64,000 nt of DNA from Stagnihabitans lacustris (GTDB lineage Bacteria > Pseudomonadota > Alphaproteobacteria > Rhodobacterales > Rhodobacteraceae), in assembly GCF_025950525.1 (NCBI RefSeq), contig NZ_JAPDGS010000009.1, positions 1 through 64,000 on the forward strand, read 5' to 3'. Every line of letters begins with the position of its first letter. The first letter of the stretch is position 1. Below the pieces are notes generated by a model that saw only the letters and a list, made by a program, of their open reading frames with translations, did no database searches and was not told the DNA's origin. The translations under genes were made by a program, and so were the position numbers. Shown one piece after another: positions 1 to 64,000 of this stretch.

Positions 1-53
1 GTGAAGGCGGCCGCACCGTCGGCGCAGGCGTCGTGTCCAAGATCCTGAAGTAA
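1..53 (+). CDS. tuf: Elongation factor Tu, C-terminal end (partial)
   Basis: The window opens inside a reading frame that ends in EGGRTVGAGVVSKILK, the characteristic C-terminus of EF-Tu (domain 3), followed by TAA. EF-Tu delivers aminoacyl-tRNA to the ribosome. A tuf copy directly upstream of rpsJ is the usual str-S10 junction in proteobacteria. Only about 16 residues are visible, so nothing can be said about the rest of the gene. Confidence 0.9.
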   Translation, partial: EGGRTVGAGVVSKILK

Positions 54-58
54 GCAGC

Positions 59-76
59 GGCGGGGTTCGCCCCGCC
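59..76 (+). terminator. Hairpin after tuf
   Basis: A perfect 7-bp GC stem (GGCGGGG / CCCCGCC) with a TTCG tetraloop lies 5 nt after the tuf stop. No T tract follows, so it may be a 3'-end stabiliser or weak terminator rather than a strong intrinsic terminator. Confidence 0.5.
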
Positions 77-135
77 CCTGGACGGGCTTTGAAAATAAGG
101 CCGTCACGCTCTTCGAATCATCTTGATGTTTGCGC

Positions 136-158
136 AGGGCGGGGGTAATCCCCGCCCT
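136..158 (+). repeat. Palindromic hairpin upstream of rpsJ
   Basis: A perfect 9-bp inverted repeat (AGGGCGGGG, loop GTAAT, CCCCGCCCT) lies in the tuf-rpsJ spacer. It resembles half of the GTAGGG...CCCTAC palindromic elements at 8651-8719 and 15025-15079. It could be an RNA leader structure of the S10 operon or a degenerate repeat copy. No T tract follows it. Confidence 0.5.
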
Positions 159-249
159 CGTCTTACTGCCCACAAGCAGTGTTACGACCATAAACAGGGA
201 ACCTATGGACCGGGCATGTCGCTCGCTCTACGTTCCGAAGGAAGAACAG

Positions 250-558
250 ATGCAAGGTCAAACCATTCGCATCCGGCTCAAGGCCTTCGACTTCCGCGTG
301 CTGGATGCCAGCACCCAGGAAATCGTCAACACGGCCAAGCGCACGGGCGCCACGGTTCGCGGTCCCATCCCGCTCCCCAACAAGATCGAAAAGTTCACGG
401 TTCTCCGTGGTCCGCACATCGACAAGAAGTCGCGCGACCAGTGGGAAATCCGCACGCACAAGCGTCTTCTCGACATCGTTGATCCGACCCCCCAGACCGT
501 GGACGCGCTGATGAAGCTCGACCTCGCCGCTGGCGTGGATGTCGAGATCAAAGTGTAA
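250..558 (+). CDS. rpsJ: 30S ribosomal protein S10
   Basis: The 102-residue protein [19 protein letters not shown]... is full-length S10, which sits in the 30S head and also acts as NusE in transcription antitermination. The frame stays open upstream to 130, but the ATG at 250 gives the normal S10 N-terminus and has an AAGGAAG ribosome-binding site 5-11 nt upstream. It is the first gene of the S10 operon; rplC follows after 13 nt. Confidence 0.96.
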
Positions 559-571
559 GGGAGCAACAGAC

Positions 572-1279
572 ATGCGCTCGGGCACGATTGCAAAGAAGCT
601 GGGCATGACCCGGCTGTTCCTGGAAAACGGCACGCAGGTTCCTGTGACCGTTCTTCAACTCGATTCGCTTCAGGTCGTCGCACAACGGACCGTTGACAAG
701 GATGGCTACACCGCCGTCCAGCTCGGCGCCGGCACGGCCAAAGCCAAGAACACAACCGCCGCGCAGCGCGGTCACTTCGCCAAGGCGAACGTGGCTCCGA
801 AGCGCAAGGTTGCCGAATTCCGCGTGACCCCGGATTGCTTGATTGATGTGGGCGCGGAAATCACCGCTGACCATTATCTGGCAGGCCAGTTCGTGGACAT
901 CGCCGGCACCTCGTCCGGTAAGGGTTTCGCCGGTGCCATGAAGCGGCACAACTTTGGCGGCTTGCGCGCCTCGCACGGTGTGTCGGTTTCGCACCGTTCG
1001 CACGGTTCGACCGGCCAGTGCCAGGACCCCGGCAAGGTGTTCAAGGGCAAGAAGATGGCTGGCCACATGGGCGCCGTCCGTTCGACCACGCAGAACCTGC
1101 AAGTGGTCCGCACGGATGCCGAACGCGGCCTGCTGATGATCAAGGGCGCTGTCCCCGGCCATGCCGGCGGCTGGGTCACGATCAAGGACGCCGTCAAGAA
1201 GGCCGCTCCGGCTGGTCTGCCTTTGCCGGCGGCTGTCCGCGCTGCTGCTGTGGTTGCGGTTGATGGGGGTGAAGCATGA
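572..1279 (+). CDS. rplC: 50S ribosomal protein L3
   Basis: A 235-residue L3 ([16 protein letters not shown]...) that binds 23S rRNA domain VI and starts large-subunit assembly. The conserved loop [20 protein letters not shown] contains the Gln methylated by PrmB in other bacteria. The C-terminus has an Ala/Val-rich extension beyond the E. coli length, as is common in alphaproteobacteria. The start was chosen after AAGGGAG; an upstream in-frame start at 539 would overlap rpsJ. The stop overlaps the rplD start (ATGA). Confidence 0.96.
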
Positions 1280-1911
1280 AACTCGATGTGATCACTCTGG
1301 ACGGCGGCACCGCCGGCTCGATCGAGCTGAACGAGGCCCTCTTCGGTCTGGAACCCCGTGCAGACATCCTGCACCGCGTGGTCCGTTGGCAGCGCGCCAA
1401 GGCGCAAGCCGGCACCCACTCGACGCTGGGCAAGTCGGACGTCTCCTATTCGACCAAGAAGATCTATCGCCAGAAGGGCACCGGCGGCGCTCGCCACGGT
1501 TCCAAGAAGGCTCCGATCTTCCGTCACGGTGGCGTCTACAAGGGCCCGACGCCCCGCAGCCACGCCCATGACCTGCCCAAGCAATTCCGCGCTTTGGGCC
1601 TGCGTCATGCGCTGTCGGCCAAGGCCAAGGCCGGTGAGCTGGTGATCCTGGACGTGGCGACGCTCGCCGAAGCCAAGACCGCGATCCTCGCCAAGCAGGT
1701 GTCGGAGCTGGGTTGGAAGCGCGTTCTGGTCATCGATGGTGCTGCGATCGAGGCGAATTTCGCCCTGGCCGCGCGCAACATCGCAGGCATCGACGCTCTG
1801 CCCGCGATCGGCGCCAATGTGTATGATATCCTGAAGCGTGACACCCTGGTGATCACCAAGGCAGGTATCGAAGCTTTGGAGGCCCGTCTTGGCCAAGGGG
1901 GTCTGAAATGA
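1276..1911 (+). CDS. rplD: 50S ribosomal protein L4
   Basis: A 211-residue L4 ([24 protein letters not shown]...) with the conserved loop region around [19 protein letters not shown] that reaches into the peptide exit tunnel. In E. coli L4 is also the S10-operon autoregulator; whether that holds here is unknown. It is translationally coupled on both sides, overlapping rplC and rplW by 4 nt (ATGA). Confidence 0.96.
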
Positions 1912-2204
1912 GCGCGAAACCCGAACACTACGACCTGATCAAGAAGCCGATCATCACCGAGAAGGCCACCCTGGCCTCTGAAAACGGTGCCGTCGTCTTC
2001 AAAGTCGCGATGGACGCCACCAAGCCCAAGATCAAGGAAGCCGTCGAGGCTGTCTTTGGTGTGAAGGTGAAGGCCGTCAACACGACGATCACCAAGGGCA
2101 AGACCAAGCGTTTCCGCGGCCGCCCCGGCGAGCGCAGCGACGTGAAGAAAGCCTATGTGACGCTGGAAAGCGGCCACACGATTGACGTGACGACCGGGCT
2201 GTAA
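1908..2204 (+). CDS. rplW: 50S ribosomal protein L23
   Basis: A 98-residue L23 that lies at the tunnel exit and docks trigger factor and SRP. The motif [22 protein letters not shown] is typical. It overlaps rplD by 4 nt. In the usual order rplB would follow within a few nucleotides. Here an intrinsic terminator and an unrelated gene intervene, so this is the last gene of the first ribosomal segment. Confidence 0.96.
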
Positions 2205-2227
2205 GCCGCAGGTGGTAAGGCATTGGG

Positions 2228-2263
2228 ACCCCTGGCACCGCAAGGTGCTGGGGGTTTCTTTTT
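2228..2263 (+). terminator. Intrinsic terminator after rplW
   Basis: A 12-bp stem with two G-T wobbles and a GCAA tetraloop (ACCCCTGGCACC / GGTGCTGGGGGT) is followed by TTTCTTTTT. This is a classical rho-independent terminator, placed inside what is normally a continuous S10 operon. Confidence 0.85.
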
Positions 2264-2303
2264 GGGCTAGCTCCCTCTAACCTGTGCGGAACAGGGGCGG
2301 GGC

Positions 2304-3341
2304 ATGAGCTACGATTTCATCCTTTACGCGGCCAAACCCGCGATCCTTCCGGTGACTGAACCCTTTCGGGGCGCGTCGCTTTCCGTCTCCGGACCGTTTT
2401 CTTGCGAGGCCGAGGACATCCTGCCGTCCGAGTCGAAAGTTGTCGGCGCGCGACGGTTCATGTGGCAGATCGCTTTCGAGGGAAGGGCAAGCGAAGGGGA
2501 CTGGAGCAGGGTTGACGCCTGGCTCACCGAGGCCTTGGTCCGGACCAAAGGTGTGCTCATTGACCATCAGCGGGGCAGCTATCAAACCGCGACGAAACGT
2601 GGCGAGCTCCCCGTTGGTCGCGTGACGGACCCTTGCTGGATGACGTTTTGGTTCACGGACGGGGAAGCGTTTCATGCGCACGGCCTGGCGCGTATGCTCG
2701 AAACCTTGGCCGAGGTGATGCCTGAAGCCTTGCCGCGTCGCTTCGAAAACGGGGAAGGCCTTCAGGGCAAGGTGATCGACGGTGAGATGAAGCCGCTTTT
2801 GGAAGCCTTTGCGCAGGATCCTAACTTGTTCCTCAAGGCGGGCGCGCCCTTCGGAGACATCTTGATGTCGATTCCCTGCGAAAGCACATTTGCCGATGGG
2901 AAATATGGACACTTGATCCGAAGCCATTTCCTTTTGGCCACGGTCAGCTTCGAACTTAAGGCCACATGTGACGCAGCGGCACTTTTTGATCGCCTGTGCC
3001 AAGATTTGGATGTTGTCTACGCTGAGATCACCGAGCCGCTCAATATCATGTGGACCAACCACAGTTGGTTCTGGCGTGGCTTGCCTGATACGCCCAAGCG
3101 GGCACTTTGCCTCGGACCGGAGTATCGCCTTGCTTGGCCAGAGGCCGAGGCGTTCGGATTTGTGATCGGCAGCCATCTCATCCTCCATGCCGCACGGGAC
3201 GGCACTGGTCTTCCGCCGCCGCCTTCGGATATCATGGCACCGAAGGACTCTTTGGGTCACCAACTTGCCCAAAGAAATCCTCTGTTGGCTCCGGTCTTTC
3301 CCTTTGAGCAAGACAAGAATCGGGAGCGACCACTTCGGTAG
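2304..3341 (+). CDS. Hypothetical protein inserted between rplW and rplB
   Basis: A 345-residue soluble-looking protein (MSYDFILYAAKPAILPVTEP...) with no signal peptide or membrane segment. It has an AGGGGCGG ribosome-binding site and an aromatic C-terminal half (SWFWRGLP, LGPEYRLAWPEAEAFGF). I do not recognise the family. Its codon use looks less GC-biased at third positions than the r-protein genes around it, suggesting later arrival. It sits between the rplW terminator and the promoter-like site at 3376-3404, so it interrupts the S10 operon. Reading-frame integrity and the ribosome-binding site support a real gene; function is unknown. Confidence 0.75.
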   Translation: MSYDFILYAAKPAILPVTEPFRGASLSVSGPFSCEAEDILPSESKVVGARRFMWQIAFEGRASEGDWSRVDAWLTEALVRTKGVLIDHQRGSYQTATKRGELPVGRVTDPCWMTFWFTDGEAFHAHGLARMLETLAEVMPEALPRRFENGEGLQGKVIDGEMKPLLEAFAQDPNLFLKAGAPFGDILMSIPCESTFADGKYGHLIRSHFLLATVSFELKATCDAAALFDRLCQDLDVVYAEITEPLNIMWTNHSWFWRGLPDTPKRALCLGPEYRLAWPEAEAFGFVIGSHLILHAARDGTGLPPPPSDIMAPKDSLGHQLAQRNPLLAPVFPFEQDKNRERPLR

Positions 3342-3375
3342 CCCATCCGGCCTTGGAAAACTCGGTTCCAAGCGC

Positions 3376-3404
3376 TTGACCTCCCCCCTGCACTCCACTA
3401 TCTG
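3376..3404 (+). promoter_or_regulatory. Probable promoter restarting transcription before rplB
   Basis: TTGACC, a 17-nt spacer and TATCTG match the sigma-70-type layout. The C-rich spacer resembles those of the sites before rpmC (9516-9544) and rplO (15392-15420). It lies 136 nt upstream of the rplB start and directly after the inserted gene, where a new promoter would be needed. Confidence 0.6.
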
Positions 3405-3418
3405 AGCGCATCGCCTGC

Positions 3419-3440
3419 GCCCCGGGATTCGTTCCGGGGC
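3419..3440 (+). other. Leader hairpin upstream of rplB (1)
   Basis: A GC-rich stem (GCCCCGG / CCGGGGC) with an 8-nt loop lies downstream of the proposed rplB promoter. It may be a leader structure or a residual terminator of the inserted gene; only a loose T-rich stretch (TATTGCGTTT) follows. Confidence 0.4.
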
Positions 3441-3480
3441 TATTGCGTTTACGTTGGGAGCTTCGGCGCCCTATGAAACC

Positions 3481-3498
3481 GGAGAGCTTCGGCGCTCC
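3481..3498 (+). other. Leader hairpin upstream of rplB (2)
   Basis: GGAGAGC and GCGCTCC pair with one mismatch around a TTCG loop, followed by TTTTGGG. The motif GAGCTTCGGCGC occurs twice in this leader (also at about 3459-3470). This could be an attenuator acting on the rplB-rplP segment, but the sequence alone does not prove it. Confidence 0.35.
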
Positions 3499-3539
3499 TT
3501 TTGGGTCGCAAGACCCCACAACGACGGAAGACAGAAAGC

Positions 3540-4379
3540 ATGGCACTTAAGTCGTATAAGCCGACGACGCCTGGCCAACGCGGGTTGGTTCTGATCGACC
3601 GTTCGGATCTTTTCAAAGGTCGCCCCATCAAGGCGCTGACCGAAGGTTTGATCGGGACGGGCGGGCGTAACAACACGGGCCGCATCACGATGTGGCACAA
3701 GGGGGGCGGTCACAAGCGCCTCTACCGCGTCGTCGATTTCAAGCGCACCAAGTTCGACGTGGCCGCCACGGTCGAGCGTATCGAATATGACCCCAACCGC
3801 ACGGCCTTCATCGCTTTGGTGAAATATGCCGATGGCGAGCTGGCCTATATCCTCGCTCCGCAGCGTCTGGCTGTTGGTGATCAAGTGATCGCTGGCGCCA
3901 AGGTCGACGTGAAGCCCGGTAACGCGATGCCCTTCTCGGGCATGCCGATCGGTGCGATCGTTCACAACGTCGAGCTGAAGCCCGGCAAGGGCGGTCAGCT
4001 GGCGCGTGCCGCTGGCACCTACGCACAATTCGTCGGCCGCGACGGTGGCTACGCTCAGATCCGCCTGTCCTCGGGCGAGCTGCGCATGGTCCGTCAGGAA
4101 TGCATGGCCACCATCGGTGCCGTGTCGAACCCCGACAACTCGAACCAGAACTTCGGTAAAGCCGGTCGTTCGCGCTGGATGGGCATCCGCCCGACAGTGC
4201 GCGGCGTTGCCATGAACCCGATCGACCACCCGCATGGTGGTGGTGAAGGCCGGACCTCTGGTGGCCGCCACCCGGTTACGCCGTGGGGCAAGGGCACCAA
4301 GGGCAACAAGACCCGCAAACCGAAGCAGTCGGACAAGCTTATCGTCCGCTCGCGTCACGCCAAGAAGAAAGGGCGCTAA
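3540..4379 (+). CDS. rplB: 50S ribosomal protein L2
   Basis: A 279-residue L2 ([22 protein letters not shown]...), a core 23S rRNA-binding protein near the peptidyl-transferase centre. The conserved C-terminal block [20 protein letters not shown] includes the His important for activity. The ATG at 3540 is preferred to the in-frame start at 3501 because it gives the standard N-terminus. The gene opens the second ribosomal segment; rpsS follows after 3 nt. Confidence 0.96.
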
Positions 4380-4382
4380 TCC

Positions 4383-4661
4383 ATGGCACGTTCCCTCTGG
4401 AAAGGCCCGTTCGTCGACGGCTACCTTCTGACGAAGGCCGAGAAAGCCCGCGCTTCGGGCAAAAGCGAAGTGATCAAGATCTGGTCGCGTCGTTCCACCA
4501 TCCTGCCGCAGTTCGTCGGTCTGACCTTCGGCGTCTACAACGGCAAGAAGCACATCCCGGTCAACGTGTCCGAGGATATGATCGGTCAGAAGTTCGGTGA
4601 ATATTCGCCGACCCGGACCTACTACGGCCACGCCGCCGACAAGAAAGCGAAGAGGAAATAA
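4383..4661 (+). CDS. rpsS: 30S ribosomal protein S19
   Basis: A 92-residue S19 ([16 protein letters not shown]...) of the 30S head, which forms a complex with S13. The C-terminal half shows the typical [21 protein letters not shown]. It lies 3 nt from both rplB and rplV in the standard order. Confidence 0.96.
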
Positions 4662-4664
4662 GCC

Positions 4665-5045
4665 ATGGGTAAGGAAAAAGCTCCGCGCCGTGTGGCGGAC
4701 AATGAGGCTATGGCCGTTCTGCGCATGTTGCGCGGGTCGGAACAGAAGCTGAACCTCGTCGCCGGTCTGATCCGCGGCAAGAAAGTCGACAAGGCCTTGG
4801 CCGATTTGACCTTCTCGAAGCGCCGTGTCGCCAATGACGTGAAGAAATGCCTTCAGTCGGCAATTGCCAACGCTGAAAACAACCACAACCTGGACGTTGA
4901 CGCCCTGGTGGTTGCGGAAGCCTGGGTCGGCAAGAATCTCGTGATGAAGCGTGGCCGTCCGCGCGCTCGTGGTCGCTTCGGCAAGATCATGAAGCCGTTC
5001 TCGGAAATTACCATCAAGCTGCGCCAAGTCGGGGAGACTGCGTAA
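4665..5045 (+). CDS. rplV: 50S ribosomal protein L22
   Basis: A 126-residue L22 whose beta-hairpin ([15 protein letters not shown]) lines the exit tunnel, a site where macrolide-resistance changes occur in other bacteria. It overlaps the rpsC start by one nucleotide (TAATG), consistent with translational coupling. Confidence 0.96.
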
Positions 5046-5755
5046 TGGGTCAGAAAGTCAACCCGATCGGGATGCGTCTGCAGGTCAACCGCACCTGGGA
5101 CAGCCGTTGGTTCGCTGAATCGAAAGATTACGGCAACCTGCTGCTGGAAGACCTCAAGATGCGCGACTTCGTGCATACCGAGTGCAAGGCGGCCGGCATC
5201 TCCAAGGTGATCATCGAGCGTCCGCACAAGAAGTGCCGCGTCACGATCTTCACCGCGCGTCCGGGCGTGATCATCGGCAAAAAAGGCGCCGATATCGAAA
5301 CCCTGCGCAAGAAGCTTGCGGTTTTCACCAAGTCGGAACTGCACCTGAACATCGTCGAAGTCCGCAAGCCCGAGCTTGACGCTCAGCTGGTGGCCGAGTC
5401 GATCGCTCAGCAGATGGAGCGTCGCGTGTCCTTCCGTCGTGCGATGAAGCGCGGCGTGCAGAACGCGATGCGCATCGGCGCCCTGGGGATCCGGGTCAAC
5501 GTCGGTGGTCGTCTGGGTGGTGCAGAAATCGCGCGGACCGAATGGTATCGCGAAGGTCGCGTTCCGCTGCACACGCTGCGCGCCGACATCGACTATGCGC
5601 TGTCCGAAGCCAAGACCCCCTATGGGATCATTGGTGTGAAGGTCTGGATCTTCAAAGGCGAAATCCTTGAGCATGATCCCCAGGCCCATGACCGTCGTCT
5701 GGCTGAACAAGCTGACAGCCCCGCGCCGCGCGCTCCGCGCCGCGAACGCGCATAA
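5045..5755 (+). CDS. rpsC: 30S ribosomal protein S3
   Basis: A 236-residue S3 ([22 protein letters not shown]...) with an N-terminal KH domain ([16 protein letters not shown]) and the C-terminal S3 domain. It sits at the mRNA entry channel with helicase-type function alongside S4 and S5. The short charged tail (ending PRRERA) is normal for the group. rplP follows after 12 nt. Confidence 0.96.
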
Positions 5756-5767
5756 GGGAGAGAAGAG

Positions 5768-6181
5768 ATGCTGCAACCCAAGCGCACCAAGTTCCGCAAG
5801 ATGCACAAGGGCCGCATCCATGGCGAAGCCAAGGGTGGGTTCCTGCTGAACTTCGGTTCCTTCGGCCTGAAGGCCACCGAGCCCGAGCGCGTCACGGCGC
5901 GGCAGATCGAAGCGGCTCGCCGCGCGATCACCCGCTACATGAAGCGTCAGGGCCGTGTCTGGATCCGGATTTTCCCGGACGTCCCGGTGTCGGCCAAGCC
6001 GATCGAAGTCCGGATGGGCTCTGGTAAGGGCTCGACCGACTACTGGGCGGCCAAGGTCAAGCCCGGTCGGATCATGTTCGAGATCGACGGCGTGTCGGAA
6101 GTCATCGCGCGTGAGGCCCTGCGCCTCGGTGCGATGAAGCTGCCGGTCACCTCGCGGATCATCACCAAAGAAGACTGGTAA
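5768..6181 (+). CDS. rplP: 50S ribosomal protein L16
   Basis: A 137-residue L16 ([16 protein letters not shown]...) near the A-site tRNA elbow. Arg82 in EVRMGSGKG aligns by eye with E. coli Arg81, the residue hydroxylated by the 2OG oxygenase RoxA/YcfD. L29 (rpmC) would normally follow at once. Instead a terminator and a 3.4 kb block intervene, and the first gene of that block is itself a 2OG-Fe(II) oxygenase. Confidence 0.96.
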
Positions 6182-6202
6182 GCCTCGCTTGCCATGTTTC
6201 GG

Positions 6203-6236
6203 AAAGGGCCGGGGGAAACCTCGGCCCTTTGCTTTT
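6203..6236 (+). terminator. Intrinsic terminator after rplP
   Basis: A 9-bp stem (AAAGGGCCG / CGGCCCTTT) with a 10-nt loop is followed by GCTTTT. It ends the second ribosomal segment before the non-ribosomal block. Confidence 0.85.
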
Positions 6237-6237
6237 G

Positions 6238-6279
6238 GACCCGGGGCATGCCCCGGGCTACGCAGCGGATGCAGAGCGC
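6238..6279 (+). repeat. Interspersed palindromic repeat, copy 1
   Basis: A 42-bp unit begins with the perfect 18-bp palindrome CCCGGGGCATGCCCCGGG followed by CTACGCAGCGG. A second copy at 56341-56382 matches at 40 of 42 positions. It lies between the rplP terminator and the oxygenase gene. Confidence 0.8.
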
Positions 6280-6327
6280 TTGTCGGGGCAGGGGGCGCGG
6301 GTGTAAGCGGGGCAAAAGGAGACTCCC

Positions 6328-6951
6328 ATGGCCGAAATCTCGTCGCTGTTTGTCACCCGCCTGTATCACGCCACTTTGAACGACCTGGCCAAGCCCAAGG
6401 TCGACTACAAGGAGCTGCGCCAGACCTGCGAGGCCATGGCCGAGGATGACGAGGCGGGCCAGGCCTGGTGCGAGGAAAACGGCTATCCGGGCTATACGTC
6501 CTATGCCTCGTTGAACGACCTGCCCTGGCGCGCGCCGATCTTTGCCGATCTGCAAAAGGCGCTGGACAAGCATGTCGCGGCCTTTGTCGAGGATCTGGGC
6601 TTTGACCTGGCTGGCAAGAAGCTGAAATGTGACAGCTTTTGGATCAACATCCTTCCCGAAGGCGGCTCGCATGGGTCGCATATCCATCCTCATGCGGTGA
6701 TCTCGGGGACGACCTATGTGTCGATGCCGGAAGGGACCTCGGCCTTGAAGCTGGAAGACCCGCGCCACGCCATGATGATGAACGGGCCGCTGCGGCTGAA
6801 GACGGCGGATCAAAGCCTGCAACCCTTTGTCTATGTCAAACCCTCGGTCGGTGAGGTCCTGCTTTGGGAAAGCTGGCTGCGCCACGAGGTGCCGATGAAC
6901 ATGGCCGAGGAAGAGCGGATCTCGGTCAGCTTCAACTACAACTGGGCCTAG
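6328..6951 (+). CDS. Putative 2OG-Fe(II) oxygenase (2OG-FeII_Oxy_5 type)
   Basis: A 207-residue protein with the double-stranded beta-helix signature of the TIGR02466/PF13759 family: FWINILPEGGSHGSHIHPH around residues 104-122, SGTTYVSMPEG, EDPR, and a C-terminal block VLLWESWLRHEVPMN...RISVSFNYNW. Candidate iron ligands are among His115-His122 plus His186; Arg197 is the likely 2-oxoglutarate-binding arginine. A good ribosome-binding site (AAAAGGAGA) precedes the ATG. Substrates of this family are largely unknown. It is the first gene after rplP but lies beyond a terminator. Its stop overlaps the stop of the convergent acyltransferase pseudogene by 4 nt (CTAG). Confidence 0.85.
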   Translation: MAEISSLFVTRLYHATLNDLAKPKVDYKELRQTCEAMAEDDEAGQAWCEENGYPGYTSYASLNDLPWRAPIFADLQKALDKHVAAFVEDLGFDLAGKKLKCDSFWINILPEGGSHGSHIHPHAVISGTTYVSMPEGTSALKLEDPRHAMMMNGPLRLKTADQSLQPFVYVKPSVGEVLLWESWLRHEVPMNMAEEERISVSFNYNWA

Positions 6952-7981
6952 GGCGCAAAGATCCAGAGGCCGCCGATCAGCCCGATCCCCGTCAGCACAT
7001 AGCCGGACAGGGCGGCAGTCTGACCCGCCCAAGGCCGATACCAGCCATTGCGTCGCGCCAGGATTTGCCGGTCAACGCAGGCCCAAAGGACAAAGGCCAC
7101 CAGGACGGCGAGGGCGCAGACCAGCGCGTGATGGGCCGCCGCGGGCAGATCAAGGCGCTTGGCGATGAAGTTGGCCGCAAAGGCGCCGACCCAGGCGTTG
7201 AGATACAGCGGATAGGACATCCCGCCCAGCACTTGCCCAAAGCCCGAGCGGCGCCCGGGCATGGACAACGCCATGACGACGGCAACCCCAAAGGCCGCGT
7301 TCAGCCAGATCGAGACATAGCCGAGGGCAAAAAGCGCGCCGATGCCAAGCGCCACGGCGCGTATCCCCCAACGACCGATCAGCGTCAGGTGCCAATCTCC
7401 GTAGCGGCGCACAGAGGTGATGGCCAGCACGCCAAAGGCGATGGGCGGAAACTGTCTCCGCAAAGCATGATGAGGGCGACCGCCACGAACCAGGGCCAGT
7501 CGCGCCCCAGCCATTGCCGCAACGCCAGCCCCAGCGGCAACATCAGGTAGAATTGCTCCTCGACCGAAATGCTCCAGAAGTGGTTGCCGGTGCCTTGCAG
7601 GGGAAGTTCCGCATGGGCCTGGGGGAAGATCGTGAAGGTGTAATGTGTGAAGGTCAGGTCAAAGAACAGGTATTTGACCCAGAAGGCGTCGATCCCGTCG
7701 CGCAGGGCCGCAAAGAGGTAAAGCCCTGCCACGGCGACGAAATAGGGCAGCCAGACCCGGGTGACGCGGTTGTAGAAAAAGCGCGGCAGGTCTTGAACCT
7801 GGGTCGACAGCAGGATGCCGCCGATCAACCAGCCGCTGAGCGCGAGGAAGACATCGACCGCATGGCCCGGGTCAAAGGGCGGGTATTCGAAAATCTTCTC
7901 GTGGCCCAGGAGGACCAGCAAAGCCAGGACAAAGCGCAGCCAGTCAAAAGCGGGCTGGCCCGAAAGCGCGTCATGTTTCAT
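6948..7981 (-). pseudogene. Acyltransferase 3 family membrane protein, frameshifted
   Basis: Two minus-strand frames together encode one OafA/YrhL-type integral membrane O-acyltransferase. The N-terminal part (MKHDALSGQPAFDWLRFVLALLVLLGH..., with VDVFLALSGWLIGG and FWSISVEEQFYLMLPL) runs in one frame to about 7455. The rest (FPPIAFGVLAITSVRRYG... to WIFAP) continues in another frame from about 7460. The break falls in the sequence coding LCGDSF/QFPPIAF near 7445-7465 and looks like a single-base indel. The second half still reads cleanly, so either the mutation is recent or it is a sequencing error. Family members acylate surface sugars or lipids at the inner membrane. Confidence 0.8.
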
Positions 7982-8059
7982 GGATGGGTCCGCAAGGGCA
8001 TGGCCAAGGCTAGGCCCCGGCCCGTTGCCTGTCAATCACGCGCCGGATTTGGCCCAAGC

Positions 8060-8527
8060 CTAGCGGATCGCGTAATTATAGGTGCCACATAGGCTGGGAT
8101 CTTCGATGTTTTCGGGCGGGGTCTCACCCGAGAAGACGGCGATTTGCAGCTCGGCGCCGATCTGGGCCGCGTCGATGGGGGTGAAAACGATGAAGCTGGC
8201 CTCGTCCTCGCCGCAGATTGTGTTGCCGTTTTCCAGCTCGCCCGGGTCCTCTTCGACCGCCAGCACGGCGCCGGCCCAGACCTCTCCGTCGCCGGGCATC
8301 CAGGCGGAAGAGCGCTGCTCGACAAAGCTGGCGTCCAGGCTGGCGCCCCCCTGGAAATCGACGGTCCAGACCCAGTCTTCGGCCGAAAGGTCGATATCCC
8401 CCGTCACGCTTTCCGAAGTGGTCGAGATGGCGGCGTAATGCGCCTCCATCAGCCAGGAGAGATCGACCTCCTGGGCGAGGACGGGCAGGGGGGAGAGGGT
8501 TAGGAGGCAGGCAAGGGTCAGGCGCAA
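8060..8527 (-). CDS. Hypothetical exported protein
   Basis: The frame encodes a signal peptide (LRLTLACLLTLSPLPVLAQ, cleavage after Ala-Gln or LA) and a mature acidic protein of about 135 residues with two cysteines (ICGEDE, LCGTYN) that could form a disulfide. The chosen TTG start at 8527 has GGAG 7 nt upstream and puts the signal peptide at the N-terminus; an in-frame ATG at 8602 would add 25 Pro-rich residues. I do not recognise the family. It is transcribed toward the acyltransferase pseudogene on the same strand. Confidence 0.65.
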   Translation of the reverse strand: MRLTLACLLTLSPLPVLAQEVDLSWLMEAHYAAISTTSESVTGDIDLSAEDWVWTVDFQGGASLDASFVEQRSSAWMPGDGEVWAGAVLAVEEDPGELENGNTICGEDEASFIVFTPIDAAQIGAELQIAVFSGETPPENIEDPSLCGTYNYAIR

Positions 8528-8650
8528 GGTGGGCTCCGGGTTGGGTCGGGGGGGATCATGCGGGAGAAGATTGGCGAAATGGTTGACGGGGGCGGGGGGC
8601 AAGGATGACCTTGGCCGGGGGAATGTCCAGAAGTCGGCGTTGAAAGCGCT

Positions 8651-8719
8651 TGGGTAGGGTGCGTGATTTCACGCACCATTCGTGTTAGGGAGAGGTGCGT
8701 GAATCACGCACCCTACCCA
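8651..8719. repeat. Nested palindromic repeat element
   Basis: Two perfect 18-bp arms (TGGGTAGGGTGCGTGATT / AATCACGCACCCTACCCA) enclose a 33-bp centre, and each arm is part of a smaller palindrome (GTGCGTGATTTCACGCAC; GGTGCGTGAATCACGCACC). The element of about 69 bp has no coding capacity. The same GTAGGG...CCCTAC layout recurs at 15025-15079, with a half-copy at 48623-48644. Confidence 0.8.
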
Positions 8720-8753
8720 TGATGCCGACCCGCAGAGCTTGAGGTCAACGAAG

Positions 8754-8969
8754 ATGAAAGCAGAAGAGTTTGACGAAAAGTTCGACAAAGGCGAGGACAT
8801 CAGCGCCCATGTCGATTGGTCAACGGCACGCCGCCCCAATCTTGAGGCGCGGCGGGTTAATGTGGATTTCCCGGCCTGGATGGTCTCGGGTCTGGACAAG
8901 GAAGCCGGGCGCCTGGGCGTCACCCGGCAGTCTCTGATCAAGATGTGGATTGCAGAGAAGCTGGGGTAG
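8754..8969 (+). CDS. Orphan BrnA/CopG-family antitoxin
   Basis: A 71-residue protein: acidic N-terminus (MKAEEFDEKFDKGEDISAHV), a linker with RRPNLEARRVNVDFPAWMV, and a ribbon-helix-helix-type C-terminus (LDKEAGRLGVTRQSLIKMWI). This is typical of BrnA-like type II antitoxins, which bind DNA as dimers and neutralise a BrnT-like RNase. Start ATG follows GAGG by 9 nt. No toxin gene is adjacent: upstream is only the palindromic element, downstream an unrelated hypothetical. It therefore looks like an antitoxin left without its partner. Confidence 0.75.
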   Translation: MKAEEFDEKFDKGEDISAHVDWSTARRPNLEARRVNVDFPAWMVSGLDKEAGRLGVTRQSLIKMWIAEKLG

Positions 8970-9069
8970 GTGGTTGCGAGAGGCCGAGGAAGAGTTGATC
9001 TTGGTGAGCTTCGATCATGGCTCGGCATGATCGTCGCGCGGGCGTTAGCCCAAGATGGAGGGGTGAGAT

Positions 9070-9501
9070 ATGAAACACGCGAAGTTGCAGGCCATCGTTC
9101 ACAACGTCGCTGACTCTCTCGGCAGTGGCATCAGCCTCATGACAGGTTTCTACGACCTGGATGTCTATAGGGACGCCCACAACTCGCCAGGGAAGACCCT
9201 CAGACTTGACCTTTTGGGTGGTGTCGTGATGGAGGGAGATGCGCGGGCAAATCTGATTGCGGCCCTGCAACGCGTTCCAGAGGCTCTTGCGGCACAATGC
9301 ACAAAAGCCGGTGTCTCGTGGGATGACTTCCACCGGGCGGAAGTCGTCTATCGTGTCGACACGGTGGGACCGGGCTTTACCATACTAGTTGAGGACCGTG
9401 CAGGGAAGTCGACCGAAACCGACTACATGGGCTCTCCAGCCAAACGCGAGAAGGCGCTGGATGCCTATGGTCGTGTCGTCCCAAAGCCAAGCCGGTGCTG
9501 A
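9070..9501 (+). CDS. Hypothetical protein
   Basis: A 143-residue protein beginning MKHAKLQAIVHNVADSLGSGISLMTGFYDLDVY with a strong GGAGGGG ribosome-binding site. It has no membrane segment or recognisable motif. Residues 37-55 (AHNSPGKTLRLDLLGGVVM) and 84-113 look like beta-strand-rich stretches. I do not recognise the family. It is the last gene of the insert between rplP and rpmC, and its end abuts the promoter-like site driving rpmC. Confidence 0.65.
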   Translation: MKHAKLQAIVHNVADSLGSGISLMTGFYDLDVYRDAHNSPGKTLRLDLLGGVVMEGDARANLIAALQRVPEALAAQCTKAGVSWDDFHRAEVVYRVDTVGPGFTILVEDRAGKSTETDYMGSPAKREKALDAYGRVVPKPSRC

Positions 9502-9515
9502 CCCCCATTTCCCCC

Positions 9516-9544
9516 TTGCCCCACAGGCGCAACCCCCCTATACG
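9516..9544 (+). promoter_or_regulatory. Probable promoter restarting transcription before rpmC
   Basis: TTGCCC, a 17-nt C-rich spacer and TATACG. The sequence CTTGCCCC(A/G)CAG...CAACCCC(C/T)CTATACG is nearly the same at 15391-15420 before rplO. It starts 14 nt after the preceding hypothetical gene and 105 nt before rpmC, so it can supply the third ribosomal segment. Confidence 0.7.
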
Positions 9545-9648
9545 GGCGCATCTGCGGTTCCGGGGCGACTCGGAATCGTCGTGTTATATTCATCCACCAG
9601 GACAACGGTTACCCTTGGGGCCGTCTGGTGACAGAGAAAGAGGACGAC

Positions 9649-9849
9649 ATGGACGCCAAAGATCTGCGCTCCAAGACCCCTGATCAGCTGCGCGAGCAGC
9701 TGGTGGCGTTGAAGAAAGAAGCCTTCAACCTGCGCTTTCAGGCCGCGACCAACCAACTCGAAAATACTGCACGCATCAACAAGGTCCGCAAGGACGTTGC
9801 CCGCGTGAAAACCGTGCTGGTCGAAATGGCCACCGCGGCTGCGAACTGA
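9649..9849 (+). CDS. rpmC: 50S ribosomal protein L29
   Basis: A 66-residue L29 ([31 protein letters not shown]...), two antiparallel helices at the tunnel exit beside L23. The ATG at 9649 gives the usual N-terminus; the frame is open further upstream. It is the first gene of the ribosomal segment after the 3.4 kb insert; rpsQ follows after 10 nt. Confidence 0.95.
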
Positions 9850-9859
9850 GGAGAGACAG

Positions 9860-10108
9860 ATGCCCAAGCGTATCCTTTCAGGTGTCGTCACCTCGGACAA
9901 GAACGAACAGACCGTCACGGTTCTGGTCGAACGCCGCTTCAAGCACCCCGTGCTGCAGAAGACGATCCGCAAATCCAAGAAATACCGGGCCCATGACCCC
10001 TTGAACACGTTCAAGGAAGGCGATGTCGTCCGCATCGAGGAATGCGCACCGATTTCGAAATCGAAGCGTTGGATTGTGATCACCGACGTCGCCCAAGCGA
10101 CGGCGTGA
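9860..10108 (+). CDS. rpsQ: 30S ribosomal protein S17
   Basis: An 82-residue S17 ([30 protein letters not shown]...), an OB-fold primary 16S rRNA-binding protein. The signature around [18 protein letters not shown] is present. A 56-nt spacer to rplN, longer than its neighbours, contains a weak TGGGG/CCCCA hairpin. Confidence 0.96.
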
Positions 10109-10164
10109 ACACGAACTGAACGAAACCCTGGGGCAGATAAGTCCCCAAAGGTCGGAGACAACCA

Positions 10165-10533
10165 ATGATCCAGATGCAGACCAACCTGGATGTTGCTGAC
10201 AACTCGGGCGCTCGCCGAGTTCAGTGCATCAAGGTTCTGGGCGGTTCGCACCGCCGCTATGCATCCGTGGGCGACATCATCGTGGTGTCGGTCAAGGAAG
10301 CAATTCCCAAAGGCAAGGTGAAGAAGGGGGACGTCCGCAAGGCCGTCGTCGTCCGCACCGCCAAAGAAGTCCGCCGTGAAGACGGCACCGCGATCCGTTT
10401 TGACCGGAACGCCGCCGTCATCCTGAACAATCAGGGCGAACCGGTCGGCACCCGTATCTTCGGGCCGGTCGTGCGCGAACTGCGCGCGAAGAACTTCATG
10501 AAGATCATCTCTCTCGCGCCGGAGGTGCTGTAA
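10165..10533 (+). CDS. rplN: 50S ribosomal protein L14
   Basis: A 122-residue L14 ([28 protein letters not shown]...) that contacts 16S helix 14 at the subunit interface. The length equals the family standard. GGAG precedes the start. Its TAA overlaps the rplX ATG by one base (TAATG). Confidence 0.96.
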
Positions 10534-10838
10534 TGGCTGCGAAACTCCGCAAGGGCGACAAGGTCGTCGTGCTCACCGGCAAGGACAAGGGCAAGCAGGG
10601 CGAGATTTCGTCCGTGTCGCCCAAGGACGGCAAGGCCATCGTTGACGGCTTGAACATGGCGATCCGCCATACCAAGCAATCGGCGGCCTCGCAGGGTGGT
10701 CGTATCGCCAAGGCGATGCCGATCGACCTGTCCAACCTCGCCATCGTTGATGCCAATGGCAAAGCGACCCGCGTCGGCTTCCGTATCGAAGGCGAAGCCA
10801 AGGTCCGCTACGCCAAGACCACCGGGGAGGCGATCTGA
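10533..10838 (+). CDS. rplX: 50S ribosomal protein L24
   Basis: A 101-residue L24 with the KOW motif near the N-terminus ([21 protein letters not shown]), an initiator of 50S assembly near the tunnel exit. It overlaps rplN and rplE by one base each, giving tight coupling. Confidence 0.96.
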
Positions 10839-11398
10839 TGTTGGACGCTGCCACCTACACGCCGCGCCTGAAGGCCGAATACAAGGCCGCCATCCGCGCC
10901 GCGCTGAAAGAAGAGTTCGGTTACACGAACGACATGCAGATCCCCCGTCTGGACAAGATCGTCCTGAACATGGGCGTCGGCGAAGCCGTCAAGGACACCA
11001 AGAAGGTCAAGCAGGCCTCCGAGGATCTGACGCTGATCGCGGGCCAAAAGGCCGTGATCACCAAGGCCAAGAACTCGATCGCGGGCTTCCGCGTTCGTGA
11101 GGGGATGCCGCTGGGCACCAAGGTCACTCTTCGGGGCGACCGGATGTATGAATTCCTTGATCGCCTGATCACCGTGGCTTTGCCCCGCGTCCGCGACTTC
11201 CGCGGCGTCAAGGGCACGGCGTTCGATGGTCGTGGCAACTACGCGATGGGCTTGAAAGAGCATATCGTGTTCCCGGAAATCAACTTCGACAAAGTCGACG
11301 AAGTTCTGGGCATGGACATCATCATCTGCACCAACGCCAAGTCGGATGCTGAAGCGAAGGCGCTGCTGAAGCACTTCAAGATGCCCTTCACGTCGTAA
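10838..11398 (+). CDS. rplE: 50S ribosomal protein L5
   Basis: A 186-residue L5 (5S rRNA-binding, contacts P-site tRNA). Signature block [15 protein letters not shown] is present near residues 30-44, and the C-terminus ends [10 protein letters not shown] as usual. The start overlaps the rplX stop (TGATG). Confidence 0.96.
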
Positions 11399-11414
11399 CG
11401 CGAGGAAACCAAGT

Positions 11415-11720
11415 ATGGCCAAAAAATCCATGGTGAACCGCGAAGTGAAACGCGCCAAGCTCGTGCAGAAGCACGCAGCAAAGCGCGCGGCACTCAAGAC
11501 GGTGATCGCCGACCAGACCAAGCCGATGGAAGAGCGCTTCAAGGCAACGCACAAGCTTGCCCAGTTGCCCCGCAACTCTTCCGCGACGCGTATCCACAAC
11601 CGGTGCCAATTGACCGGTCGTCCCCACGCGTTCTACCGCAAGCTCAAGCTCAGCCGCATCATGCTGCGTGATCTCGCCTCCTTTGGCCAGATCCCCGGCA
11701 TGGTGAAGTCGAGCTGGTAA
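11415..11720 (+). CDS. rpsN: 30S ribosomal protein S14
   Basis: A 101-residue S14 of the long, zinc-independent class: it carries [20 protein letters not shown] but lacks the CxxC...CxxC zinc motif of the short form. It lies in the 30S head. The ribosome-binding site is CGAGGAAA. Confidence 0.96.
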
Positions 11721-11733
11721 GGAGTATCGCAAG

Positions 11734-12129
11734 ATGATGAACGATCCTCTCGGCGATATGCTGACCCGCATCCGCAACGCCCAAATGCGCGGCAAATCCA
11801 CCGTCTCGACCCCGGCTTCCAAGCTGCGGGCCTGGGTCCTGGATGTGCTCGTGTCCGAAGGCTATATCCGCGGATATGAAAAGGCCGAAACGTCGAACGG
11901 CCAAGGCGAACTGACCATCAGCCTCAAGTATTATGAAGGCACCCCGGTCATTCGTGAACTCAAGCGCGTGTCCAAGCCTGGCCGTCGCGTTTACAACTCC
12001 ATCAAGGACATCGCCCAGGTGCGCAATGGTCTTGGTATCGCCATCGTCTCGACCCCCAAGGGCGTGATGACCGATGCCAATGCCCGTGCGGCCAATGTTG
12101 GCGGCGAAGTCCTCTGCACCGTGTTCTGA
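11734..12129 (+). CDS. rpsH: 30S ribosomal protein S8
   Basis: A 131-residue S8 ([17 protein letters not shown]...) that binds the central 16S domain. In E. coli it represses translation of the spc operon; that role is not testable here. The C-terminal motif [16 protein letters not shown]...GGEVLCTVF is typical. Confidence 0.96.
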
Positions 12130-12139
12130 GGAGGGCAAG

Positions 12140-12673
12140 ATGTCTCGTATCGGCAAAAAGCCCGTCGCCCTGGTCAAGGGTGTCACCGCCTCGGTCTCGG
12201 GTCAGACCATCTCTGTGACGGGTCCCAAAGGGGTCCGTTCCTTTACCGCTGGCGACGATGTGACGCTGACGGTCGAAGGCGAAATGATCAAGGTCACCCC
12301 GCGTGGCCTGTCCAAGCGCGCCCGTTCGCAGTGGGGCATGTCCCGCTCGATGATCCAGAACCTGGTTACCGGTGTCACCACCGGTTTCAAGAAGGAGCTG
12401 GAAATCCAGGGCGTGGGTTATCGCGCTGCCATGAAGGGCAAAGATGTCCAACTGCAGCTCGGTTTCTCGCATGAAGTCGTGTTCGAGGTTCCCGCCGGCG
12501 TGACCGTCGCTGCCCCGAAGCAGACCGAACTTGTGGTGGAAGGCATCGATCAACAGCTCGTTGGTCAGGTCGCCGCGAACATCCGCGAATGGCGCAAGCC
12601 CGAGCCCTACAAGGGCAAAGGCATCCGCTATAAGGGCGAGTTCATCTTCCGCAAGGAAGGCAAGAAGAAGTAA
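12140..12673 (+). CDS. rplF: 50S ribosomal protein L6
   Basis: A 177-residue L6 ([15 protein letters not shown]...), two related domains, located near the factor-binding centre. C-terminal signature [23 protein letters not shown] is clear. The start at 12140 follows GAGGAGGG; the open frame upstream overlaps rpsH and was rejected. Confidence 0.96.
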
Positions 12674-12685
12674 GGGGCGAGAGAA

Positions 12686-13045
12686 ATGGCGAACAACAAG
12701 CGAGAGCTGTTCCTCAAGCGCCGTGTGCGTGTGCGGAACCGGATCAAAGCAGTGGCTCATGGGCGTCTTCGCCTGTCGGTCCACCGCTCGTCCAAGAATA
12801 TCATGGTCCAACTGATCGACGACGTGAAAGGGGTCACCCTGGCCTCTGCCTCGACGCTCGAGAAAGAACTGGGCTTCGTCGGCAAGAACAACGTCGAGGC
12901 GGCTGCGAAAGTCGGCGCCACGATCGCGGAACGTGCCAAAGCGGCTGGGGTCGAAGAGTGCTATTTCGACCGCGGTGGTTTCCTCTTTCACGGTAAGATC
13001 AAGGCTTTGGCCGACGCTGCCCGTGAAGGCGGCCTGAAGTTCTGA
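12686..13045 (+). CDS. rplR: 50S ribosomal protein L18
   Basis: A 119-residue L18 ([22 protein letters not shown]...) that binds 5S rRNA in the central protuberance. C-terminal [27 protein letters not shown] is conserved. It lies 12 nt after rplF and 11 nt before rpsE. Confidence 0.96.
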
Positions 13046-13056
13046 GGAGAATTTAA

Positions 13057-13641
13057 ATGGCAGAACGTGAAAACCGCCGGGACGATCGTGGCAATGGCCG
13101 TGGCCAGAACCGCGATAACAACCGCGAAGAAGCTTCCGAGTTCGGCGAACGCCTGGTTGCGATCAACCGCGTCTCCAAGACCGTGAAAGGCGGCAAGCGC
13201 TTCGGCTTTGCAGCCCTGGTGGTTGTCGGTGATCAGCGCGGTCGTGTTGGCTTCGGCAAGGGCAAGGCGAAAGAAGTGCCCGAGGCGATCCGCAAGGCAA
13301 CCGAGCAGGCCAAGCGCAGCCTGATCAAGGTTCCGCTGAAGGACAGCCGCACCCTGCACCACGACATGGAAGGGCGCCATGGCGCCGGGAAAGTCGTGAT
13401 GCGGACGGCCGTGGCCGGCACCGGGATCATCGCGGGTGGCCCGATGCGGGCCGTCTTCGAAATGCTGGGTCTGCAGGACGTCGTGGCCAAGTCGATCGGC
13501 TCGACCAATCCCTACAACATGATCCGTGCGACGGTGGATGGGCTGAAGTCCGAAACCTCGCCGCGTCAGGTTGCGGCACGTCGTGGCAAGAAGGTCGCGG
13601 AAATCCTCCGCAAGCCGGAATCCGAAGTGGTGGAGGCCTGA
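13057..13641 (+). CDS. rpsE: 30S ribosomal protein S5
   Basis: A 194-residue S5 with a basic, Asn/Arg-rich N-terminal extension ([22 protein letters not shown]) before the double-stranded RNA-binding fold. It affects decoding fidelity and the mRNA entry channel. The motif [17 protein letters not shown] is standard. One nucleotide separates it from rpmD. Confidence 0.96.
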
Positions 13642-13642
13642 G

Positions 13643-13834
13643 ATGACCAAGAAGACCATCGTCGTCCAGCAATATGCCTCGGCCGCACGCCGTCCGGCCG
13701 TTCAGACCGCGACCCTCAAGGGTCTGGGCCTGAACAAGATCCGTCGCACCCGTGAGCTGGAAGATACGCCTTCCGTGCGCGGCATGGTGAACGCGGTCTC
13801 TCACATGGTGAAGATCATCGAAGAGCGCGGCTAA
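13643..13834 (+). CDS. rpmD: 50S ribosomal protein L30
   Basis: A 63-residue L30 ([21 protein letters not shown]...[21 protein letters not shown]). rplO normally follows directly. Here a strong terminator and 1.7 kb of other genes intervene, making rpmD the end of the third ribosomal segment. Confidence 0.95.
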
Positions 13835-13854
13835 GCGATCTTCGCATTGAACAG

Positions 13855-13890
13855 AAAGGCGCCCCGGGTCAAACCGGGGCGCCTTTTCTT
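13855..13890 (+). terminator. Strong intrinsic terminator after rpmD
   Basis: A perfect 13-bp GC-rich stem (AAAGGCGCCCCGG / CCGGGGCGCCTTT) with loop GTCAAA, followed by TCTTTA. It separates rpmD from rplO, genes that are adjacent in the canonical spc operon. Confidence 0.92.
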
Positions 13891-13989
13891 TACGCAATCT
13901 TATTGAATGGCCCCCCAGTTTGGTCGTCCAATTAACGCTTTGTTAAGATTTCACCGGAATTCTTCATCTGAGGAATGGGGAGATCTGCT

Positions 13990-14514
13990 GTGCGTGTCTA
14001 TGAGCTTTCAGCCCAGAATCGCATCCTTTCGGTGTCCGACAACTGGGACCCTTTTGCGCGAACGAACGGCGGCGCCGATGCCCTGTCCCATGCCGTGCTG
14101 GGGCGACCGATCTGGGATTTCGTCTCGGGCTTGGACACGCGCAGCTATCTGAATGCGCTGATTTTTGCGACGCGCAATGCCGGCCGCAAGGTTTCGGTGC
14201 GCTATCGCTGCGATGGTCTGGCGGAACGGCGCCTCTTCCAACTGCAGATCGAGCCGCTGGAGGACAATGCCGTCCGCCTGTCCCACCTGCCACTGGAGAT
14301 TCGGAGCCGCCGCAAGCCTGCCTCTGCGCCACCCCCGGGGGCTCAGGTGTGCTGCGGCCAGTGTCTGCGCTGGCGGCAGGGCAGCACCTGGGAGGAGGCC
14401 GAAATCCACCACGCCCTGGCGCCGCAGGGCATCGACTTTGTCGTCTGTCCGCAGTGCCGGACCGAGGCGCAACGCGTGATCGACGCCCTGGGCTGCCTGC
14501 GCGCCGTCCACTAG
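13990..14514 (+). CDS. PAS-like domain protein with C-terminal zinc ribbon
   Basis: A 174-residue protein. Residues 1-100 resemble a short PAS-type sensor fold found in proteobacterial hypotheticals (SVSDNWDPFARTNGG, AVLGRPIWDFVSGLDTRSYLNAL, YRCDGLAERRLFQLQIEP). The C-terminal part has two knuckles, CCGQC (121-125) and CPQC (153-156), likely a zinc site. The GTG at 13990 is preferred because GGGGAG lies 7 nt upstream; an ATG at 13975 would add five residues. It has no output domain, so a partner would be needed for signalling. First gene of the rpmD-rplO insert. Confidence 0.65.
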   Translation: MRVYELSAQNRILSVSDNWDPFARTNGGADALSHAVLGRPIWDFVSGLDTRSYLNALIFATRNAGRKVSVRYRCDGLAERRLFQLQIEPLEDNAVRLSHLPLEIRSRRKPASAPPPGAQVCCGQCLRWRQGSTWEEAEIHHALAPQGIDFVVCPQCRTEAQRVIDALGCLRAVH

Positions 14515-14585
14515 AATCCCGCTATCGGCGCTCGCGTCCCGTGGTAGGCTCGTCTTGGGCGACAAGCCCGAACCGGGAGGAAATC

Positions 14586-15023
14586 ATGTCCAAATATGCG
14601 GGCGGTTGCGCCCATGTCCATGTCACGATCGACGCCGAGCCCATCGACAACCACGAGTGCCATTGCAATGTTTGCAAGGCTGTGACGGGTCAGCACACGA
14701 CCCATGTCGCCTTCTTCAACCATGACGATGTGAAGGTCGACCACCCCGAAAAGATCAAAAGGGTGCCCTTCAACGCGCAGAACCCGGATGGCCCGCTGGA
14801 AATCTGCTTGTGCACCGATTGCGGTGCCGTCCTGATGCTGGACGACAAAGTGGGCCGCATCCGTGTCGCGGTGCCGAACGTGATGGGCTACGACGACGCG
14901 ACCTTCCCCAAGGCGAGCTACCATGCGTTTTGGGATGAGACGAAGGGCTATCCGGCGCCCCAAGACGGCCGCCCGGTGTTTGGCGGTCTGCGGCCGGAGT
15001 TTGTCTGGCCGGCGGGTCACTAG
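14586..15023 (+). CDS. GFA-family (CENP-V/GFA domain) zinc protein
   Basis: A 145-residue protein with the GFA fold signature: GGCAHVHVTI, CHCNVCKAVTGQH (Cys25, Cys27, Cys30) and CLCTDCGA (Cys74, Cys76, Cys79). The family is named for glutathione-dependent formaldehyde-activating enzyme, but most members have unknown substrates. The first CxC of the canonical structural zinc site is CxH here (Cys8, His10). GGAGG precedes the ATG at 14586. It lies inside the rpmD-rplO insert with no metabolic partner nearby. Confidence 0.85.
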   Translation: MSKYAGGCAHVHVTIDAEPIDNHECHCNVCKAVTGQHTTHVAFFNHDDVKVDHPEKIKRVPFNAQNPDGPLEICLCTDCGAVLMLDDKVGRIRVAVPNVMGYDDATFPKASYHAFWDETKGYPAPQDGRPVFGGLRPEFVWPAGH

Positions 15024-15024
15024 C

Positions 15025-15079
15025 GTAGGGTGGGTGCAACCCACCGACAACGGTAGCGGCGGGGTGAACCCCGCCCTAC
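15025..15079. repeat. Palindromic repeat element, second copy type
   Basis: Outer arms GTAGGG and CCCTAC enclose two hairpins: GGTGGGT-GCA-ACCCACC and GGCGGGG-TGAA-CCCCGCC. It has the same layout as 8651-8719 though the stem sequences differ. It fills the gap between the GFA gene and the small Cys-rich gene. Confidence 0.75.
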
Positions 15080-15101
15080 CCAGGTCAAACAGGGTGTGTC
15101 C

Positions 15102-15386
15102 ATGCTGTTCAAAGACGACGATGCCGCCTATCTTGACTGGCTGAACGCACATCCAGACGGCTATGTGGTCAACCTCTCACGCAGTTTATCCGGGGATTAC
15201 GCGGTCCTGCATCGGGCACAATGTGGGGGCATCCGGTCGGAGAAGGTGAAGCCTGGTGCTTATACGGAGCGCGGCTACGTCAAGCTCTGTGGCGTCAGCA
15301 TCGTGGAATTGCGTCGCCTTATGTCGGAGGTTCAGGGCAGGCCAGACGCGGATTTCAGCAAGACTTGCGGGAATTGCTGCCCCTGA
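15102..15386 (+). CDS. Small Cys-rich hypothetical protein
   Basis: A 94-residue protein ([29 protein letters not shown]...) with a central [12 protein letters not shown], a GYVKLCG segment and a C-terminal CGNCCP. The five cysteines suggest a zinc site or disulfides. ATG 15102 has AGGG 7 nt upstream; a GTG at 15096 is possible. I have seen small proteins with the LHRAxC pattern annotated only as hypothetical. It ends 6 nt before the promoter-like site of rplO. Confidence 0.65.
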
Positions 15387-15391
15387 CGCCC

Positions 15392-15420
15392 TTGCCCCGC
15401 AGCCCCAACCCCTCTATACG
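15392..15420 (+). promoter_or_regulatory. Probable promoter restarting transcription before rplO
   Basis: TTGCCC, a 17-nt spacer and TATACG, closely matching the site before rpmC. It lies 94 nt upstream of rplO and immediately after the inserted small gene. No terminator lies between it and rplO. Confidence 0.7.
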
Positions 15421-15513
15421 CCCCCGGTGGCGTCCTATCGCCATAAGAATCATCAACGCCGTGTTTGCCTGCGCCGTCGCAGCCCAGGCAGTTCCGGCAT
15501 AGGAGAATGCGAC

Positions 15514-15987
15514 ATGAAGCTTCATGAACTTTCCGACAATCCCGGCGCCGCCAAAAAGCAAAAGCGCGTCGCGCGTGGTCCGGGTTCGGGCAAGGGCAAG
15601 ACCGCCGGCCGCGGTATCAAGGGTCAGTCGTCCCGTTCGGGCGTCGCCTTGGGTGGCTACGAAGGCGGTCAGATGCCGCTGTATCGGCGCCTGCCGAAGC
15701 GTGGCTTCAACAAGCCCAACCAAAAGCAATTCGCTGTCATCAACCTCGGCCTGATCGAGAAGTTCGTGGCCGCCGGCAAGCTGGACATCTCGGGCACCAT
15801 CACCGAGGACGCCTTGGTCGCCGCTGGCCTGACCAAGTCCAAGCATGACGGCATCCGGATCCTGGCCAAGGGCGTTCTGACCTCCAAGGTCACTCTGGTT
15901 GTTACCGGCGCCTCGGCCTCGGCCATCGAAGCGGTTGCGGCCGCTGGTGGCTCGCTGACCGTCACGTCCGCGGCGGCTGCCGAATAA
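15514..15987 (+). CDS. rplO: 50S ribosomal protein L15
   Basis: A 157-residue L15 ([38 protein letters not shown]...) with the glycine-rich N-terminal extension that threads into 23S rRNA, and [15 protein letters not shown]. The ATG at 15514 has AGGAGA upstream; the open frame back to 15256 is spurious. It opens the last spc segment with secY. Confidence 0.96.
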
Positions 15988-16027
15988 GGCTTGCGGGCGG
16001 GCCACGGTCTGCCTACATCTATCTTCG

Positions 16028-16059
16028 CGCCGCCGACCGGTGAAACCGGTTCGGCGGCG
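16028..16059 (+). other. Hairpin in the secY leader
   Basis: An 8-bp (CGCCGCCG / CGGCGGCG) plus 6-bp (ACCGGT / ACCGGT) stem with one bulged T and a GAA loop lies 29 nt upstream of secY. It has no T tract. It may tune rplO-secY read-through or mRNA stability. Confidence 0.5.
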
Positions 16060-16088
16060 TTATCACAACGTCAACGGGAAGTCCCAAT

Positions 16089-17447
16089 ATGGCATCCGCA
16101 GCAGAGCAGATGGCGGCGAACCTCAGCTGGGGTGCGCTCGGCAAGGCCAGCGACCTGCGCCAGCGCATTTTCTTCACCATCCTGGTGTTGATGGTCTATC
16201 GTCTGGGCACCTATATCCCGGTTCCCGGCATCGACGGGACCGCGCTTAAAAGTTTCATGGAGGGGCAGGGGCAAGGCCTGGGTGGCATGCTCAGCCTCTT
16301 TACCGGCGGCGCCTTGGCCCGCATGGGCATCTTTGCCCTGGGCGTCATGCCCTATATCTCCGCCTCGATCATCGTGCAGCTTCTGGCCTCGATGGTGCCT
16401 GCCCTGGAAAGCCTCAAGAAAGAGGGTGAGCAGGGCCGCAAGAAGATGAACCAATACACCCGCTACGCGACCGTGTTCCTTGCCGCCTTTCAGGGCTGGG
16501 CGATTGCGGCTTCGATCGTGGCGGGCGGGCTGGCCCATGATCCGACGCTGTTCTTCAAGCTGTCCTGCGTGGTGACGCTGGTCGGCGGCACGATGTTCCT
16601 GATGTGGCTGGGCGAGCAGATCACCTCGCGCGGCATCGGCAACGGCGTCTCGCTGATCATCTTTACCGGCATCGTCGCGGAAATCCCTGGCGCCCTGGCG
16701 CAGTTCCTGAGCCAAGGCCGGTCGGGCGTCTTCCCCTGGTGGGTCATCGTCCTGGCCATGGTCTTGGTCGTCGCGGTCATCTTCTTTGTGGTCTTCATGG
16801 AGCGCGCGCTCCGCAAGATCCATATCCAGTATCCCCGCCGTCAGGTGGGCATGAAGATCTATGACGGCGGCTCTAGCCATCTGCCGATCAAGGTGAACCC
16901 GGCGGGCGTGATCCCGGCGATCTTTGCCTCTTCGCTGTTGCTGTTGCCGACGACGCTGGCGACCTTTTCCGGTTCGACCACCAATCCGATCCTGGCGACG
17001 ATCCTGGCCTATCTGGGCGCGGGTCAGCCGCTGTATCTGGTGCTGCAGGGCGGTTTGATTGCCTTCTTTGCCTATTTCTACACGCATAACGTCTCGTTCA
17101 AGACCGATGACGTGGCCGAGAATCTGCAAAAGCAGGGTGGTTTTGTGCCGGGCATCCGTCCGGGCAAGAAGACCCAGGATTACCTGGACTATGTCGTCAA
17201 CCGGGTGCTGGTCATCGGCTCGGCCTACCTGGTCGCGGTCTGCTTCCTGCCGGAAATCCTGCGTTATTACATGAACATCCCCTTCTACTTCGGCGGGACC
17301 TCGGTTCTGATCGTCGTGTCGGTGACCATGGACACGATCAACCAGATCCAGTCCCACATGTTGGCGCACCAGTATGAGGGCCTGATCGAGAAGTCGCAGC
17401 TGCGCGGCCGCAAGCGCACGGCGCCCAAAGCGCCGGCGCGGCGCTGA
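16089..17447 (+). CDS. secY: Protein translocase subunit SecY
   Basis: A 452-residue polytopic inner-membrane protein with about ten membrane helices, the channel of the Sec translocon. N-terminal signature LGTYIPVPGID and the plug-adjacent GGMLSLFTGGALARMGIFALGV are clear, as is SIIVQLL. The C-terminal tail is basic (GRKRTAPKAPARR). SecY in the spc operon between rplO and adk is the normal alphaproteobacterial order. Confidence 0.97.
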   Translation: MASAAEQMAANLSWGALGKASDLRQRIFFTILVLMVYRLGTYIPVPGIDGTALKSFMEGQGQGLGGMLSLFTGGALARMGIFALGVMPYISASIIVQLLASMVPALESLKKEGEQGRKKMNQYTRYATVFLAAFQGWAIAASIVAGGLAHDPTLFFKLSCVVTLVGGTMFLMWLGEQITSRGIGNGVSLIIFTGIVAEIPGALAQFLSQGRSGVFPWWVIVLAMVLVVAVIFFVVFMERALRKIHIQYPRRQVGMKIYDGGSSHLPIKVNPAGVIPAIFASSLLLLPTTLATFSGSTTNPILATILAYLGAGQPLYLVLQGGLIAFFAYFYTHNVSFKTDDVAENLQKQGGFVPGIRPGKKTQDYLDYVVNRVLVIGSAYLVAVCFLPEILRYYMNIPFYFGGTSVLIVVSVTMDTINQIQSHMLAHQYEGLIEKSQLRGRKRTAPKAPARR

Positions 17448-17467
17448 GGCAAAACGTCACGCGATCC

Positions 17468-17493
17468 AAGGGGCCGCTGGAAAGTGGCCCCTT
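17468..17493 (+). terminator. Terminator-like hairpin after secY
   Basis: AAGGGGCC and GGCCCCTT pair perfectly around a short loop containing a second C-G/G-T pair; CTTGCGTT follows. Partial termination between secY and adk is likely. Confidence 0.7.
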
Positions 17494-17545
17494 CTTGCGT
17501 TAACGCGGAAGTGAACGCGTAAGTGAATGGGGAGGGACCTGAATC

Positions 17546-18196
17546 ATGACCAATATCATCCTTCTGGGTCCGCCCGGTGCAGGCAAGGGAACGCAGGCCA
17601 AGCGTCTGGTTGACGACCGCCAGATGGTGCAGCTGTCGACCGGTGACATGCTGCGCGAGGCCAAGACCTCGGGCACCGAAATGGGCAAGCGCGTGGCCGA
17701 TGTGATGGCGCGTGGCGAGCTTGTGACCGACGACATCGTCATCGGCCTGATCGAAGAGAAGCTGAACGGCGCCTCGGGGGGCGGCTTCATCTTTGACGGC
17801 TTTCCCCGCACGCTGAAACAGGCCGATGCCCTGGGTGAGCTTCTGGCGCGTAAGGGCAAGACCCTGGATGCCGTGATCGAGATACAGGTGGATGATGCGG
17901 CCCTGGTGGCGCGCATCTCGGGCCGCTTTACCTGCCGCACCTGCGGCGAGGTCTATCATGACGAGACCAAGCCGACCAAGGCGTCCGGCGTCTGCGACCA
18001 CTGCGGTGGCACCGAGCTGAACCGCCGCGCCGATGACAATGCGGATGCATTGCGCACGCGGCTGGTGGAATATTACAAGAAGACCTCGCCGCTGATCGGC
18101 TATTACTACGCCAAGGGTCAGCTGCATGGCGTCGATGGCATGGCCGAGCCTGACCAGGTGGCCACGGCTGTCGCGAAACTTCTTGACAAGCGTTGA
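17546..18196 (+). CDS. adk: Adenylate kinase, zinc-lid type
   Basis: A 216-residue long-form adenylate kinase (ATP + AMP to 2 ADP). The P-loop GPPGAGKGT is at 8-16 and FDGFPRT near 83-89. The LID carries four cysteines (Cys130, Cys133, Cys150, Cys153), the structural zinc site known from Gram-positive and some proteobacterial enzymes. A GGGGAGGGA ribosome-binding site precedes the ATG. It lies between secY and rpsM. Confidence 0.97.
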
Positions 18197-18213
18197 ATCA
18201 AGGGTTCCGCCCC

Positions 18214-18242
18214 TTGACCTGTGGCTGAAAAGCCCATAAAGC
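18214..18242 (+). promoter_or_regulatory. Probable promoter upstream of rpsM
   Basis: TTGACC, a 17-nt spacer and TAAAGC. It lies 133 nt before rpsM, directly after adk, and would drive rpsM-rpsK-rpoA-rplQ. The terminator-like hairpin at 18250-18280 lies downstream of it, which suggests attenuation if the promoter is real. Confidence 0.5.
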
Positions 18243-18249
18243 GCGGTGT

Positions 18250-18280
18250 CCCGGGGCGGAATCGGCCCGGGGTTCTCTTT
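18250..18280 (+). terminator. Terminator-like hairpin between adk and rpsM
   Basis: CCCGGG pairs with CCCGGG, then a G-G mismatch, then CG/CG closing a GAAT loop; GTTCTCTTTT follows. It may end adk transcripts or act as an attenuator for rpsM. Confidence 0.6.
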
Positions 18281-18374
18281 TGCGCAAGCGGAAGAGGGAT
18301 CGTTCGGGGCTCATGCCCCGGTTGTGAAAAAAGGTTCTGGTGATACGGAACCGCAACTGTAAAGGAAGCTACGC

Positions 18375-18743
18375 GTGGCACGTATTGCTGGCGTCAACAT
18401 CCCCACCGCGAAGCGCGTTCCGATCGCGCTCCAATACATCACCGGCATCGGCGCACATGTTGCCGAGCAGATTTGCTCGGCCCTGAACATCGACCGCGCT
18501 CGCCGTGTCAACCAGCTGACGGATGCCGAAGTGCTCGCGATCCGCGAACACATCGACGCGAACTTCACCGTTGAAGGCGACCTTCGCCGTGAAGTTTCGA
18601 TGAACATCAAGCGTCTGATGGATCTTGGCTGCTACCGCGGCCTGCGTCACCGCAAGGGCCTTCCGGTCCGCGGCCAGCGCACCCACACGAACGCCCGCAC
18701 CCGCAAGGGCCCGGCCAAGCCGATCGCCGGCAAGAAGAAGTAA
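18375..18743 (+). CDS. rpsM: 30S ribosomal protein S13
   Basis: A 122-residue S13 ([26 protein letters not shown]...) of the 30S head, bridging to the 50S. It starts with GTG, preceded by AAAGGAAG. C-terminal [24 protein letters not shown] is standard. rpmJ, which often precedes rpsM in other bacteria, is absent here as expected for alphaproteobacteria. Confidence 0.96.
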
Positions 18744-18755
18744 GGGGTAGATCAG

Positions 18756-19157
18756 ATGGCCAAGGATACCAAGTCCGCCGCTTCGCGTGGCAAGAAGAAA
18801 GAGCGCAAGAACATCGCCGCCGGCGTTGCTCACGTCAATTCTTCGTTCAACAACACCAAGATTCTGATCTCGGACGTCCAGGGCAATGCGATCTCCTGGT
18901 CGTCGGCTGGCACGATGGGCTTCAAGGGTTCGCGCAAGTCGACCCCCTATGCCGCTCAGATGGCTGCCGAAGATGCGGGCCGCAAGGCTCAGGAACATGG
19001 CGTCAAGACGATCGAAGTCGAAGTTCAGGGCCCGGGTTCGGGTCGTGAATCGGCTCTGCGCGCTCTGGCTGCTGTTGGTTTCAACATCACCTCGATCCGC
19101 GACGTGACCCCGCTGGCGCACAATGGCTGCCGCCCGCCCAAGCGTCGCCGCGTCTAA
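18756..19157 (+). CDS. rpsK: 30S ribosomal protein S11
   Basis: A 133-residue S11 (platform; Shine-Dalgarno helix neighbourhood) with a basic N-terminal extension ([19 protein letters not shown]) and the conserved [13 protein letters not shown] and [17 protein letters not shown]. Confidence 0.96.
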
Positions 19158-19173
19158 GCATTACTGACGACCG

Positions 19174-19200
19174 CCGGGCTGCAGGTTCTCTGCGGCCCGG
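19174..19200 (+). other. Hairpin between rpsK and rpoA
   Basis: An 11-bp stem with one T-G wobble (CCGGGCTGCAG / CTGCGGCCCGG) and loop GTTCT, followed by TTTGG. A partial terminator or processing site that could set rpoA level relative to the r-proteins. Confidence 0.6.
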
Positions 19201-19272
19201 TTTGGCTATTCAACGACCCTCGGGCGTCCGCCGTCAAGGACATGGGCAGCGGGCAGGTATGGAGGCGACAGC

Positions 19273-20289
19273 ATGATCCACAAGAACTGGCAAGAATTGA
19301 TCAAGCCGATGCAATTGGCGACCAAGCATGGTCCCGATGCGCAGCGTTCGGCGACTTTGATCGCGGAACCGCTGGAGCGCGGCTTTGGCCTGACCCTGGG
19401 CAATGCCCTGCGTCGGGTTCTGCTCTCCTCGCTGCAAGGCGCGGCGATCACCTCGGTGCAGATCGACAACGTGTTGCACGAGTTCTCCTCGGTGCCGGGC
19501 GTGCGTGAAGACGTCACCGACATCGTCCTGAACCTGAAGGGTGTCCGTCTGAAGATGGATGTCGAAGGTCCGAAGCGCCTGTCGATCTCGGCCAAGGGCC
19601 CGGGCGTCGTGGTGGCTGGCGACATCTCCGAGACTTCGGGGATCGAGATCCTGAACCGCGACCACGTGATCTGTCACCTGGACGATGGCGCCGACCTTTA
19701 CATGGAACTGACGGTCAACACCGGCAAGGGCTATGTCTCGGCCGACAAGAACCGTCCTGAAGATGCGCCGATCGGGTTGATCCCGATTGATGCGATCTTC
19801 TCGCCGGTCAAAAAGGTGTCCTACGAAGTCACCCCGACCCGTGAGGGCCAGGTGCTGGACTATGACAAGCTGACGCTGCGCGTTGAAACCGATGGCTCGC
19901 TGACCCCCGAAGACGCCGTGGCCTATGCCGCGCGCATCCTTCAGGACCAGCTGGCGGTCTTCGTCAACTTCGACGAGCCGGAAGCGGCCGGCAAGGGCGT
20001 GGAAGACAGCGGTTTGGAATTCAACCCGCTGCTGCTGAAGAAGGTCGACGAGCTGGAATTGTCGGTCCGTTCGGCCAACTGCCTGAAGAACGACAACATC
20101 GTCTATATCGGCGATCTGATCCAGAAGACCGAAGCCGAGATGCTGCGCACCCCGAACTTCGGCCGCAAGTCCTTGAACGAAATCAAGGAAGTGCTGTCGG
20201 GCATGGGGCTGCATCTGGGCATGGAAGTCGAAGACTGGCCGCCGGAAAATATCGAAGACCTGGCCAAGCGTTTCGAAGACCAGTTCTAA
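19273..20289 (+). CDS. rpoA: DNA-directed RNA polymerase subunit alpha
   Basis: A 338-residue alpha subunit. The N-terminal dimerisation domain begins [15 protein letters not shown] and includes [22 protein letters not shown]; the C-terminal domain ([25 protein letters not shown]...[14 protein letters not shown]) binds UP elements and activators. GGAGGCGACAGC precedes the ATG. Confidence 0.97.
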
Positions 20290-20301
20290 CGAATGGTGCG
20301 T

Positions 20302-20330
20302 GCAAGCACGGCACCCGATGCCGTGCTTGC
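20302..20330 (+). other. Perfect hairpin between rpoA and rplQ
   Basis: A perfect 12-bp inverted repeat (GCAAGCACGGCA / TGCCGTGCTTGC) with loop CCCGA, 12 nt after the rpoA stop. No T run follows. It may protect the rpoA 3' end or reduce read-through into rplQ, which lies 110 nt further on. Confidence 0.6.
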
Positions 20331-20439
20331 CGTCAAACTAAAATGCCCGGACTGCCGGGGAACTTTGGCCTTGCTGGCCCAACGGACGGGGAAAGAACGA
20401 TCCCCCGCCAGACAAAACAAAATGGAATAGGAGACTATC

Positions 20440-20856
20440 ATGAACCATGGTGCTGGCTATCGCCGCCTCAACCGGACCCACGAACACCGCAAGGCGCTGT
20501 TCGCCAACATGTCGGGCTCGCTGATCGAGCATGAGCAGATCAAGACGACCCTGCCGAAGGCGAAAGAACTGCGTCCGATCGTCGAAAAGCTGATCACGCT
20601 GGCCAAGCGCGGCGACCTGCACGCCCGTCGCCAAGCCTCGGCCGCTCTGAAGGAAGAGCGTCTGGTGGCCCGTCTGTTCGAAATCCTTGGGCCGCGCTAC
20701 AAGGACCGTCAGGGTGGTTATGTCCGCGTCCTGAAGGCCGGTTTCCGCTATGGCGACATGGCGCCGATGGCGATCATCGAGTTCGTTGACCGCGATCCGA
20801 ACGCCAAGGGCGCCATCGACCGCGCGCGTCTTGAAGCGCAGGACGCTGCCGAGTAA
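20440..20856 (+). CDS. rplQ: 50S ribosomal protein L17
   Basis: A 138-residue L17 ([24 protein letters not shown]...), close to the tunnel exit. [15 protein letters not shown] is standard. It is the last gene of the ribosomal supercluster and is followed by a strong terminator. Confidence 0.96.
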
Positions 20857-20872
20857 TCGCTCGCGACTTTAC

Positions 20873-20898
20873 CGAAAGGCCCGCGTCATGCGGGCCTT
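20873..20898 (+). terminator. Intrinsic terminator ending the ribosomal cluster
   Basis: A perfect 10-bp stem (AAAGGCCCGC / GCGGGCCTTT) with loop GTCAT and a following TTTT. Confidence 0.92.
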
Positions 20899-20931
20899 TT
20901 GCATTTCTGCCGGCCCGGTTAGGCTCTGCCC

Positions 20932-22227
20932 ATGTCCGACCTTTTCGACTCCCCCAAGCCCAAGACCGAAGCCACGCGTCCCCTTGCTGACCGCCTGCGC
21001 CCGCAGAGCCTGTCAGAGGTCATCGGCCAGGCGCATGTTCTGGGTCCCGAGGGTCCGCTTGGTGCCATGTTGGCCGCCCATTCCCTGTCTTCGCTGATCC
21101 TCTGGGGTCCGCCTGGCGTCGGCAAGACGACCATCGCAAGGCTTCTGGCGCAGGAGACCGACCTCGCCTTCGTGCAGATTTCGGCGATCTTCACCGGCGT
21201 GCCCGACCTGCGGAAAGTCTTTGAGGCCGCGAAACTTCGCCAGAAGGGCACTCTGCTTTTCGTCGACGAGATCCACCGCTTCAACAAGGCGCAGCAAGAC
21301 GGCTTCCTGCCCTATATGGAGGACGGCACGATCCTTCTGGTCGGCGCCACGACGGAAAACCCCTCGTTTGAACTGAACGCCGCGCTTCTCTCCCGCTCCC
21401 AGGTCATCGTCCTGGAACGCCTGACGCCCGCCGACCTCGAACGCCTGACCCTGCGCGCCGAGGCGGAAACCGGCCCCCTCCCCCTGACGGGTCCCGCGCG
21501 TGAGACGCTGATCGAGATGGCCGACGGCGACGGCCGCACGCTTTTAAACCTGATCGAGCAGGTCTCGGCCTGGACCATCGACAAACCGCTGACCCCCGAG
21601 GCGCTTTCCACCCGCCTGATGCGCCGCGCGGCCAAATACGACAAATCGGGCGAAGAGCACTACAACCTCATCTCCGCCCTGCACAAATCCATCCGCGGCT
21701 CTGACCCCGATGCCGCCCTCTACTGGTTGGCCCGTATGCTGGAGGGCGGTGAGGACCCCCGTTTCCTCGCCCGCCGCCTGACCCGCATGGCGGTCGAGGA
21801 CATCGGTTTGGCCGACCCCCAGGCGCAGGAACTCTGCCTCGCAAGCTGGCAGACCTATGAACGCCTCGGCTCCCCCGAAGGCGAACTGGCCCTCGCTCAG
21901 GCGGTCGTCTACCTGGCGCTGGCCCCGAAATCCAACGGCGTTTACAAGGCTTACAAGGCCGCCCGGGTGGCGGCGCGTGAAACCGGCTCTCATCCCCCAC
22001 CCCTGCATATCCGCAACGCCCCCACGAAACTCATGAAGCAGCTCGGCTACGGCGCCGAATATGCCTATGACCACGACCAGGAAGATGCGTTCTCGGGCCA
22101 GAACTATTTCCCCGACGGCATGAAGCGCCCGGTCTATTACGCCCCACCCGAACGCGGTTTTGAACGCGAGCTGATCAAGCGCATCGACTATTTTGCCAAG
22201 CTCCGCGCCCGTCGCAACGCCGAGTAG
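20932..22227 (+). CDS. rarA: Replication-associated recombination protein A (RarA/MgsA)
   Basis: A 431-residue AAA+ ATPase of the clamp-loader-like RarA/WRNIP1 family, which acts at stalled forks. Walker A GPPGVGKTT is at 59-67, Walker B VDEIHRF at 111-117, and sensor-1 region GATTENPSFELNAALLSR follows. The C-terminal part with LHKSIRGSDPDAALYWLARML is the tetramerisation/RarA domain. The ATG lies just after the rplQ terminator. Confidence 0.95.
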   Translation: MSDLFDSPKPKTEATRPLADRLRPQSLSEVIGQAHVLGPEGPLGAMLAAHSLSSLILWGPPGVGKTTIARLLAQETDLAFVQISAIFTGVPDLRKVFEAAKLRQKGTLLFVDEIHRFNKAQQDGFLPYMEDGTILLVGATTENPSFELNAALLSRSQVIVLERLTPADLERLTLRAEAETGPLPLTGPARETLIEMADGDGRTLLNLIEQVSAWTIDKPLTPEALSTRLMRRAAKYDKSGEEHYNLISALHKSIRGSDPDAALYWLARMLEGGEDPRFLARRLTRMAVEDIGLADPQAQELCLASWQTYERLGSPEGELALAQAVVYLALAPKSNGVYKAYKAARVAARETGSHPPPLHIRNAPTKLMKQLGYGAEYAYDHDQEDAFSGQNYFPDGMKRPVYYAPPERGFERELIKRIDYFAKLRARRNAE

Positions 22228-22279
22228 GCAATCAGCCGAAACACTGTCGTCGGATCAAGAAGCGCCGCTCTTTCTCTTT

Positions 22280-22323
22280 CATACTGGCATAAATATTCCG
22301 GGGGTGCGGGGGCTGGCCCCCGC
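22280..22323 (+). other. Candidate 3'-end element after rarA
   Basis: CATACTGGCATAAATATTCC leads into a G-rich stretch and the hairpin GCGGGGGC-TG-GCCCCCGC. From memory, similar (A)AATAT(C/T)CCGGGGG...GGGGGC...GCCCCC sequences are common at gene ends in Rhodobacteraceae. A related G-rich hairpin lies 3' of the sixA-like gene (29301-29328). Function may be transcript-end stabilisation or termination. The fluoride-riboswitch consensus is not present here. Confidence 0.4.
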
Positions 22324-22363
22324 GACGGTTGACATTTCGCACCGTCCGCCCCAAGGAAACCTG

Positions 22364-22711
22364 ATGTTCACCCTTCTTCAGATCGCGCTTGGCGGCGCGG
22401 CGGGCTCTGTCCTGCGTTATCTGACCGTTTCCACGGTCGGGGCGCCTTGGGGCACGGCCGCGGTCAATGTCGCAGGCTGCTTTGCCATGGGCGTCCTGGC
22501 CACGCTTCTGGCCAGACACCCGCTGGCCCCGCTGTTCCTGACCGGCCTTCTGGGCGGCTTCACCACATTTTCAGCCTTCTCGCTGGATACTCTCAGGCTG
22601 ACCCAATCCGGCCGCCTGGCCGAGGCCGCGCTTTACGCCGGCGCCTCCGTTCTTCTCTCGCTGGCCGCCGTCGCAATCGGCGCCGCCCTGACTCAAAGGC
22701 TGCTGCCATGA
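22364..22711 (+). CDS. crcB: Fluoride efflux channel CrcB/Fluc
   Basis: A 115-residue protein with four membrane helices and the Fluc signature GGFTTFSAFSLDTLRL near residues 73-88, plus GGAAGSVLRYL at the N-terminus. These small dual-topology dimers export fluoride. The ATG at 22364 follows CAAGGAAAC. Its stop overlaps the start of the pseudouridine synthase (ATGA), so the two are coupled. Confidence 0.93.
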   Translation: MFTLLQIALGGAAGSVLRYLTVSTVGAPWGTAAVNVAGCFAMGVLATLLARHPLAPLFLTGLLGGFTTFSAFSLDTLRLTQSGRLAEAALYAGASVLLSLAAVAIGAALTQRLLP

Positions 22712-23742
22712 CCGCCGTGCAACTGATCACCGTCACCGAGGACGAGGGCGAAAGCCGCCTCGACCGCTGGATGAAAAAGCACTTCCCCCAGATCACGCAA
22801 GGCGCCATCGAAAAGATGTGCCGCAAGGGCGAGATCCGGGTGGACAAGGGCCGCGTCAAGGCCAGCGACCGCGTGGCCCCGGGGATGGAGATCCGCATCC
22901 CGCCACTGCCCGACACCCCCGCGCCCGAGCATGAAAACGCTGGCATGTCGAAGTCCGACGCCCAGATGATCCAGGACTGCGTGATCTGGAAGGACGAACA
23001 CATGATCGTCCTGAACAAGCCGCCGGGCCTGCCGTCTCAAGGCGGTTCCGGCCTTGGAGAGCGTCACGTGGATGGCCTCGCCGAAGCGTTGAAGTTCGGC
23101 TACAAGGACAAGCCCAAGCTGGTGCACCGTCTGGACAAGGACACCTCTGGCCTTCTGATGCTGGCGCGCACCGACCGCGTGGCGCGCCGCCTGTCCGAGG
23201 CCCTGCGCCACCGCGAGGCGCGCAAGATCTATTGGGCGCTGGTCGCCGGTGTGCCCAACCCGAAACAGGGTTCGGTCAAGTTTGGCCTGATGAAGACCTC
23301 GGCCGGGCGCGGCGATGACAAGATGATCTGCATCCATCCGGCCAAGATGGGCGATTATCCCGATGCGAAACGGGCGCAGACCGACTTTTTCACGCTGTGG
23401 TTCCTTAGCACCCGCATGTCGTGGATGGCCCTGGAGCCCGTGACGGGCCGCACCCACCAACTGCGCGCCCATATGGCAGAGCTTGGGCATCCGATCATTG
23501 GTGACGGCAAATATGGTGGGTCGACGGCGGAAAACATGGGCGATGGCTGGGGCGCAGGCACCGGCGGCGACATGTCGCGCAAGCTGCATCTGCATGCCCG
23601 CATGCTGACGGTCGAACATCCTGTGACCGGCAAGGTCATGACCTTTACCGCGCCTTTGCCCGACCACATGGCCAAGACCTGGAAGATGCTTGACTGGAAA
23701 GAAAACGATGTCCCCGCGGACCCTTTCACCTATCGGCAATAA
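22708..23742 (+). CDS. rluC: RluA-family 23S rRNA pseudouridine synthase (RluC-like)
   Basis: A 344-residue enzyme with an N-terminal S4 RNA-binding domain (SRLDRWMKKHFPQITQGAIEKMCRKGEI) and the catalytic motif HRLDKDTSGLLMLARTD containing the nucleophilic Asp. C-terminal GRTHQLRAHMAELGHPIIGDGKYGG is standard for RluA/C/D. Assignment to RluC rather than RluD is by overall resemblance. It overlaps crcB by 4 nt and abuts the ATP12 gene with no spacer. Confidence 0.88.
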   Translation: MTAVQLITVTEDEGESRLDRWMKKHFPQITQGAIEKMCRKGEIRVDKGRVKASDRVAPGMEIRIPPLPDTPAPEHENAGMSKSDAQMIQDCVIWKDEHMIVLNKPPGLPSQGGSGLGERHVDGLAEALKFGYKDKPKLVHRLDKDTSGLLMLARTDRVARRLSEALRHREARKIYWALVAGVPNPKQGSVKFGLMKTSAGRGDDKMICIHPAKMGDYPDAKRAQTDFFTLWFLSTRMSWMALEPVTGRTHQLRAHMAELGHPIIGDGKYGGSTAENMGDGWGAGTGGDMSRKLHLHARMLTVEHPVTGKVMTFTAPLPDHMAKTWKMLDWKENDVPADPFTYRQ

Positions 23743-24447
23743 ATGAGCTGGGCCCCGAAACGCTTTTGGAAAACCGCCACCGTTCAGGCCTTGCCGGACG
23801 GTTGGGCGGTGCTGTTGGACACACGGCCGGTCAAGACCCCGGCCAAGACGCCGCTGGTTCTGCCGACCGAGGGGCTGGCGCAGCTTGTGGCTGCGGAATG
23901 GGATGCGCAGACGGGCAAGATCGACCCCTCTGCCATGCCTGCCACTCGGATGGCCAATTCCGCGCTGGACAAGGTGTCGCCCATGGTGCCCGCCGTGGCC
24001 GATCACCTGGCGGAATATGGCGGCAGCGACCTTCTGTGCTATCGCGCCGAAAAGCCTGCGGCTCTGGTCCGCCGCCATGCCGAGGCCTGGGACCCGCTGC
24101 TGGACTGGGCCGCCGACCACCTGGGCGCGCGGCTGACCGTGACCCAGGGCGTCATCCACGTCGCCCAACCGCCCCAGACGCTTGAGGCGCTGCGGGCCCA
24201 TGTGCGGACCTATGGTCCTTTTCACCTGGCCGCGTTCCATGACCTTGTGGCCATCTCGGGCTCGTTGATCCTGGCGCTGGCCGTGGCCAAGTCGCGCCTT
24301 GCCGCCACAGAGGCCTGGGAACTCGCCCGAATCGACGAGGCCTTTCAGGCCGAAGAATGGGGCGAGGACGAAGAAGCCGCAGAGATCGCCGCCCTCAAAC
24401 GTGCCGACTTCCTGTCGGCTGCGCGCTTCTTTGCCCTTGCCGGGTAA
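23743..24447 (+). CDS. ATP12-family F1-ATPase assembly chaperone
   Basis: A 234-residue protein beginning MSWAPKRFWKTATVQALPDGWAVLLDTRPVKTPAK, the typical ATP12 N-terminus; GTGPF-type and TYGPFHLAAFHDLV blocks follow. ATP12 binds F1 alpha subunits during ATP synthase assembly; it is found in mitochondria and alphaproteobacteria. The start codon directly follows the rlu stop (TAAATG), giving a crcB-rlu-atp12 operon. Confidence 0.9.
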   Translation: MSWAPKRFWKTATVQALPDGWAVLLDTRPVKTPAKTPLVLPTEGLAQLVAAEWDAQTGKIDPSAMPATRMANSALDKVSPMVPAVADHLAEYGGSDLLCYRAEKPAALVRRHAEAWDPLLDWAADHLGARLTVTQGVIHVAQPPQTLEALRAHVRTYGPFHLAAFHDLVAISGSLILALAVAKSRLAATEAWELARIDEAFQAEEWGEDEEAAEIAALKRADFLSAARFFALAG

Positions 24448-24667
24448 GTTTATTGCCTGACAGGAAGGCAGCGCAGGGGGTTCTTTTCGTCCTCCACAGC
24501 AAAAGCGACCAAAAATGCCGCATTCGCCGCGGGCATTGTTATATTCTTGACCAATGAAACCGCTTTGACCGATCATGCACGACACTGACGGGGTAACTCG
24601 TCCTTGCCTGGTGCAAAATCAGGCATAGATAACCGCTCTGCCAAACAGAGCATTCAGGGAGACATGG

Positions 24668-25684
24668 ATGAACAAGACCCTCTTTCTCGGCACTCTTGCC
24701 GCCGCCGCGCTGACCGGGGCCGTGGCCCAGGCCGGCACGCTGGAGGACGTCAAGGCGCGCGGTGAGCTGAACTGCGGCTCCAACACCGGCCTGACCGGTT
24801 TCGGGGCGCCGGATGACAAGGGCGAATGGCATGGCTTTGACGTCGACCTGTGCAAGGCCGTCGCCGCTGCCGTGTTCGGCGATGCCTCCAAGGTGAAGTT
24901 CGTGCCGCTGACCGGTGAGACCCGTTTCACCGCGCTGGCTTCGGGCGAAGTCGACGTGCTGGTCCGCAACTCGACCTGGACCTATTCGCGCGACACCGAC
25001 CTTAAGTTCGATTTCGTCGCCGTGAACTACTATGACGGCCAGGGCTTCATGGTCAAAAAAGACCTCGGCGTTTCTTCGGCCAAAGAGCTTGATGGCGCGA
25101 CCGTCTGCATCCAGACCGGCACCACGACCGAGCTGAACCTTGCCGACTTCTTCAAGGCCAACAACATCACCTATACCCCGGTGAACGTGGCCGACGACGG
25201 CGAGGCGCTGCGCCAGTTCACCGCCGGCGCTTGCGACACCTATACGACCGACGCTTCGGGTCTGGCTTCGACCCGCGCGACGCTGCCCGATCCGGACAAC
25301 TACATCATTCTGCCGGAAATCATCTCGAAAGAGCCTTTGGGCCCGGTCGTCCGTCATGGCGACAATGCCTGGGGTGACGTGATCCGCTGGACCTATTTCG
25401 CGCTGCTGACCGCAGAGGAAAAGGGCATCACCAAGGCCAATATCGAAGAAGTCGCCACCTCGACCCAAGACCCGGAAATCAAGCGTATCCTGGGCCTGGA
25501 AGGCGATCTCGGCAAGATGCTGGGCCTGGACGCCACCTTTGCCAAGGCCGCGATTGCCGCCAACGGCAACTATGGCGAGATCTTTGAGGCCAATATCGGT
25601 GTTGCAACCCCGATCAAACTGGCCCGTGGTCTGAACGCGCTGTGGACCCAAGGCGGTCTGCAATACGCTCCGCCCTTCCGGTGA
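24668..25684 (+). CDS. bztA: Glutamate/glutamine/aspartate/asparagine ABC transporter, periplasmic binding protein
   Basis: A 338-residue SBP_bac_3 protein with a signal peptide (MNKTLFLGTLAAAALTGAVAQA) and the motif GFDVDLCKAVAAAVFGD. Long form and gene order match BztA of Rhodobacter capsulatus and AapJ of rhizobia. The 220-bp upstream region has a short GCTCTG/CAGAGC hairpin just before the ribosome-binding site but no clear promoter that I can name. It is followed by a strong hairpin, typical when the binding protein is made in excess over the permeases. Confidence 0.94.
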   Translation: MNKTLFLGTLAAAALTGAVAQAGTLEDVKARGELNCGSNTGLTGFGAPDDKGEWHGFDVDLCKAVAAAVFGDASKVKFVPLTGETRFTALASGEVDVLVRNSTWTYSRDTDLKFDFVAVNYYDGQGFMVKKDLGVSSAKELDGATVCIQTGTTTELNLADFFKANNITYTPVNVADDGEALRQFTAGACDTYTTDASGLASTRATLPDPDNYIILPEIISKEPLGPVVRHGDNAWGDVIRWTYFALLTAEEKGITKANIEEVATSTQDPEIKRILGLEGDLGKMLGLDATFAKAAIAANGNYGEIFEANIGVATPIKLARGLNALWTQGGLQYAPPFR

Positions 25685-25694
25685 TCTGAAAAAA

Positions 25695-25722
25695 GGGGCG
25701 CGACCGGATCAGGTCGCGCCCC
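25695..25722 (+). terminator. bztA-bztB intercistronic hairpin
   Basis: A perfect 11-bp stem (GGGGCGCGACC / GGTCGCGCCCC) with loop GGATCA and no T tract. It probably stabilises the bztA message or causes partial termination, giving more binding protein than membrane subunits. Confidence 0.75.
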
Positions 25723-25780
25723 AACCATAACGCTCGTAACAGACCGGCATGAACCGGCGGAGCGTCCAAGGGGGAAATAA

Positions 25781-27025
25781 ATGGCCTATGCCACAGAGCC
25801 GCCGACCCAAGGGTTTCGGCTGAGCCAACTCATCTACGACACACGTTATCGCGGCATCACGATCCAGGTCGTGACCTTGGTGCTGGTGATCGCCGCCCTG
25901 TCCTGGCTTTTGGGCAACCTAAGCGCCAACCTGGCCGCCAAGGGCAAGGACATCGACTTTTCCTTTTTGTGGAGCCGCGCCGGCTATGACATCGGCCAGA
26001 CGCTGATCCCCTATACCAACGACGACAACCACTTTCGCGCGGCGATGGTCGGCCTGGTGAACACGCTTGTCGTGGCGCTTTTGGCGGCTTTTCTTTCGAC
26101 GGTGCTGGGGGTGCTGATCGGTGTTCTGCGTCTGTCGAAGAACTGGCTCGTGTCGCGCCTGATGGGCGCCTATGTCGAACTTTTGCGCAATATCCCGCTG
26201 GTTCTGTGGATCGTGCTGACCTATGCGATCTTGTCCGAGGCCGCGCCAGAGCCCAAGGATTTCAAGGTTGTGGACGGGGTGGCCAAGCAAGAGATGTTCC
26301 TTGGCATCGCCGCCGTCACCAACCGGTATACCACGATGCCTGCTCCGACGCTGGACCGGCCCTTGCCCGAAATCGCCGGGGTTCCGACCTCGGGGCTTGC
26401 GGTGATCCTGGTGCTGATGGCCTCGTTCTGGGTGCTAAGCCTGATCCGCCGCCGCGCGACCCGCGTGCAAGAGGCGACCGGCGTCCGTCCCGGCACCTTT
26501 TGGCCGGGGGCCGCCGTGCTGGTCTTGCCCGTCGTGACGCTGTTGATCACCATGGGCTTTCACCTTGATTACCCCGAATTCAAGGGCTTCAACTTCAAGG
26601 GCGGCTTGCAACTGTCCCATGCTTTCACCGCCATGGTGATATCGCTGTCGCTGTATTACGCCGCCGTCACGGCCGAAGTCGTGCGCGGTGGCATCCAGGC
26701 GATCAGCCGCGGGCAGTCCGAGGCCGCCTTCGCCCTGGGCCTGCGTCCGGGCCGCACCATGAGCCTGGTGATCCTGCCCCAGGCGCTGCGGGTCATCATC
26801 CCGCCGCAGATTTCCAACTACCTGTCGTTGGTCAAGGACACCTCTTTGGGCATCGCGGCCAGCTATTTGGACCTGCGTGGCACGCTGGGCGGCATCACCT
26901 CGAACCAGACGGGGCGCGAGCTGGAATGTATGCTGCTGATGATGGGGATCTACCTGTCGATCTCGCTGATCCTGTCTGGCCTGCTGAATTTCTACAACGC
27001 CTCCGTCAAGCTGAAGGAGCGCTGA
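25781..27025 (+). CDS. bztB: Amino-acid ABC transporter permease BztB
   Basis: A 414-residue membrane protein, longer than simple His/Glu permeases because of the extra N-terminal helices and periplasmic insert seen in BztB/AapQ. The ABC-contact (EAA) loop is EAAFALGLRPGRTMSLVILP. It pairs with bztC to form the channel. GGGGGAAATA precedes the ATG; one nucleotide separates it from bztC. Confidence 0.94.
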   Translation: MAYATEPPTQGFRLSQLIYDTRYRGITIQVVTLVLVIAALSWLLGNLSANLAAKGKDIDFSFLWSRAGYDIGQTLIPYTNDDNHFRAAMVGLVNTLVVALLAAFLSTVLGVLIGVLRLSKNWLVSRLMGAYVELLRNIPLVLWIVLTYAILSEAAPEPKDFKVVDGVAKQEMFLGIAAVTNRYTTMPAPTLDRPLPEIAGVPTSGLAVILVLMASFWVLSLIRRRATRVQEATGVRPGTFWPGAAVLVLPVVTLLITMGFHLDYPEFKGFNFKGGLQLSHAFTAMVISLSLYYAAVTAEVVRGGIQAISRGQSEAAFALGLRPGRTMSLVILPQALRVIIPPQISNYLSLVKDTSLGIAASYLDLRGTLGGITSNQTGRELECMLLMMGIYLSISLILSGLLNFYNASVKLKER

Positions 27026-27026
27026 C

Positions 27027-28457
27027 ATGATCGCATTTGTGCGCAAGGAAATGCTGGAAGCCTCGCCGCCGCCGGCCTCGCAACACGGCTGGCAAGGGTG
27101 GATGCGCGAAAACCTGTTTTCCAGCCCGCTGAACATCGCGCTGACCTTTGTGACCTGGATCGCTCTTGGAGCCTTCACAAATATGGCCGTAACCTGGCTG
27201 CTGCACGGGGTTTGGACGGCAGACAGCTATCTGGAATGTCAGGAGATCATCCTCGCCTATTACGGCCCCGAAGCTTCGGGTCCTTGTTGGGCGGTGATCC
27301 GCGAGCGGTGGCACCAGTTCATCTTCGGCTTTTATCCGGTCGAGGAGTGGTGGCGGCCGGTCTTCTGCTTTGGCCTGATGATGCTGGCCTTTGTGGCGCC
27401 GCTGTTTTCGGATGATGTGCGCAATGCCCGGCGGGTGATCGTGCCGGTGGGCGTTCTGACCCTGGTGCTGATGGTCCTGGCCTCGGCGCCGGTGGCGGCC
27501 TGCGTAATCGGCGCGGTGATCTTTGTCGGGGCGCTGGCGATTTCGGCCAAACCGCTGCGGCTCTTGCCCTGGACCGGGGTTTATCCCTTCGTTGCCGTCT
27601 GGCTTTTGTGGGGCGGCAGCTTGGCCGGGCCGGTCATGGCGCTGCTGGGGCTTGTCATCCTTGGGATGGTGGTCCGATTGCTCAGCGGCAGGTTGGGCGT
27701 GCCGCTGTCGGCCGGGCTTGGCATCGTCGCGGCCTTTGTCTGGTGGACGATGCTGGAGCCGCAGATTGCGGCAAGCCTGCCCGGGGACCTGGCTTTCCTT
27801 GCGCAGGTCGGTTCCGAGAACATCGGCGGCTTCCTCCTGGCCTTTGTCATCGGGGTTTCGGCCATCAGCATGGCCTTGCCGCTGGGGATACTTCTGGCCC
27901 TGGGGCGGCGGTCTGACCTGTTCATCGTGAACAAGCTGTCGGTCGGCTTCATCGAATTCGTTCGCGGCGTGCCCCTGATCACGCTGCTGTTCACCGCCTC
28001 GCTCTTGCTGCAATATTTCCTGCCGCCGCAGGTGCAGTTCGAAACCGTCCTGCGCGTCATCATCCTGGTCACGTTCTTTTCCGCCGCCTATATCGCCGAG
28101 GTGATCCGCGGCGGGCTTGCCGGCCTGCCCAAGGGCCAGCAAGAGGCCGCGGATGCGCTGGGGTTGGACTATTGGCAGGCGCAAAGGCTGATCATCCTGC
28201 CCCAGGCGCTGAAGATTTCGATCCCCGGAATCGTCAACGTCTTCATCGGGTTGTTCAAGGACACGACGCTGGTCAGCTTTGTGGGCCTGATGGACCCCTT
28301 GCGCGGCGTCACCGCCATCGTGCGCGCCGATATCGACTGGAAGGGCGCCTATTGGGAGCCCTATCTTTTCGTCGCCGCCATCTTCTTCGTCGCCTGTTTC
28401 GGGATGAGCCGCTATGCGCTTTATCTGGAAGCCCGGCTGAAAACCGATCATCGCTGA
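27027..28457 (+). CDS. bztC: Amino-acid ABC transporter permease BztC
   Basis: A 476-residue permease with many N-terminal membrane helices (residues about 80-250) before the conserved transport domain. The EAA loop is EAADALGLDYWQAQRLIILP. It matches BztC/AapM in length and position. bztD follows after 8 nt. Confidence 0.94.
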   Translation: MIAFVRKEMLEASPPPASQHGWQGWMRENLFSSPLNIALTFVTWIALGAFTNMAVTWLLHGVWTADSYLECQEIILAYYGPEASGPCWAVIRERWHQFIFGFYPVEEWWRPVFCFGLMMLAFVAPLFSDDVRNARRVIVPVGVLTLVLMVLASAPVAACVIGAVIFVGALAISAKPLRLLPWTGVYPFVAVWLLWGGSLAGPVMALLGLVILGMVVRLLSGRLGVPLSAGLGIVAAFVWWTMLEPQIAASLPGDLAFLAQVGSENIGGFLLAFVIGVSAISMALPLGILLALGRRSDLFIVNKLSVGFIEFVRGVPLITLLFTASLLLQYFLPPQVQFETVLRVIILVTFFSAAYIAEVIRGGLAGLPKGQQEAADALGLDYWQAQRLIILPQALKISIPGIVNVFIGLFKDTTLVSFVGLMDPLRGVTAIVRADIDWKGAYWEPYLFVAAIFFVACFGMSRYALYLEARLKTDHR

Positions 28458-28465
28458 GGTGTCAA

Positions 28466-29230
28466 ATGGCTGAAGCCGCTATGAAAATTTCTCAAGAAGT
28501 GGCCGTGCAGATCACGGGCATGAACAAGTGGTATGGCACCTTTCACGTGCTGCGCGACATCGACCTGACGGTGCAGCGGGGCGAGCGGATCGTGGTCTGC
28601 GGACCCTCGGGGTCGGGCAAGTCGACGCTGATCCGCTGCATCAACCGGCTGGAGGAACATCAGGCCGGGCGCATCGTGGTGGACGGGACCGAGCTGACCA
28701 ACGACCTGAAGAACATCGACAAGGTGCGCTCAGAGGTCGGGATGGTGTTCCAGCATTTCAACCTGTTTCCGCATCTGACGATCCTGGAGAATTGCACGCT
28801 GGCGCCGATCTGGGTCCGCAAGGTCCCGAAGAAAGAGGCCGAAGAGACGGCGATGCACTTCCTGGAGAAGGTCAAGATCCCGGAGCAGGCGCATAAATAC
28901 CCCGGTCAGCTTTCGGGCGGGCAACAGCAGCGGGTGGCGATTGCCCGCAGCCTGTGCATGAAACCGCGGATCATGCTGTTCGACGAGCCGACCAGTGCCT
29001 TGGACCCCGAGATGATCAAGGAGGTCCTGGATACGATGATCGCCTTGGCGCAAGAGGGGATGACGATGCTGTGCGTCACGCATGAGATGGGCTTTGCCCA
29101 GGCGGTTGCGAACCGGGTCATCTTTATGGACAAGGGGCAGATCGTCGAACAGAACGAGCCGCGCGAGTTTTTCAACAACCCGCAGTCGGAGCGGACCAAG
29201 CTGTTCCTGTCGCAAATCCTGGGGCACTAG
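28466..29230 (+). CDS. bztD: Amino-acid ABC transporter ATP-binding protein BztD
   Basis: A 254-residue ABC ATPase: Walker [10 protein letters not shown], signature LSGGQQQRVAIARSL, Walker B IMLFDEPTSALDPE, and the switch His in CVTHEM. The N-terminus MNKWYGTFHVLRDIDL is typical of polar amino-acid importers. The ATG at 28466 follows GAGGT. Last gene of bztABCD. Confidence 0.95.
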   Translation: MAEAAMKISQEVAVQITGMNKWYGTFHVLRDIDLTVQRGERIVVCGPSGSGKSTLIRCINRLEEHQAGRIVVDGTELTNDLKNIDKVRSEVGMVFQHFNLFPHLTILENCTLAPIWVRKVPKKEAEETAMHFLEKVKIPEQAHKYPGQLSGGQQQRVAIARSLCMKPRIMLFDEPTSALDPEMIKEVLDTMIALAQEGMTMLCVTHEMGFAQAVANRVIFMDKGQIVEQNEPREFFNNPQSERTKLFLSQILGH

Positions 29231-29260
29231 GCCCAAAGCGCTAGGCGAGGGGCCCAAAGC

Positions 29261-29283
29261 GCAAAACGGGAAACCCGTTTTGC
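29261..29283 (+). terminator. Terminator after bztD
   Basis: A perfect 10-bp stem (GCAAAACGGG / CCCGTTTTGC) with an AAA loop, 30 nt after the bztD stop. The T run lies inside the stem's descending arm. It may work in both directions, since sixA-like transcription comes from the other side. Confidence 0.7.
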
Positions 29284-29300
29284 CGCCCGGCGGGCCCAAG

Positions 29301-29328
29301 CCGGGGGAGGGGCAAGCCCCTCCCCCGG
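29301..29328 (-). terminator. G-rich palindrome at the 3' end of the sixA-like gene
   Basis: Perfect 13-nt arms (CCGGGGGAGGGGC / GCCCCTCCCCCGG) separated by AA. Read on the minus strand it follows a GGGGTGGGGGTCC stretch and resembles the element after rarA (22280-22323). It lies about 95 nt past the minus-strand gene's stop. Confidence 0.5.
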
Positions 29329-29420
29329 ACCCCCACCCCGGCGCCCAAGGTCATGGCGTGGGGATTTGGCAAGGGTCGGGCTTTAACCCGCAGCTCTTGC
29401 CAATCCCGCTCCTGGAACCG

Positions 29421-29921
29421 TCAGGCGATTTCCTTCGGCACGATGAAGTCATCGGCAACGCCCAGACCCCAAGTGACCTGATCCCAGCTGTCGACCGCGA
29501 AATCACAAACCAGGGTGGCCCCGGTCGGGTAATGGGCAAAGCCGTCATGGGTCGGCACCATGGCCACGATGCGGCTGGCGAATTCCGAGATGCCGGGGTT
29601 ATGGCCCACCAGCATCACCACATCCGCCGTCGCATGGCGCAGCACGGCCAGCATAACATCGGGGCCGGCGTGATACAGCGTCGGCTTCAGCGTCGGCTCG
29701 GGCGCCTCGGGCAGGGCGGGCGCGATGCCGGCCCAGGTCTCGCGGGTGCGCAGCGCGTCCGAACACAGCACCTCGCCGGGGACATAGCCGCGGCTGGCCA
29801 GCCACTGACCAAGGTCCTTGGCCGCCGCATGGCCGCGCTCGTTCAGGGGGCGGTCGTGGTCGGGCGCATTGGGGTCATCCCAGCTTGATTTCGCATGGCG
29901 CGTCAGAATCAGTCGCTTCAT
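29421..29921 (-). CDS. Histidine phosphatase family protein (SixA-like)
   Basis: A 166-residue member of the histidine-phosphatase superfamily: RHAKSSWDDP at residues 8-17 holds the catalytic His, and VGHNPGISEF the second His. It is the size of SixA phosphohistidine phosphatases, which dephosphorylate HPr-type or HPt proteins. The actual substrate is unknown. It lies 26 nt after the ferredoxin-like gene in an argB-led operon. Confidence 0.88.
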   Translation of the reverse strand: MKRLILTRHAKSSWDDPNAPDHDRPLNERGHAAAKDLGQWLASRGYVPGEVLCSDALRTRETWAGIAPALPEAPEPTLKPTLYHAGPDVMLAVLRHATADVVMLVGHNPGISEFASRIVAMVPTHDGFAHYPTGATLVCDFAVDSWDQVTWGLGVADDFIVPKEIA

Positions 29922-29947
29922 CCCCTACCTCCCAGGACGTGACGGGT

Positions 29948-30571
29948 TCACCCCGTCTTGTGGAACCGGCCCATGTGATAGGCCGATTGCACCTCAAGTC
30001 TTGCATAGGCATGGGAGGCGGGGCAAGCGCGGCGTGTGAGGCAACCGCCGGACAGGCAGGCGGAGCCCTTGTCGTCCAACCACTTATGGCAGGCCGGGAC
30101 GTCGTAGCCCGTGGCGCCAAGGGCTGCGGCGGGGCAGGCGGTCAGGCAAGGCGCAGGGCAGGTGTCGCAGGGGCGGGGCAGGGGCGGGGGGATCTCGACC
30201 CGGGTCTTCAGCGCCAGGGCGCCCCGAAACGAAACCAAAAGCCCCTGGTCAGAGTGGACCAACAGCTTGACCGGACTTTCCCAGACGCGGCCGCTGCGCA
30301 GCGCCCAGCGGTAAAACGGATGATAGGGCGGCCCGCCGAAGGGAAAAATCGCCTTGGCGCCCATGTCGCAGGCGATGCGGCCGATGGTGCGGCGCGACCA
30401 GTCGTCGATCGGGTCCGGGTGGGTCCAATCAGCTTGGGCCTGTATATGGGCCCAAAAGCCGGGCTCTTTGGGGCCCAGCAACAGCAGGGTCTGGGTCCCC
30501 GGGGGGAAGCCCTCTTCGTCGGGCTGGGGATGAAAACCGCCCAAGATTTCAAGGTGATGGGCGGCGAACAT
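29948..30571 (-). CDS. Ferredoxin-like 4Fe-4S protein
   Basis: A 207-residue protein with a Cys cluster CDTCPAPCLTACP around residue 134 and a further CLSGGCLTRRACP near 173. The first motif has CxxCxxxCxxxCP spacing rather than the classical CxxCxxCxxxCP. The layout recalls the C-terminal cluster region of QueG-like proteins, without their catalytic domain. One nucleotide separates it from argB, so it is probably co-transcribed. Function unknown. Confidence 0.72.
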   Translation of the reverse strand: MFAAHHLEILGGFHPQPDEEGFPPGTQTLLLLGPKEPGFWAHIQAQADWTHPDPIDDWSRRTIGRIACDMGAKAIFPFGGPPYHPFYRWALRSGRVWESPVKLLVHSDQGLLVSFRGALALKTRVEIPPPLPRPCDTCPAPCLTACPAAALGATGYDVPACHKWLDDKGSACLSGGCLTRRACPASHAYARLEVQSAYHMGRFHKTG

Positions 30572-30572
30572 C

Positions 30573-31472
30573 TTAGCGCCGCACGCGGGGCTTCACGCGC
30601 GGCTCGGTCGAGCGGATCTGGCTGCCCGCGCCGTGATCGGTGAAAAGCTCCAGGATTGCGGCATTGGGCAGGCGCCCGTCCAGGATCGTGACGGCGCGAA
30701 CGCCTTGTTCCAGGGCGTCAAGCGCGGTTTCGGCCTTGGGGATCATTCCGCCCGAAATCGTGCCGTCCTTGATCATGCCGCGAATCTCGTCGGGGGTGAT
30801 CTGGGTCAGGACCTCTCCGGCGGCGTTTTTCACGCCCGGAACATCGGTCAGCAGAAGCAGGCGGTCGGCCTTCAGCGCGCCCGCGATGGCCCCGGCGGCC
30901 GTGTCGCCGTTGACGTTGAAGGTCTCGTTGTCCGCCATTCCGGTCGCCACGGGGGCCACCACCGGGATAATACCGGCGGCGTAAAGGTCGCGCAGAACCT
31001 GCACATTCATCTCGACCGGCCGGCCGACAAAGCCCAGTTCGGGATCGTCGGCCTCGCAGACCATCAGGTCGTCGTCCTTGCCGCTGATGCCGACCGCGCG
31101 CCCGCCCTGATCGTTGATCGCCTGAACGATCCGCTTGTTCACCAGGCCCGAGAGGATCATCTCCACAACCTCGACCGTGGCCTTGTCCGTCACCCTTTTG
31201 CCGCGCACGAATTCCGACTTGATGCCCAGCTTGGTCAGCATCTCGTTGATCATCGGCCCGCCGCCATGAACCACGACCGGGTTGACGCCGACCTGTTTCA
31301 TCAAAACGACGTCGCGGGCGAATTCCGCCATGGCGGCATCGTCGCCCATGGCATTGCCGCCGAACTTGACCACGACCACAGCGCCGGAAAAGCGTTGCAG
31401 GTGGGGCAGGGCCTCGGAGAGCATTTTGGCGGTGGCGAGGGCAGCTTCACGGCTCACGGTATGGGCTTTCAT
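30573..31472 (-). CDS. argB: Acetylglutamate kinase
   Basis: A 299-residue ArgB, second step of arginine synthesis (N-acetylglutamate to its 5-phosphate). [22 protein letters not shown] and [12 protein letters not shown] are diagnostic. Of two tandem ATGs the second (31472) has better spacing from GGAG. The frame is open to 32075 but that extension overlaps the SDR gene and is not real. First gene of argB-ferredoxin-sixA. Confidence 0.96.
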
Positions 31473-31562
31473 CATTTTCTCCGGGGTTTGGCCCCGTTTA
31501 GGGCTTTTGCAGGCCTGTGCCAAGCGGCTTGCATGACCCGCCAAGGGGCGTAGACTGCGCGT

Positions 31563-32294
31563 ATGACCTATCAAAAAACTCTCGTCCTGACAGGGGCTTC
31601 GCGCGGAATCGGCCATGCCACCGTGAAACGGTTTTCCTCCGAGGGGTGGCGCGTGCTGACCTGTTCGCGCCAACCCTTCGATGCGCGCTGCCCCTGGCCG
31701 GGCGGCGAGGAGAATCACATCCAGATCGACCTGGCCTCGCCCGACAAGACCATCGCGGCCATCGAGGTGATCAAGTCCAAGATCGGCGGGCGGCTGGATG
31801 CCTTGGTGAACAATGCCGGGATTTCGCCGAAAGGGCCGAATGGGGCGCGGCTGTCGACGCTGACGACCGATTTGCGGACCTGGGGGCAGGTGTTTCACGT
31901 CAACTTCTTTGCCTCGATCGTGCTGGCGCGCGGGTTGATGGAGGAGTTGCAGGCCGCCAAAGGGTCGGTGGTGAACGTGACCTCGATTGCCGGGAGCCGC
32001 GTGCATCCCTTTGCCGGGGCGGCCTATGCGACGTCCAAGGCGGCGCTGGCGGCCCTGACGCGGGAAATGGCCCATGATTTCGGGCCCTTGGGGGTGCGCG
32101 TCAATGCGATTGCCCCCGGAGAGATCGAGACCTCGATCCTATCGCCGGGGACGGACAAGATCGTCGAGAAACTGCCGATGCAGCGTCTGGGACAGCCGCG
32201 GGAGGTGGCCGACGCGATCTGGTTCCTGTGTTCGGACCAGTCGAGCTATATCACCGGCTCCGAGCTTTTGGTGAACGGCGGGCAGCAGGTGTGA
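31563..32294 (+). CDS. Short-chain dehydrogenase/reductase
   Basis: A 243-residue SDR: cofactor motif TGASRGIG (10-17), structural NNAG, and catalytic Ser...YxxxK as SIAG and YATSK. The C-terminal [35 protein letters not shown] is classical SDR. Substrate cannot be predicted. It is divergent from argB and convergent with engB. Confidence 0.9.
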
Positions 32295-32375
32295 CCAAAG
32301 GGTCCCGCCAGCGCGGGGACGATTGGACGCTTGGGGGGCAGGCCGTGCAGGATCGCCCGCCCCGCGAATCGGCCC

Positions 32376-33026
32376 TCAGGTCATATTCGCGATGATCGCG
32401 CGCAGGGTTTCGATCCCCAGACCCTCTTCCGACGAGGTCATGACGATCTCTGGGTAAGCGGCGGGGTGCTTTTTCAGCGTCTCTTGGACCTGGGCAAGGT
32501 TGGCGGCACGCGTCGCGCCGTTCACCTTGTCAGACTTGGTCATGACGACCTGGAAGGTGACGGCCGATTTGTTCAACAAATTCATGATCTCTTCGTCGAC
32601 CTCTTTCGCGCCGTGGCGCGTGTCGATCAGCACAAAGGCGCGGCGCAGCGTCTGGCGGCCCTGCAGGAACTGCTTCAACAGCCGCTGCCACTTTTCGACG
32701 ATGGCTTTCGGCGCCTCGGCATAACCATAGCCGGGCAGGTCGACGAGGTATTTTTCCTCGCCCAGTGCGAAGTAGTTGATTTCCTGCGTCCGACCCGGGG
32801 TGTTAGAGGCCCGCGCCAGGTTCTTGCGATTGGTCAAGGCGTTGATCAGGCTTGATTTCCCAACGTTCGACCGGCCTGCAAAACAGACCTCCAACCGGTC
32901 GGGCGGCGGCAGGTTCACCATCGCCGTGACGCCTTTGACGAAATCGACGGGACCGGCAAACAGCAGGCGCCCACGTTCCTTTGCAAAGGGTTCAGGCTCG
33001 GGGGCAAGGGGGAAGGTCAGGGTCAT
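32376..33026 (-). CDS. engB: Ribosome-biogenesis GTPase EngB/YsxC
   Basis: A 216-residue TrmE-Era-EngA-like GTPase: G1 GRSNVGKSS (51-59), G3 DLPGYGYAEA, G4 TKSDK. EngB assists 50S assembly. The ATG at 33026 is chosen by GGAG spacing and by its 4-nt overlap (ATGA) with the MOSC gene stop. Order yidC-MOSC-engB is typical of this bacterial group. Confidence 0.95.
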   Translation of the reverse strand: MTLTFPLAPEPEPFAKERGRLLFAGPVDFVKGVTAMVNLPPPDRLEVCFAGRSNVGKSSLINALTNRKNLARASNTPGRTQEINYFALGEEKYLVDLPGYGYAEAPKAIVEKWQRLLKQFLQGRQTLRRAFVLIDTRHGAKEVDEEIMNLLNKSAVTFQVVMTKSDKVNGATRAANLAQVQETLKKHPAAYPEIVMTSSEEGLGIETLRAIIANMT

Positions 33027-33760
33027 AGGAGGCTCCATGCGTCGTCGAGGGCGATCTTGCCACCCTGGAGGACCTTGGCGTAAACGCCGAAATCTTTGTG
33101 GCCAAAGGCCTGGTCAAGCGCGGTCAAGGTCTCGCCCGCGACCTCGCCGGTGGTGGGGTCGACGCAGGTGGCGCGGCAGCGGGTGATGCGTTCGGTGACG
33201 TCCAGGACGGCTTCGCCGATCTGCAGGCGGCGGCCGATCCAGTCGAATTCGGCCCAGGGGGCGGCGCCCTCAAGCCAGAGGTTGCCGCGGAAACGATGGG
33301 GAGAGAGGTCAATCCCCATCCGCTGCGACAGGTCGGCCAGCGAGGCAAGGTTCAGGATCGACACGGTCGGATAGTCGCTGTCGGTCAAGCCGCCTTCGTG
33401 GCGGACGACTTGCACAGGCTGGGCGCGGCCAGCGGGGACCAGCGGTTTCACCCAGGAGATCAAGCGGTTGGCATCTTCGGGCGCGTCGGGATTTACGGTG
33501 ATCGTGCCCAGCGTCGGATGGGTCAGGCGGACGTTGTCGCCCTCCATCGCGGCTTCGATTGCCATCAGTTGCGGGGTTTTGACGCCGCGCAGGAAGTTGT
33601 TGCACGACACCCAGCCGGGGGTCAGCTTGGCGGCCTCATGGGCAATGGCCCAGCGGCGGTCGAAGGGCAAGGTGGCGCCCTCCGAAAGCACAACGGACGC
33701 GAGAAACTCGCGTCCGTGGGCTTTGATCGGGTGGCGGGTGATCAGCGCCAGCCTGTTCAT
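33023..33760 (-). CDS. MOSC domain protein
   Basis: A 245-residue protein with an N-terminal MOSC_N beta barrel (MNRLALITRHPIKAHGREFL) and a MOSC domain with the conserved cysteine in ITRCRATCVDPTTGE. MOSC proteins carry sulfur or bind molybdenum cofactor; here the role is unassigned. It overlaps yidC and engB by 4 nt each (ATGA), so all three are coupled. Confidence 0.9.
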   Translation of the reverse strand: MNRLALITRHPIKAHGREFLASVVLSEGATLPFDRRWAIAHEAAKLTPGWVSCNNFLRGVKTPQLMAIEAAMEGDNVRLTHPTLGTITVNPDAPEDANRLISWVKPLVPAGRAQPVQVVRHEGGLTDSDYPTVSILNLASLADLSQRMGIDLSPHRFRGNLWLEGAAPWAEFDWIGRRLQIGEAVLDVTERITRCRATCVDPTTGEVAGETLTALDQAFGHKDFGVYAKVLQGGKIALDDAWSLL

Positions 33761-35613
33761 TTTCTGCCCTTGGGCTTGGCCACGACCGGCGCGGGAACCG
33801 GTTTGCGGCGGAAACTCTCCAGCAAATCCGGGCGTTTGCCGTGGCTCCACATGATCAGATATTGTTGGGTGAAGGTGATCGTGTTGTTGGTGATCCAGTA
33901 GATGACCAGACCGCTGGCAAAGCTGCCGAGCATGAACATGAACACCCAGGGCATCCAGGCCATGATCGTGGCCTGGGCCGGGTCCGAGGGGGCCGGGTTC
34001 AACTTTTGCTGCAGCCACATCGAGATGCCCAGAAGGATCGGCAACACGCCGATGAACACCGTGTGCAAAAGCGTGCCGGTGACGGGTGCGTCCCAGGGCA
34101 GCAGGCCGAAGGCATTGAAAAGACTGGAGGTATCGGGTGCGGAGAGGTCGTTGATCCAGCCAAAGAAGGCGGTCTGACGCAGCTCGATTGTGACGTAGAT
34201 CACCTTATACAGCGAGAAGAAGATCGGGATCTGGAAGAAGATCGGCAGGCAGCCCGCGGCCGGATTGACCTTTTTGTCGCGGTAAAGCTGCATCATGTCC
34301 TTTTGCAGCTTTTGCTTGTCCTCGCCGGCGCGCTCTTTCAAGGCCTCCATCTCGGGCTGGAGTTCCTTCATCCGCGCCATCGAGACATAGGATTTATAGG
34401 CCAGCGGCAGGACCAGCAGCTTCAGGATGAAGGTCAGGACGATGATCGCCACGCCCATGTTGCCGATCAGGTTGTGGAGTTCGTGCAGGACGAAGAAAAT
34501 CGGCTTGGTCAGGAAGAAGAACCAGCCCCAGTCGATCGAATCGACGAAGCCCGGGACGGCCACGACATCGGCCTTTGCGGCGTAACCGAACAAACGCATG
34601 AACCAGGAGGGCGAATTCTCGTAGGCGACGATGGTTTCCCATTCCTTCGCGCCGGCGAAAAAGCGCATCGACGTCGTCTCGCTTGCGCCGGGGGCCACGG
34701 CGAGGACCGGCTTGCGGACCTCGATCTGGTAGATGTCGTTGCCGGGCGTGTATTTTTCCACCGCGGTGAAGGGCTTGCCCTGTTCGGGGATCAGCGTCGT
34801 CATCCAATAGTGGTCGGTGAAGCCGGTCCAGCCATCGCCCAGCGATTCGGTCGCCTTGCCCACCACGCCCTCGAAGGGCTCTAGCTTGGTCAGATCAGCG
34901 TATTTCTGTTCCGCAGTCTTGCCGTCGATCCGGCTGACCGGGCCTTCGTGGACGACATAGACGCCCTCAAGCTTGGGCAGGCCGTGGCGGGCGATGATGC
35001 CATAGGGCGCCAAGCGTGCCTCGGCCGAGCCCGCGTTTGCGACGGTGTCAGTGATGGTGAACATGAAGTTCTCATCGACCGAGATGTCGCGGGTGAAGGT
35101 CACGCCCTTGGTGTTGGACCAGGTCAGGGTGACGGGCTTGCCCGGGGCAAGCGTGTCGCCTTTCGCCAGCGTCCAGACGGTTTTCGCGTCGGGCACATCG
35201 GCGGCATCCATGCCATTGCCGGGGGCGAAGCCGAAAATCGCGTAATAGGGCGTGGCTTTGCCAACGGCCGACAGCAGCGTCACCGGGTCAGAAGCCGGAT
35301 CAACGCTTTGTCGATAGGTCTTCAAAAGCAGTTCGTCGATCCGCCCGCCCAAAAGCGAGACAGAACCCGCCAGTTTCGGCGTGTCGATGGTCAGGCGCGG
35401 GGCTGCGACCACGGGCGCCTCGGTCAGGCTTTCGGCCGTGGTGGCCGTGTCGGCCACGACAGGCGCCGTCGCATCGGCCGGCAGCGCGGTCAGGGTCGGG
35501 TCTTCCTTGGGGAACCAATCGGGGAAGAGCATCGGACCCGCGATGAACCAGACAGCGATAACAATCGCCGACAGCACCGTGGCTAGGATGAGGTTCTTGT
35601 TCTGGTCTTCCAT
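33757..35613 (-). CDS. yidC: Membrane protein insertase YidC
   Basis: A 618-residue Gram-negative YidC: N-terminal membrane helix (residues 8-27), a large periplasmic domain, and the conserved insertase core with MGVAIIVLTFILKLLVLPLAYKSYVSMARMKELQPEM and a last helix ending GLVIYWITNNTITFTQQYLIM. It inserts membrane proteins alone or with SecYEG. ATG 35613 (MEDQNKN) is favoured over the upstream start. It is separated from rpmH-rnpA-yidD by three other genes here. Confidence 0.96.
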   Translation of the reverse strand: MEDQNKNLILATVLSAIVIAVWFIAGPMLFPDWFPKEDPTLTALPADATAPVVADTATTAESLTEAPVVAAPRLTIDTPKLAGSVSLLGGRIDELLLKTYRQSVDPASDPVTLLSAVGKATPYYAIFGFAPGNGMDAADVPDAKTVWTLAKGDTLAPGKPVTLTWSNTKGVTFTRDISVDENFMFTITDTVANAGSAEARLAPYGIIARHGLPKLEGVYVVHEGPVSRIDGKTAEQKYADLTKLEPFEGVVGKATESLGDGWTGFTDHYWMTTLIPEQGKPFTAVEKYTPGNDIYQIEVRKPVLAVAPGASETTSMRFFAGAKEWETIVAYENSPSWFMRLFGYAAKADVVAVPGFVDSIDWGWFFFLTKPIFFVLHELHNLIGNMGVAIIVLTFILKLLVLPLAYKSYVSMARMKELQPEMEALKERAGEDKQKLQKDMMQLYRDKKVNPAAGCLPIFFQIPIFFSLYKVIYVTIELRQTAFFGWINDLSAPDTSSLFNAFGLLPWDAPVTGTLLHTVFIGVLPILLGISMWLQQKLNPAPSDPAQATIMAWMPWVFMFMLGSFASGLVIYWITNNTITFTQQYLIMWSHGKRPDLLESFRRKPVPAPVVAKPKGRK

Positions 35614-35747
35614 GGCACCGCCGCCTTTGGTCATATTGATCAGGCGACGTTCAACAGAAGGGCCGCAGGAAGGTCAAGCGCTTTCGCCCTTTCGGCCCCC
35701 GGTGCGGGCCAATCCGGGCAGGTTTTCCGCCGAATCGACGCCAGACC

Positions 35748-37334
35748 TCAGTTCGTGCGGTTGCCGATGCGCGGCGTCGTGGTTTGACGCTGGGTATAGC
35801 GGTGCATCCATTCCACCGTTTCCTCGAAGGCCATGGGGCGCGCCAGGCCATATCCCTGCACATGGTTGCAGCCCAACTGGCTGAGCATCGCGTGTTCGCC
35901 CTGGGTCTCGACCCCTTCGGCGATGGTCTCCATCTCCAGCCGTTCGGCCATGGACAGGATGGCCGACACGATCTTTTGCTGTTCGCGGTCCTCGTCGACG
36001 CGGGTGACAAAGCTGCGGTCAATCTTCAGCCGACCGACGGCAAAGCGGCGGATCGAGGTGATCGAGGCATGGCCCGTGCCGAAATCGTCCAGATCGACGC
36101 CACAACCCATCTGCGCAATTGCCGCGATGTTCGATACGATCACGTCGCTGTCGGTCTCTGCCACCACGGTTTCCAGAATCTCGATCGTCAGGCGTTCCGG
36201 TTGCAGATCGAACCGATCCAGCTCCCAGCGGAGTTTCGACGCCAGCCCCGGCGCCCGCAGCTCTGCCTTGGAGAAATTCACCGCCACGGTCGGCACATGG
36301 AACCCGGCCTTGTCCCATTGCGACAGCGCCGACAGGGCGTTGAACACCATGACCTCACACAGCCGCGACGACAGACCGCAATCGTCGATCAAGGGCAGGA
36401 ATTCCGCCGGAGGGATCAGCCCGCGCGTCGGATGATGCCAGCGCGCCAGCGATTCGAAGCCCGAAACCGCGCCGGTGTCGGTCGAGATCTGCGGTTGGAA
36501 ATGGGCGCGGATCTGGCCTTCGTCCAGGGCCTGTTCCAGCTCTTCGCGCATCGCGTCGCGGTCGGCGCGGGTGCGCGACATATCGGGCGCATAGGCGCGG
36601 ATCGCCCCGGGCCCGTTGCGCGTCGCGTCATCGGCCGCGATCTGGGCCGCATCCAAAAGCGCGGCGCCATTGGCGACAGGCGCCCGCTCGGCCAAGCAAA
36701 ATCCAACGGAAACCGTGACATAGACCCGCGCGCCGTTCAGGCTGATGGGCGAGGTCAGCGCCGATTGCAGCCGCGCCGCCATCTGCACCGCGGTTTCCAG
36801 GTCCAGCCGCCGCACCGGCCCCAGGGCCACGGCGAACCCGCCCCCCTCCAGCCGCGCCACCACATCCCCCGTCCGCAGGGCCGAGCACAGCCTTTCGGCG
36901 CAGCGCGTCAGAACCTCGGTCTGGGCGATGCGGCCATAGCGGTCCACCACCTCTTCCATATCGTCGAACTGCACGACCAGACAGCCGGTCGTCAGCCCGG
37001 TGATCGGCGTATCCCGCAGGATTTTGTCCATCAGGCCAATGATTTGCGGCCGCAGCGCCAGACCGTTCAGCGTGTCGGGCAAGGTCATCTGCCCCACCTG
37101 CACCTGACGGAAGGCCCCGGCCAGCGCCGCCACCAAAGGCGCGCCCAAAGCCACCAGCATCAGGGCCCGTTCACCCCCCATCCAGAAGGCGCCAAGCGTC
37201 ACGGCGGGGACAAAGACCATGATTTCCGGCCGCCGAAGGATCACGGAAACCGCGGAAAGGCGCAAAAGCCCCCAATTCGCGGCACGGCGGCCAAACCCAA
37301 AACTCATCATCATCCCCAGTGCGTAACGGAACAT
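35748..37334 (-). CDS. GGDEF-EAL protein, likely c-di-GMP phosphodiesterase with degenerate GGDEF
   Basis: A 528-residue protein: two membrane helices (about 35-75), a GGDEF-like domain whose signature has decayed to LEGGGF, then an EAL domain. EAL catalytic positions are kept: ESLARW (for EAL), VNFSK, EILET, DDFGTG, KIDRSF, AEGVET. So c-di-GMP breakdown is plausible while synthesis is not. The start could be at 37307, where three ATGs follow a GGGG. It lies between yidC and ttcA on the same strand. Confidence 0.9.
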   Translation of the reverse strand: MFRYALGMMMSFGFGRRAANWGLLRLSAVSVILRRPEIMVFVPAVTLGAFWMGGERALMLVALGAPLVAALAGAFRQVQVGQMTLPDTLNGLALRPQIIGLMDKILRDTPITGLTTGCLVVQFDDMEEVVDRYGRIAQTEVLTRCAERLCSALRTGDVVARLEGGGFAVALGPVRRLDLETAVQMAARLQSALTSPISLNGARVYVTVSVGFCLAERAPVANGAALLDAAQIAADDATRNGPGAIRAYAPDMSRTRADRDAMREELEQALDEGQIRAHFQPQISTDTGAVSGFESLARWHHPTRGLIPPAEFLPLIDDCGLSSRLCEVMVFNALSALSQWDKAGFHVPTVAVNFSKAELRAPGLASKLRWELDRFDLQPERLTIEILETVVAETDSDVIVSNIAAIAQMGCGVDLDDFGTGHASITSIRRFAVGRLKIDRSFVTRVDEDREQQKIVSAILSMAERLEMETIAEGVETQGEHAMLSQLGCNHVQGYGLARPMAFEETVEWMHRYTQRQTTTPRIGNRTN

Positions 37335-37371
37335 GTCACGAACAATCTAGGGACGAAGAGTAAATAGACTC

Positions 37372-38253
37372 CTAAGTCTCACCCCTTAGAAGCGGCGGCT
37401 GATCCGCCTCCGGGGCCACCCCCCGCATCAGCCCCAGGAAGTCGAAAATCCCCGGGTCGGCCAGATGCGAGGGCCGCACGTTCATCAGCGACCGGAACAT
37501 GACCTGCCGCCGCCCGGGGGTCCGCACCTCCCAGTCGTCCAGCAGTTTCTTGACCTGCGCGCGCTGCAGACCCTCTTGGCTGCCGCACAGGTCGCAGGGG
37601 ATGATCGGGTAATTCATCGCCCGCGCAAACTTGTCGCAATCGGCCTCGGGCACGAAAGCCAAGGGGCGATAAAGGAACAAATCTCCCTCTTCGTTCAACA
37701 GCTTGGGTGGCATCGTGGCCAGCCGTCCGCCGTGAAAGAGGTTCATGAAAAACGTCTCAAGGATGTCATCGCGGTGATGGCCCAGCACGATGGCCGAACA
37801 GCCCTCTTCGCGCGCCACACGGTAAAGCGCGCCGCGCCGCAGACGCGAACACAGGGAACACATCGTCCCGCCCGGCTTGATCTTCGAGGTCACGACCGAA
37901 TAGGTGTCCTGATATTCGATGCGATGTTCCACCCCCATCCGGGTCAGGAATTCGGGCAAAACCGTCGCGGGAAAGCCCGGCTGGCCCTGATCCAGATTGC
38001 AGGCCAGCAGGTCCACCGGCAACAATCCCCGCCATTTCAGCTCTGTCAGCACGGCCAGCAGGGTATAGCTGTCCTTGCCGCCCGACAGGCAAATCAGCCA
38101 GCGGGCGCCCTTTTCGATCATCCCATAGGTGTCGATGGCAGAGCGCACCTCGCGCACCAGCCGCTTGCGCAGCTTCTTGAACTCGGTCGTCTGCGGCGCG
38201 CCCTGAAACAGCGGGTGGATTTCGCCGATATCGTCGTCAAACTCGTCGCGCAT
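37372..38253 (-). CDS. ttcA: tRNA 2-thiocytidine(32) biosynthesis protein TtcA
   Basis: A 293-residue PP-loop enzyme that thiolates cytidine 32 in certain tRNAs using a 4Fe-4S cluster. SGGKDS is at 57-62; cysteines CSLC (132, 135) and CDLC (220, 223) supply cluster ligands. The ATG at 38253 gives the family-length protein; the frame continues upstream spuriously. It is divergent from the DUF3833 lipoprotein gene. Confidence 0.95.
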
Positions 38254-38361
38254 GGGGGGATTCCGCCTGATTTGACCCGCCCTATGACAGAAATCCGCCC
38301 CTTTGGCCAGAAGCGCAATCCGATTGGGCCCGTCGCCCGTATACAGGAAAAGGAGATCACC

Positions 38362-38928
38362 ATGGGTCGCAAAACCACGCTTAGCCTTAGCCTTGCCACC
38401 GTCCTCTCCGCCTCTCTGGCGGTCCTGTCCTCCTGCTCCAGCCATCCGGGCGCCAGCGATCCGCCGCTCTCGACCCGCCAATTCCGGCTGGAAGAGTTCT
38501 TCGACGGAGCCCTGGTCGCCCGCGGCCAGTTTCAGGACCGCTTTGGCACCGTGCGGCGCCAGTTCGAGGTCAAGATCATGGGCGTCTGGGATGGCAAGAC
38601 CCTGACCCTGACCGAAGATTTCGTCTATGAGGACGGGTCCACCGAACAGCGCATCTGGACGCTGAACAAGACCGGCGAGACGACCTGGGAGGGCACGGCG
38701 CCGGGCGTCATCGGGATTGCCAAGGGCGAAATCCTCGGCGACCGTTTCAACTGGAAATACACCATCGACTTGCCGGTCCCCTCGGCCGAGGGTCCGGCCA
38801 AGACGACCCGCGTCAGCTTTGACGACTGGATCTGGCTGCAGTCGGACACCCGCGCCTTCAACCGGGCCTATATGATGAAATGGGGCGTCACTTTGGGCGA
38901 CGTCAGCATCACTTTCGAGAAGCTTTGA
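38362..38928 (+). CDS. DUF3833-family lipoprotein
   Basis: A 188-residue protein with a lipoprotein signal peptide ending AVLSSC (Cys25) and the DUF3833 pattern: [56 protein letters not shown] and a C-terminal [12 protein letters not shown]. The fold is predicted lipocalin-like beta-rich; function is unknown. AAGGAGAT precedes the ATG at 38362. Its 3' end overlaps convergent yidD by 20 nt. Confidence 0.88.
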
Positions 38929-39181
38929 CGTCGTGATCCGGGTCCGCCCCCGGAACCGGATCATAACCATGCCCGCCCCAGGGGTGGCAGCGACACAGGC
39001 GATGGGCGGTCAGATAGCCGCCCCTCAGCGCGCCGTGCCGTTCAAGCGCCTCCAGCCCATAGACAGAACAGGTGGGCTGGAACCGACAGCCATGGCCGAC
39101 ATAGGGCGACAACACCAAACGATAAGCGCGGATCGGCAAGGACAGGACCCAAGCGCCGACGGAAAACTTGGCGGGGTTCAT
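38909..39181 (-). CDS. yidD: Membrane protein insertion efficiency factor YidD
   Basis: A 90-residue Yid[43 protein letters not shown] and [17 protein letters not shown], with the conserved cysteines. It aids YidC-dependent insertion. Start overlaps the rnpA stop by 4 nt (ATGA). The tail reading VKASRK overlaps the end of the plus-strand DUF3833 gene. Confidence 0.93.
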
Positions 39182-39606
39182 TTGTGAACCCGTGCGACCG
39201 CCTCGCGCAGATCGGCTTGCAACAGCGCCCAGTCGCGCACGACCGTCGCGCCCGGCTTGGCGACCAGCACATAATCCCAACCGGCCCGCGCCAGGGGCCG
39301 CAGCACCTCATGCGCCAGGGCCCGCATCCGCCGCTTGGCCCGGTTGCGGAAGACCGCGTTGCCGATCTTCTTGGAGGCGGTAAAGCCAAAGCGGGGTCCC
39401 AGATCATCGCCCCGCGCGCGGCCCTGCAGCAGGAAGCCACCCGTCCCCGCCTTGCGCCCCTGGGCGGCCAACAGGTAATCGGCCCGCAGGCGGATCGTTG
39501 GCACCGTCCCTGTGGTCGGCAAAGCCGTGTCCACACATGACAAAACCGCCGCAGGCATCTTGGACGTCAGGGGAACCCCAGTGTCCAATTGCCTCGGCGG
39601 TGTCAT
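39178..39606 (-). CDS. rnpA: Ribonuclease P protein component
   Basis: A 142-residue RnpA with the RNR signature [12 protein letters not shown] near residues 88-99 and [16 protein letters not shown] before it; it helps RNase P RNA mature tRNA 5' ends. The ATG at 39606 has GGAGG 6 nt upstream and gives a Pro/Thr-rich N-terminal extension; a shorter start is possible. It lies between rpmH and yidD. Confidence 0.93.
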
Positions 39607-39644
39607 CTGAACCTCCGTCATCCGACCAGACCGGCCGGAAGCGA

Positions 39645-39779
39645 TCAGGCCGACAGCTTCTTGCGGCCGCGAGCGCGACGCGCGTTCAGCACCAGACGGC
39701 CGCCCTTGGTGGCCATGCGAGCGCGGAACCCGTGACGACGGGCGCGAACGAGGTTCGACGGTTGAAAAGTGCGCTTCAT
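39645..39779 (-). CDS. rpmH: 50S ribosomal protein L34
   Basis: A 44-residue L34 ([22 protein letters not shown]...) of standard length. It is the first gene of rpmH-rnpA-yidD and has a good promoter-like sequence upstream at 39845-39873. Confidence 0.96.
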
Positions 39780-39844
39780 CGCGATCTCCAGCAGGCTTGG
39801 GTGGCGCACCGAAGGATTCGGACACGCTGCAACATGAGGCCCGG

Positions 39845-39873
39845 TCATTACGAGGCCCCAAGCTCCAAGTCAA
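39845..39873 (-). promoter_or_regulatory. Probable rpmH promoter
   Basis: On the minus strand: TTGACT, a 17-nt spacer and TAATGA, ending 66 nt before the rpmH start. It shares the -35 (TTGAC) and spacer length of the r-protein promoters at 3376-3404 and 18214-18242. Confidence 0.6.
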
Positions 39874-39950
39874 CGCATCAGAGGCGGAAAAGGCAGGATT
39901 TTCTTCCAAGCCCCTTTCCTCGCCGTCTTTCCCCTGCCACCTTGCCGGCC

Positions 39951-40643
39951 ATGGGTGACACTTTCAAGAAACGACTGCCGCTGATCGCGCTTTTGGCCCT
40001 GGCCCTGGCCGGTTTTGCCTTCCACGAGGCGCTGAGCCTTGATGCCCTCGCCCGCCACCGGGCCACGCTCTTGGCCTGGCGCGATGCGGCCCCTTGGGCG
40101 CTGGCCGCCGGGTTCGTCGCGCTTTACATCGGTGTCGTGGCGGCCTCGATCCCCGGCGCCACGGTGCTTTCCCTGACCGGAGGCTTTCTGTTCGGCCTCT
40201 TTCCCGGCCTGATCCTGAACATGGCGGGCGCGAGCCTCGGCGCGCTGGCGCTTTTCCTGGCCGCAAGGTTGGGCCTGGCCGAGGATGTCGCCCGCACCAT
40301 CCGCGCAAAGGGGGGCGCGGCGGAACGGCTTTACGACCGCCTGCACCAACACGAGATCGCCGCCCTTTTTGCCATGCGCTTCCTGCCCGCCGTGCCGTTT
40401 TTCGTGGCCAACCTGCTGGCGGCGGCGGCGGGCGTCAGGCTTTGGGCCTTTGTCGTCACCACGGTCCTTGGCATCCTGCCCGGGTCCATCGTCATCACCC
40501 AGATCGGCGCCGGGCTTGGGACGATCTTTGACGCGGGGCAGGAACCGGACCTGTCGCTTTTGGCCTCGCCTGCCATCTGGGGGCCGCTGCTGGGGCTTGC
40601 GGTGCTGGCATCCCTGCCGGTCATTTTTGGAAAGAAATCATGA
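39951..40643 (+). CDS. TVP38/TMEM64 (VTT domain) membrane protein
   Basis: A 230-residue integral membrane protein of the DedA/VTT superfamily: GATVLSLTGGFLFGLFPGLILNMAGASLGA and RFLPAVPFFVANLLAAAAGV are the family hallmarks, with a re-entrant loop between helices. Family members are linked to lipid scrambling or membrane homeostasis. Its stop overlaps the flavoprotein start (ATGA), a pairing common in proteobacteria. Confidence 0.9.
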   Translation: MGDTFKKRLPLIALLALALAGFAFHEALSLDALARHRATLLAWRDAAPWALAAGFVALYIGVVAASIPGATVLSLTGGFLFGLFPGLILNMAGASLGALALFLAARLGLAEDVARTIRAKGGAAERLYDRLHQHEIAALFAMRFLPAVPFFVANLLAAAAGVRLWAFVVTTVLGILPGSIVITQIGAGLGTIFDAGQEPDLSLLASPAIWGPLLGLAVLASLPVIFGKKS

Positions 40644-41992
40644 AAACCGATCTTTGCATCCTGGGCGCGGGTTCGGCGGGGCTGTCGCTGGCGGCGGGGG
40701 CGGCGCAGATGGGGGCGCGGGTCGTCCTGCTGGAACCCGGCGAGATGGGGGGCGATTGCCTGAACACCGGTTGCGTGCCCTCCAAGGCGCTGATCCATGC
40801 CGCCGCCGCGGCCCAGGCGCAGCGCAAGGGCGGGCCGGGGGTGGCGGGGGTCACACCACAGGTCGATTTCGCCGCAGTCATGGCGCATGTGCGGGCCTCT
40901 GTTGCCACCATCGCCCCGCATGACAGCCAGGAGCGCTTTGAAAGCCTCGGCGTCACGGTGATCCGCGCCGCTGGCCGCTTTACCGGCCCCGATACGGTTC
41001 AGGCCGGGGAACAGACCATTCAGGCCCGCCGCTTTGCCATCGCCACCGGGGCGCGGCCCCTGGTCCCCGACTTGCCGGGGCTGGACCAAGCCCTGACCTC
41101 GGAAACAATCTGGAGCCTCAGCGAACTCCCCACCCATCTGGTGATCTGGGGCGCCGGCGCCATGGCTTGCGAGCTGGCCCAGGCCTTCCGCCGGCTGGGG
41201 TCAGAGGTGACAATGATCAACCGCTCTGCCCCCCTGCGCAACGAGGACCCCGAGGCGGCCGCCCTTTTGACCAGCCTTCTGCAGGAGGAGGGCATCCGGA
41301 TCGTCAAGGCGCAGCCCACCCATGCTGGCCCGGGCGCGCTTTATTGGCCGGGCGGCGCGGCCGAGGGCAGCCACCTGCTGCTGGCGCTCGGCCGCAAGCC
41401 CAACCTGGACTTTGACCCTCAGGCGGCAGGCGTGGCGGTCACGGCGCAGGGCGTCACCACGGACGACCGGCTTCGCACCACCAACCGCCGCATCTTTGCC
41501 ATGGGGGATGTCGCGGGGCGCGGTCAGTTCACTCATCTGGCGGGCTATCATGCTGGGGTGGTCCTGCGCCAAGCCGTCCTGGGCCTGCCCGCCAAGGCAC
41601 GGGCGCCGATCCCCCGCGCCATCTGGACCGAGCCTGAATTGGCTCAGGTCGGTGACTTGGGCGAACCCGGTGATCAGATCCTGCGCTTTGACCTTGGGCA
41701 GACCGACCGTGGCGTCACCGATCAGGCGCAGGGATTTGCCAAACTGGTGCTGCGCCGCGGCCGCCTGGCTGGCGTCACCCTCGCAGGCCCCGGCGCCGGA
41801 GAGCAGATCGGCTTCTGGACCCTGGCCCTTGCCACCCGCACCCGGCTTTCGACCCTGGCGGGGGTCGTCCTGCCCTATCCATCCCTGTCCGAATCCGGCA
41901 AACGGGCCTTGGGCACATATTTTTCGCCCCGCCTCTTTGATAACGGCCTCGTGAAGCTTATCGTCAGGACGGTGCAACGGCTTGTGCCGTGA
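40640..41992 (+). CDS. Pyridine nucleotide-disulfide oxidoreductase (mercuric reductase/E3-like)
   Basis: A 450-residue FAD flavoprotein: ILGAGSAGLSLA dinucleotide motif, redox disulfide GGDCLNTGCVPSK (Cys40, Cys45), FAD motif RIFAMGDVAG, and C-terminal dimerisation domain. The usual HxxxxE catalytic dyad area reads PYPSLSE, lacking the His of lipoamide dehydrogenase (HPT), so it is not a standard E3 and also lacks the C-terminal vicinal cysteines of MerA. It is coupled to the TVP38 gene by overlap; its substrate is unknown. Confidence 0.88.
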   Translation: MKTDLCILGAGSAGLSLAAGAAQMGARVVLLEPGEMGGDCLNTGCVPSKALIHAAAAAQAQRKGGPGVAGVTPQVDFAAVMAHVRASVATIAPHDSQERFESLGVTVIRAAGRFTGPDTVQAGEQTIQARRFAIATGARPLVPDLPGLDQALTSETIWSLSELPTHLVIWGAGAMACELAQAFRRLGSEVTMINRSAPLRNEDPEAAALLTSLLQEEGIRIVKAQPTHAGPGALYWPGGAAEGSHLLLALGRKPNLDFDPQAAGVAVTAQGVTTDDRLRTTNRRIFAMGDVAGRGQFTHLAGYHAGVVLRQAVLGLPAKARAPIPRAIWTEPELAQVGDLGEPGDQILRFDLGQTDRGVTDQAQGFAKLVLRRGRLAGVTLAGPGAGEQIGFWTLALATRTRLSTLAGVVLPYPSLSESGKRALGTYFSPRLFDNGLVKLIVRTVQRLVP

Positions 41993-42004
41993 AAGAGGGC
42001 CAAA

Positions 42005-43423
42005 TTGCAAAGGGGACGGTTTCTGCAGACCCTGTCGGGGCGTTTCCTGCTTCTGACACTCGCCTTCGTCATGCTGACCGAGGTGCTGATCTTTGTCCCC
42101 TCGGTCGCCCGCTTTCGCCTGGACTACCTGGATGCGCGACTGAAACAGGCGCAAATCGCCTCGCTGGCGCAACTGGCCGCGCCGGATATGGTCTCGCCGG
42201 AACTTGAAGCCGAACTGCTGAAAAATGCCGAGGTCTATAACGTCGTCCTGCGCCGCGATCAGGTGCGGCAATTGGTGCTGTCCTCGCCCATCCCCTCGCC
42301 CATCGCGGCCACCTATGACCTGCGCGAGGCGGACACCTGGGCGCTGATCCATGACGCCTTTGCGGCCCTGTTGAACCCCAAGGACGAGGTCATCCGCGTC
42401 ATCGGCGCCCCGGTGCAGGAGGGCGGCATCCTGATCGAGGTCACGATGCAGACCGCGCCGATGCGTCAGGCCATGGTGGATTACGGCGCGCGGATCCTGG
42501 TGATCTCGGCGCTGATCGCGGCGGTGACGGCGATGCTGCTGTTCATCGCGACGCAAAGGCTGATCGTCGTCCCCATCCGCCGCGTCGTGCGCCACATGCA
42601 GGCCTATGCGGCCGCACCCGAGGACGCCCGGTCGATCATCGCCCCCACGGCGCGGGTTGTCGAACTGCTGGTCGCCGAAGAGGCTTTGCAGACCATGCAG
42701 ACTCAGATGACCCAGGCCCTGCGCCAGCGCGAGCGTCTGGCGCAGCTGGGCTCTGCGGTGGCCAAGATCGCCCATGACCTGCGCAACATCCTGACCACGG
42801 CGCAGCTTTTTGCCGACCGGATCGAGGGCTCCGCCGACCCCACTGTGGCCCGCGCCGCGCCCAAGCTGGTGAATTCGATCACCCGGGCGGTCAACCTGTG
42901 CGAATCAACCCTCGCCTTTGGTCGCGCCGAAGAGGCCGCCCCCCGCCTGACCCGATTCGCGCTGCGGGCTCTGCTGGAAGACGTGGTGGAGGGCGAGGGT
43001 CTGGGGACCAATGTCAGCACCGTGATCGACGCCCCCCCGGTCCTGACGCTGCGCGCCGATGTCGAACAGCTGCACCGCGTCATCAGCAATCTGGTGCGCA
43101 ATGCCCGCCAGGCGATCGAGGCCACGGGCGGCGAAGGCACGATCGAACTGGCCGGCGGCGAGAGCGATACCGCCTGGTGGATTCGCATCGGCGACACGGG
43201 TCCCGGCCTTCCCCCCAAGGCGCGCGAGCATCTGTTTGCGGCCTTTACCGGCTCGGTTCGGGCGGGGGGGACGGGGCTGGGGCTGGCGATCTCGGCCGAA
43301 CTGGTGCGCGGCCACGGCGGCGCGCTAGAGCTTTTGCGGTCCGATGCCGAGGGGACGGTTTTCGTGATCCGCCTGCCTAAGGATGCCGGCCCCGATTTCG
43401 CGGGGGATGAAGAAACCCGCTAG
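42005..43423 (+). CDS. Sensor histidine kinase, orphan
   Basis: A 472-residue HK: membrane helices at about 13-35 and 163-183 flanking a periplasmic domain of about 125 residues, a HAMP-like linker, H-box AKIAHDLRNILTT (His257), N-box VISNLVRNARQAIE, G1 GDTGPGLPP and G2 GGTGLGLAIS. It starts at TTG: the only possible start after the in-frame stop of the flavoprotein gene, with GAGG upstream. No response regulator lies nearby. The 12-nt spacing suggests co-transcription with the flavoprotein. Confidence 0.9.
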   Translation: MQRGRFLQTLSGRFLLLTLAFVMLTEVLIFVPSVARFRLDYLDARLKQAQIASLAQLAAPDMVSPELEAELLKNAEVYNVVLRRDQVRQLVLSSPIPSPIAATYDLREADTWALIHDAFAALLNPKDEVIRVIGAPVQEGGILIEVTMQTAPMRQAMVDYGARILVISALIAAVTAMLLFIATQRLIVVPIRRVVRHMQAYAAAPEDARSIIAPTARVVELLVAEEALQTMQTQMTQALRQRERLAQLGSAVAKIAHDLRNILTTAQLFADRIEGSADPTVARAAPKLVNSITRAVNLCESTLAFGRAEEAAPRLTRFALRALLEDVVEGEGLGTNVSTVIDAPPVLTLRADVEQLHRVISNLVRNARQAIEATGGEGTIELAGGESDTAWWIRIGDTGPGLPPKAREHLFAAFTGSVRAGGTGLGLAISAELVRGHGGALELLRSDAEGTVFVIRLPKDAGPDFAGDEETR

Positions 43424-43482
43424 GTCGATGCGTTTTCCCCCTTGCGCCCATCCGCGCCAGGCCCTAAATCCCACCGCACAGT

Positions 43483-43559
43483 GGATCCGTAGCTCAGTTG
43501 GATAGAGCATTAGACTACGAATCTAAGGGTCGGGCGTTCGAATCGCTCCGGGTCCACCA
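43483..43559 (+). tRNA. tRNA-Arg (anticodon ACG)
   Basis: A 77-nt cloverleaf: acceptor GGATCCG / CGGGTCC with one T-G pair, D arm GCTC-AGTTGGATA-GAGC, anticodon stem TTAGA/TCTAA with loop CTACGAA (anticodon at 43517-43519), T arm with GTTCGAATC, and an encoded CCA end. ACG is normally edited to ICG by TadA. Confidence 0.97.
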
Positions 43560-43564
43560 CTACC

Positions 43565-43598
43565 AAAGGGCTGGTCGAAAGACCGGCCCTTTCGTTTT
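43565..43598 (+). terminator. Terminator after tRNA-Arg
   Basis: A 12-bp stem with one T-G wobble (AAAGGGCTGGTC / GACCGGCCCTTT), GAAA tetraloop and a following TCGTTTT. Confidence 0.9.
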
Positions 43599-43655
43599 GC
43601 ATCGCGTCCGGGCGCGGTCGCAGATTAACCTGCGGTTGAGTGTTTTCGTTGCAAG

Positions 43656-44933
43656 ATGCCCGCGCGCCGACTAGCCTTGGCGACGGAATTTCACATGTGC
43701 GCCCCGTTTCAAATGTTCACCGGCCAAATCAAAGACGCTTTCCTGATTGACGCCCAGTCCGGGCCCGATGCCTTGCGCTGGAAAAAGCGCAAGGTCCTGA
43801 ATGCCCTAAGGGAAACCTTCGGCATGGAGGTGGCCTTCATCTCGCGATTCGAGGCCGGGGATCGGGTTTTTGACGAGGTCGAAAGCAGCTTTGACTTCGA
43901 TCCCCCCGGGGTTGCACGCGGGGCAAGGGGGCCGGCGCAGGGCAGCTATTGCCTCCGCGTCCTGGAGGGCGAGGTGCCCGCCCTGATCCATGACGCCCGC
44001 ACGGTCGCTTCGGTGCAAGACATCGCCGCCACAAGGGACTGGCCCATCGGCGCCCATGTCTCGGTCCCGATCCGCCTGTCGAACGGGCGCTGTTTCGGGA
44101 TGCTTTGCGCCTTTGGCCGCAAGCCTGACCTGACGCTGTCGCTGCGCGATCAGGCCATGTTCGAACTCTGCGCCGCCCTTCTGGCCCGCGATATCGAAAC
44201 CTCGGCCCAGGCCGAGGATGCCGACCGCGACCCGCCGCTTCAGGCCGCCATTGCCGCGGGGGATTTCGCCTTTGCCCTGCAGCCGATCTTTGACATGGCC
44301 CGCGACGCCCCCATCGGCTACGAACTGTTCACCCGCTTTGCCCCCGAATTCGGCCCGACCGAAGAGGTCTTTCGCCGCGCCAAATACCTGGATCTGATCC
44401 TTCCCCTGGAGGAGGTGATCCTTCAGCGCGCCCCCGAGGTTCTGGCCCTGATCCCGCCGCATGCCTTTCTGTCGCTGAACCTGTCGGTCTCAACCTTCGA
44501 GGATTTCGACCCCGCGCCGCTTTTGGCCCAGGTGGGGCCCGGCCGCCTGGTGCTGGAACTGACCGAACACGAGCGTGTGGCCGATTACGCCAGCCTGGCC
44601 GCCCGGGTCGCGCGGGCCCAGGCCAGCGCGGTCCGGCTGGCCATCGACGATGTGGGGGCGGGCTATGCCTCGTTCCGCCATGTCATGCAGCTGCGCCCGG
44701 ATATCGTGAAGATCGACCGCGCGCTGATCTCGGGGATCGAGGGCTCGGCGGCGCAGGGCAGTTTTGTCGCGGCGCTGGCCGATTACGCCCGCGCCACCGG
44801 GACGCAAGTCATTGCCGAAGGGATCGAGCGGATCGAAGAGCGCGACTGGCTTTTGGCCCATGGCATCACCTGGGGGCAGGGATATTTGCTGGGCCGCCCG
44901 CAAATGGTGCGGCCGGGGCTGGTCTTGGCCTAG
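43656..44933 (+). CDS. GAF-EAL protein, probable c-di-GMP phosphodiesterase
   Basis: A 425-residue cytoplasmic protein: an N-terminal GAF-like domain (about residues 40-175) and a C-terminal EAL domain. EAL positions are YELFTRF (for EAL), LNLSV, ELTEHE, DDVGAG, KIDRAL, AEGIE and GQGYLLGRP, so metal and substrate residues are largely kept. The start is uncertain: ATG at 43695 or 43713 would trim the unconserved N-terminus. It is transcribed alone after the tRNA. Confidence 0.87.
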   Translation: MPARRLALATEFHMCAPFQMFTGQIKDAFLIDAQSGPDALRWKKRKVLNALRETFGMEVAFISRFEAGDRVFDEVESSFDFDPPGVARGARGPAQGSYCLRVLEGEVPALIHDARTVASVQDIAATRDWPIGAHVSVPIRLSNGRCFGMLCAFGRKPDLTLSLRDQAMFELCAALLARDIETSAQAEDADRDPPLQAAIAAGDFAFALQPIFDMARDAPIGYELFTRFAPEFGPTEEVFRRAKYLDLILPLEEVILQRAPEVLALIPPHAFLSLNLSVSTFEDFDPAPLLAQVGPGRLVLELTEHERVADYASLAARVARAQASAVRLAIDDVGAGYASFRHVMQLRPDIVKIDRALISGIEGSAAQGSFVAALADYARATGTQVIAEGIERIEERDWLLAHGITWGQGYLLGRPQMVRPGLVLA

Positions 44934-44954
44934 GTGCGGGCCTATCTTTGACGC

Positions 44955-45293
44955 ATGACCCGGTGGATGCGCCTTGTTGCGGCCCTGCTGATCGGCGTTC
45001 TGGCCTTTGCGCCGGTTCTGGCCGCTGCAGCCCATTGCGCCAAGATGACCGCCCCATTGCACCACGCCATGACCCATACGGGGGAACATCAGGCTGGGGC
45101 GTTTCAAACCGGGGCGCCGCAGGATGCCGGCCATGCCCTGCATCAGGCCTGCAAGATCCATTGCCAGATGGCCGCCGTGATCTGGCCCGCCGCGCCCGTG
45201 CCCGCCCGTGCGGTCACGACCTGGCCCCGGCCCGCGCTGGCCCTTGCCGCCTCGCGCATCACCAAACCGGAATCTCCGCCCCCCAAGGCCTGA
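44955..45293 (+). CDS. His/Met/Cys-rich small exported protein
   Basis: A 112-residue protein with a signal peptide (MTRWMRLVAALLIGVLAFAPVLA) and a mature region dense in possible metal ligands: His27, Cys28, Met31, His36, His37, Met39, His41, His45, His60, His63, Cys66, His69, Cys70, Met72. It precedes a multicopper oxidase by 37 nt, so periplasmic copper binding is a reasonable inference. I cannot assign a named family. Confidence 0.7.
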   Translation: MTRWMRLVAALLIGVLAFAPVLAAAAHCAKMTAPLHHAMTHTGEHQAGAFQTGAPQDAGHALHQACKIHCQMAAVIWPAAPVPARAVTTWPRPALALAASRITKPESPPPKA

Positions 45294-45330
45294 CGGAACC
45301 CCGTCCCGTCACCCTTTACAGGAGGCCATG

Positions 45331-46722
45331 ATGCCCCAACTGACCCGCCGCGGCTTTATCGCCAGCGCCGCTTGCCTTGCCCTTTCTCCCCGTCCCGGCC
45401 TGGCCGCCACCCACAGCCTGACCGCCACGACCCGCGTCCTGGACATCAACGGCCGCGCGGCCACTGTCCTTGGCCTGGTCGATGCCCAGGGCCGCCCCGG
45501 CCTGACGCTTGACCCCGGCGCGCGGTTTGCCGTCGACCTGACCAATGCGCTGGACATGGAAACCCTGATCCACTGGCATGGCCAGATCCCGCCCAATGCG
45601 CAGGACGGCGTTCCCGGGATGCCCGCGCCCCTGCTGCGCCCCGGCGAGACGCGGTCCTATGACTTTGCCGCCCGCCCGGGCACGCATTGGATGCACGCCC
45701 ATATCCCCGCGCAAGAGGTGGGCCTTCTGGCCGCCCCCCTGATCGTCCGCGAGGCCACCGACCGGCAAGAGGTCACGCTTTTCCTGCATGATTTCTCGTT
45801 CACCCCGGCCGAAGAGGTCCTGGCCACGATCACCGGCGGCATGGCCATGGCGGGACATGACATGGGCGCGATGGATATGGAGGGGATGGGTCACGACATG
45901 TCCAAGATGGGCGGCATGGCCATGGACCTGAACGATTTCGACTTTGACGCCTATCTGGCCAATGACCGCACCCTGGATGACCCGCAGGTCGTGACCGTCG
46001 ATCCCGATGCCGAGGTCCTTTTGCGCATCGTCAACGCGGGCTCGGCCACGGTCTTCTGGATCGACACCGGGGCGCTGACGGCGACGGTTTTGGCGGTGGA
46101 TGGCGAAAAGGTCCAACCGCTGACCGGCACCCGCTTTGGCCTGGCGATGGGGCAGCGGCTGGACCTGGGGCTGAACATCCCACGCGGCGCCCATCCGATC
46201 CTGGCGCTGCGTGAAGGCGCAGTCGAGCGGACCGGGATCATCCTGGCCACGCCGGGGGCCAAGGTGGCCAAGGTCGCCCCGACCGGAGACCTGACGCCAG
46301 GCTGGAGCGACCTGACCCAGGAAAGCGCGCTGCGTGCCCTGGTGCCCCTGACGCCCCGCCCTGCCACCCAGACGCCGATGGTCATGCTGGGCGGGCAGAT
46401 GATGCCCTATCGCTGGACGCTGGATGGCGCGGTCTGGGGCGACCACAAGCCCTTGCGGGCGACCTCGGGTCAGCGGGTCGAGGTCATGTTCCACAACATG
46501 TCGATGATGTCCCACCCGATGCATCTGCATGGCCACAAGTTCCAAGTGGTCGACACTGGCGCAGGCCGCTTTGCCGGTGCGCTGCGCGACACGGTGCTTG
46601 TGCCGCCCATGGGCATGGTGACGGTGGCGCTGGACGCCGGCGAGGCCGCGTCCTGGATGCTGCATTGTCACCACATGGCGCATCTGGCCACGGGCATGAT
46701 GACCGAGTTCATCGTGAGCTAG
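45331..46722 (+). CDS. Multicopper oxidase, Tat-exported (CueO/CopA-like)
   Basis: A 463-residue MCO with a twin-arginine leader (TRRGFIASAACLAL). The copper sites are complete: HWHG (81-84), HAH (122-124), HPMHLHGHKF (395-404) and HCHHMAHLATGM (445-456), the last with the type 1 ligands. A Met/His-rich insert at 171-200 resembles those of cuprous oxidases such as CueO and PcoA. Second of two tandem ATGs is chosen for GGAGG spacing. It likely oxidises Cu(I) in the periplasm. Its stop overlaps the convergent ATPase stop (CTAG). Confidence 0.92.
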   Translation: MPQLTRRGFIASAACLALSPRPGLAATHSLTATTRVLDINGRAATVLGLVDAQGRPGLTLDPGARFAVDLTNALDMETLIHWHGQIPPNAQDGVPGMPAPLLRPGETRSYDFAARPGTHWMHAHIPAQEVGLLAAPLIVREATDRQEVTLFLHDFSFTPAEEVLATITGGMAMAGHDMGAMDMEGMGHDMSKMGGMAMDLNDFDFDAYLANDRTLDDPQVVTVDPDAEVLLRIVNAGSATVFWIDTGALTATVLAVDGEKVQPLTGTRFGLAMGQRLDLGLNIPRGAHPILALREGAVERTGIILATPGAKVAKVAPTGDLTPGWSDLTQESALRALVPLTPRPATQTPMVMLGGQMMPYRWTLDGAVWGDHKPLRATSGQRVEVMFHNMSMMSHPMHLHGHKFQVVDTGAGRFAGALRDTVLVPPMGMVTVALDAGEAASWMLHCHHMAHLATGMMTEFIVS

Positions 46723-48587
46723 ACCTTGATCCGCAGCGCCCGCAGCGCGTTCAGGATCACGGCGACGTCGATGGCCTCTTGCGCAAGTGCGCCCTGCACG
46801 GGCGACAAGAGGCCAAAGGCTGCTGCGACCTGGCCCAGCAGGGACAGGCCGATCCCCGCCGCCACGCTTTGCAGCGCAATCGCCCGAGCGCGGCGCGCGA
46901 CGGTCAGCCCGCCTGCCAGCGGCTCCAGCCGGTCCACCAGCAGAACGACATCCGCCGCCTCTGCCGAGGCCGCAGCGCCCCGCGCCCCCATGGCCACGCC
47001 CACATCGGCGGCGGCCAGCGCCGGGGCGTCGTTGACCCCGTCGCCCACCATCATCACCGGCCCGCGCGCCCGTTCCTCCGCCACCAGCGCCAGCTTGCCC
47101 GCGGGCGTCAGGTCGGCATGGACCGCGGTCAGCCCCAGCCCCTCGGTCAGCCGCGCAGCCACCGCCGCCCGGTCGCCCGTCGCCAGCACGATGCGGGCGA
47201 TGCCGCCCTCGCGCAGGTGGCGCAGCAGCGGCCCCACCCCCTTGCGCAGCGGATCGGCCATCACCAGCCGCCCCGCCGTCTTGCCCCCCACCGCAACCGA
47301 GACCGTGACCGCGCCGGGCTCCACCCCCGCAAGCGCCAGTTGCCGCCCGGTGCGCGCGGCCACAAACGCCTCGCCGCCGACCAGCACGTCCTGACCGTCC
47401 ACCCGGCCCGCGACACCTTCGCCCGCGAATTCCTGCACCTGTTCGGGCAGGGGCAGCACCAGGCCGCGCGCCCGGGCCTCGGCCACGATGGCCTGCGCCA
47501 TCGGATGCGTCGAGGCCTGATCCAGCGCCGCCGCCACCCGCAAGACCCCCGCAGCATCGCCACCGTCCAGCACGTGAATGGCGGTGATCTGCGGCCGCCC
47601 CTCGGTCAGGGTGCCGGTCTTGTCCAGGATCAGCGTGTGGATGCGGGCCATGGCCTCCAGTGCGGCGGCGCCCTTGATCAGCACGCCCAGTTGCGCCGCC
47701 CGGCTAAGCCCCGCAACCAAAGCCACCGGCACGGCCAGGATCAGCGGGCAGGGCGTCGCCACCACCAGCACCGCAACAGCCCGCACCGGATCGCCCGTCA
47801 GCCCCCAGGCCGCGCCCGCAATCGCAAGGCTAAGGCCCAGGAACCCCAGAGACCAGCGGTCGGCCAGCCGCGCCATCGGCGCCTTGGCCGCCCCGGCTGC
47901 CTGCACCATCCGCAGGATGCCGGCATAGGTGCTGTCCGCCGCCGCCCGCGTGGCGGTCAGGTCAAAGGCCTCTCCGGCATTGGTCACGCCGCTCATCGTG
48001 GCCTGACCTTGGGACAGACGGCGGGGCAGGGGCTCTCCGGTCAGGGCAGAGGTGTCCAGCATGGCCATCGGGCTGGCCAGGGTGCCATCGACCGGCACCG
48101 TGGCGCCTTGGGCGATCAACAAAAGGTCGCCGGGGCGGATCGCGTCCAGCGGAATATCCTCCAGCGCGCCGTCCTTGTGGCGGGTGGCGGTGCGGGGGAC
48201 GCGGGTCAGCAGGGCTTCCATCTCGGCCCGGGCGCGCGCGCTGGCGAAGGATTCAAGGAAGGTGCCGCCGGAATACATGACCGCCACGACCGAGGCCGCC
48301 AAGGGCTCGCCAAAGGCCAGGGCCGCCGACATCGACAGGGCGGCGAGGATATCAAGCCCCACCTCTCCGCGCGCCAGGCTGCGCAGGATTTCGACCACCA
48401 GGGCGGCCAGGACGGGCAGGGTGGCGGCTTGCCAGGCCAGAGGGGCCGCGGGCTGGCCCCAAAGCGCCAGCCCCGCCAGCAATCCGGCGAGGGCGATCAA
48501 CAGCAGGGCGGTTTTCAATTGGTCGGCAGGATTGCGCGGCAAAGGTGGCTCCGGGTCAGGTCGGTCCAGCTTGGCACGGAAATGCAA
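46719..48587 (-). CDS. Heavy-metal P1B-type ATPase with TPC motif
   Basis: A 622-residue P-type ATPase: actuator TGEP (183-186), membrane metal motif ATPCPL (TPC at 278-280), phosphorylation DKTGT (322-326), STHPMAQAI and GDGVNDAPAL. No N-terminal HMA domain is present. TPC replaces the CPC of copper and zinc exporters, so the ion is uncertain. A TTG at 48542 has GGAG 6 nt upstream and may be the true start; the ATG at 48587 abuts a hairpin and lacks a ribosome-binding site. Convergent with the multicopper oxidase. Confidence 0.9.
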   Translation of the reverse strand: MHFRAKLDRPDPEPPLPRNPADQLKTALLLIALAGLLAGLALWGQPAAPLAWQAATLPVLAALVVEILRSLARGEVGLDILAALSMSAALAFGEPLAASVVAVMYSGGTFLESFASARARAEMEALLTRVPRTATRHKDGALEDIPLDAIRPGDLLLIAQGATVPVDGTLASPMAMLDTSALTGEPLPRRLSQGQATMSGVTNAGEAFDLTATRAAADSTYAGILRMVQAAGAAKAPMARLADRWSLGFLGLSLAIAGAAWGLTGDPVRAVAVLVVATPCPLILAVPVALVAGLSRAAQLGVLIKGAAALEAMARIHTLILDKTGTLTEGRPQITAIHVLDGGDAAGVLRVAAALDQASTHPMAQAIVAEARARGLVLPLPEQVQEFAGEGVAGRVDGQDVLVGGEAFVAARTGRQLALAGVEPGAVTVSVAVGGKTAGRLVMADPLRKGVGPLLRHLREGGIARIVLATGDRAAVAARLTEGLGLTAVHADLTPAGKLALVAEERARGPVMMVGDGVNDAPALAAADVGVAMGARGAAASAEAADVVLLVDRLEPLAGGLTVARRARAIALQSVAAGIGLSLLGQVAAAFGLLSPVQGALAQEAIDVAVILNALRALRIKV

Positions 48588-48617
48588 CGGCGAGGTTGAT
48601 GAATATCAACCTCGCCG
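48588..48617. promoter_or_regulatory. Perfect palindrome upstream of the P-type ATPase
   Basis: 13-bp arms (CGGCGAGGTTGAT / ATCAACCTCGCCG) around GAAT, touching the annotated ATPase start codon. It could be an operator for a metal-responsive regulator, a terminator for the VPLPA-CTERM gene, or both. No regulator gene is adjacent. Confidence 0.5.
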
Positions 48618-48622
48618 CAAGA

Positions 48623-48644
48623 GTAGGGCGGGTTTCAACCCGCC
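48623..48644. repeat. Half-copy of GTAGGG palindromic repeat
   Basis: GTAGGGCGGGTTTCAACCCGCC: the left half of the repeat seen at 15025-15079, with a perfect GGCGGGTT/AACCCGCC stem. It lies just past the minus-strand VPLPA-CTERM gene. Confidence 0.6.
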
Positions 48645-48652
48645 GCGGGGTC

Positions 48653-49339
48653 TCAGGCCTTGCGGCGACGCAGGGCCGCGATCCCGGCGATACCAGCCAA
48701 CAGCAGCGGCGCCGAAGCGGGCACCGGCACGGTCGGGACGGTGCCGCCAAGCTCTGCCTCGGTCAGGGCGCCGTTATAGACCTTCACGTAGTCCAAAGCA
48801 CCGGCCGAAGCCTCGCCCTGCCTGGTCACGAAGTCGTCTTCGACCATGACGAAAGTGCTAAGCGCCCCGGGAAGGCCCGTGCCGCCCGCCGGAGCAAAGC
48901 TCCACTGCAAGGCGCCGTTCACATAGCCCTTGGCGGTGGTGCCGTCATAGGTCAGCGCGGCCACGAAATCCGTCGCGGCCAGGATGGTGATCGGGCTGAC
49001 GAAAGCGACGTTGTAGTAGTTCAGCGTGCCGCCCAGGTTATAGAACCCGTTGTCGCTGCCCAGACCCGACAGGTCGATCAGCTTGCGATAGCCGTTGGTC
49101 TCGCCGATCTGGCCTTTGAAGACGATGGACCAGGCGGTCAGGGTCGACCCAAGGGAAACGGTCAGGCCCTGGTTCTTGGCAAAGCTATACAGACCCGAAC
49201 CCACGGTGCCGGAGCCAGTGGCCGTGGCCGTCCCGGCGTTGGTCAGGCCGGAGGCGAAGGTGAATTCGTCGGTCAGCGTGGCGGCCGAGACCGGCAGGGC
49301 CAGGGTCGCAAGCAGGGCAGTCAAAGAAAGAAGGCGCAT
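48653..49339 (-). CDS. VPLPA-CTERM sorted surface protein with LamG-like domain
   Basis: A 228-residue exported protein: signal peptide (MRLLSLTALLATLALPVSA), a concanavalin/LamG-like beta region (GYVNGALQWSF, DYVKVYNGALTEAEL), and a C-terminal sorting signal VPVPASAPLLLAGIAGIAAL followed by RRRK. The VPLPA-CTERM tail directs processing by an exosortase-type enzyme, whose gene is not in this window. Such proteins are often linked to extracellular matrix. AAGGAACC precedes the ATG. Confidence 0.87.
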   Translation of the reverse strand: MRLLSLTALLATLALPVSAATLTDEFTFASGLTNAGTATATGSGTVGSGLYSFAKNQGLTVSLGSTLTAWSIVFKGQIGETNGYRKLIDLSGLGSDNGFYNLGGTLNYYNVAFVSPITILAATDFVAALTYDGTTAKGYVNGALQWSFAPAGGTGLPGALSTFVMVEDDFVTRQGEASAGALDYVKVYNGALTEAELGGTVPTVPVPASAPLLLAGIAGIAALRRRKA

Positions 49340-49536
49340 GGAGGTTCCTTTACTCGAATTAAGACGAAGGCAAATTAACCTTTAGGTATCATGGATCGTG
49401 CAGTCGCAGCGTGAAATTCTCATGAACCTTTTCATCGGCTTGCAATTGTTTCCATATTGGAACCGGTGGATTTGGCCAAAGGAAAGGGCGGCGACCCTGC
49501 GGCCCCGCCCCTTTCCCAACCGGGCCCCGTCGCGGC

Positions 49537-52500
49537 TTAGCGCTCCTCGATCAGGATCTCCCGCTTGCCCACATGGTTCGCTGCCGTGACCACGCTGTTT
49601 TCCTCCATCTGCTCGACCAGCCTTGCGGCCTTCTGATACCCAATCGCCAGTTTGCGCTGGATATAGCTCGTCGAGCACTTCCGGTCGCGCGCCACAATCG
49701 CCACGGCCTGATCGTAAAGGCTGTCGTCCGATCCATCGGCGCCCAGACCCAGCAGCGTGTCGATCTCGGCGGCCTCGGCGTCCTCGGGGCCCTCGACCAC
49801 GCCGGACATATATTGCGGCGGGCCATAGCTCTTCAGATGGGCGACGATCTCTTCGACCTCTTCATCGCTGACAAAGGGCCCATGGATGCGCGTGATCCGC
49901 GCGCCACCGGCCATATACAGCATGTCGCCCTGACCCAGCAGCTGTTCGGCCCCCTGTTCGCCCAGGATCGTGCGGCTGTCGATCTTTGACGTGACCTGAA
50001 ACGAGATCCGGGTGGGGAAGTTCGCCTTGATCGTGCCGGTGATCACATCGACCGAAGGCCGCTGCGTCGCCATGATCAGGTGGATGCCAGAGGCCCGCGC
50101 CATCTGCGCCAGGCGCTGGATGCAGGCCTCGATTTCCTTGCCTGCCACCATCATCAGGTCGGCCATTTCGTCGACGACGACCACGATATAGGGGATGGCG
50201 ACCGGGGCGAATTCGTCGGTTTCAAACACGGGCTCGCCGGTGTTTTCGTCGAACCCGGTCTGGATCGTGCGCTTGAACATCTCGCCCTTGGACAGCGCCT
50301 CGCGGACGCGGCCGTTATAGCCTTCGATGTTGCGGACGCCCATCTTGGACATCTTGCGGTAACGGTCCTCCATTTCACTGACGACCCATTTCAGCGCGAC
50401 GACGGCCTTTTTCGGGTCGGTCACAACGGGGGAAAGCAGATGCGGGATGCCGTCATAGACCGACAGTTCCAGCATCTTGGGGTCGATCATGATCAGGCGA
50501 CATTCTTCCGGCGTCAGCTTATACAGCAGGCTGAGGATCATCGTGTTGATCGCCACTGACTTGCCCGAACCCGTGGTCCCGGCAATCAGAAGGTGGGGCA
50601 TCTTGGCCAGGTTCGCTATCACCGGCTCGCCGCCGATGTCCTTGCCCAGGGCCAAAGGCAGACGCAACGAGCTGTCGCCAAACTCTCGCGCCGACAGGAT
50701 TTCCCGCAGCACGACCTTTTCACGGGTCGCATTGGGCAGTTCGATGCCGATGACGGTGCGGCCCGGAACGGTGGAAACCCGGGCGGACAGGGCGCTCATG
50801 CTGCGGGCGATGTCATCCGACAGGCCGATGACGCGGCTGGCCTTCAGGCCCGGCGCCGGCTCCAGCTCATACATCGTCACGACGGGGCCGGGGCGGACCG
50901 AGGTGATCTCGCCGCGCACGCCGTAGTCATCCAGCACGTTTTCCAACATGCGGGCGTTTTCTTCCAGCGCCTCGGTGGACAGCTGGTTGCGCGTGACGGT
51001 CGAGGCCGAGGTCAAAAGCGACAGGGGCGGCAGTTCATAGGTCGAGACCTGGTCTTCAAAGCGCAGCCGGGGTTGCTCTTCGGCGATGGCCTGGCGCGAG
51101 GGCGCGGGCTTTTTTGTCACGGCCTGCACCAAAGGCGCGGCAGGGCGGGTGGCCACCAGCGGCGGACGTTTTACGGGGGCCACCGGGGTCGGGTCGTAAT
51201 CCGGCTCCCAATCGGCCGAGACCTCGTCGGGCCAATCGGCGCCGATGGGGGCGTCAAGATCGCCCGCCTCGGCGGCGGTCAGGTCGTGACCCGTGAAACC
51301 CGTGGCCGCGAAACCAGTGGCCGCATGGTCTTGGGCCGCCATATCCGGCGCCCCGAAGTCCTCGGACTCATAGGCGGCCATCCCGTAATCGTCATCCGTG
51401 CCGGTGTCTTGGCTGATGGAAACGCTGTCCTCGGCGTCCGTGGCCCAGTCGGCAGAGCGCGGTTGGGCGCCCGGCGCGGCGGTCCAGTCGGCAGGCTGCG
51501 CGGTCATCTGGCCCGCCTCCGCGCGCGGCTTGGTCAGGGGCGGTTCGGCCATGCGGCGCGGGGCCTCGGCGACCGGCGCGGGGCGCGAGGCCACCAGCCC
51601 GGCCGCAGCCGCCACGGCGGTCTTGATCACCAGCGGTTGCGGGCTGCGGGGCAGGGGGGGCTTGGCTGTGGGCCGGGTCATCCCCGGTTCACGCCGCGCC
51701 GCGATGGCGGCCGAGATCGGCGACATGTCGGACAGGGCCACGGGCTCGGCCGTCCGCGCCCGGATCACGGACGAAATCCGCGCCTTGATCCGGTCCTCCG
51801 AGGGCGCCTCAAGATCGGCCGACAAGGGCGGCTCGATCAACTCGGGCTCGGGTTCGGGCGCGCGGCGGATGATCTGCGGCAGGCGCGACAGCAGCGACCG
51901 CGGCTCTTCGTCGTCAACCACAGGGGCCACGGCGCGGGGCTCTGCGCGCAGGGCACCGGGCTTGGCGCCCAGCTTTTCCGGTCGCGAATAGGCGGTCGCC
52001 TCGTCGTCCTCTTCGGCATGGGTCATGCGGGCGGTGCCCACCGCCTGCGCCTTGGCCGCCTGCCGGGCTGCCAGCCGCTCGGACCGTTCCGCCTCGGCGC
52101 GCGAGGCCGCTTCGGCGCGGCGCTCGGCCATCCGCGCGCCCAAGGTCGAGGCCGCAGCGACCGACCCCACCGCCCCCTTGCCCAAAAGCTGCATCAGGCT
52201 GTGATAGCCAAAGATCAGCCCCAGGCCCAGGAAGCCGCCAATCCGCGCCAGTTCCCGCAGCGAAAACCCGGTGACAAACAGGAACATCGCGACGAAGGCC
52301 AGGGCCGAGATCAGCGACAGGACCTTGACCGCAAAGACCGTGGTCCCCGGGATGATGGTCAGAAGGCTGAGGGCGATCGTGTCGCCGAAGAGCCCGCCCA
52401 GGCCAAAGGCATGCGGCCAGTCCGCATCCGGCACCAGGGTCGCGGCATAGATCGACCCCAAGGCCACCGCCAGCACGGCAAAGACCACGCGGCTGACCGC

Positions 52501-52821
52501 CCGGTCGGCGCCGACATGGGCCGCAAAGCGCACACCCCAGGCGCAGAGCACCGCCGGAATCCCCCAGGCGCCGAGGCCCCCCACCGTCATCAAGGTCGAG
52601 GCCATGGCCGCGCCCAGCCGCCCCAACGCATTGTTCACCGGCTCGTCCGAAGACACCATCCAACCGGGGTCCGAGGGCGAATAGGACAACAGCATCAGCG
52701 CAAAGGCAAAGCTGACCGCGATCAGCGCCAGGCCGAAAAGCTCTCGCCCCCGGCGTTCCAGCATGGCTTGGACGCGTTGGTCAAGGAGCGGGTCGCGCTG
52801 TCGGGACTGATAGGACGCCAT
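49537..52821 (-). CDS. ftsK: DNA translocase FtsK
   Basis: A 1094-residue FtsK: four N-terminal membrane helices (about 20-205), a long Ala/Pro/Arg-rich linker (about 225-590), the hexameric motor with Walker A GTTGSGKS, Walker [13 protein letters not shown] and [12 protein letters not shown], and the C-terminal gamma winged helix ([22 protein letters not shown]) that reads KOPS sites. It links chromosome segregation to division. ATG 52821 ([10 protein letters not shown]) is the family start. Confidence 0.96.
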
Positions 52822-52828
52822 TTGAACC

Positions 52829-54022
52829 TCAACCGTAAAGGCAGTCGCGAAGGGCAATCAACCCGCGCTGCGTCTCGTCTTTGGGGCCGACAAGCGCGGC
52901 CCGGATGTAAGTCTTGCCCGGATTGAAGCCATTGGCCTCGCGGGACAAATAAGCGCCGGGCAGCACGCGCACCCCGGTTTGCTGCCAAAGCCGCAGGGTG
53001 GCTTCCTCGCCATCGCCGTTCAAAGAATCGGGGACGGGCAGCCACAGAAAGAACCCGCCCTCGGGCAGTTGAAAACCCTGAACGCCCGCGAAAACCTGCG
53101 CGGCGACGTCGAACTTCTGATGATACAGCGCGCGCGAGGCCGTCACATGGGCCTCATCACTCCAGGCCGCGGCCGAGACCGCCTGAATGGGCATCGGCAA
53201 GGGCGCGCCTGCGAAACTCCGCAGCTTGCGGATCGCCGCGATGCCCTTGGCGCCACCGGCCACAAAGCCCGACCGCAGCCCCGGCAGGTTCGACCGTTTC
53301 GACAGCGAATGAAAGGCAAAGACCCGCTCGGGATCGGCGCCGATGTCGCGGGCGACCTCCAGTATCCCCGGAGGCGGCGCGGTCCGCCAAACCTCGGCGT
53401 AACATTCATCGGCAAAGATGCGGAAATCGTGCTTTTCGGCCAGGTGCAGCAGGTCCGCCCAATAGTCGCGTGAGGCAACAGCCCCCTGCGGATTGGCCGG
53501 AGAGCAGATATAGGCCACCGTCACGCGGTCCAGCACATCGGGCGAAAGCCCCGCGTAATCGGGCAGAAAGCCGGTCTGGGCGGTGGCGGGCACATAGATG
53601 GGCTCGGCGCCGGCCGTCACGGCGGCCACGGTATAGACCTGATAAAACGGGTTCGGGATCAGGAAGGCCGGGGTCCGACCCGCCTTTGTTTCGGGCGCCA
53701 GGGCAAGGGCCGCATTGAACAGCCCCTCACGCGTGCCATTCAGCGCCATGATGTTGTCCGCGGCCAGTTCAACGCCATAGCGCCGCGCGATCCAGCCGGT
53801 GATGGCCGACAGCAGGTCCGGCGTGCCGTCGTTGTTCGGATAGACGCCAAAGCCGCCCAGGTTGGCGGCCAGGATCGGCCCGACGAAATCGGGCATCGGA
53901 TGACGCGGCTCTCCGATGGTCATTTGAATGGCCGGGCCGCCCGGCTCATGCGCATCCAACAGCTTCCGCAGGCGCGGAAACGCGTAGTCTGGCAGGTTCG
54001 CGAACCGCTCAGGAAAATTCAT
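52829..54022 (-). CDS. Class I/II PLP aminotransferase
   Basis: A 397-residue fold-type I aminotransferase ([22 protein letters not shown]...). The PLP lysine lies in [22 protein letters not shown] and SPANPQGAV are further cofactor contacts. It resembles enzymes annotated as succinyldiaminopimelate aminotransferase (DapC), but specificity cannot be set from sequence alone. It lies 7 nt upstream of ftsK on the same strand, so they may be co-transcribed. Confidence 0.9.
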
Positions 54023-54212
54023 CTGCCTCGTCCCCGGAGTCATTTCGCCCCGTTTGCATCAAACCCTAGCCAAAGACCGGGGCGGGGTCCAGAAAAAGTG
54101 AAGAACGGGGGCAGCTTGGGCGCCACAGTTGTGGCAAATGGGGCGCGGTGGCCCCGGCTTGTGGCAAGGGCCAAAGCGCCGTAGACAGGGCAGACAGACA
54201 AGAGGGCTGCAG

Positions 54213-54947
54213 ATGACACGCTTCGTTTTGGTCTCCCAGGGTCGGGCGGGGGCGCAATTCATCTTGAACAACCTGGACGCCCATCCCGATGTCATGCTTG
54301 GGATGGACCCGTTCCATTCCATCCCCGCGACGCGGACCGCCGTCGATGGCCACCGCTGGGAGGTTGGGACTTCGGCCACGGAATTCGCCTTCCAGCACAT
54401 CTGGACCGGGCAAAAGCCGGTCGAGGGCTTCAAGCTGTTCTGCTTTCATTGCCGCGAGGACGCGCTCTCGGCCGATATCTGGGACCACCTGCGCGCCGAC
54501 CGCGACGTGAAGTTCATCTTCCTGAACCGCCGCAACCTTTTGATGAAACATATCAGCGAGTTGCGGGCCGAGGCCAGCGGCGTCGTCCACCCGGTCGGGC
54601 CCGATTACCTGCAGGCCCAATATGGCCAGCAGGTTGCCATCCAAGTCACCCTTCCGGTGCTGCGGCGCGAGCTTTTTGAACATTACGCCGGCTTCAACCG
54701 GGTGGCCGAGATCTTCGCCGCCCATGACTGTCTTTACCTGTCCTACGAGGATCTGGTGATCAATGCCGAGGGGTGCTACGCCGAGATCCTGCGCTTTCTG
54801 GGGCTGGCGTCTCAGGCGCTGGTGGACCCGTTCAAGCCCGGCACCCTGACGCCCGAGACGACCAAGGTCATCAACGGCCCCGCCGTCCGCCGCTTTATGG
54901 CGCGCTCGATCTGGGCGGATTATCTGGACAATTGCCCGCTGGTCTGA
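54213..54947 (+). CDS. Sulfotransferase-like protein
   Basis: A 244-residue protein with the sulfotransferase fold pattern: N-terminal loop VSQGRAGAQFILNNLDAHPDV, the 3'-phosphate-binding region FLNRRNLLMKHISELRA, and YLSYEDLVINAEGCYAEILRFLGL. The 5'-phosphosulfate loop is unusual: GRAGAQ in place of the RSGS/T type, so PAPS-dependent activity is not certain. The ATG at 54213 follows AGAGGGC. It is divergent from the aminotransferase. Confidence 0.75.
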   Translation: MTRFVLVSQGRAGAQFILNNLDAHPDVMLGMDPFHSIPATRTAVDGHRWEVGTSATEFAFQHIWTGQKPVEGFKLFCFHCREDALSADIWDHLRADRDVKFIFLNRRNLLMKHISELRAEASGVVHPVGPDYLQAQYGQQVAIQVTLPVLRRELFEHYAGFNRVAEIFAAHDCLYLSYEDLVINAEGCYAEILRFLGLASQALVDPFKPGTLTPETTKVINGPAVRRFMARSIWADYLDNCPLV

Positions 54948-54974
54948 CTGCCCCCCCAGCCTATCGCCCCCAGC

Positions 54975-56312
54975 CTACCGCAAAGCCGCTTCGGCCCCCA
55001 GTCCCAGCGCCAGAAGCCGGTATTCCTGCCCTGGCCCCGCCATCAGCGTCAGCCCACAAGAGGGTTCCGACGTCGGAAGGGTCAGCGCGCATTGGTCCAG
55101 CAGGTTGCCGATCCGCGTGTTGCGCAGCGCCAGCAGGTTTTCGGTCACGTAATAGGCCTCGTCCGTCATCAGGCGCTGGGCATGGGGCGGCAGGATGGGC
55201 GACGAGGGGATCAGCACGGCGTCAAACCCCGCCACCCTTGCGTTATAGGCCGCGCGCAACACCCGCAGCCGCCGCCAGGCCGCGATATGGTCATGGGCCT
55301 TGGTCAGGGCGCCGGTGCGAAAGCGTTCCAGGATGCGGGGGAACATCAGCTGCGGGGCGGCCTCGATCGTCTCGGCCCAGATCGCATAGGCCTCCGGGGC
55401 GACCAGGGTGCCGGCCAGGGTCAGGGCCTCGGTCACTTCGGGGGCGGTGATGCGGGTGATGCTGGCGCCGGCCCGGGCCAGCCGGGTCAGGGCGTCGTCA
55501 AAGCCGCGGGCGGGTCGGTCGCGCAGATCGTCCAGCGCGAGTGTCTCCAGCACGGCCAACCGCAGGCCGGACAGCGAGGCCAACTGCGGGGCCAGATCGG
55601 GGGCGTGGCGGCCCTCCAACAGCGACAGAACCGCCGCGCAATCCGCGACCGTATGGGCCAGCGGTCCCACGGTGTCAAAGCTTTCGCACAGGGGCACGAC
55701 GCCTTGCAGCGACAGGCGGCCATGGGTGGTCTTCAGCCCCACAAGGTCGTTCCAGGCCGCGGGGATGCGCACCGACCCCCCGGTGTCCGACCCCACCGCA
55801 GCCGGCGCGATCCCATAAGCCACCGAAGCCGCCGCCCCCGAAGAGGACCCCCCCGGCACGGCATTGGGGTCATTGATACAGGGCGGCGTGGCCGTCACCG
55901 GGTTCAGCCCCAGGCCGGAAAACGCCAGTTCCGACATATGTGTCTTGCCGATGCAGACAGAGCCCATCAGCGTGGCCACCTGCAGCACAGATGCATCCTG
56001 CAAGGGCGTGCGGTGCTTCAGCAAGGCCGAGCCCGCCTCGGTCGGCGTGCCCGCCGTGTCGAACAGGTCCTTCCAGGACAGGGGCACGCCGTCCAAAGCA
56101 TGACGCCGCAGGCCGGACTTGGCGCGGGCGGCGGCGGCCATCGCCTCGGCCCGGGCGCGGGGGGCTGTGGTGCGGGCATAGATGCGGTCGCGGTGGGGAT
56201 GGGCGTCGATCTCGGCCAGGAAATATTCGACCAGTTCGACCGGGTTCACTTTGCCTGCCTCGATGGCGCGGCCAAGGTCGGTGGCGGTCATATGCGACCA
56301 AGTGCCGGTCAT
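54975..56312 (-). CDS. Amidase (amidase-signature family)
   Basis: A 445-residue amidase with the Ser-cisSer-Lys triad: Lys81 in SWKDLFDT, the serine loop GGSSSGAAAS (154-163) and nucleophile Ser180 in GSDTGGSVRIP. It is close to GatA/AtzF-type hydrolases but has no GatB/C context, so it is a free-standing amidase of unknown substrate. It lies downstream of the FAD-linked oxidase, separated by a 106-bp gap that holds a repeat. Confidence 0.9.
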   Translation of the reverse strand: MTGTWSHMTATDLGRAIEAGKVNPVELVEYFLAEIDAHPHRDRIYARTTAPRARAEAMAAAARAKSGLRRHALDGVPLSWKDLFDTAGTPTEAGSALLKHRTPLQDASVLQVATLMGSVCIGKTHMSELAFSGLGLNPVTATPPCINDPNAVPGGSSSGAAASVAYGIAPAAVGSDTGGSVRIPAAWNDLVGLKTTHGRLSLQGVVPLCESFDTVGPLAHTVADCAAVLSLLEGRHAPDLAPQLASLSGLRLAVLETLALDDLRDRPARGFDDALTRLARAGASITRITAPEVTEALTLAGTLVAPEAYAIWAETIEAAPQLMFPRILERFRTGALTKAHDHIAAWRRLRVLRAAYNARVAGFDAVLIPSSPILPPHAQRLMTDEAYYVTENLLALRNTRIGNLLDQCALTLPTSEPSCGLTLMAGPGQEYRLLALGLGAEAALR

Positions 56313-56340
56313 GAAGCGTTCCTTTGGCAGGGGGAGAGGA

Positions 56341-56382
56341 GACCCGGGGCATGCCCCGGGCTACGCAGCGGCAGCAGAGCGC
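56341..56382 (+). repeat. Interspersed palindromic repeat, copy 2
   Basis: Same 42-bp unit as at 6238-6279 (40 of 42 identical): an 18-bp palindrome CCCGGGGCATGCCCCGGG followed by CTACGCAGCGG. It lies between the amidase and the FAD-linked oxidase genes. Confidence 0.8.
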
Positions 56383-56418
56383 GCAAGGCCGCAGGTCCGC
56401 ACCGGGCGATGTCGCGGG

Positions 56419-57819
56419 TCATGGGATCACCTTGCCGGGGTTCATCAGGTTATCAGGGTCCAGCGCCGCCTTGACCTGACGCATCACCGCCAGCGCCACA
56501 GGGTCCTTGCGCCGCCGCATCGAGGCCAGCTTCGACAGCCCCACCCCATGTTCGGCCGAAAAACTGCCGCCCAGCTCTTGCACCACATCCTCCACCGCTT
56601 CGATCACCGCGTCGTAAATCCCCTCACGCGACGGATAGACCGTGAAATGCAGGTTGCCATCGCCCAGATGGGCCACCGTGATCGTCTCATACCCCGGGTC
56701 CAGCGCGGGCAAGCGCGCCTCGATCCGGGGGAAGAATTCGGCCACGGCCTGCAGCGGCAAAGAGATATCCGTGTCGATCGTCGGCTGACGCGAATTCATC
56801 ACCTCTGCCGCCAGTTCGCGCCGTTTCCACATGGCAAGCCGCTGGCTGTCCGATTGCGCAATCTCGGCGTCCAGCACCTGACCGGCTTCGGCCATCTCGC
56901 CCAATGTGTCCTCTAGCAGAGCCTGCAGCGGCACCCGGCCCTCGGCATCGACCAAAGCATCTCGCGGCGCGGTTGAGGCGAGTTCCACCAGGATATTCAC
57001 CTCATGCATCTGCGCAAAGGGCTGGCGGATGTCGGGGCGATGGGCGGCAAGGCGCTCCATATAGGTGCGCGGCATGAACTCGAAGGCCTCGACCAAGCCG
57101 CCAGAGACCTCTTGCAGCCGGTTCAGCATCGACAGGGCGGCAGGCAGGTCGCTGACGGCGGCAAAGGCCGTGGCATAGGCGCGCGGCCGCGGCACCAGCC
57201 GCATCGTGGCCGCGGTGATCACGCCCAGCGTCCCCTCGGCGCCAATGAACATCTGGCGCAGGTCATAGCCCGCGTTGTTCTTGTGCAACTCACTCATCAG
57301 GTTCAGCACGCGGCCATCGGCCAGCACGACCTCCAGCCCCAGACAAAGGCCCCTTGTGGAGCCATAGCGGACGACGTTCGAGCCCCCCGCATTGGTCGAC
57401 AAAACCCCGCCGATCATCGCAGAGCCCCGGGCGCCGAACCACAGCGGGAAATACAGCCCTTCGCGCTCGGCGGCGTCATGCAGGCTTTGCAGGATCACCC
57501 CGGCCTCGACCACGGCCACCCTTGCATCCGCCCGCAGCGCGCGGATGCGGTTCATCCGTTCCACCGAGATAAACAGCCCGCCCTCGGTCATCGCCCCCCC
57601 GGTCAGCCCCGTCAGGCCCGAGACCGGGATCACCGGCACGCCATGGGAGGCCGCCAACCGCACCACGGCTGAGACCTCGTCGGTAGTCCCGGGCCGCGCC
57701 ACCGCACAGGGCTTTGTCTGGTAATGGCCCGACCAGTCATGGGTATAGCGGTCCAGCCCCGCGCCGGTTACGACATTCTCGGGGCCCAAAAGGGCGGTCA
57801 GCGCGGTCAGAAAGCTCAT
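56419..57819 (-). CDS. FAD-binding oxidase, GlcD/D-2-hydroxyacid dehydrogenase type
   Basis: A 466-residue VAO/PCMH-family flavoenzyme: FAD-binding PVIPVSGLTGLTGGAM, GGVLSTNAGGSNVVRYG, GAEGTLGVIT, and the C-terminal catalytic domain with AHLGDGNLHF, EHGVG and LMNPGKV. The family oxidises D-lactate, glycolate or D-2-hydroxyglutarate; the exact substrate is open. It overlaps tesA by 4 nt (ATGA). Confidence 0.92.
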   Translation of the reverse strand: MSFLTALTALLGPENVVTGAGLDRYTHDWSGHYQTKPCAVARPGTTDEVSAVVRLAASHGVPVIPVSGLTGLTGGAMTEGGLFISVERMNRIRALRADARVAVVEAGVILQSLHDAAEREGLYFPLWFGARGSAMIGGVLSTNAGGSNVVRYGSTRGLCLGLEVVLADGRVLNLMSELHKNNAGYDLRQMFIGAEGTLGVITAATMRLVPRPRAYATAFAAVSDLPAALSMLNRLQEVSGGLVEAFEFMPRTYMERLAAHRPDIRQPFAQMHEVNILVELASTAPRDALVDAEGRVPLQALLEDTLGEMAEAGQVLDAEIAQSDSQRLAMWKRRELAAEVMNSRQPTIDTDISLPLQAVAEFFPRIEARLPALDPGYETITVAHLGDGNLHFTVYPSREGIYDAVIEAVEDVVQELGGSFSAEHGVGLSKLASMRRRKDPVALAVMRQVKAALDPDNLMNPGKVIP

Positions 57820-58490
57820 TTCATCTGGTCCAGCAGGGTCAGCACATCGGGGCCCAGCCCCTCGACAATCTTGGTGACACCCTCGGCATTGGGGTGCAAG
57901 CCGTCGGGCTGCAGAAAGGGCGCCAGCCGCGCCGGATCGGGCGGGCTGCCCAGCAAGGGCGCATAAAAGCCCGGGTTCAGCGCGACCTGATACTTGGCCG
58001 CCAGGTCCGCATAGATCGCATCAAAAGCCGCCTGGTAATCCGGCCCCAGGTTCGCCGGCGCCTGCATGGCCACCAAAAGCACCGGGATGCCGCGGTCCTC
58101 TGCGCCCTGCAAGATCGCCTCAAGGTTCGCCTTCGACGCCTCGGGCGGCAGGCCGCGCAGCATGTCGTTGCCACCCAAAGCCACGATCAGCCCGCCCACG
58201 TCCGGCGACAAGGTCCAGTCCAGCCGCGACAGCCCCCCCGCCGTCGTATCCCCTGACACGCCCGCGTTCATCACCGTCACATCGGCGCCCTTTCCGTCAA
58301 GCCAGGCCTGCAGCTGCGGCACCAGACCCTGACCATCCGCCAGCCCATACCCCGCCGTCAGGCTGTCGCCCAAGGCGGCAATCACCGGCTCCGCCACGGC
58401 GGGCAGGGCACTTACACCCAATAGTAACGCAAGCGTGAGATTGCGGATCGTCCTTGCGGACCCATATGTCAGGCGAAAGAGGTGATGCAT
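57816..58490 (-). CDS. tesA: SGNH arylesterase/lysophospholipase (TesA-like)
   Basis: A 224-residue periplasmic esterase: signal peptide to about residue 33 (ALPAVA), block I GDSLTAGYG (41-49) with the catalytic Ser, block III GGNDMLRGL, and block V DGLHPNAEG with Asp and His. It is divergent from a YbbA/YbbP-type exporter, the same arrangement as tesA-ybbAP in E. coli. Its start codon shares the palindrome CATG with that of the ABC ATPase, and it has no obvious ribosome-binding site. Confidence 0.92.
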   Translation of the reverse strand: MHHLFRLTYGSARTIRNLTLALLLGVSALPAVAEPVIAALGDSLTAGYGLADGQGLVPQLQAWLDGKGADVTVMNAGVSGDTTAGGLSRLDWTLSPDVGGLIVALGGNDMLRGLPPEASKANLEAILQGAEDRGIPVLLVAMQAPANLGPDYQAAFDAIYADLAAKYQVALNPGFYAPLLGSPPDPARLAPFLQPDGLHPNAEGVTKIVEGLGPDVLTLLDQMK

Positions 58491-59166
58491 GGATGTTCTT
58501 GAACTCGATGGGGTGCGGTTGACGCTGGATGGCAATGCCGGGCCGGTGGAAATCCTGCGGGGGATCGACCTTAGGGTCAAGGAGGGAGAGAGCCTGGCGC
58601 TGATCGGGCCCTCTGGTTCGGGCAAATCTTCGTTACTGATGCTGATGGCGGGCTTGGAAAAGGCCACGGGGGGGCGGGTTGCGGCCCTGGGCCAGGATCT
58701 GGGCGCGATGAACGAGGACGCCTTGGCGCGGTTTCGGCGCGGGCGGATGGGGGTGGTGTTCCAAAGCTTTCACCTGATCCCCACCATGACGGCCCTGGAA
58801 AATGTCGCGGTGCCGCTGGAGATTGCGGGCGTGACTGACGCCGCGCGTCTGGCCGCCGAAGAACTCGACGCCGTGGGCCTTGGCGCCCGCAAGGGGCATT
58901 ATCCCAGCCAGATGTCGGGGGGTGAGCAACAGCGCGTGGCGCTGGCTCGCGCCTCGGCGGGGCGGCCGAAGCTGTTGTTGGCGGATGAGCCGACGGGGAA
59001 CCTGGATCAGGCGAATGGCGCCTCGATCATGGACCTGCTGTTCGGCCTGCGCGACCGGCATGGCGCGACCCTGATCATGGTGACACATGCGCCGGAACTG
59101 GCGGAACGCTGCGACCGGGTGGTGCGCATGGCCGATGGACGGCTGGCCCCCGGAGATCTGGCATGA
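58489..59166 (+). CDS. ybbA: ABC transporter ATP-binding protein (YbbA-like)
   Basis: A 225-residue ATPase of the LolD/MacB-type: Walker [10 protein letters not shown], signature [14 protein letters not shown], Walker [13 protein letters not shown], and [14 protein letters not shown] lies 6 nt before the ATG. It overlaps the permease gene by 4 nt (ATGA). Together they form an exporter-like complex of the MacB/FtsX class; the transported substrate of YbbAP-type systems is poorly defined. Confidence 0.92.
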
Positions 59167-61655
59167 GGCTGGCTCTGACCCTGGCCGCGCGGGAGATGCG
59201 CGGCGGGCTCTCGGGCTTTCGCGTTCTGATCCTGTGCCTGACGCTTGGCGTGGCGGCGATTGCCGCCGTGGGGTCCTTGCGGGCGGCCATCGAGGCGGGG
59301 TTGTCGGATCAGGGCGCGGTGATCCTGGGTGGCGACGCCGAGGTGTCGTTCACCTATCGCCGGGCGGAACGCGAGGAGCTGGATTGGATCACCTCCAAGG
59401 CCGACAAAGTGTCAGAGGTGCTGACCTTTCGGTCTTTGGCCGTGGTGGGGCAGGATCAGGCCCTGACCCAGGTCAAGGCGGTGGATCAGGCCTGGCCCTT
59501 GCTGGGCACGGTCGGTCTGGATCAAGGCACGCTGGAACAGGCCTTTGCGCCTGTGGACGGCATCCCCGGCGCGCTGATGGAGAAGCTTCTGGCCGACCGT
59601 CTGGGCCTAAGCGTTGGCGACCGGTTCAAGATGGGCGCGCAAGAGTTCCGCTTGGGCGCGCTGATGCTGTCCGAACCCGACAGCGCCATGGCGGGCGTGG
59701 GTCTGGCGCCGAAAACCGTGGTGCGCTCGTCAGACCTTGGGCAATCCGGCCTTTTGGCGCCGGGGTCGATGTATGAAAGCCATTACCGCATGGTCACGGG
59801 GCGCGATCTGGACGCCACCAGGGCCGAAGCCGAGACGCGCTTTGCCGCCAAGGGGCTGGACTGGACCGACCGCCGCAACGCCGCCCGCGGGGTGGAGCGT
59901 TTTGTGGAACGGCTGGGGTCTTTCCTTGTGCTGGTCGGCCTGGCGGGCCTGGCCGTGGGCGGCGTGGGTGTGGCGTCGGCCGTCCGCGCCTGGATGGAGC
60001 GGCGGGTGGCGACAATTGCCACGCTGAAGGTCTTGGGTGCCGAAAGCGGCCTTGTGGCACGGGTTTACCTGATCCAGATCCTGGGCATCGTGGCCTTGGG
60101 CACCCTGCTGGGCCTGATCCTTGGCGCCGGCGCCTTGCGGGTCGTCTTGCCCTTTCTGACCGCGCAGCTGCCCTTTCCCGTGACCATCGGCCTTTACCCC
60201 CGGCCCCTGCTGGAGGCCGGGTTCTATGGCTTGGTGACGGGGATGCTGTTCGCGCTTTGGCCTTTGGCGCAGGCTTTGCGACAGGGGGCGGCGGCGCTGT
60301 ATCGTGGCGCGGGGCGGCTGTGGCCGGGGGCGGGATGGCTTGCGGTCCAGACCGTGTTGCTGGTGGCACTGGTGGGCGGCGCGGTCTGGTTCTCGGGCAA
60401 CTGGATGCTGACTTTGGGCACTTTGGGCGGGGTGGCCGCGGTCTTGGCGGTGCTGTGGGCTTCGGGCTGGGCCTTGGCGCGACTAGCCCGGCGTCTGGCG
60501 CGCAGCCGGATGGTCAACGGCCGGCCCGGGTTGCGGCTGGCGCTGGCCGCCGTGGGCGGTCCGCGGTCCGAGGCCATGTCGGTCGTGCTGTCGCTGGGCC
60601 TTGGCCTGTCGGTGCTGGCCGTCGTGGGTCAGATCGACGAGAACTTCCGCCTGGCCATCGCGCGCGACCTGCCGACCCGGGCGCCGTCGTTCTTTTTCAT
60701 CGACATCCAGCCCGATCAGACCGAGGCCTTTATCGCCAAGATGACCGGCAACCCCGCCGTCACCAAGGTCGAATCCGCGGCCATGCTGCGGGGCGCGGTG
60801 GTGGCGATCAATGGCGCGAAGCCCACGCAGGATCACTGGGTCTTGCGCGGCGACCGGGGGATTTCGCTGGCCGATGCCATGCCCGAGGGCACCGATATCG
60901 CCGAGGGCGCCTGGTGGCCCGAGGGGCTGACCGGCGCGGCGCAGGTCTCTTTTGGCGCCGAGGAGGCGCGGGAAATCGGGCTGAAACTGGGCGACCGGCT
61001 GACGCTGAACATCCTTGGCCGCGATATCGAGGTCACGGTGACATCCTTGCGCAATGTCGACTTCTCTAATGCCGGGATGGGTTTCGTCATGGTGGTGAAC
61101 AAGGCGGCGCTGGCGGGGGCGCCTTATACGTCGATCGCCACGGTCTATGCCGGGGCCGAGGCCGAGGCGGCCTTGTTGCGCGACACCGCCCGGACTTGGC
61201 CAAACATCACCGCGATTTCGGTCAAAGAGGCCATCGCCAAAGTGGTCGAGGCGCTGACCGCGGTGGCCACCGCCACGGTGGCGGCGGCGGGGGCGGTGCT
61301 GATCGTGGGGCTTGTGGTGCTGATCGGCGCCGTGGCCTCGGGCGTGCCGGCCCGGGTGCGCGAGGCGTCTATCCTCAAGGTCCTGGGGGCCACGCGCGGC
61401 GCAATCCTGGCCAGTTTCGCGCTGCGGGCGGCGATCATGGGGCTGGCCGCGGGGCTTGTCGCGGTGGGCGCGGGGGCGGCGGGCGGCTGGGCGGTGATGC
61501 GTCTGGTCATGGACCTGCCCTTTGTGTTCGAGCCCGTCTCGGCGGTTCTGGTCGTCTCGGGCGGGGTCGTGGTCACGCTGCTGGCGGGGCTGGCCTTTGC
61601 CGCGGTGCCGATCTCGGCCCGGCCCGCGGGGGTTTTGCGCACTGTCGAGGGGTGA
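59163..61655 (+). CDS. ybbP: FtsX-family ABC permease (YbbP-like)
   Basis: An 830-residue permease with two FtsX repeats: an N-terminal helix (LILCLTLGVAAIAAVGSL), a periplasmic domain, three helices near 255-375, further central helices near 400-440, a second periplasmic domain, and three C-terminal helices ending at VLRTVEG. Length and layout match YbbP, the partner of YbbA beside tesA. Conserved loops KVLGAE and KVLGATRG occur at the equivalent positions of the repeats. Confidence 0.92.
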   Translation: MRLALTLAAREMRGGLSGFRVLILCLTLGVAAIAAVGSLRAAIEAGLSDQGAVILGGDAEVSFTYRRAEREELDWITSKADKVSEVLTFRSLAVVGQDQALTQVKAVDQAWPLLGTVGLDQGTLEQAFAPVDGIPGALMEKLLADRLGLSVGDRFKMGAQEFRLGALMLSEPDSAMAGVGLAPKTVVRSSDLGQSGLLAPGSMYESHYRMVTGRDLDATRAEAETRFAAKGLDWTDRRNAARGVERFVERLGSFLVLVGLAGLAVGGVGVASAVRAWMERRVATIATLKVLGAESGLVARVYLIQILGIVALGTLLGLILGAGALRVVLPFLTAQLPFPVTIGLYPRPLLEAGFYGLVTGMLFALWPLAQALRQGAAALYRGAGRLWPGAGWLAVQTVLLVALVGGAVWFSGNWMLTLGTLGGVAAVLAVLWASGWALARLARRLARSRMVNGRPGLRLALAAVGGPRSEAMSVVLSLGLGLSVLAVVGQIDENFRLAIARDLPTRAPSFFFIDIQPDQTEAFIAKMTGNPAVTKVESAAMLRGAVVAINGAKPTQDHWVLRGDRGISLADAMPEGTDIAEGAWWPEGLTGAAQVSFGAEEAREIGLKLGDRLTLNILGRDIEVTVTSLRNVDFSNAGMGFVMVVNKAALAGAPYTSIATVYAGAEAEAALLRDTARTWPNITAISVKEAIAKVVEALTAVATATVAAAGAVLIVGLVVLIGAVASGVPARVREASILKVLGATRGAILASFALRAAIMGLAAGLVAVGAGAAGGWAVMRLVMDLPFVFEPVSAVLVVSGGVVVTLLAGLAFAAVPISARPAGVLRTVEG

Positions 61656-61724
61656 CGGATTTTCGTCAGTTCCCCCGGCGAAATCGCGTCAGTTCTGGAA
61701 TTGCGCGTTGAAATCCGCCGGAAA

Positions 61725-61740
61725 TGGAATAGAAGTTCCA
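61725..61740. promoter_or_regulatory. Possible operator upstream of iolG
   Basis: TGGAA-N6-TTCCA is a perfect 5-bp inverted repeat 37 nt before the iolG start, near a poor sigma-70-like TTGAAA. It could be a repressor site; there is no direct evidence. Confidence 0.3.
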
Positions 61741-61776
61741 GCGACAAAACCCGGGCTGCGGGTACAGGAGGATAAC

Positions 61777-62772
61777 ATGTTGAGATTTGGGCTTTTGGGC
61801 GCCGGGCGCATCGGTAAGGTTCACGCCAAGGCGGTGACGGGAAATCCGGCGGCCAAGTTGGTCGCGGTGGCCGATGCCATGGCGCCGGCGGCAGAGGCGA
61901 TTGCCGCGCAATATGGCTGCGAGGTCCGCTCGATTGACGCGATCCTGGCCTCGGCTGACATCGACGCGGTCGTGATCTGCACGCCGACCGACACCCATGC
62001 CGACCTGATCGAGGCCTTTACCAATGCCGGCAAAGCGGTGTTTTGCGAAAAGCCCATCGACCTGTCGCTGGCCCGGGTGAAAGAGTGCCTGGCGACCGTG
62101 CGCGCCAACAAGGGCACGCTGATGGTCGGTTTCAACCGCCGCTTTGACCCGCATTTCGCGGCGGTGAAGGCCGAAATCACCAAGGGCTCGATTGGCGAGG
62201 TCGAGATGGTCACGATCACCTCTCGCGATCCCGGCGCGCCTCCGGTCGAGTATATCGCCCGCTCGGGCGGGATTTTCCGCGACATGACGATCCATGATTT
62301 CGACATGGCGCGGTTCCTGTTGGGCGAGGAAGTGACGGAAGTATCGGCCATGGCGGCGGTTCTGGTCGATCCGGCGATTGGCGTGGCGGGCGACAGCGAC
62401 TCGGTTCAGGTCATGCTGAAGACGGCCACGGGCAAGATGGCGCTGATCTCGAATTCGCGCCGGGCGACCTATGGCTATGACCAGCGGATCGAGGTTCACG
62501 GGTCGAAGGGCGTCGTCTCGGCCGAGAACCAGCGGCCGGTGTCGATCGAGGTGGCCAATGGGGCGGGCTATACCCGTCCCCCGCTGCACGACTTCTTCAT
62601 GACGCGCTATACCGAGGCCTATGCCGCGGAAATCGCAGCCTTTATCGACGCGGTGGCGGCCAAGACGGCGGCGGAGCCTTCGGGCGAGGACGGGCTTTCC
62701 GCCCTGGCCCTGGCAGAGGCCGCGTTGAAATCGGTCGCCTTGGGCCGCACGGTCAAGATGTCCGAGGTCTGA
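61777..62772 (+). CDS. iolG: Inositol 2-dehydrogenase
   Basis: A 331-residue Gfo/Idh/MocA-family oxidoreductase: Rossmann motif LGAGRIGKVHA (7-17), catalytic-lysine motif CEKPIDL and the IolG-like RDMTIHDFDMARFLLG with conserved Asp/His. IolG converts myo-inositol to 2-keto-myo-inositol with NAD+. ACAGGAGG precedes the ATG. It stands alone, without other iol genes in the window. Confidence 0.9.
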   Translation: MLRFGLLGAGRIGKVHAKAVTGNPAAKLVAVADAMAPAAEAIAAQYGCEVRSIDAILASADIDAVVICTPTDTHADLIEAFTNAGKAVFCEKPIDLSLARVKECLATVRANKGTLMVGFNRRFDPHFAAVKAEITKGSIGEVEMVTITSRDPGAPPVEYIARSGGIFRDMTIHDFDMARFLLGEEVTEVSAMAAVLVDPAIGVAGDSDSVQVMLKTATGKMALISNSRRATYGYDQRIEVHGSKGVVSAENQRPVSIEVANGAGYTRPPLHDFFMTRYTEAYAAEIAAFIDAVAAKTAAEPSGEDGLSALALAEAALKSVALGRTVKMSEV

Positions 62773-62793
62773 CCCCGGGGCATTTGCGGTATG

Positions 62794-62820
62794 GGGCGCC
62801 CTGGTGACGGGGCGCCCTTT
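62794..62820 (+). terminator. Terminator after iolG
   Basis: GGGCGCCC and GGGCGCCC pair around an 8-nt loop, followed by TTT. It lies 21 nt past the iolG stop. Confidence 0.75.
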
Positions 62821-62865
62821 GCATTTGGGGGTCGGACTTGGGATGCGCCTTGGACGGCAGGGCCC

Positions 62866-63540
62866 CTAGGGCGTCGCAAGGACCCAGTCGGCAGAGCCCG
62901 TCGTGGTCAGGGTCAGCACCTGGCTTTCGGGCAGCGTCACGGTGCAAAGGCTGGCGCGCGCGGCGGACGCATCCTCGCACAGCACAGTGCCATCGGGCGC
63001 AACCAGACGGTAGGTCAAGGCCCCCAGGCGGATCAGCCCGATCTGAACCGGCTCGCCCCCCGCCAGTGTCAGCGTCAGGCTTTGCGCGCCGGTTTGGGCC
63101 GACACCTGCAGGAAGGCCGGCGCCGCGGGGACCTCGGCCGCCGCAAGCGCAATCGCCTCGCGCAGGGCAGAGCCCTCGGGCGCCATCTGCCGCGCCGTCT
63201 CGAACAGCGCGGCGGCGTCCAGCGCCCCCGGCAACGGCGCCTGGGCGGCGGGATCGGGCACCTTGGCGGTGGGGTTTGGGGCCAGTTCCGGGTTTACGTC
63301 CGTGGGCTGCCGCTGGGTCTCGGCCAGTTGCAGGCCCTGGATCAACCGTGCCGCGGCAAAGACCAGGACCGGGTCGCGCGCGCGGGTGCCCAGGTCCACA
63401 AGCCGATGCGCCGCGACCCAACGCGCGGCGGGGCCCTCGGGTGCGGGTGTTTCGGGTGCGGGTGTGTCTGCCGGGGCCGGTCCGCAGCTCATCGCAACCA
63501 AAAGGGCGCCACAGACCAAAGAGGGGAAATACCTGCGCAT
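62866..63540 (-). CDS. Hypothetical exported protein
   Basis: A 224-residue protein with a signal peptide (MRRYFPSLVCGALLVAMSCGPAPAD); Cys19 could be a lipoprotein cysteine, though MSC is an imperfect lipobox. A Pro-rich linker follows, then a helical region (AAHRLVDLGTRARDPVLVFAAARLIQGLQLAET) and a C-terminal beta-rich region with SLCTVTLPESQVLTLTTTGSADWVL. I do not recognise the family. The ATG at 63540 is preferred over the long upstream extension. Divergent from argE. Confidence 0.7.
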   Translation of the reverse strand: MRRYFPSLVCGALLVAMSCGPAPADTPAPETPAPEGPAARWVAAHRLVDLGTRARDPVLVFAAARLIQGLQLAETQRQPTDVNPELAPNPTAKVPDPAAQAPLPGALDAAALFETARQMAPEGSALREAIALAAAEVPAAPAFLQVSAQTGAQSLTLTLAGGEPVQIGLIRLGALTYRLVAPDGTVLCEDASAARASLCTVTLPESQVLTLTTTGSADWVLATP

Positions 63541-63733
63541 GACGCCTTGTGCCCCATTTGCCGCCAAAAGAGAAGCCGCCCCGCAGGCCGCTGGGGCTGC
63601 ATGATCAAGGACCCGCAGGCCGCCAAGGCGACCGCAACGCCCCGCGCGCGTCGCCTGTCGCAAGCAGGCTTGCAGCGCCCCGCCGCCTGGGCGTAACACA
63701 GAGCCGAACGCCCAAGGCGCCAGGAGACGACCG

Positions 63734-64000
63734 ATGCAAGCCCTGACCCGCGAGATCCTCGCCCGCCTGATCGGCTTTGACACGGTCAGCTCCAACCCCA
63801 ACATGGCGCTGATGGACTATGTCCTGGGCCTTCTGGCGCAACATGGCATCGAGGCCACCTTGATCCCCGATCCTGCGGGCGGCAAGGCGAACCTTTACGC
63901 CTCTACCGGGCCGGGGGCGGGGGTCATGCTGTCGGGCCATACCGATGTCGTCCCGGTCGAGGGCCAGGCCTGGACGCGGCCTCCCTTTGAACTGACCGAG
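63734..64000 (+). CDS. argE: Acetylornithine deacetylase-like M20 peptidase (partial, N-terminal)
   Basis: The first 89 residues (MQALTREILARLIGFDTVSSNPNMALMDYV...) match ArgE/DapE-type M20 enzymes; SGHTDVVPVEGQAW carries the first zinc-ligand His. ArgE removes the acetyl group of N-acetylornithine in arginine synthesis. CAGGAGA precedes the ATG. The gene runs off the end of the window. Confidence 0.87.
   Translation, partial: MQALTREILARLIGFDTVSSNPNMALMDYVLGLLAQHGIEATLIPDPAGGKANLYASTGPGAGVMLSGHTDVVPVEGQAWTRPPFELTE

Follow-up and report, generated by a model that had tools for sequence, protein, structure and literature searches.

A TPC-motif ATPase of the P1B-5/Nia clade with an FnrL box lies tail to tail with an unrelated CutF-CutO-type copper module

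Introduction

The CutF-CutO(-CutG) copper system of Rhodobacter capsulatus is the closest described relative of one half of the locus presented here. In the accessible portions of PMC9973294 and PMC8456105, CutF is defined as a Sec-type peptide with a CxxxC motif and a proline-rich C-terminus (PEPEGPPPRL), encoded 40 bp ahead of cutO, the gene for a Tat-exported multicopper oxidase with a Met-rich insert. For the other half, the closest described protein is Nia of Sinorhizobium meliloti (SMa1163), which the available text of PMC4932525 names as a P1B-5 ATPase for Ni2+/Fe2+ and that of PMC7762939 places under P1B4. Nia's own role is unsettled, because deletion of nia in strain CCNWSX0020 left tolerance to Cu, Zn, Cd, Pb and Ni unchanged (same portion of PMC4932525). 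According to the available part of PMC9388753, a hemerythrin tail is found in only some P1B-5 members. A further point of comparison is the FnrL regulon of R. sphaeroides (PMC2908626), in which a heavy-metal ATPase, RSP0690, is listed among the cbb3/rdx genes.

Here we describe a locus within a window of 64,000 nucleotides from Stagnihabitans lacustris, the whole stretch of DNA analysed, where genes of these kinds adjoin. An initial annotation had read them as one copper-handling set; we find two unrelated modules side by side, although the genes themselves are real.

Results

The forward-strand genes resemble CutF-CutO

A His/Met/Cys-rich exported peptide and a complete Tat-type multicopper oxidase had been described at this locus, and both are present. 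The peptide (44955–45293, forward strand) has, by eye, a hydrophobic Sec signal, followed by CKIHC as the CxxxC motif and a proline-rich C-terminus ending in ESPPPKA, and it lies directly before cutO; this layout makes it CutF-like and no novelty. It matches Pfam DUF2946 at 20.6 bits, under the gathering score of 23.7, and its ORF was not among the matches of a genome-wide PF11162 (DUF2946) search. The oxidase (45328–46722, forward strand) matches Cu-oxidase_2, Cu-oxidase_3 and Cu-oxidase, and its twin-arginine stretch TRRGFI, Met-rich insert and usual copper-ligand motifs can be read from the sequence. A CutF-CutO pair resembling the R. capsulatus system is thus supported for 44955–46722, and in that form the copper reading of these two genes holds. 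The CutF layout also occurs 5′ of 12 distinct other CutO loci.

The gap between the two genes is 34 nt (45294–45327) and contains the Shine-Dalgarno sequence AGGAGG at 45320–45325. A candidate stem-loop is present, but one that covers this site, as in R. capsulatus, gains no support in the window, where the unpaired value equals that of shuffled sequences (0.23 for both); two of the 13 loci compared show a clearly low value. The locus differs from R. capsulatus in that no cutG follows cutO, the convergent ATPase coming next instead. By analogy with R. capsulatus, exported CutF would sense periplasmic copper during its own synthesis and so allow translation of CutO, which would oxidise Cu(I).

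The convergent ATPase belongs with Nia

Tail to tail with cutO, and with its stop codon overlapping that of cutO, lies an ATPase gene on the reverse strand (46719–48542, 607 aa). The longest frame runs to 48587 (46719–48587, 622 aa), but TTG 48542 is the better start than TTG 48587, since CGGAG stands at 48553–48549, residues 1–17 have a pLDDT below 50 in the predicted structure (overall pLDDT 81.7, pTM 0.68), and the layout is the same in a congeneric genome. The description of this protein as a P1B ATPase with TPC and no N-terminal metal-binding domain stands: PF00122, PF00702, DKTGT and GDGVNDAP are all found, and TIGR01525 is matched at 481.9 bits (cut-off 346.25). A TPC motif assigns a P1B ATPase to the P1B-5 subgroup, and here it lies in the metal-site helix.

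Alignment with the TPC ATPase of S. meliloti 1021 pSymA (L123:7526-9319), which we take to be Nia, gives 55.8% identity across 599 aa. Our tree, built by a quick method on a selection of 49 rows out of a larger collection, with SH-aLRT support only and one SPC reference, splits all 36 TPC rows from 13 CPx/SPC rows (SH-aLRT 100), and Nia clusters with 25 tail-less rows, the window ATPase included (SH-aLRT 97). The ATPase groups with Nia inside the TPC clade and apart from the Cu+, Zn/Cd and SPC pumps; it has neither the CPC motif nor the tree position of P1B-1 (Cu clade) or P1B-2 (ZntA/CadA clade). On sequence grounds it is therefore a further member of the P1B-5/Nia clade beside an already known copper system. 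The phylogeny yields no firm Zn/Cd placement, and a clade outside both Cu+ and Zn/Cd supports the suggestion, also made initially, that a different metal is involved.

Nia and the window ATPase share TPC, the lack of an N-terminal metal-binding domain and a sister place in the tree. They differ at the C-terminus, where Nia has a hemerythrin domain and the window protein ends in LRIKV without one. PF01814 is matched by the tail of the corresponding S. meliloti RCAM1750 protein, equal in length to the pSymA tail; among the other members scanned, Pfam detects the domain in 5.

The copper neighbourhood is not conserved

We compared 102 related ATPase loci: the 80 best of 129 that were confirmed, 9 on plasmids and 13 others. 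Duplicates were removed, as were loci with less than 310 bp ahead of the gene and matches that began beyond residue 80; flanks varied between roughly 1.5 kb and at least 6 kb, and the members are not independent. CutF/CutO was near none of the 102, and in 0 of 7 relatives carrying both were the ATPase and CutF/CutO adjacent. In the congeneric genome the ATPase occupies the same position within the same gene order, and the EAL-cutF-cutO block is missing: blastn homology stops at the tRNA-Arg (ACG) gene (43483–43559, forward strand), beyond which the block begins with a GAF-EAL protein (43656–44933, forward strand), not a copper function as such.

What recurs instead is a transporter of the VIT (ferrous iron) family: in 26 of the 102 loci (best 80 of 129 included) its gene immediately follows that of the ATPase in the same orientation, and in many a ferric reductase, PepSY, or DUF2271 with ApbE lies ahead. 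Relatives of the window ATPase sit in the PepSY/DUF2271/ApbE flavinylation clusters with VIT1 (eLife 2021, PMC8238504), an article whose available portion does not mention 'P-type ATPase'. Among the literature matches listed, none joined DUF2271, PepSY, ApbE, P-type ATPase and the VIT family. At the window locus both the cluster and a VIT neighbour are missing; the full-length VIT of this genome lies on a different contig.

An inverted repeat upstream of the ATPase contains an FnrL box

The perfect 30-bp palindrome reported at the ATPase start proved to be an inverted repeat (48588–48617) whose perfect 13-nt arms are separated by GAAT, a spacer that is not palindromic, and it is located upstream of the start. 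It was found by script and was not listed by a repeat search. It exceeds chance, because the window holds 3 repeats of this kind (arms of at least 13, spacer 0–10) and each of 6 shuffled windows holds 0. Within it lies an exact FNR/FnrL box, TTGATATTCATCAA (48596–48609, reverse strand), centred 60.5 bp before TTG 48542; a box at −41.5 would put the transcription start near 48561.

Exact boxes number 6 in 4.05 Mb of genome, the window's among them, against 0 in a backward control. FnrL is encoded in the genome (equivalog match of 449 bits, cut-off 300), so that a canonical promoter box and its regulator are both present, as in a member of the FnrL regulon. Of the five other boxes, two lie at fnrL/hemN and hemA (5-aminolevulinate synthase); exact TTGAT-N4-ATCAA box, FnrL and boxes at these genes are common to this genome and R. 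sphaeroides (PMC2908626). We place the window's box as a candidate activator site under low oxygen.

An FnrL matrix has matches ahead of 11 of 66 ATPase genes that stand alone and of 0 of 36 in operons, with 29 of 1923 for random windows. The FNR-box excess is modest when set against other genes' upstream regions in the same loci (8/58 vs 23/516, p 0.008). The congeneric genome has a weaker box-like site at near-equal spacing to the start (68 vs 67 bp), scoring 13.4, under the weakest matrix-building site (14.9). The 900 bp ahead of the Nia gene on pSymA yielded neither an exact nor a relaxed FNR box, and the term 'P1B-5' is absent from the P1B-5/FNR literature matches listed. The window ATPase is a TPC pump, unlike RSP0690, which is presumably a CcoI/FixI-type pump and not TPC.

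Discussion

We give a probability of roughly 0.68 to the joint reading that a cutF-cutO copper module lies tail to tail with an independent, putatively FnrL-controlled exporter of Fe2+, possibly also Ni2+, from the P1B-5/Nia clade. Clade membership, the box and the non-conserved copper neighbourhood are observed; on these we infer the substrate, the direction and the action of FnrL. The promoter box would switch on this hemerythrin-less ATPase under low oxygen, and the pump would most likely move Fe2+ (perhaps also Ni2+) out of the cytoplasm as anaerobic growth raises ferrous iron. More tentatively, and at clearly less than even odds, hemerythrin-less P1B-5 ATPases may form a branch that exports ferrous iron and has shifted its oxygen control from a fused hemerythrin to the promoter, through FnrL for stand-alone genes and elsewhere through a flavin-reductase/VIT operon beside a two-component system, plasmids included; the window gene would be an FnrL-switched member.

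That the ATPase instead exports copper or feeds CutO, co-regulated with CutF-CutO in one copper-stress set, was the link first proposed, and the directly convergent genes with overlapping stop codons invite it, as does the need of R. capsulatus CutO maturation for the Cu ATPase CopA (accessible text of PMC8456105). Yet the pump has TPC rather than CPC, falls outside the Cu clade and scores 300.2 bits against a cut-off of 397 on the Cu model TIGR01511; further CPC ATPases exist in the same genome, one grouping with FixI and one with Cu rows; and the neighbourhood recurs in 0 of the 102 loci (best 80 of 129 included), in none of the seven relatives carrying both, and not in the congener. Clade, conservation and synteny therefore lead us to reject a copper role as highly improbable. 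Export of Zn2+, Cd2+ or Pb2+ by a P1B-2-type pump with an odd motif would agree with the NCBIfam Cd-family model TIGR01512, passed at 435.9 bits (cut-off 313.5), and with the ZntA structures 4umw/4umv among the nearest folds. The S. meliloti TPC-hemerythrin protein passes TIGR01512 too (476.6 bits), for which reason we do not accept a Zn/Cd role from this model; the fold neighbours are generic P1B only, with Cu pumps equally among them, and ZntA, CadA, PbrA and a ZntA-like protein encoded in this genome lie across the branch with SH-aLRT 100. We consider such a role very unlikely.

VIT-family proteins elsewhere can handle Mn, and a substrate within the same clade that is mainly Mn2+, Co2+ or Ni2+ would fit such partners and the Ni reported along with Fe for Nia (available text of PMC4932525); the FnrL box and the flavin/ferric-reductase operons point, indirectly, to iron, and we hold this alternative to be a minority possibility. 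The regulatory part could also be mistaken, if the inverted repeat were nothing more than a hairpin or transcription terminator belonging to the VPLPA-CTERM gene upstream, whose stop is about 36 nt away, and the FNR match a chance one. The 13-bp arms would suit a hairpin, but no terminator-like site was found, leaving the terminator reading unsupported; the exact box is one of only six in 4.05 Mb with none in the backward control, and the congener has lost the long arms and kept the box-like core at near-equal spacing, which makes this account rather improbable.

For the Fe2+ exporter that we favour, the locus drops the copper reading and offers a testable alternative, FnrL oxygen control together with a ferrous-iron substrate. 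It is a clear example of how gene neighbourhood in a single genome can mislead about function. Few members of the poorly characterised P1B-5 subgroup, among them Nia, have been studied, and the recurrent ATPase-VIT-flavinylation operon in related loci, partly on conjugative plasmids, makes the substrate of the subgroup directly testable.

Domain content and clade of the ATPase

The P1B ATPase gene lies on the minus strand (46719–48542; longest frame from 48587), its stop overlapping that of the oxidase gene. Its product matches Pfam domains PF00122 and PF00702, and the initial annotation was right that it carries a TPC motif and lacks an N-terminal metal-binding domain. Residues Q603, E604, I606 and D607 near the C-terminus are invariant in a 32-row alignment. 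In a 49-row tree, the 36 TPC rows split from 12 CPx rows and one SPC row with an SH-aLRT of 100, and Nia of S. meliloti groups with 25 tail-less rows, the window ATPase among them (SH-aLRT 97). The ATPase on pSymA of S. meliloti 1021, 55.8% identical to that of the window over 599 aa, is probably SMa1163; its tail equals in length that of its RCAM1750 counterpart, in which Pfam finds a hemerythrin domain, as it does in all five other long-tailed members scanned. Pfam found no hemerythrin domain in the window ATPase, which belongs to the Nia clade but is tail-less, whereas S. meliloti Nia has a hemerythrin tail. The 3′ half of the gene (46700–47899) has a G+C content of about 75%, compared to about 61–70% around it.

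Among 102 related ATPase loci (including the best 80 of 129 confirmed loci and 9 plasmid loci), the ATPase gene is followed immediately by a VIT gene of the same orientation in 26. Many of these 26 carry, ahead of the ATPase, genes for a two-component system, PepSY, cytochrome b561/ferric reductase, DUF2271, PepSY flavoprotein and ApbE, and such sets occur also on conjugative plasmids. The conserved order PepSY, b561/ferric reductase, DUF2271, PepSY flavoprotein, ApbE, TPC ATPase, VIT was seen in Rhodobacterales, both on chromosomes and on plasmids, of which some are typed as conjugative (loci L110–L113, L030–L033, L037, L039 and L042), often adjoining a two-component system. PMC8238504 ties clusters of this kind that include VIT1 to the reduction of iron and its assimilation. 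No VIT gene was found near the window ATPase, and the full-length VIT of the genome lies on another contig (C14). At another locus (L096:9138–13562), a hemerythrin-tailed TPC ATPase lies near a Crp/Fnr regulator, a COX3-like gene and a VWA gene, clusters of which were each seen in 3 loci; we take this neighbourhood to resemble a nitric-oxide-reductase cluster.

A local copper neighbourhood

On the plus strand, an exported peptide of 112 aa (44955–45293) is followed by a multicopper oxidase of 464 aa (45328–46722) matching all three Cu-oxidase domains in Pfam. The peptide scores 20.6 bits against DUF2946, under the cut-off of 23.7, and has the layout of R. capsulatus CutF as given in PMC9973294 and PMC8456105: a hydrophobic start, a CxxxC motif (CKIHC), a proline-rich C-terminus (ESPPPKA), and a position immediately ahead of an oxidase that is of Tat type and bears a Met-rich insert. 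The CutF–CutO layout is thus present, though unlike in R. capsulatus no cutG follows the oxidase gene, and the window CutF may sense copper. A CxxxC ORF lies just upstream of cutO in 15 of 30 fetched loci (counting the window itself, 12 further distinct loci and 2 duplicates), with 11 lacking one and 4 unjudgeable, and an xPP[KR] ending recurs among these CutF-like ORFs. The ribosome site of R. capsulatus cutO is masked by a stem-loop; the window site is paired no more than in shuffles, and of 13 loci only 2 have an unpaired fraction clearly lower than that of shuffles, so that a masking stem-loop is no more than a candidate here.

Neither CutF nor CutO lies near any of the 102 related ATPases. 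Within the genus, the oxidase family occurs in 15/15 other genomes and the ATPase in 3/15, and the two are adjacent in none of seven relatives' genomes carrying both (G001, G002, G014, G021, G031, G055 and G099). Gene order in the congeneric G002 matches the window from before a histidine kinase, across the ATPase and a VPLPA-CTERM-like gene, up to and including FtsK; the window VPLPA-CTERM protein (48653–49339), with a LamG-like domain, is encoded on the strand of the ATPase gene and upstream of it. Homology ends with tRNA-Arg (43559) and restarts at 46728, with about 50 bp intervening in G002, so that the block of a GAF-EAL gene, cutF and cutO directly after the tRNA (43483–46728) is absent there, by either insertion in the window or loss in G002. 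The copper neighbourhood is therefore local and non-conserved, and the copper-linked role first suggested for the ATPase finds no support.

An FnrL box upstream of the ATPase

The element initially described as a perfect 30-bp palindrome (48588–48617) is indeed an inverted repeat, but one structured as 13+4+13 nt, and it contains an FnrL box (48596–48609, minus strand). The core, TTGATATTCATCAA, exactly matches the FnrL target TTGAT-N4-ATCAA, given in PMC2908626. Elsewhere in the window, perfect repeats with 13-nt arms and a spacer of at most 10 occur only at 13855–13886 and 29301–29328. The genome holds six exact boxes, compared to none for the backward control; one lies between the FnrL equivalog and hemN and another before 5-aminolevulinate synthase, both targets listed for FnrL in that paper. 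The three remaining exact boxes (L117, L120 and L121) comprise one before an HlyD-type gene, one in a flagellar region and one with no obvious target, the gene names being partly presumed.

The preferred start, TTG at 48542, has a Shine-Dalgarno-like CGGAG, and the layout is similar in G002, where a weaker box-like core (TTGACCTCTGTCAT) is kept at nearly the same distance from the start, the long arms being gone. Class II activator sites sit at −41.5; if the box acts as one, transcription would begin near 48561, with the TTG 19 nt further on.

Relaxed boxes lie within 300 bp upstream of 7/102 related ATPases, where the remainder of these loci would predict 0.73. An FnrL matrix made from 25 published sites matches before 11/66 stand-alone ATPase genes, before 0/36 ATPases of VIT/DUF2271/ApbE loci and in 29/1923 random windows; a stricter control, which takes the regions before other genes of these loci, gives 8/58 for the ATPases and 23/516 for those genes (p 0.008), though the rows are related. 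There is an excess, but a modest one. Several strong FnrL-type sites also lie near other genes in two neighbourhoods (L049 and L056). With an exact box at the ATPase and FnrL encoded in the genome, FnrL may activate the gene.

Implications for the substrate

PMC4932525 lists SMa1163 (Nia) as the one P1B-5 gene among the S. meliloti P1B ATPases, with Ni2+ and Fe2+ as substrates. Two observations run counter to this: nia deletion in strain CCNWSX0020 left tolerance to Cu, Zn, Cd, Pb and Ni unchanged, according to PMC4932525, and PMC7762939 places Nia under P1B4. Nia detoxifies excess Fe2+ in nodules, according to PMC3923141. We infer that the window ATPase exports Fe2+, perhaps Ni2+.
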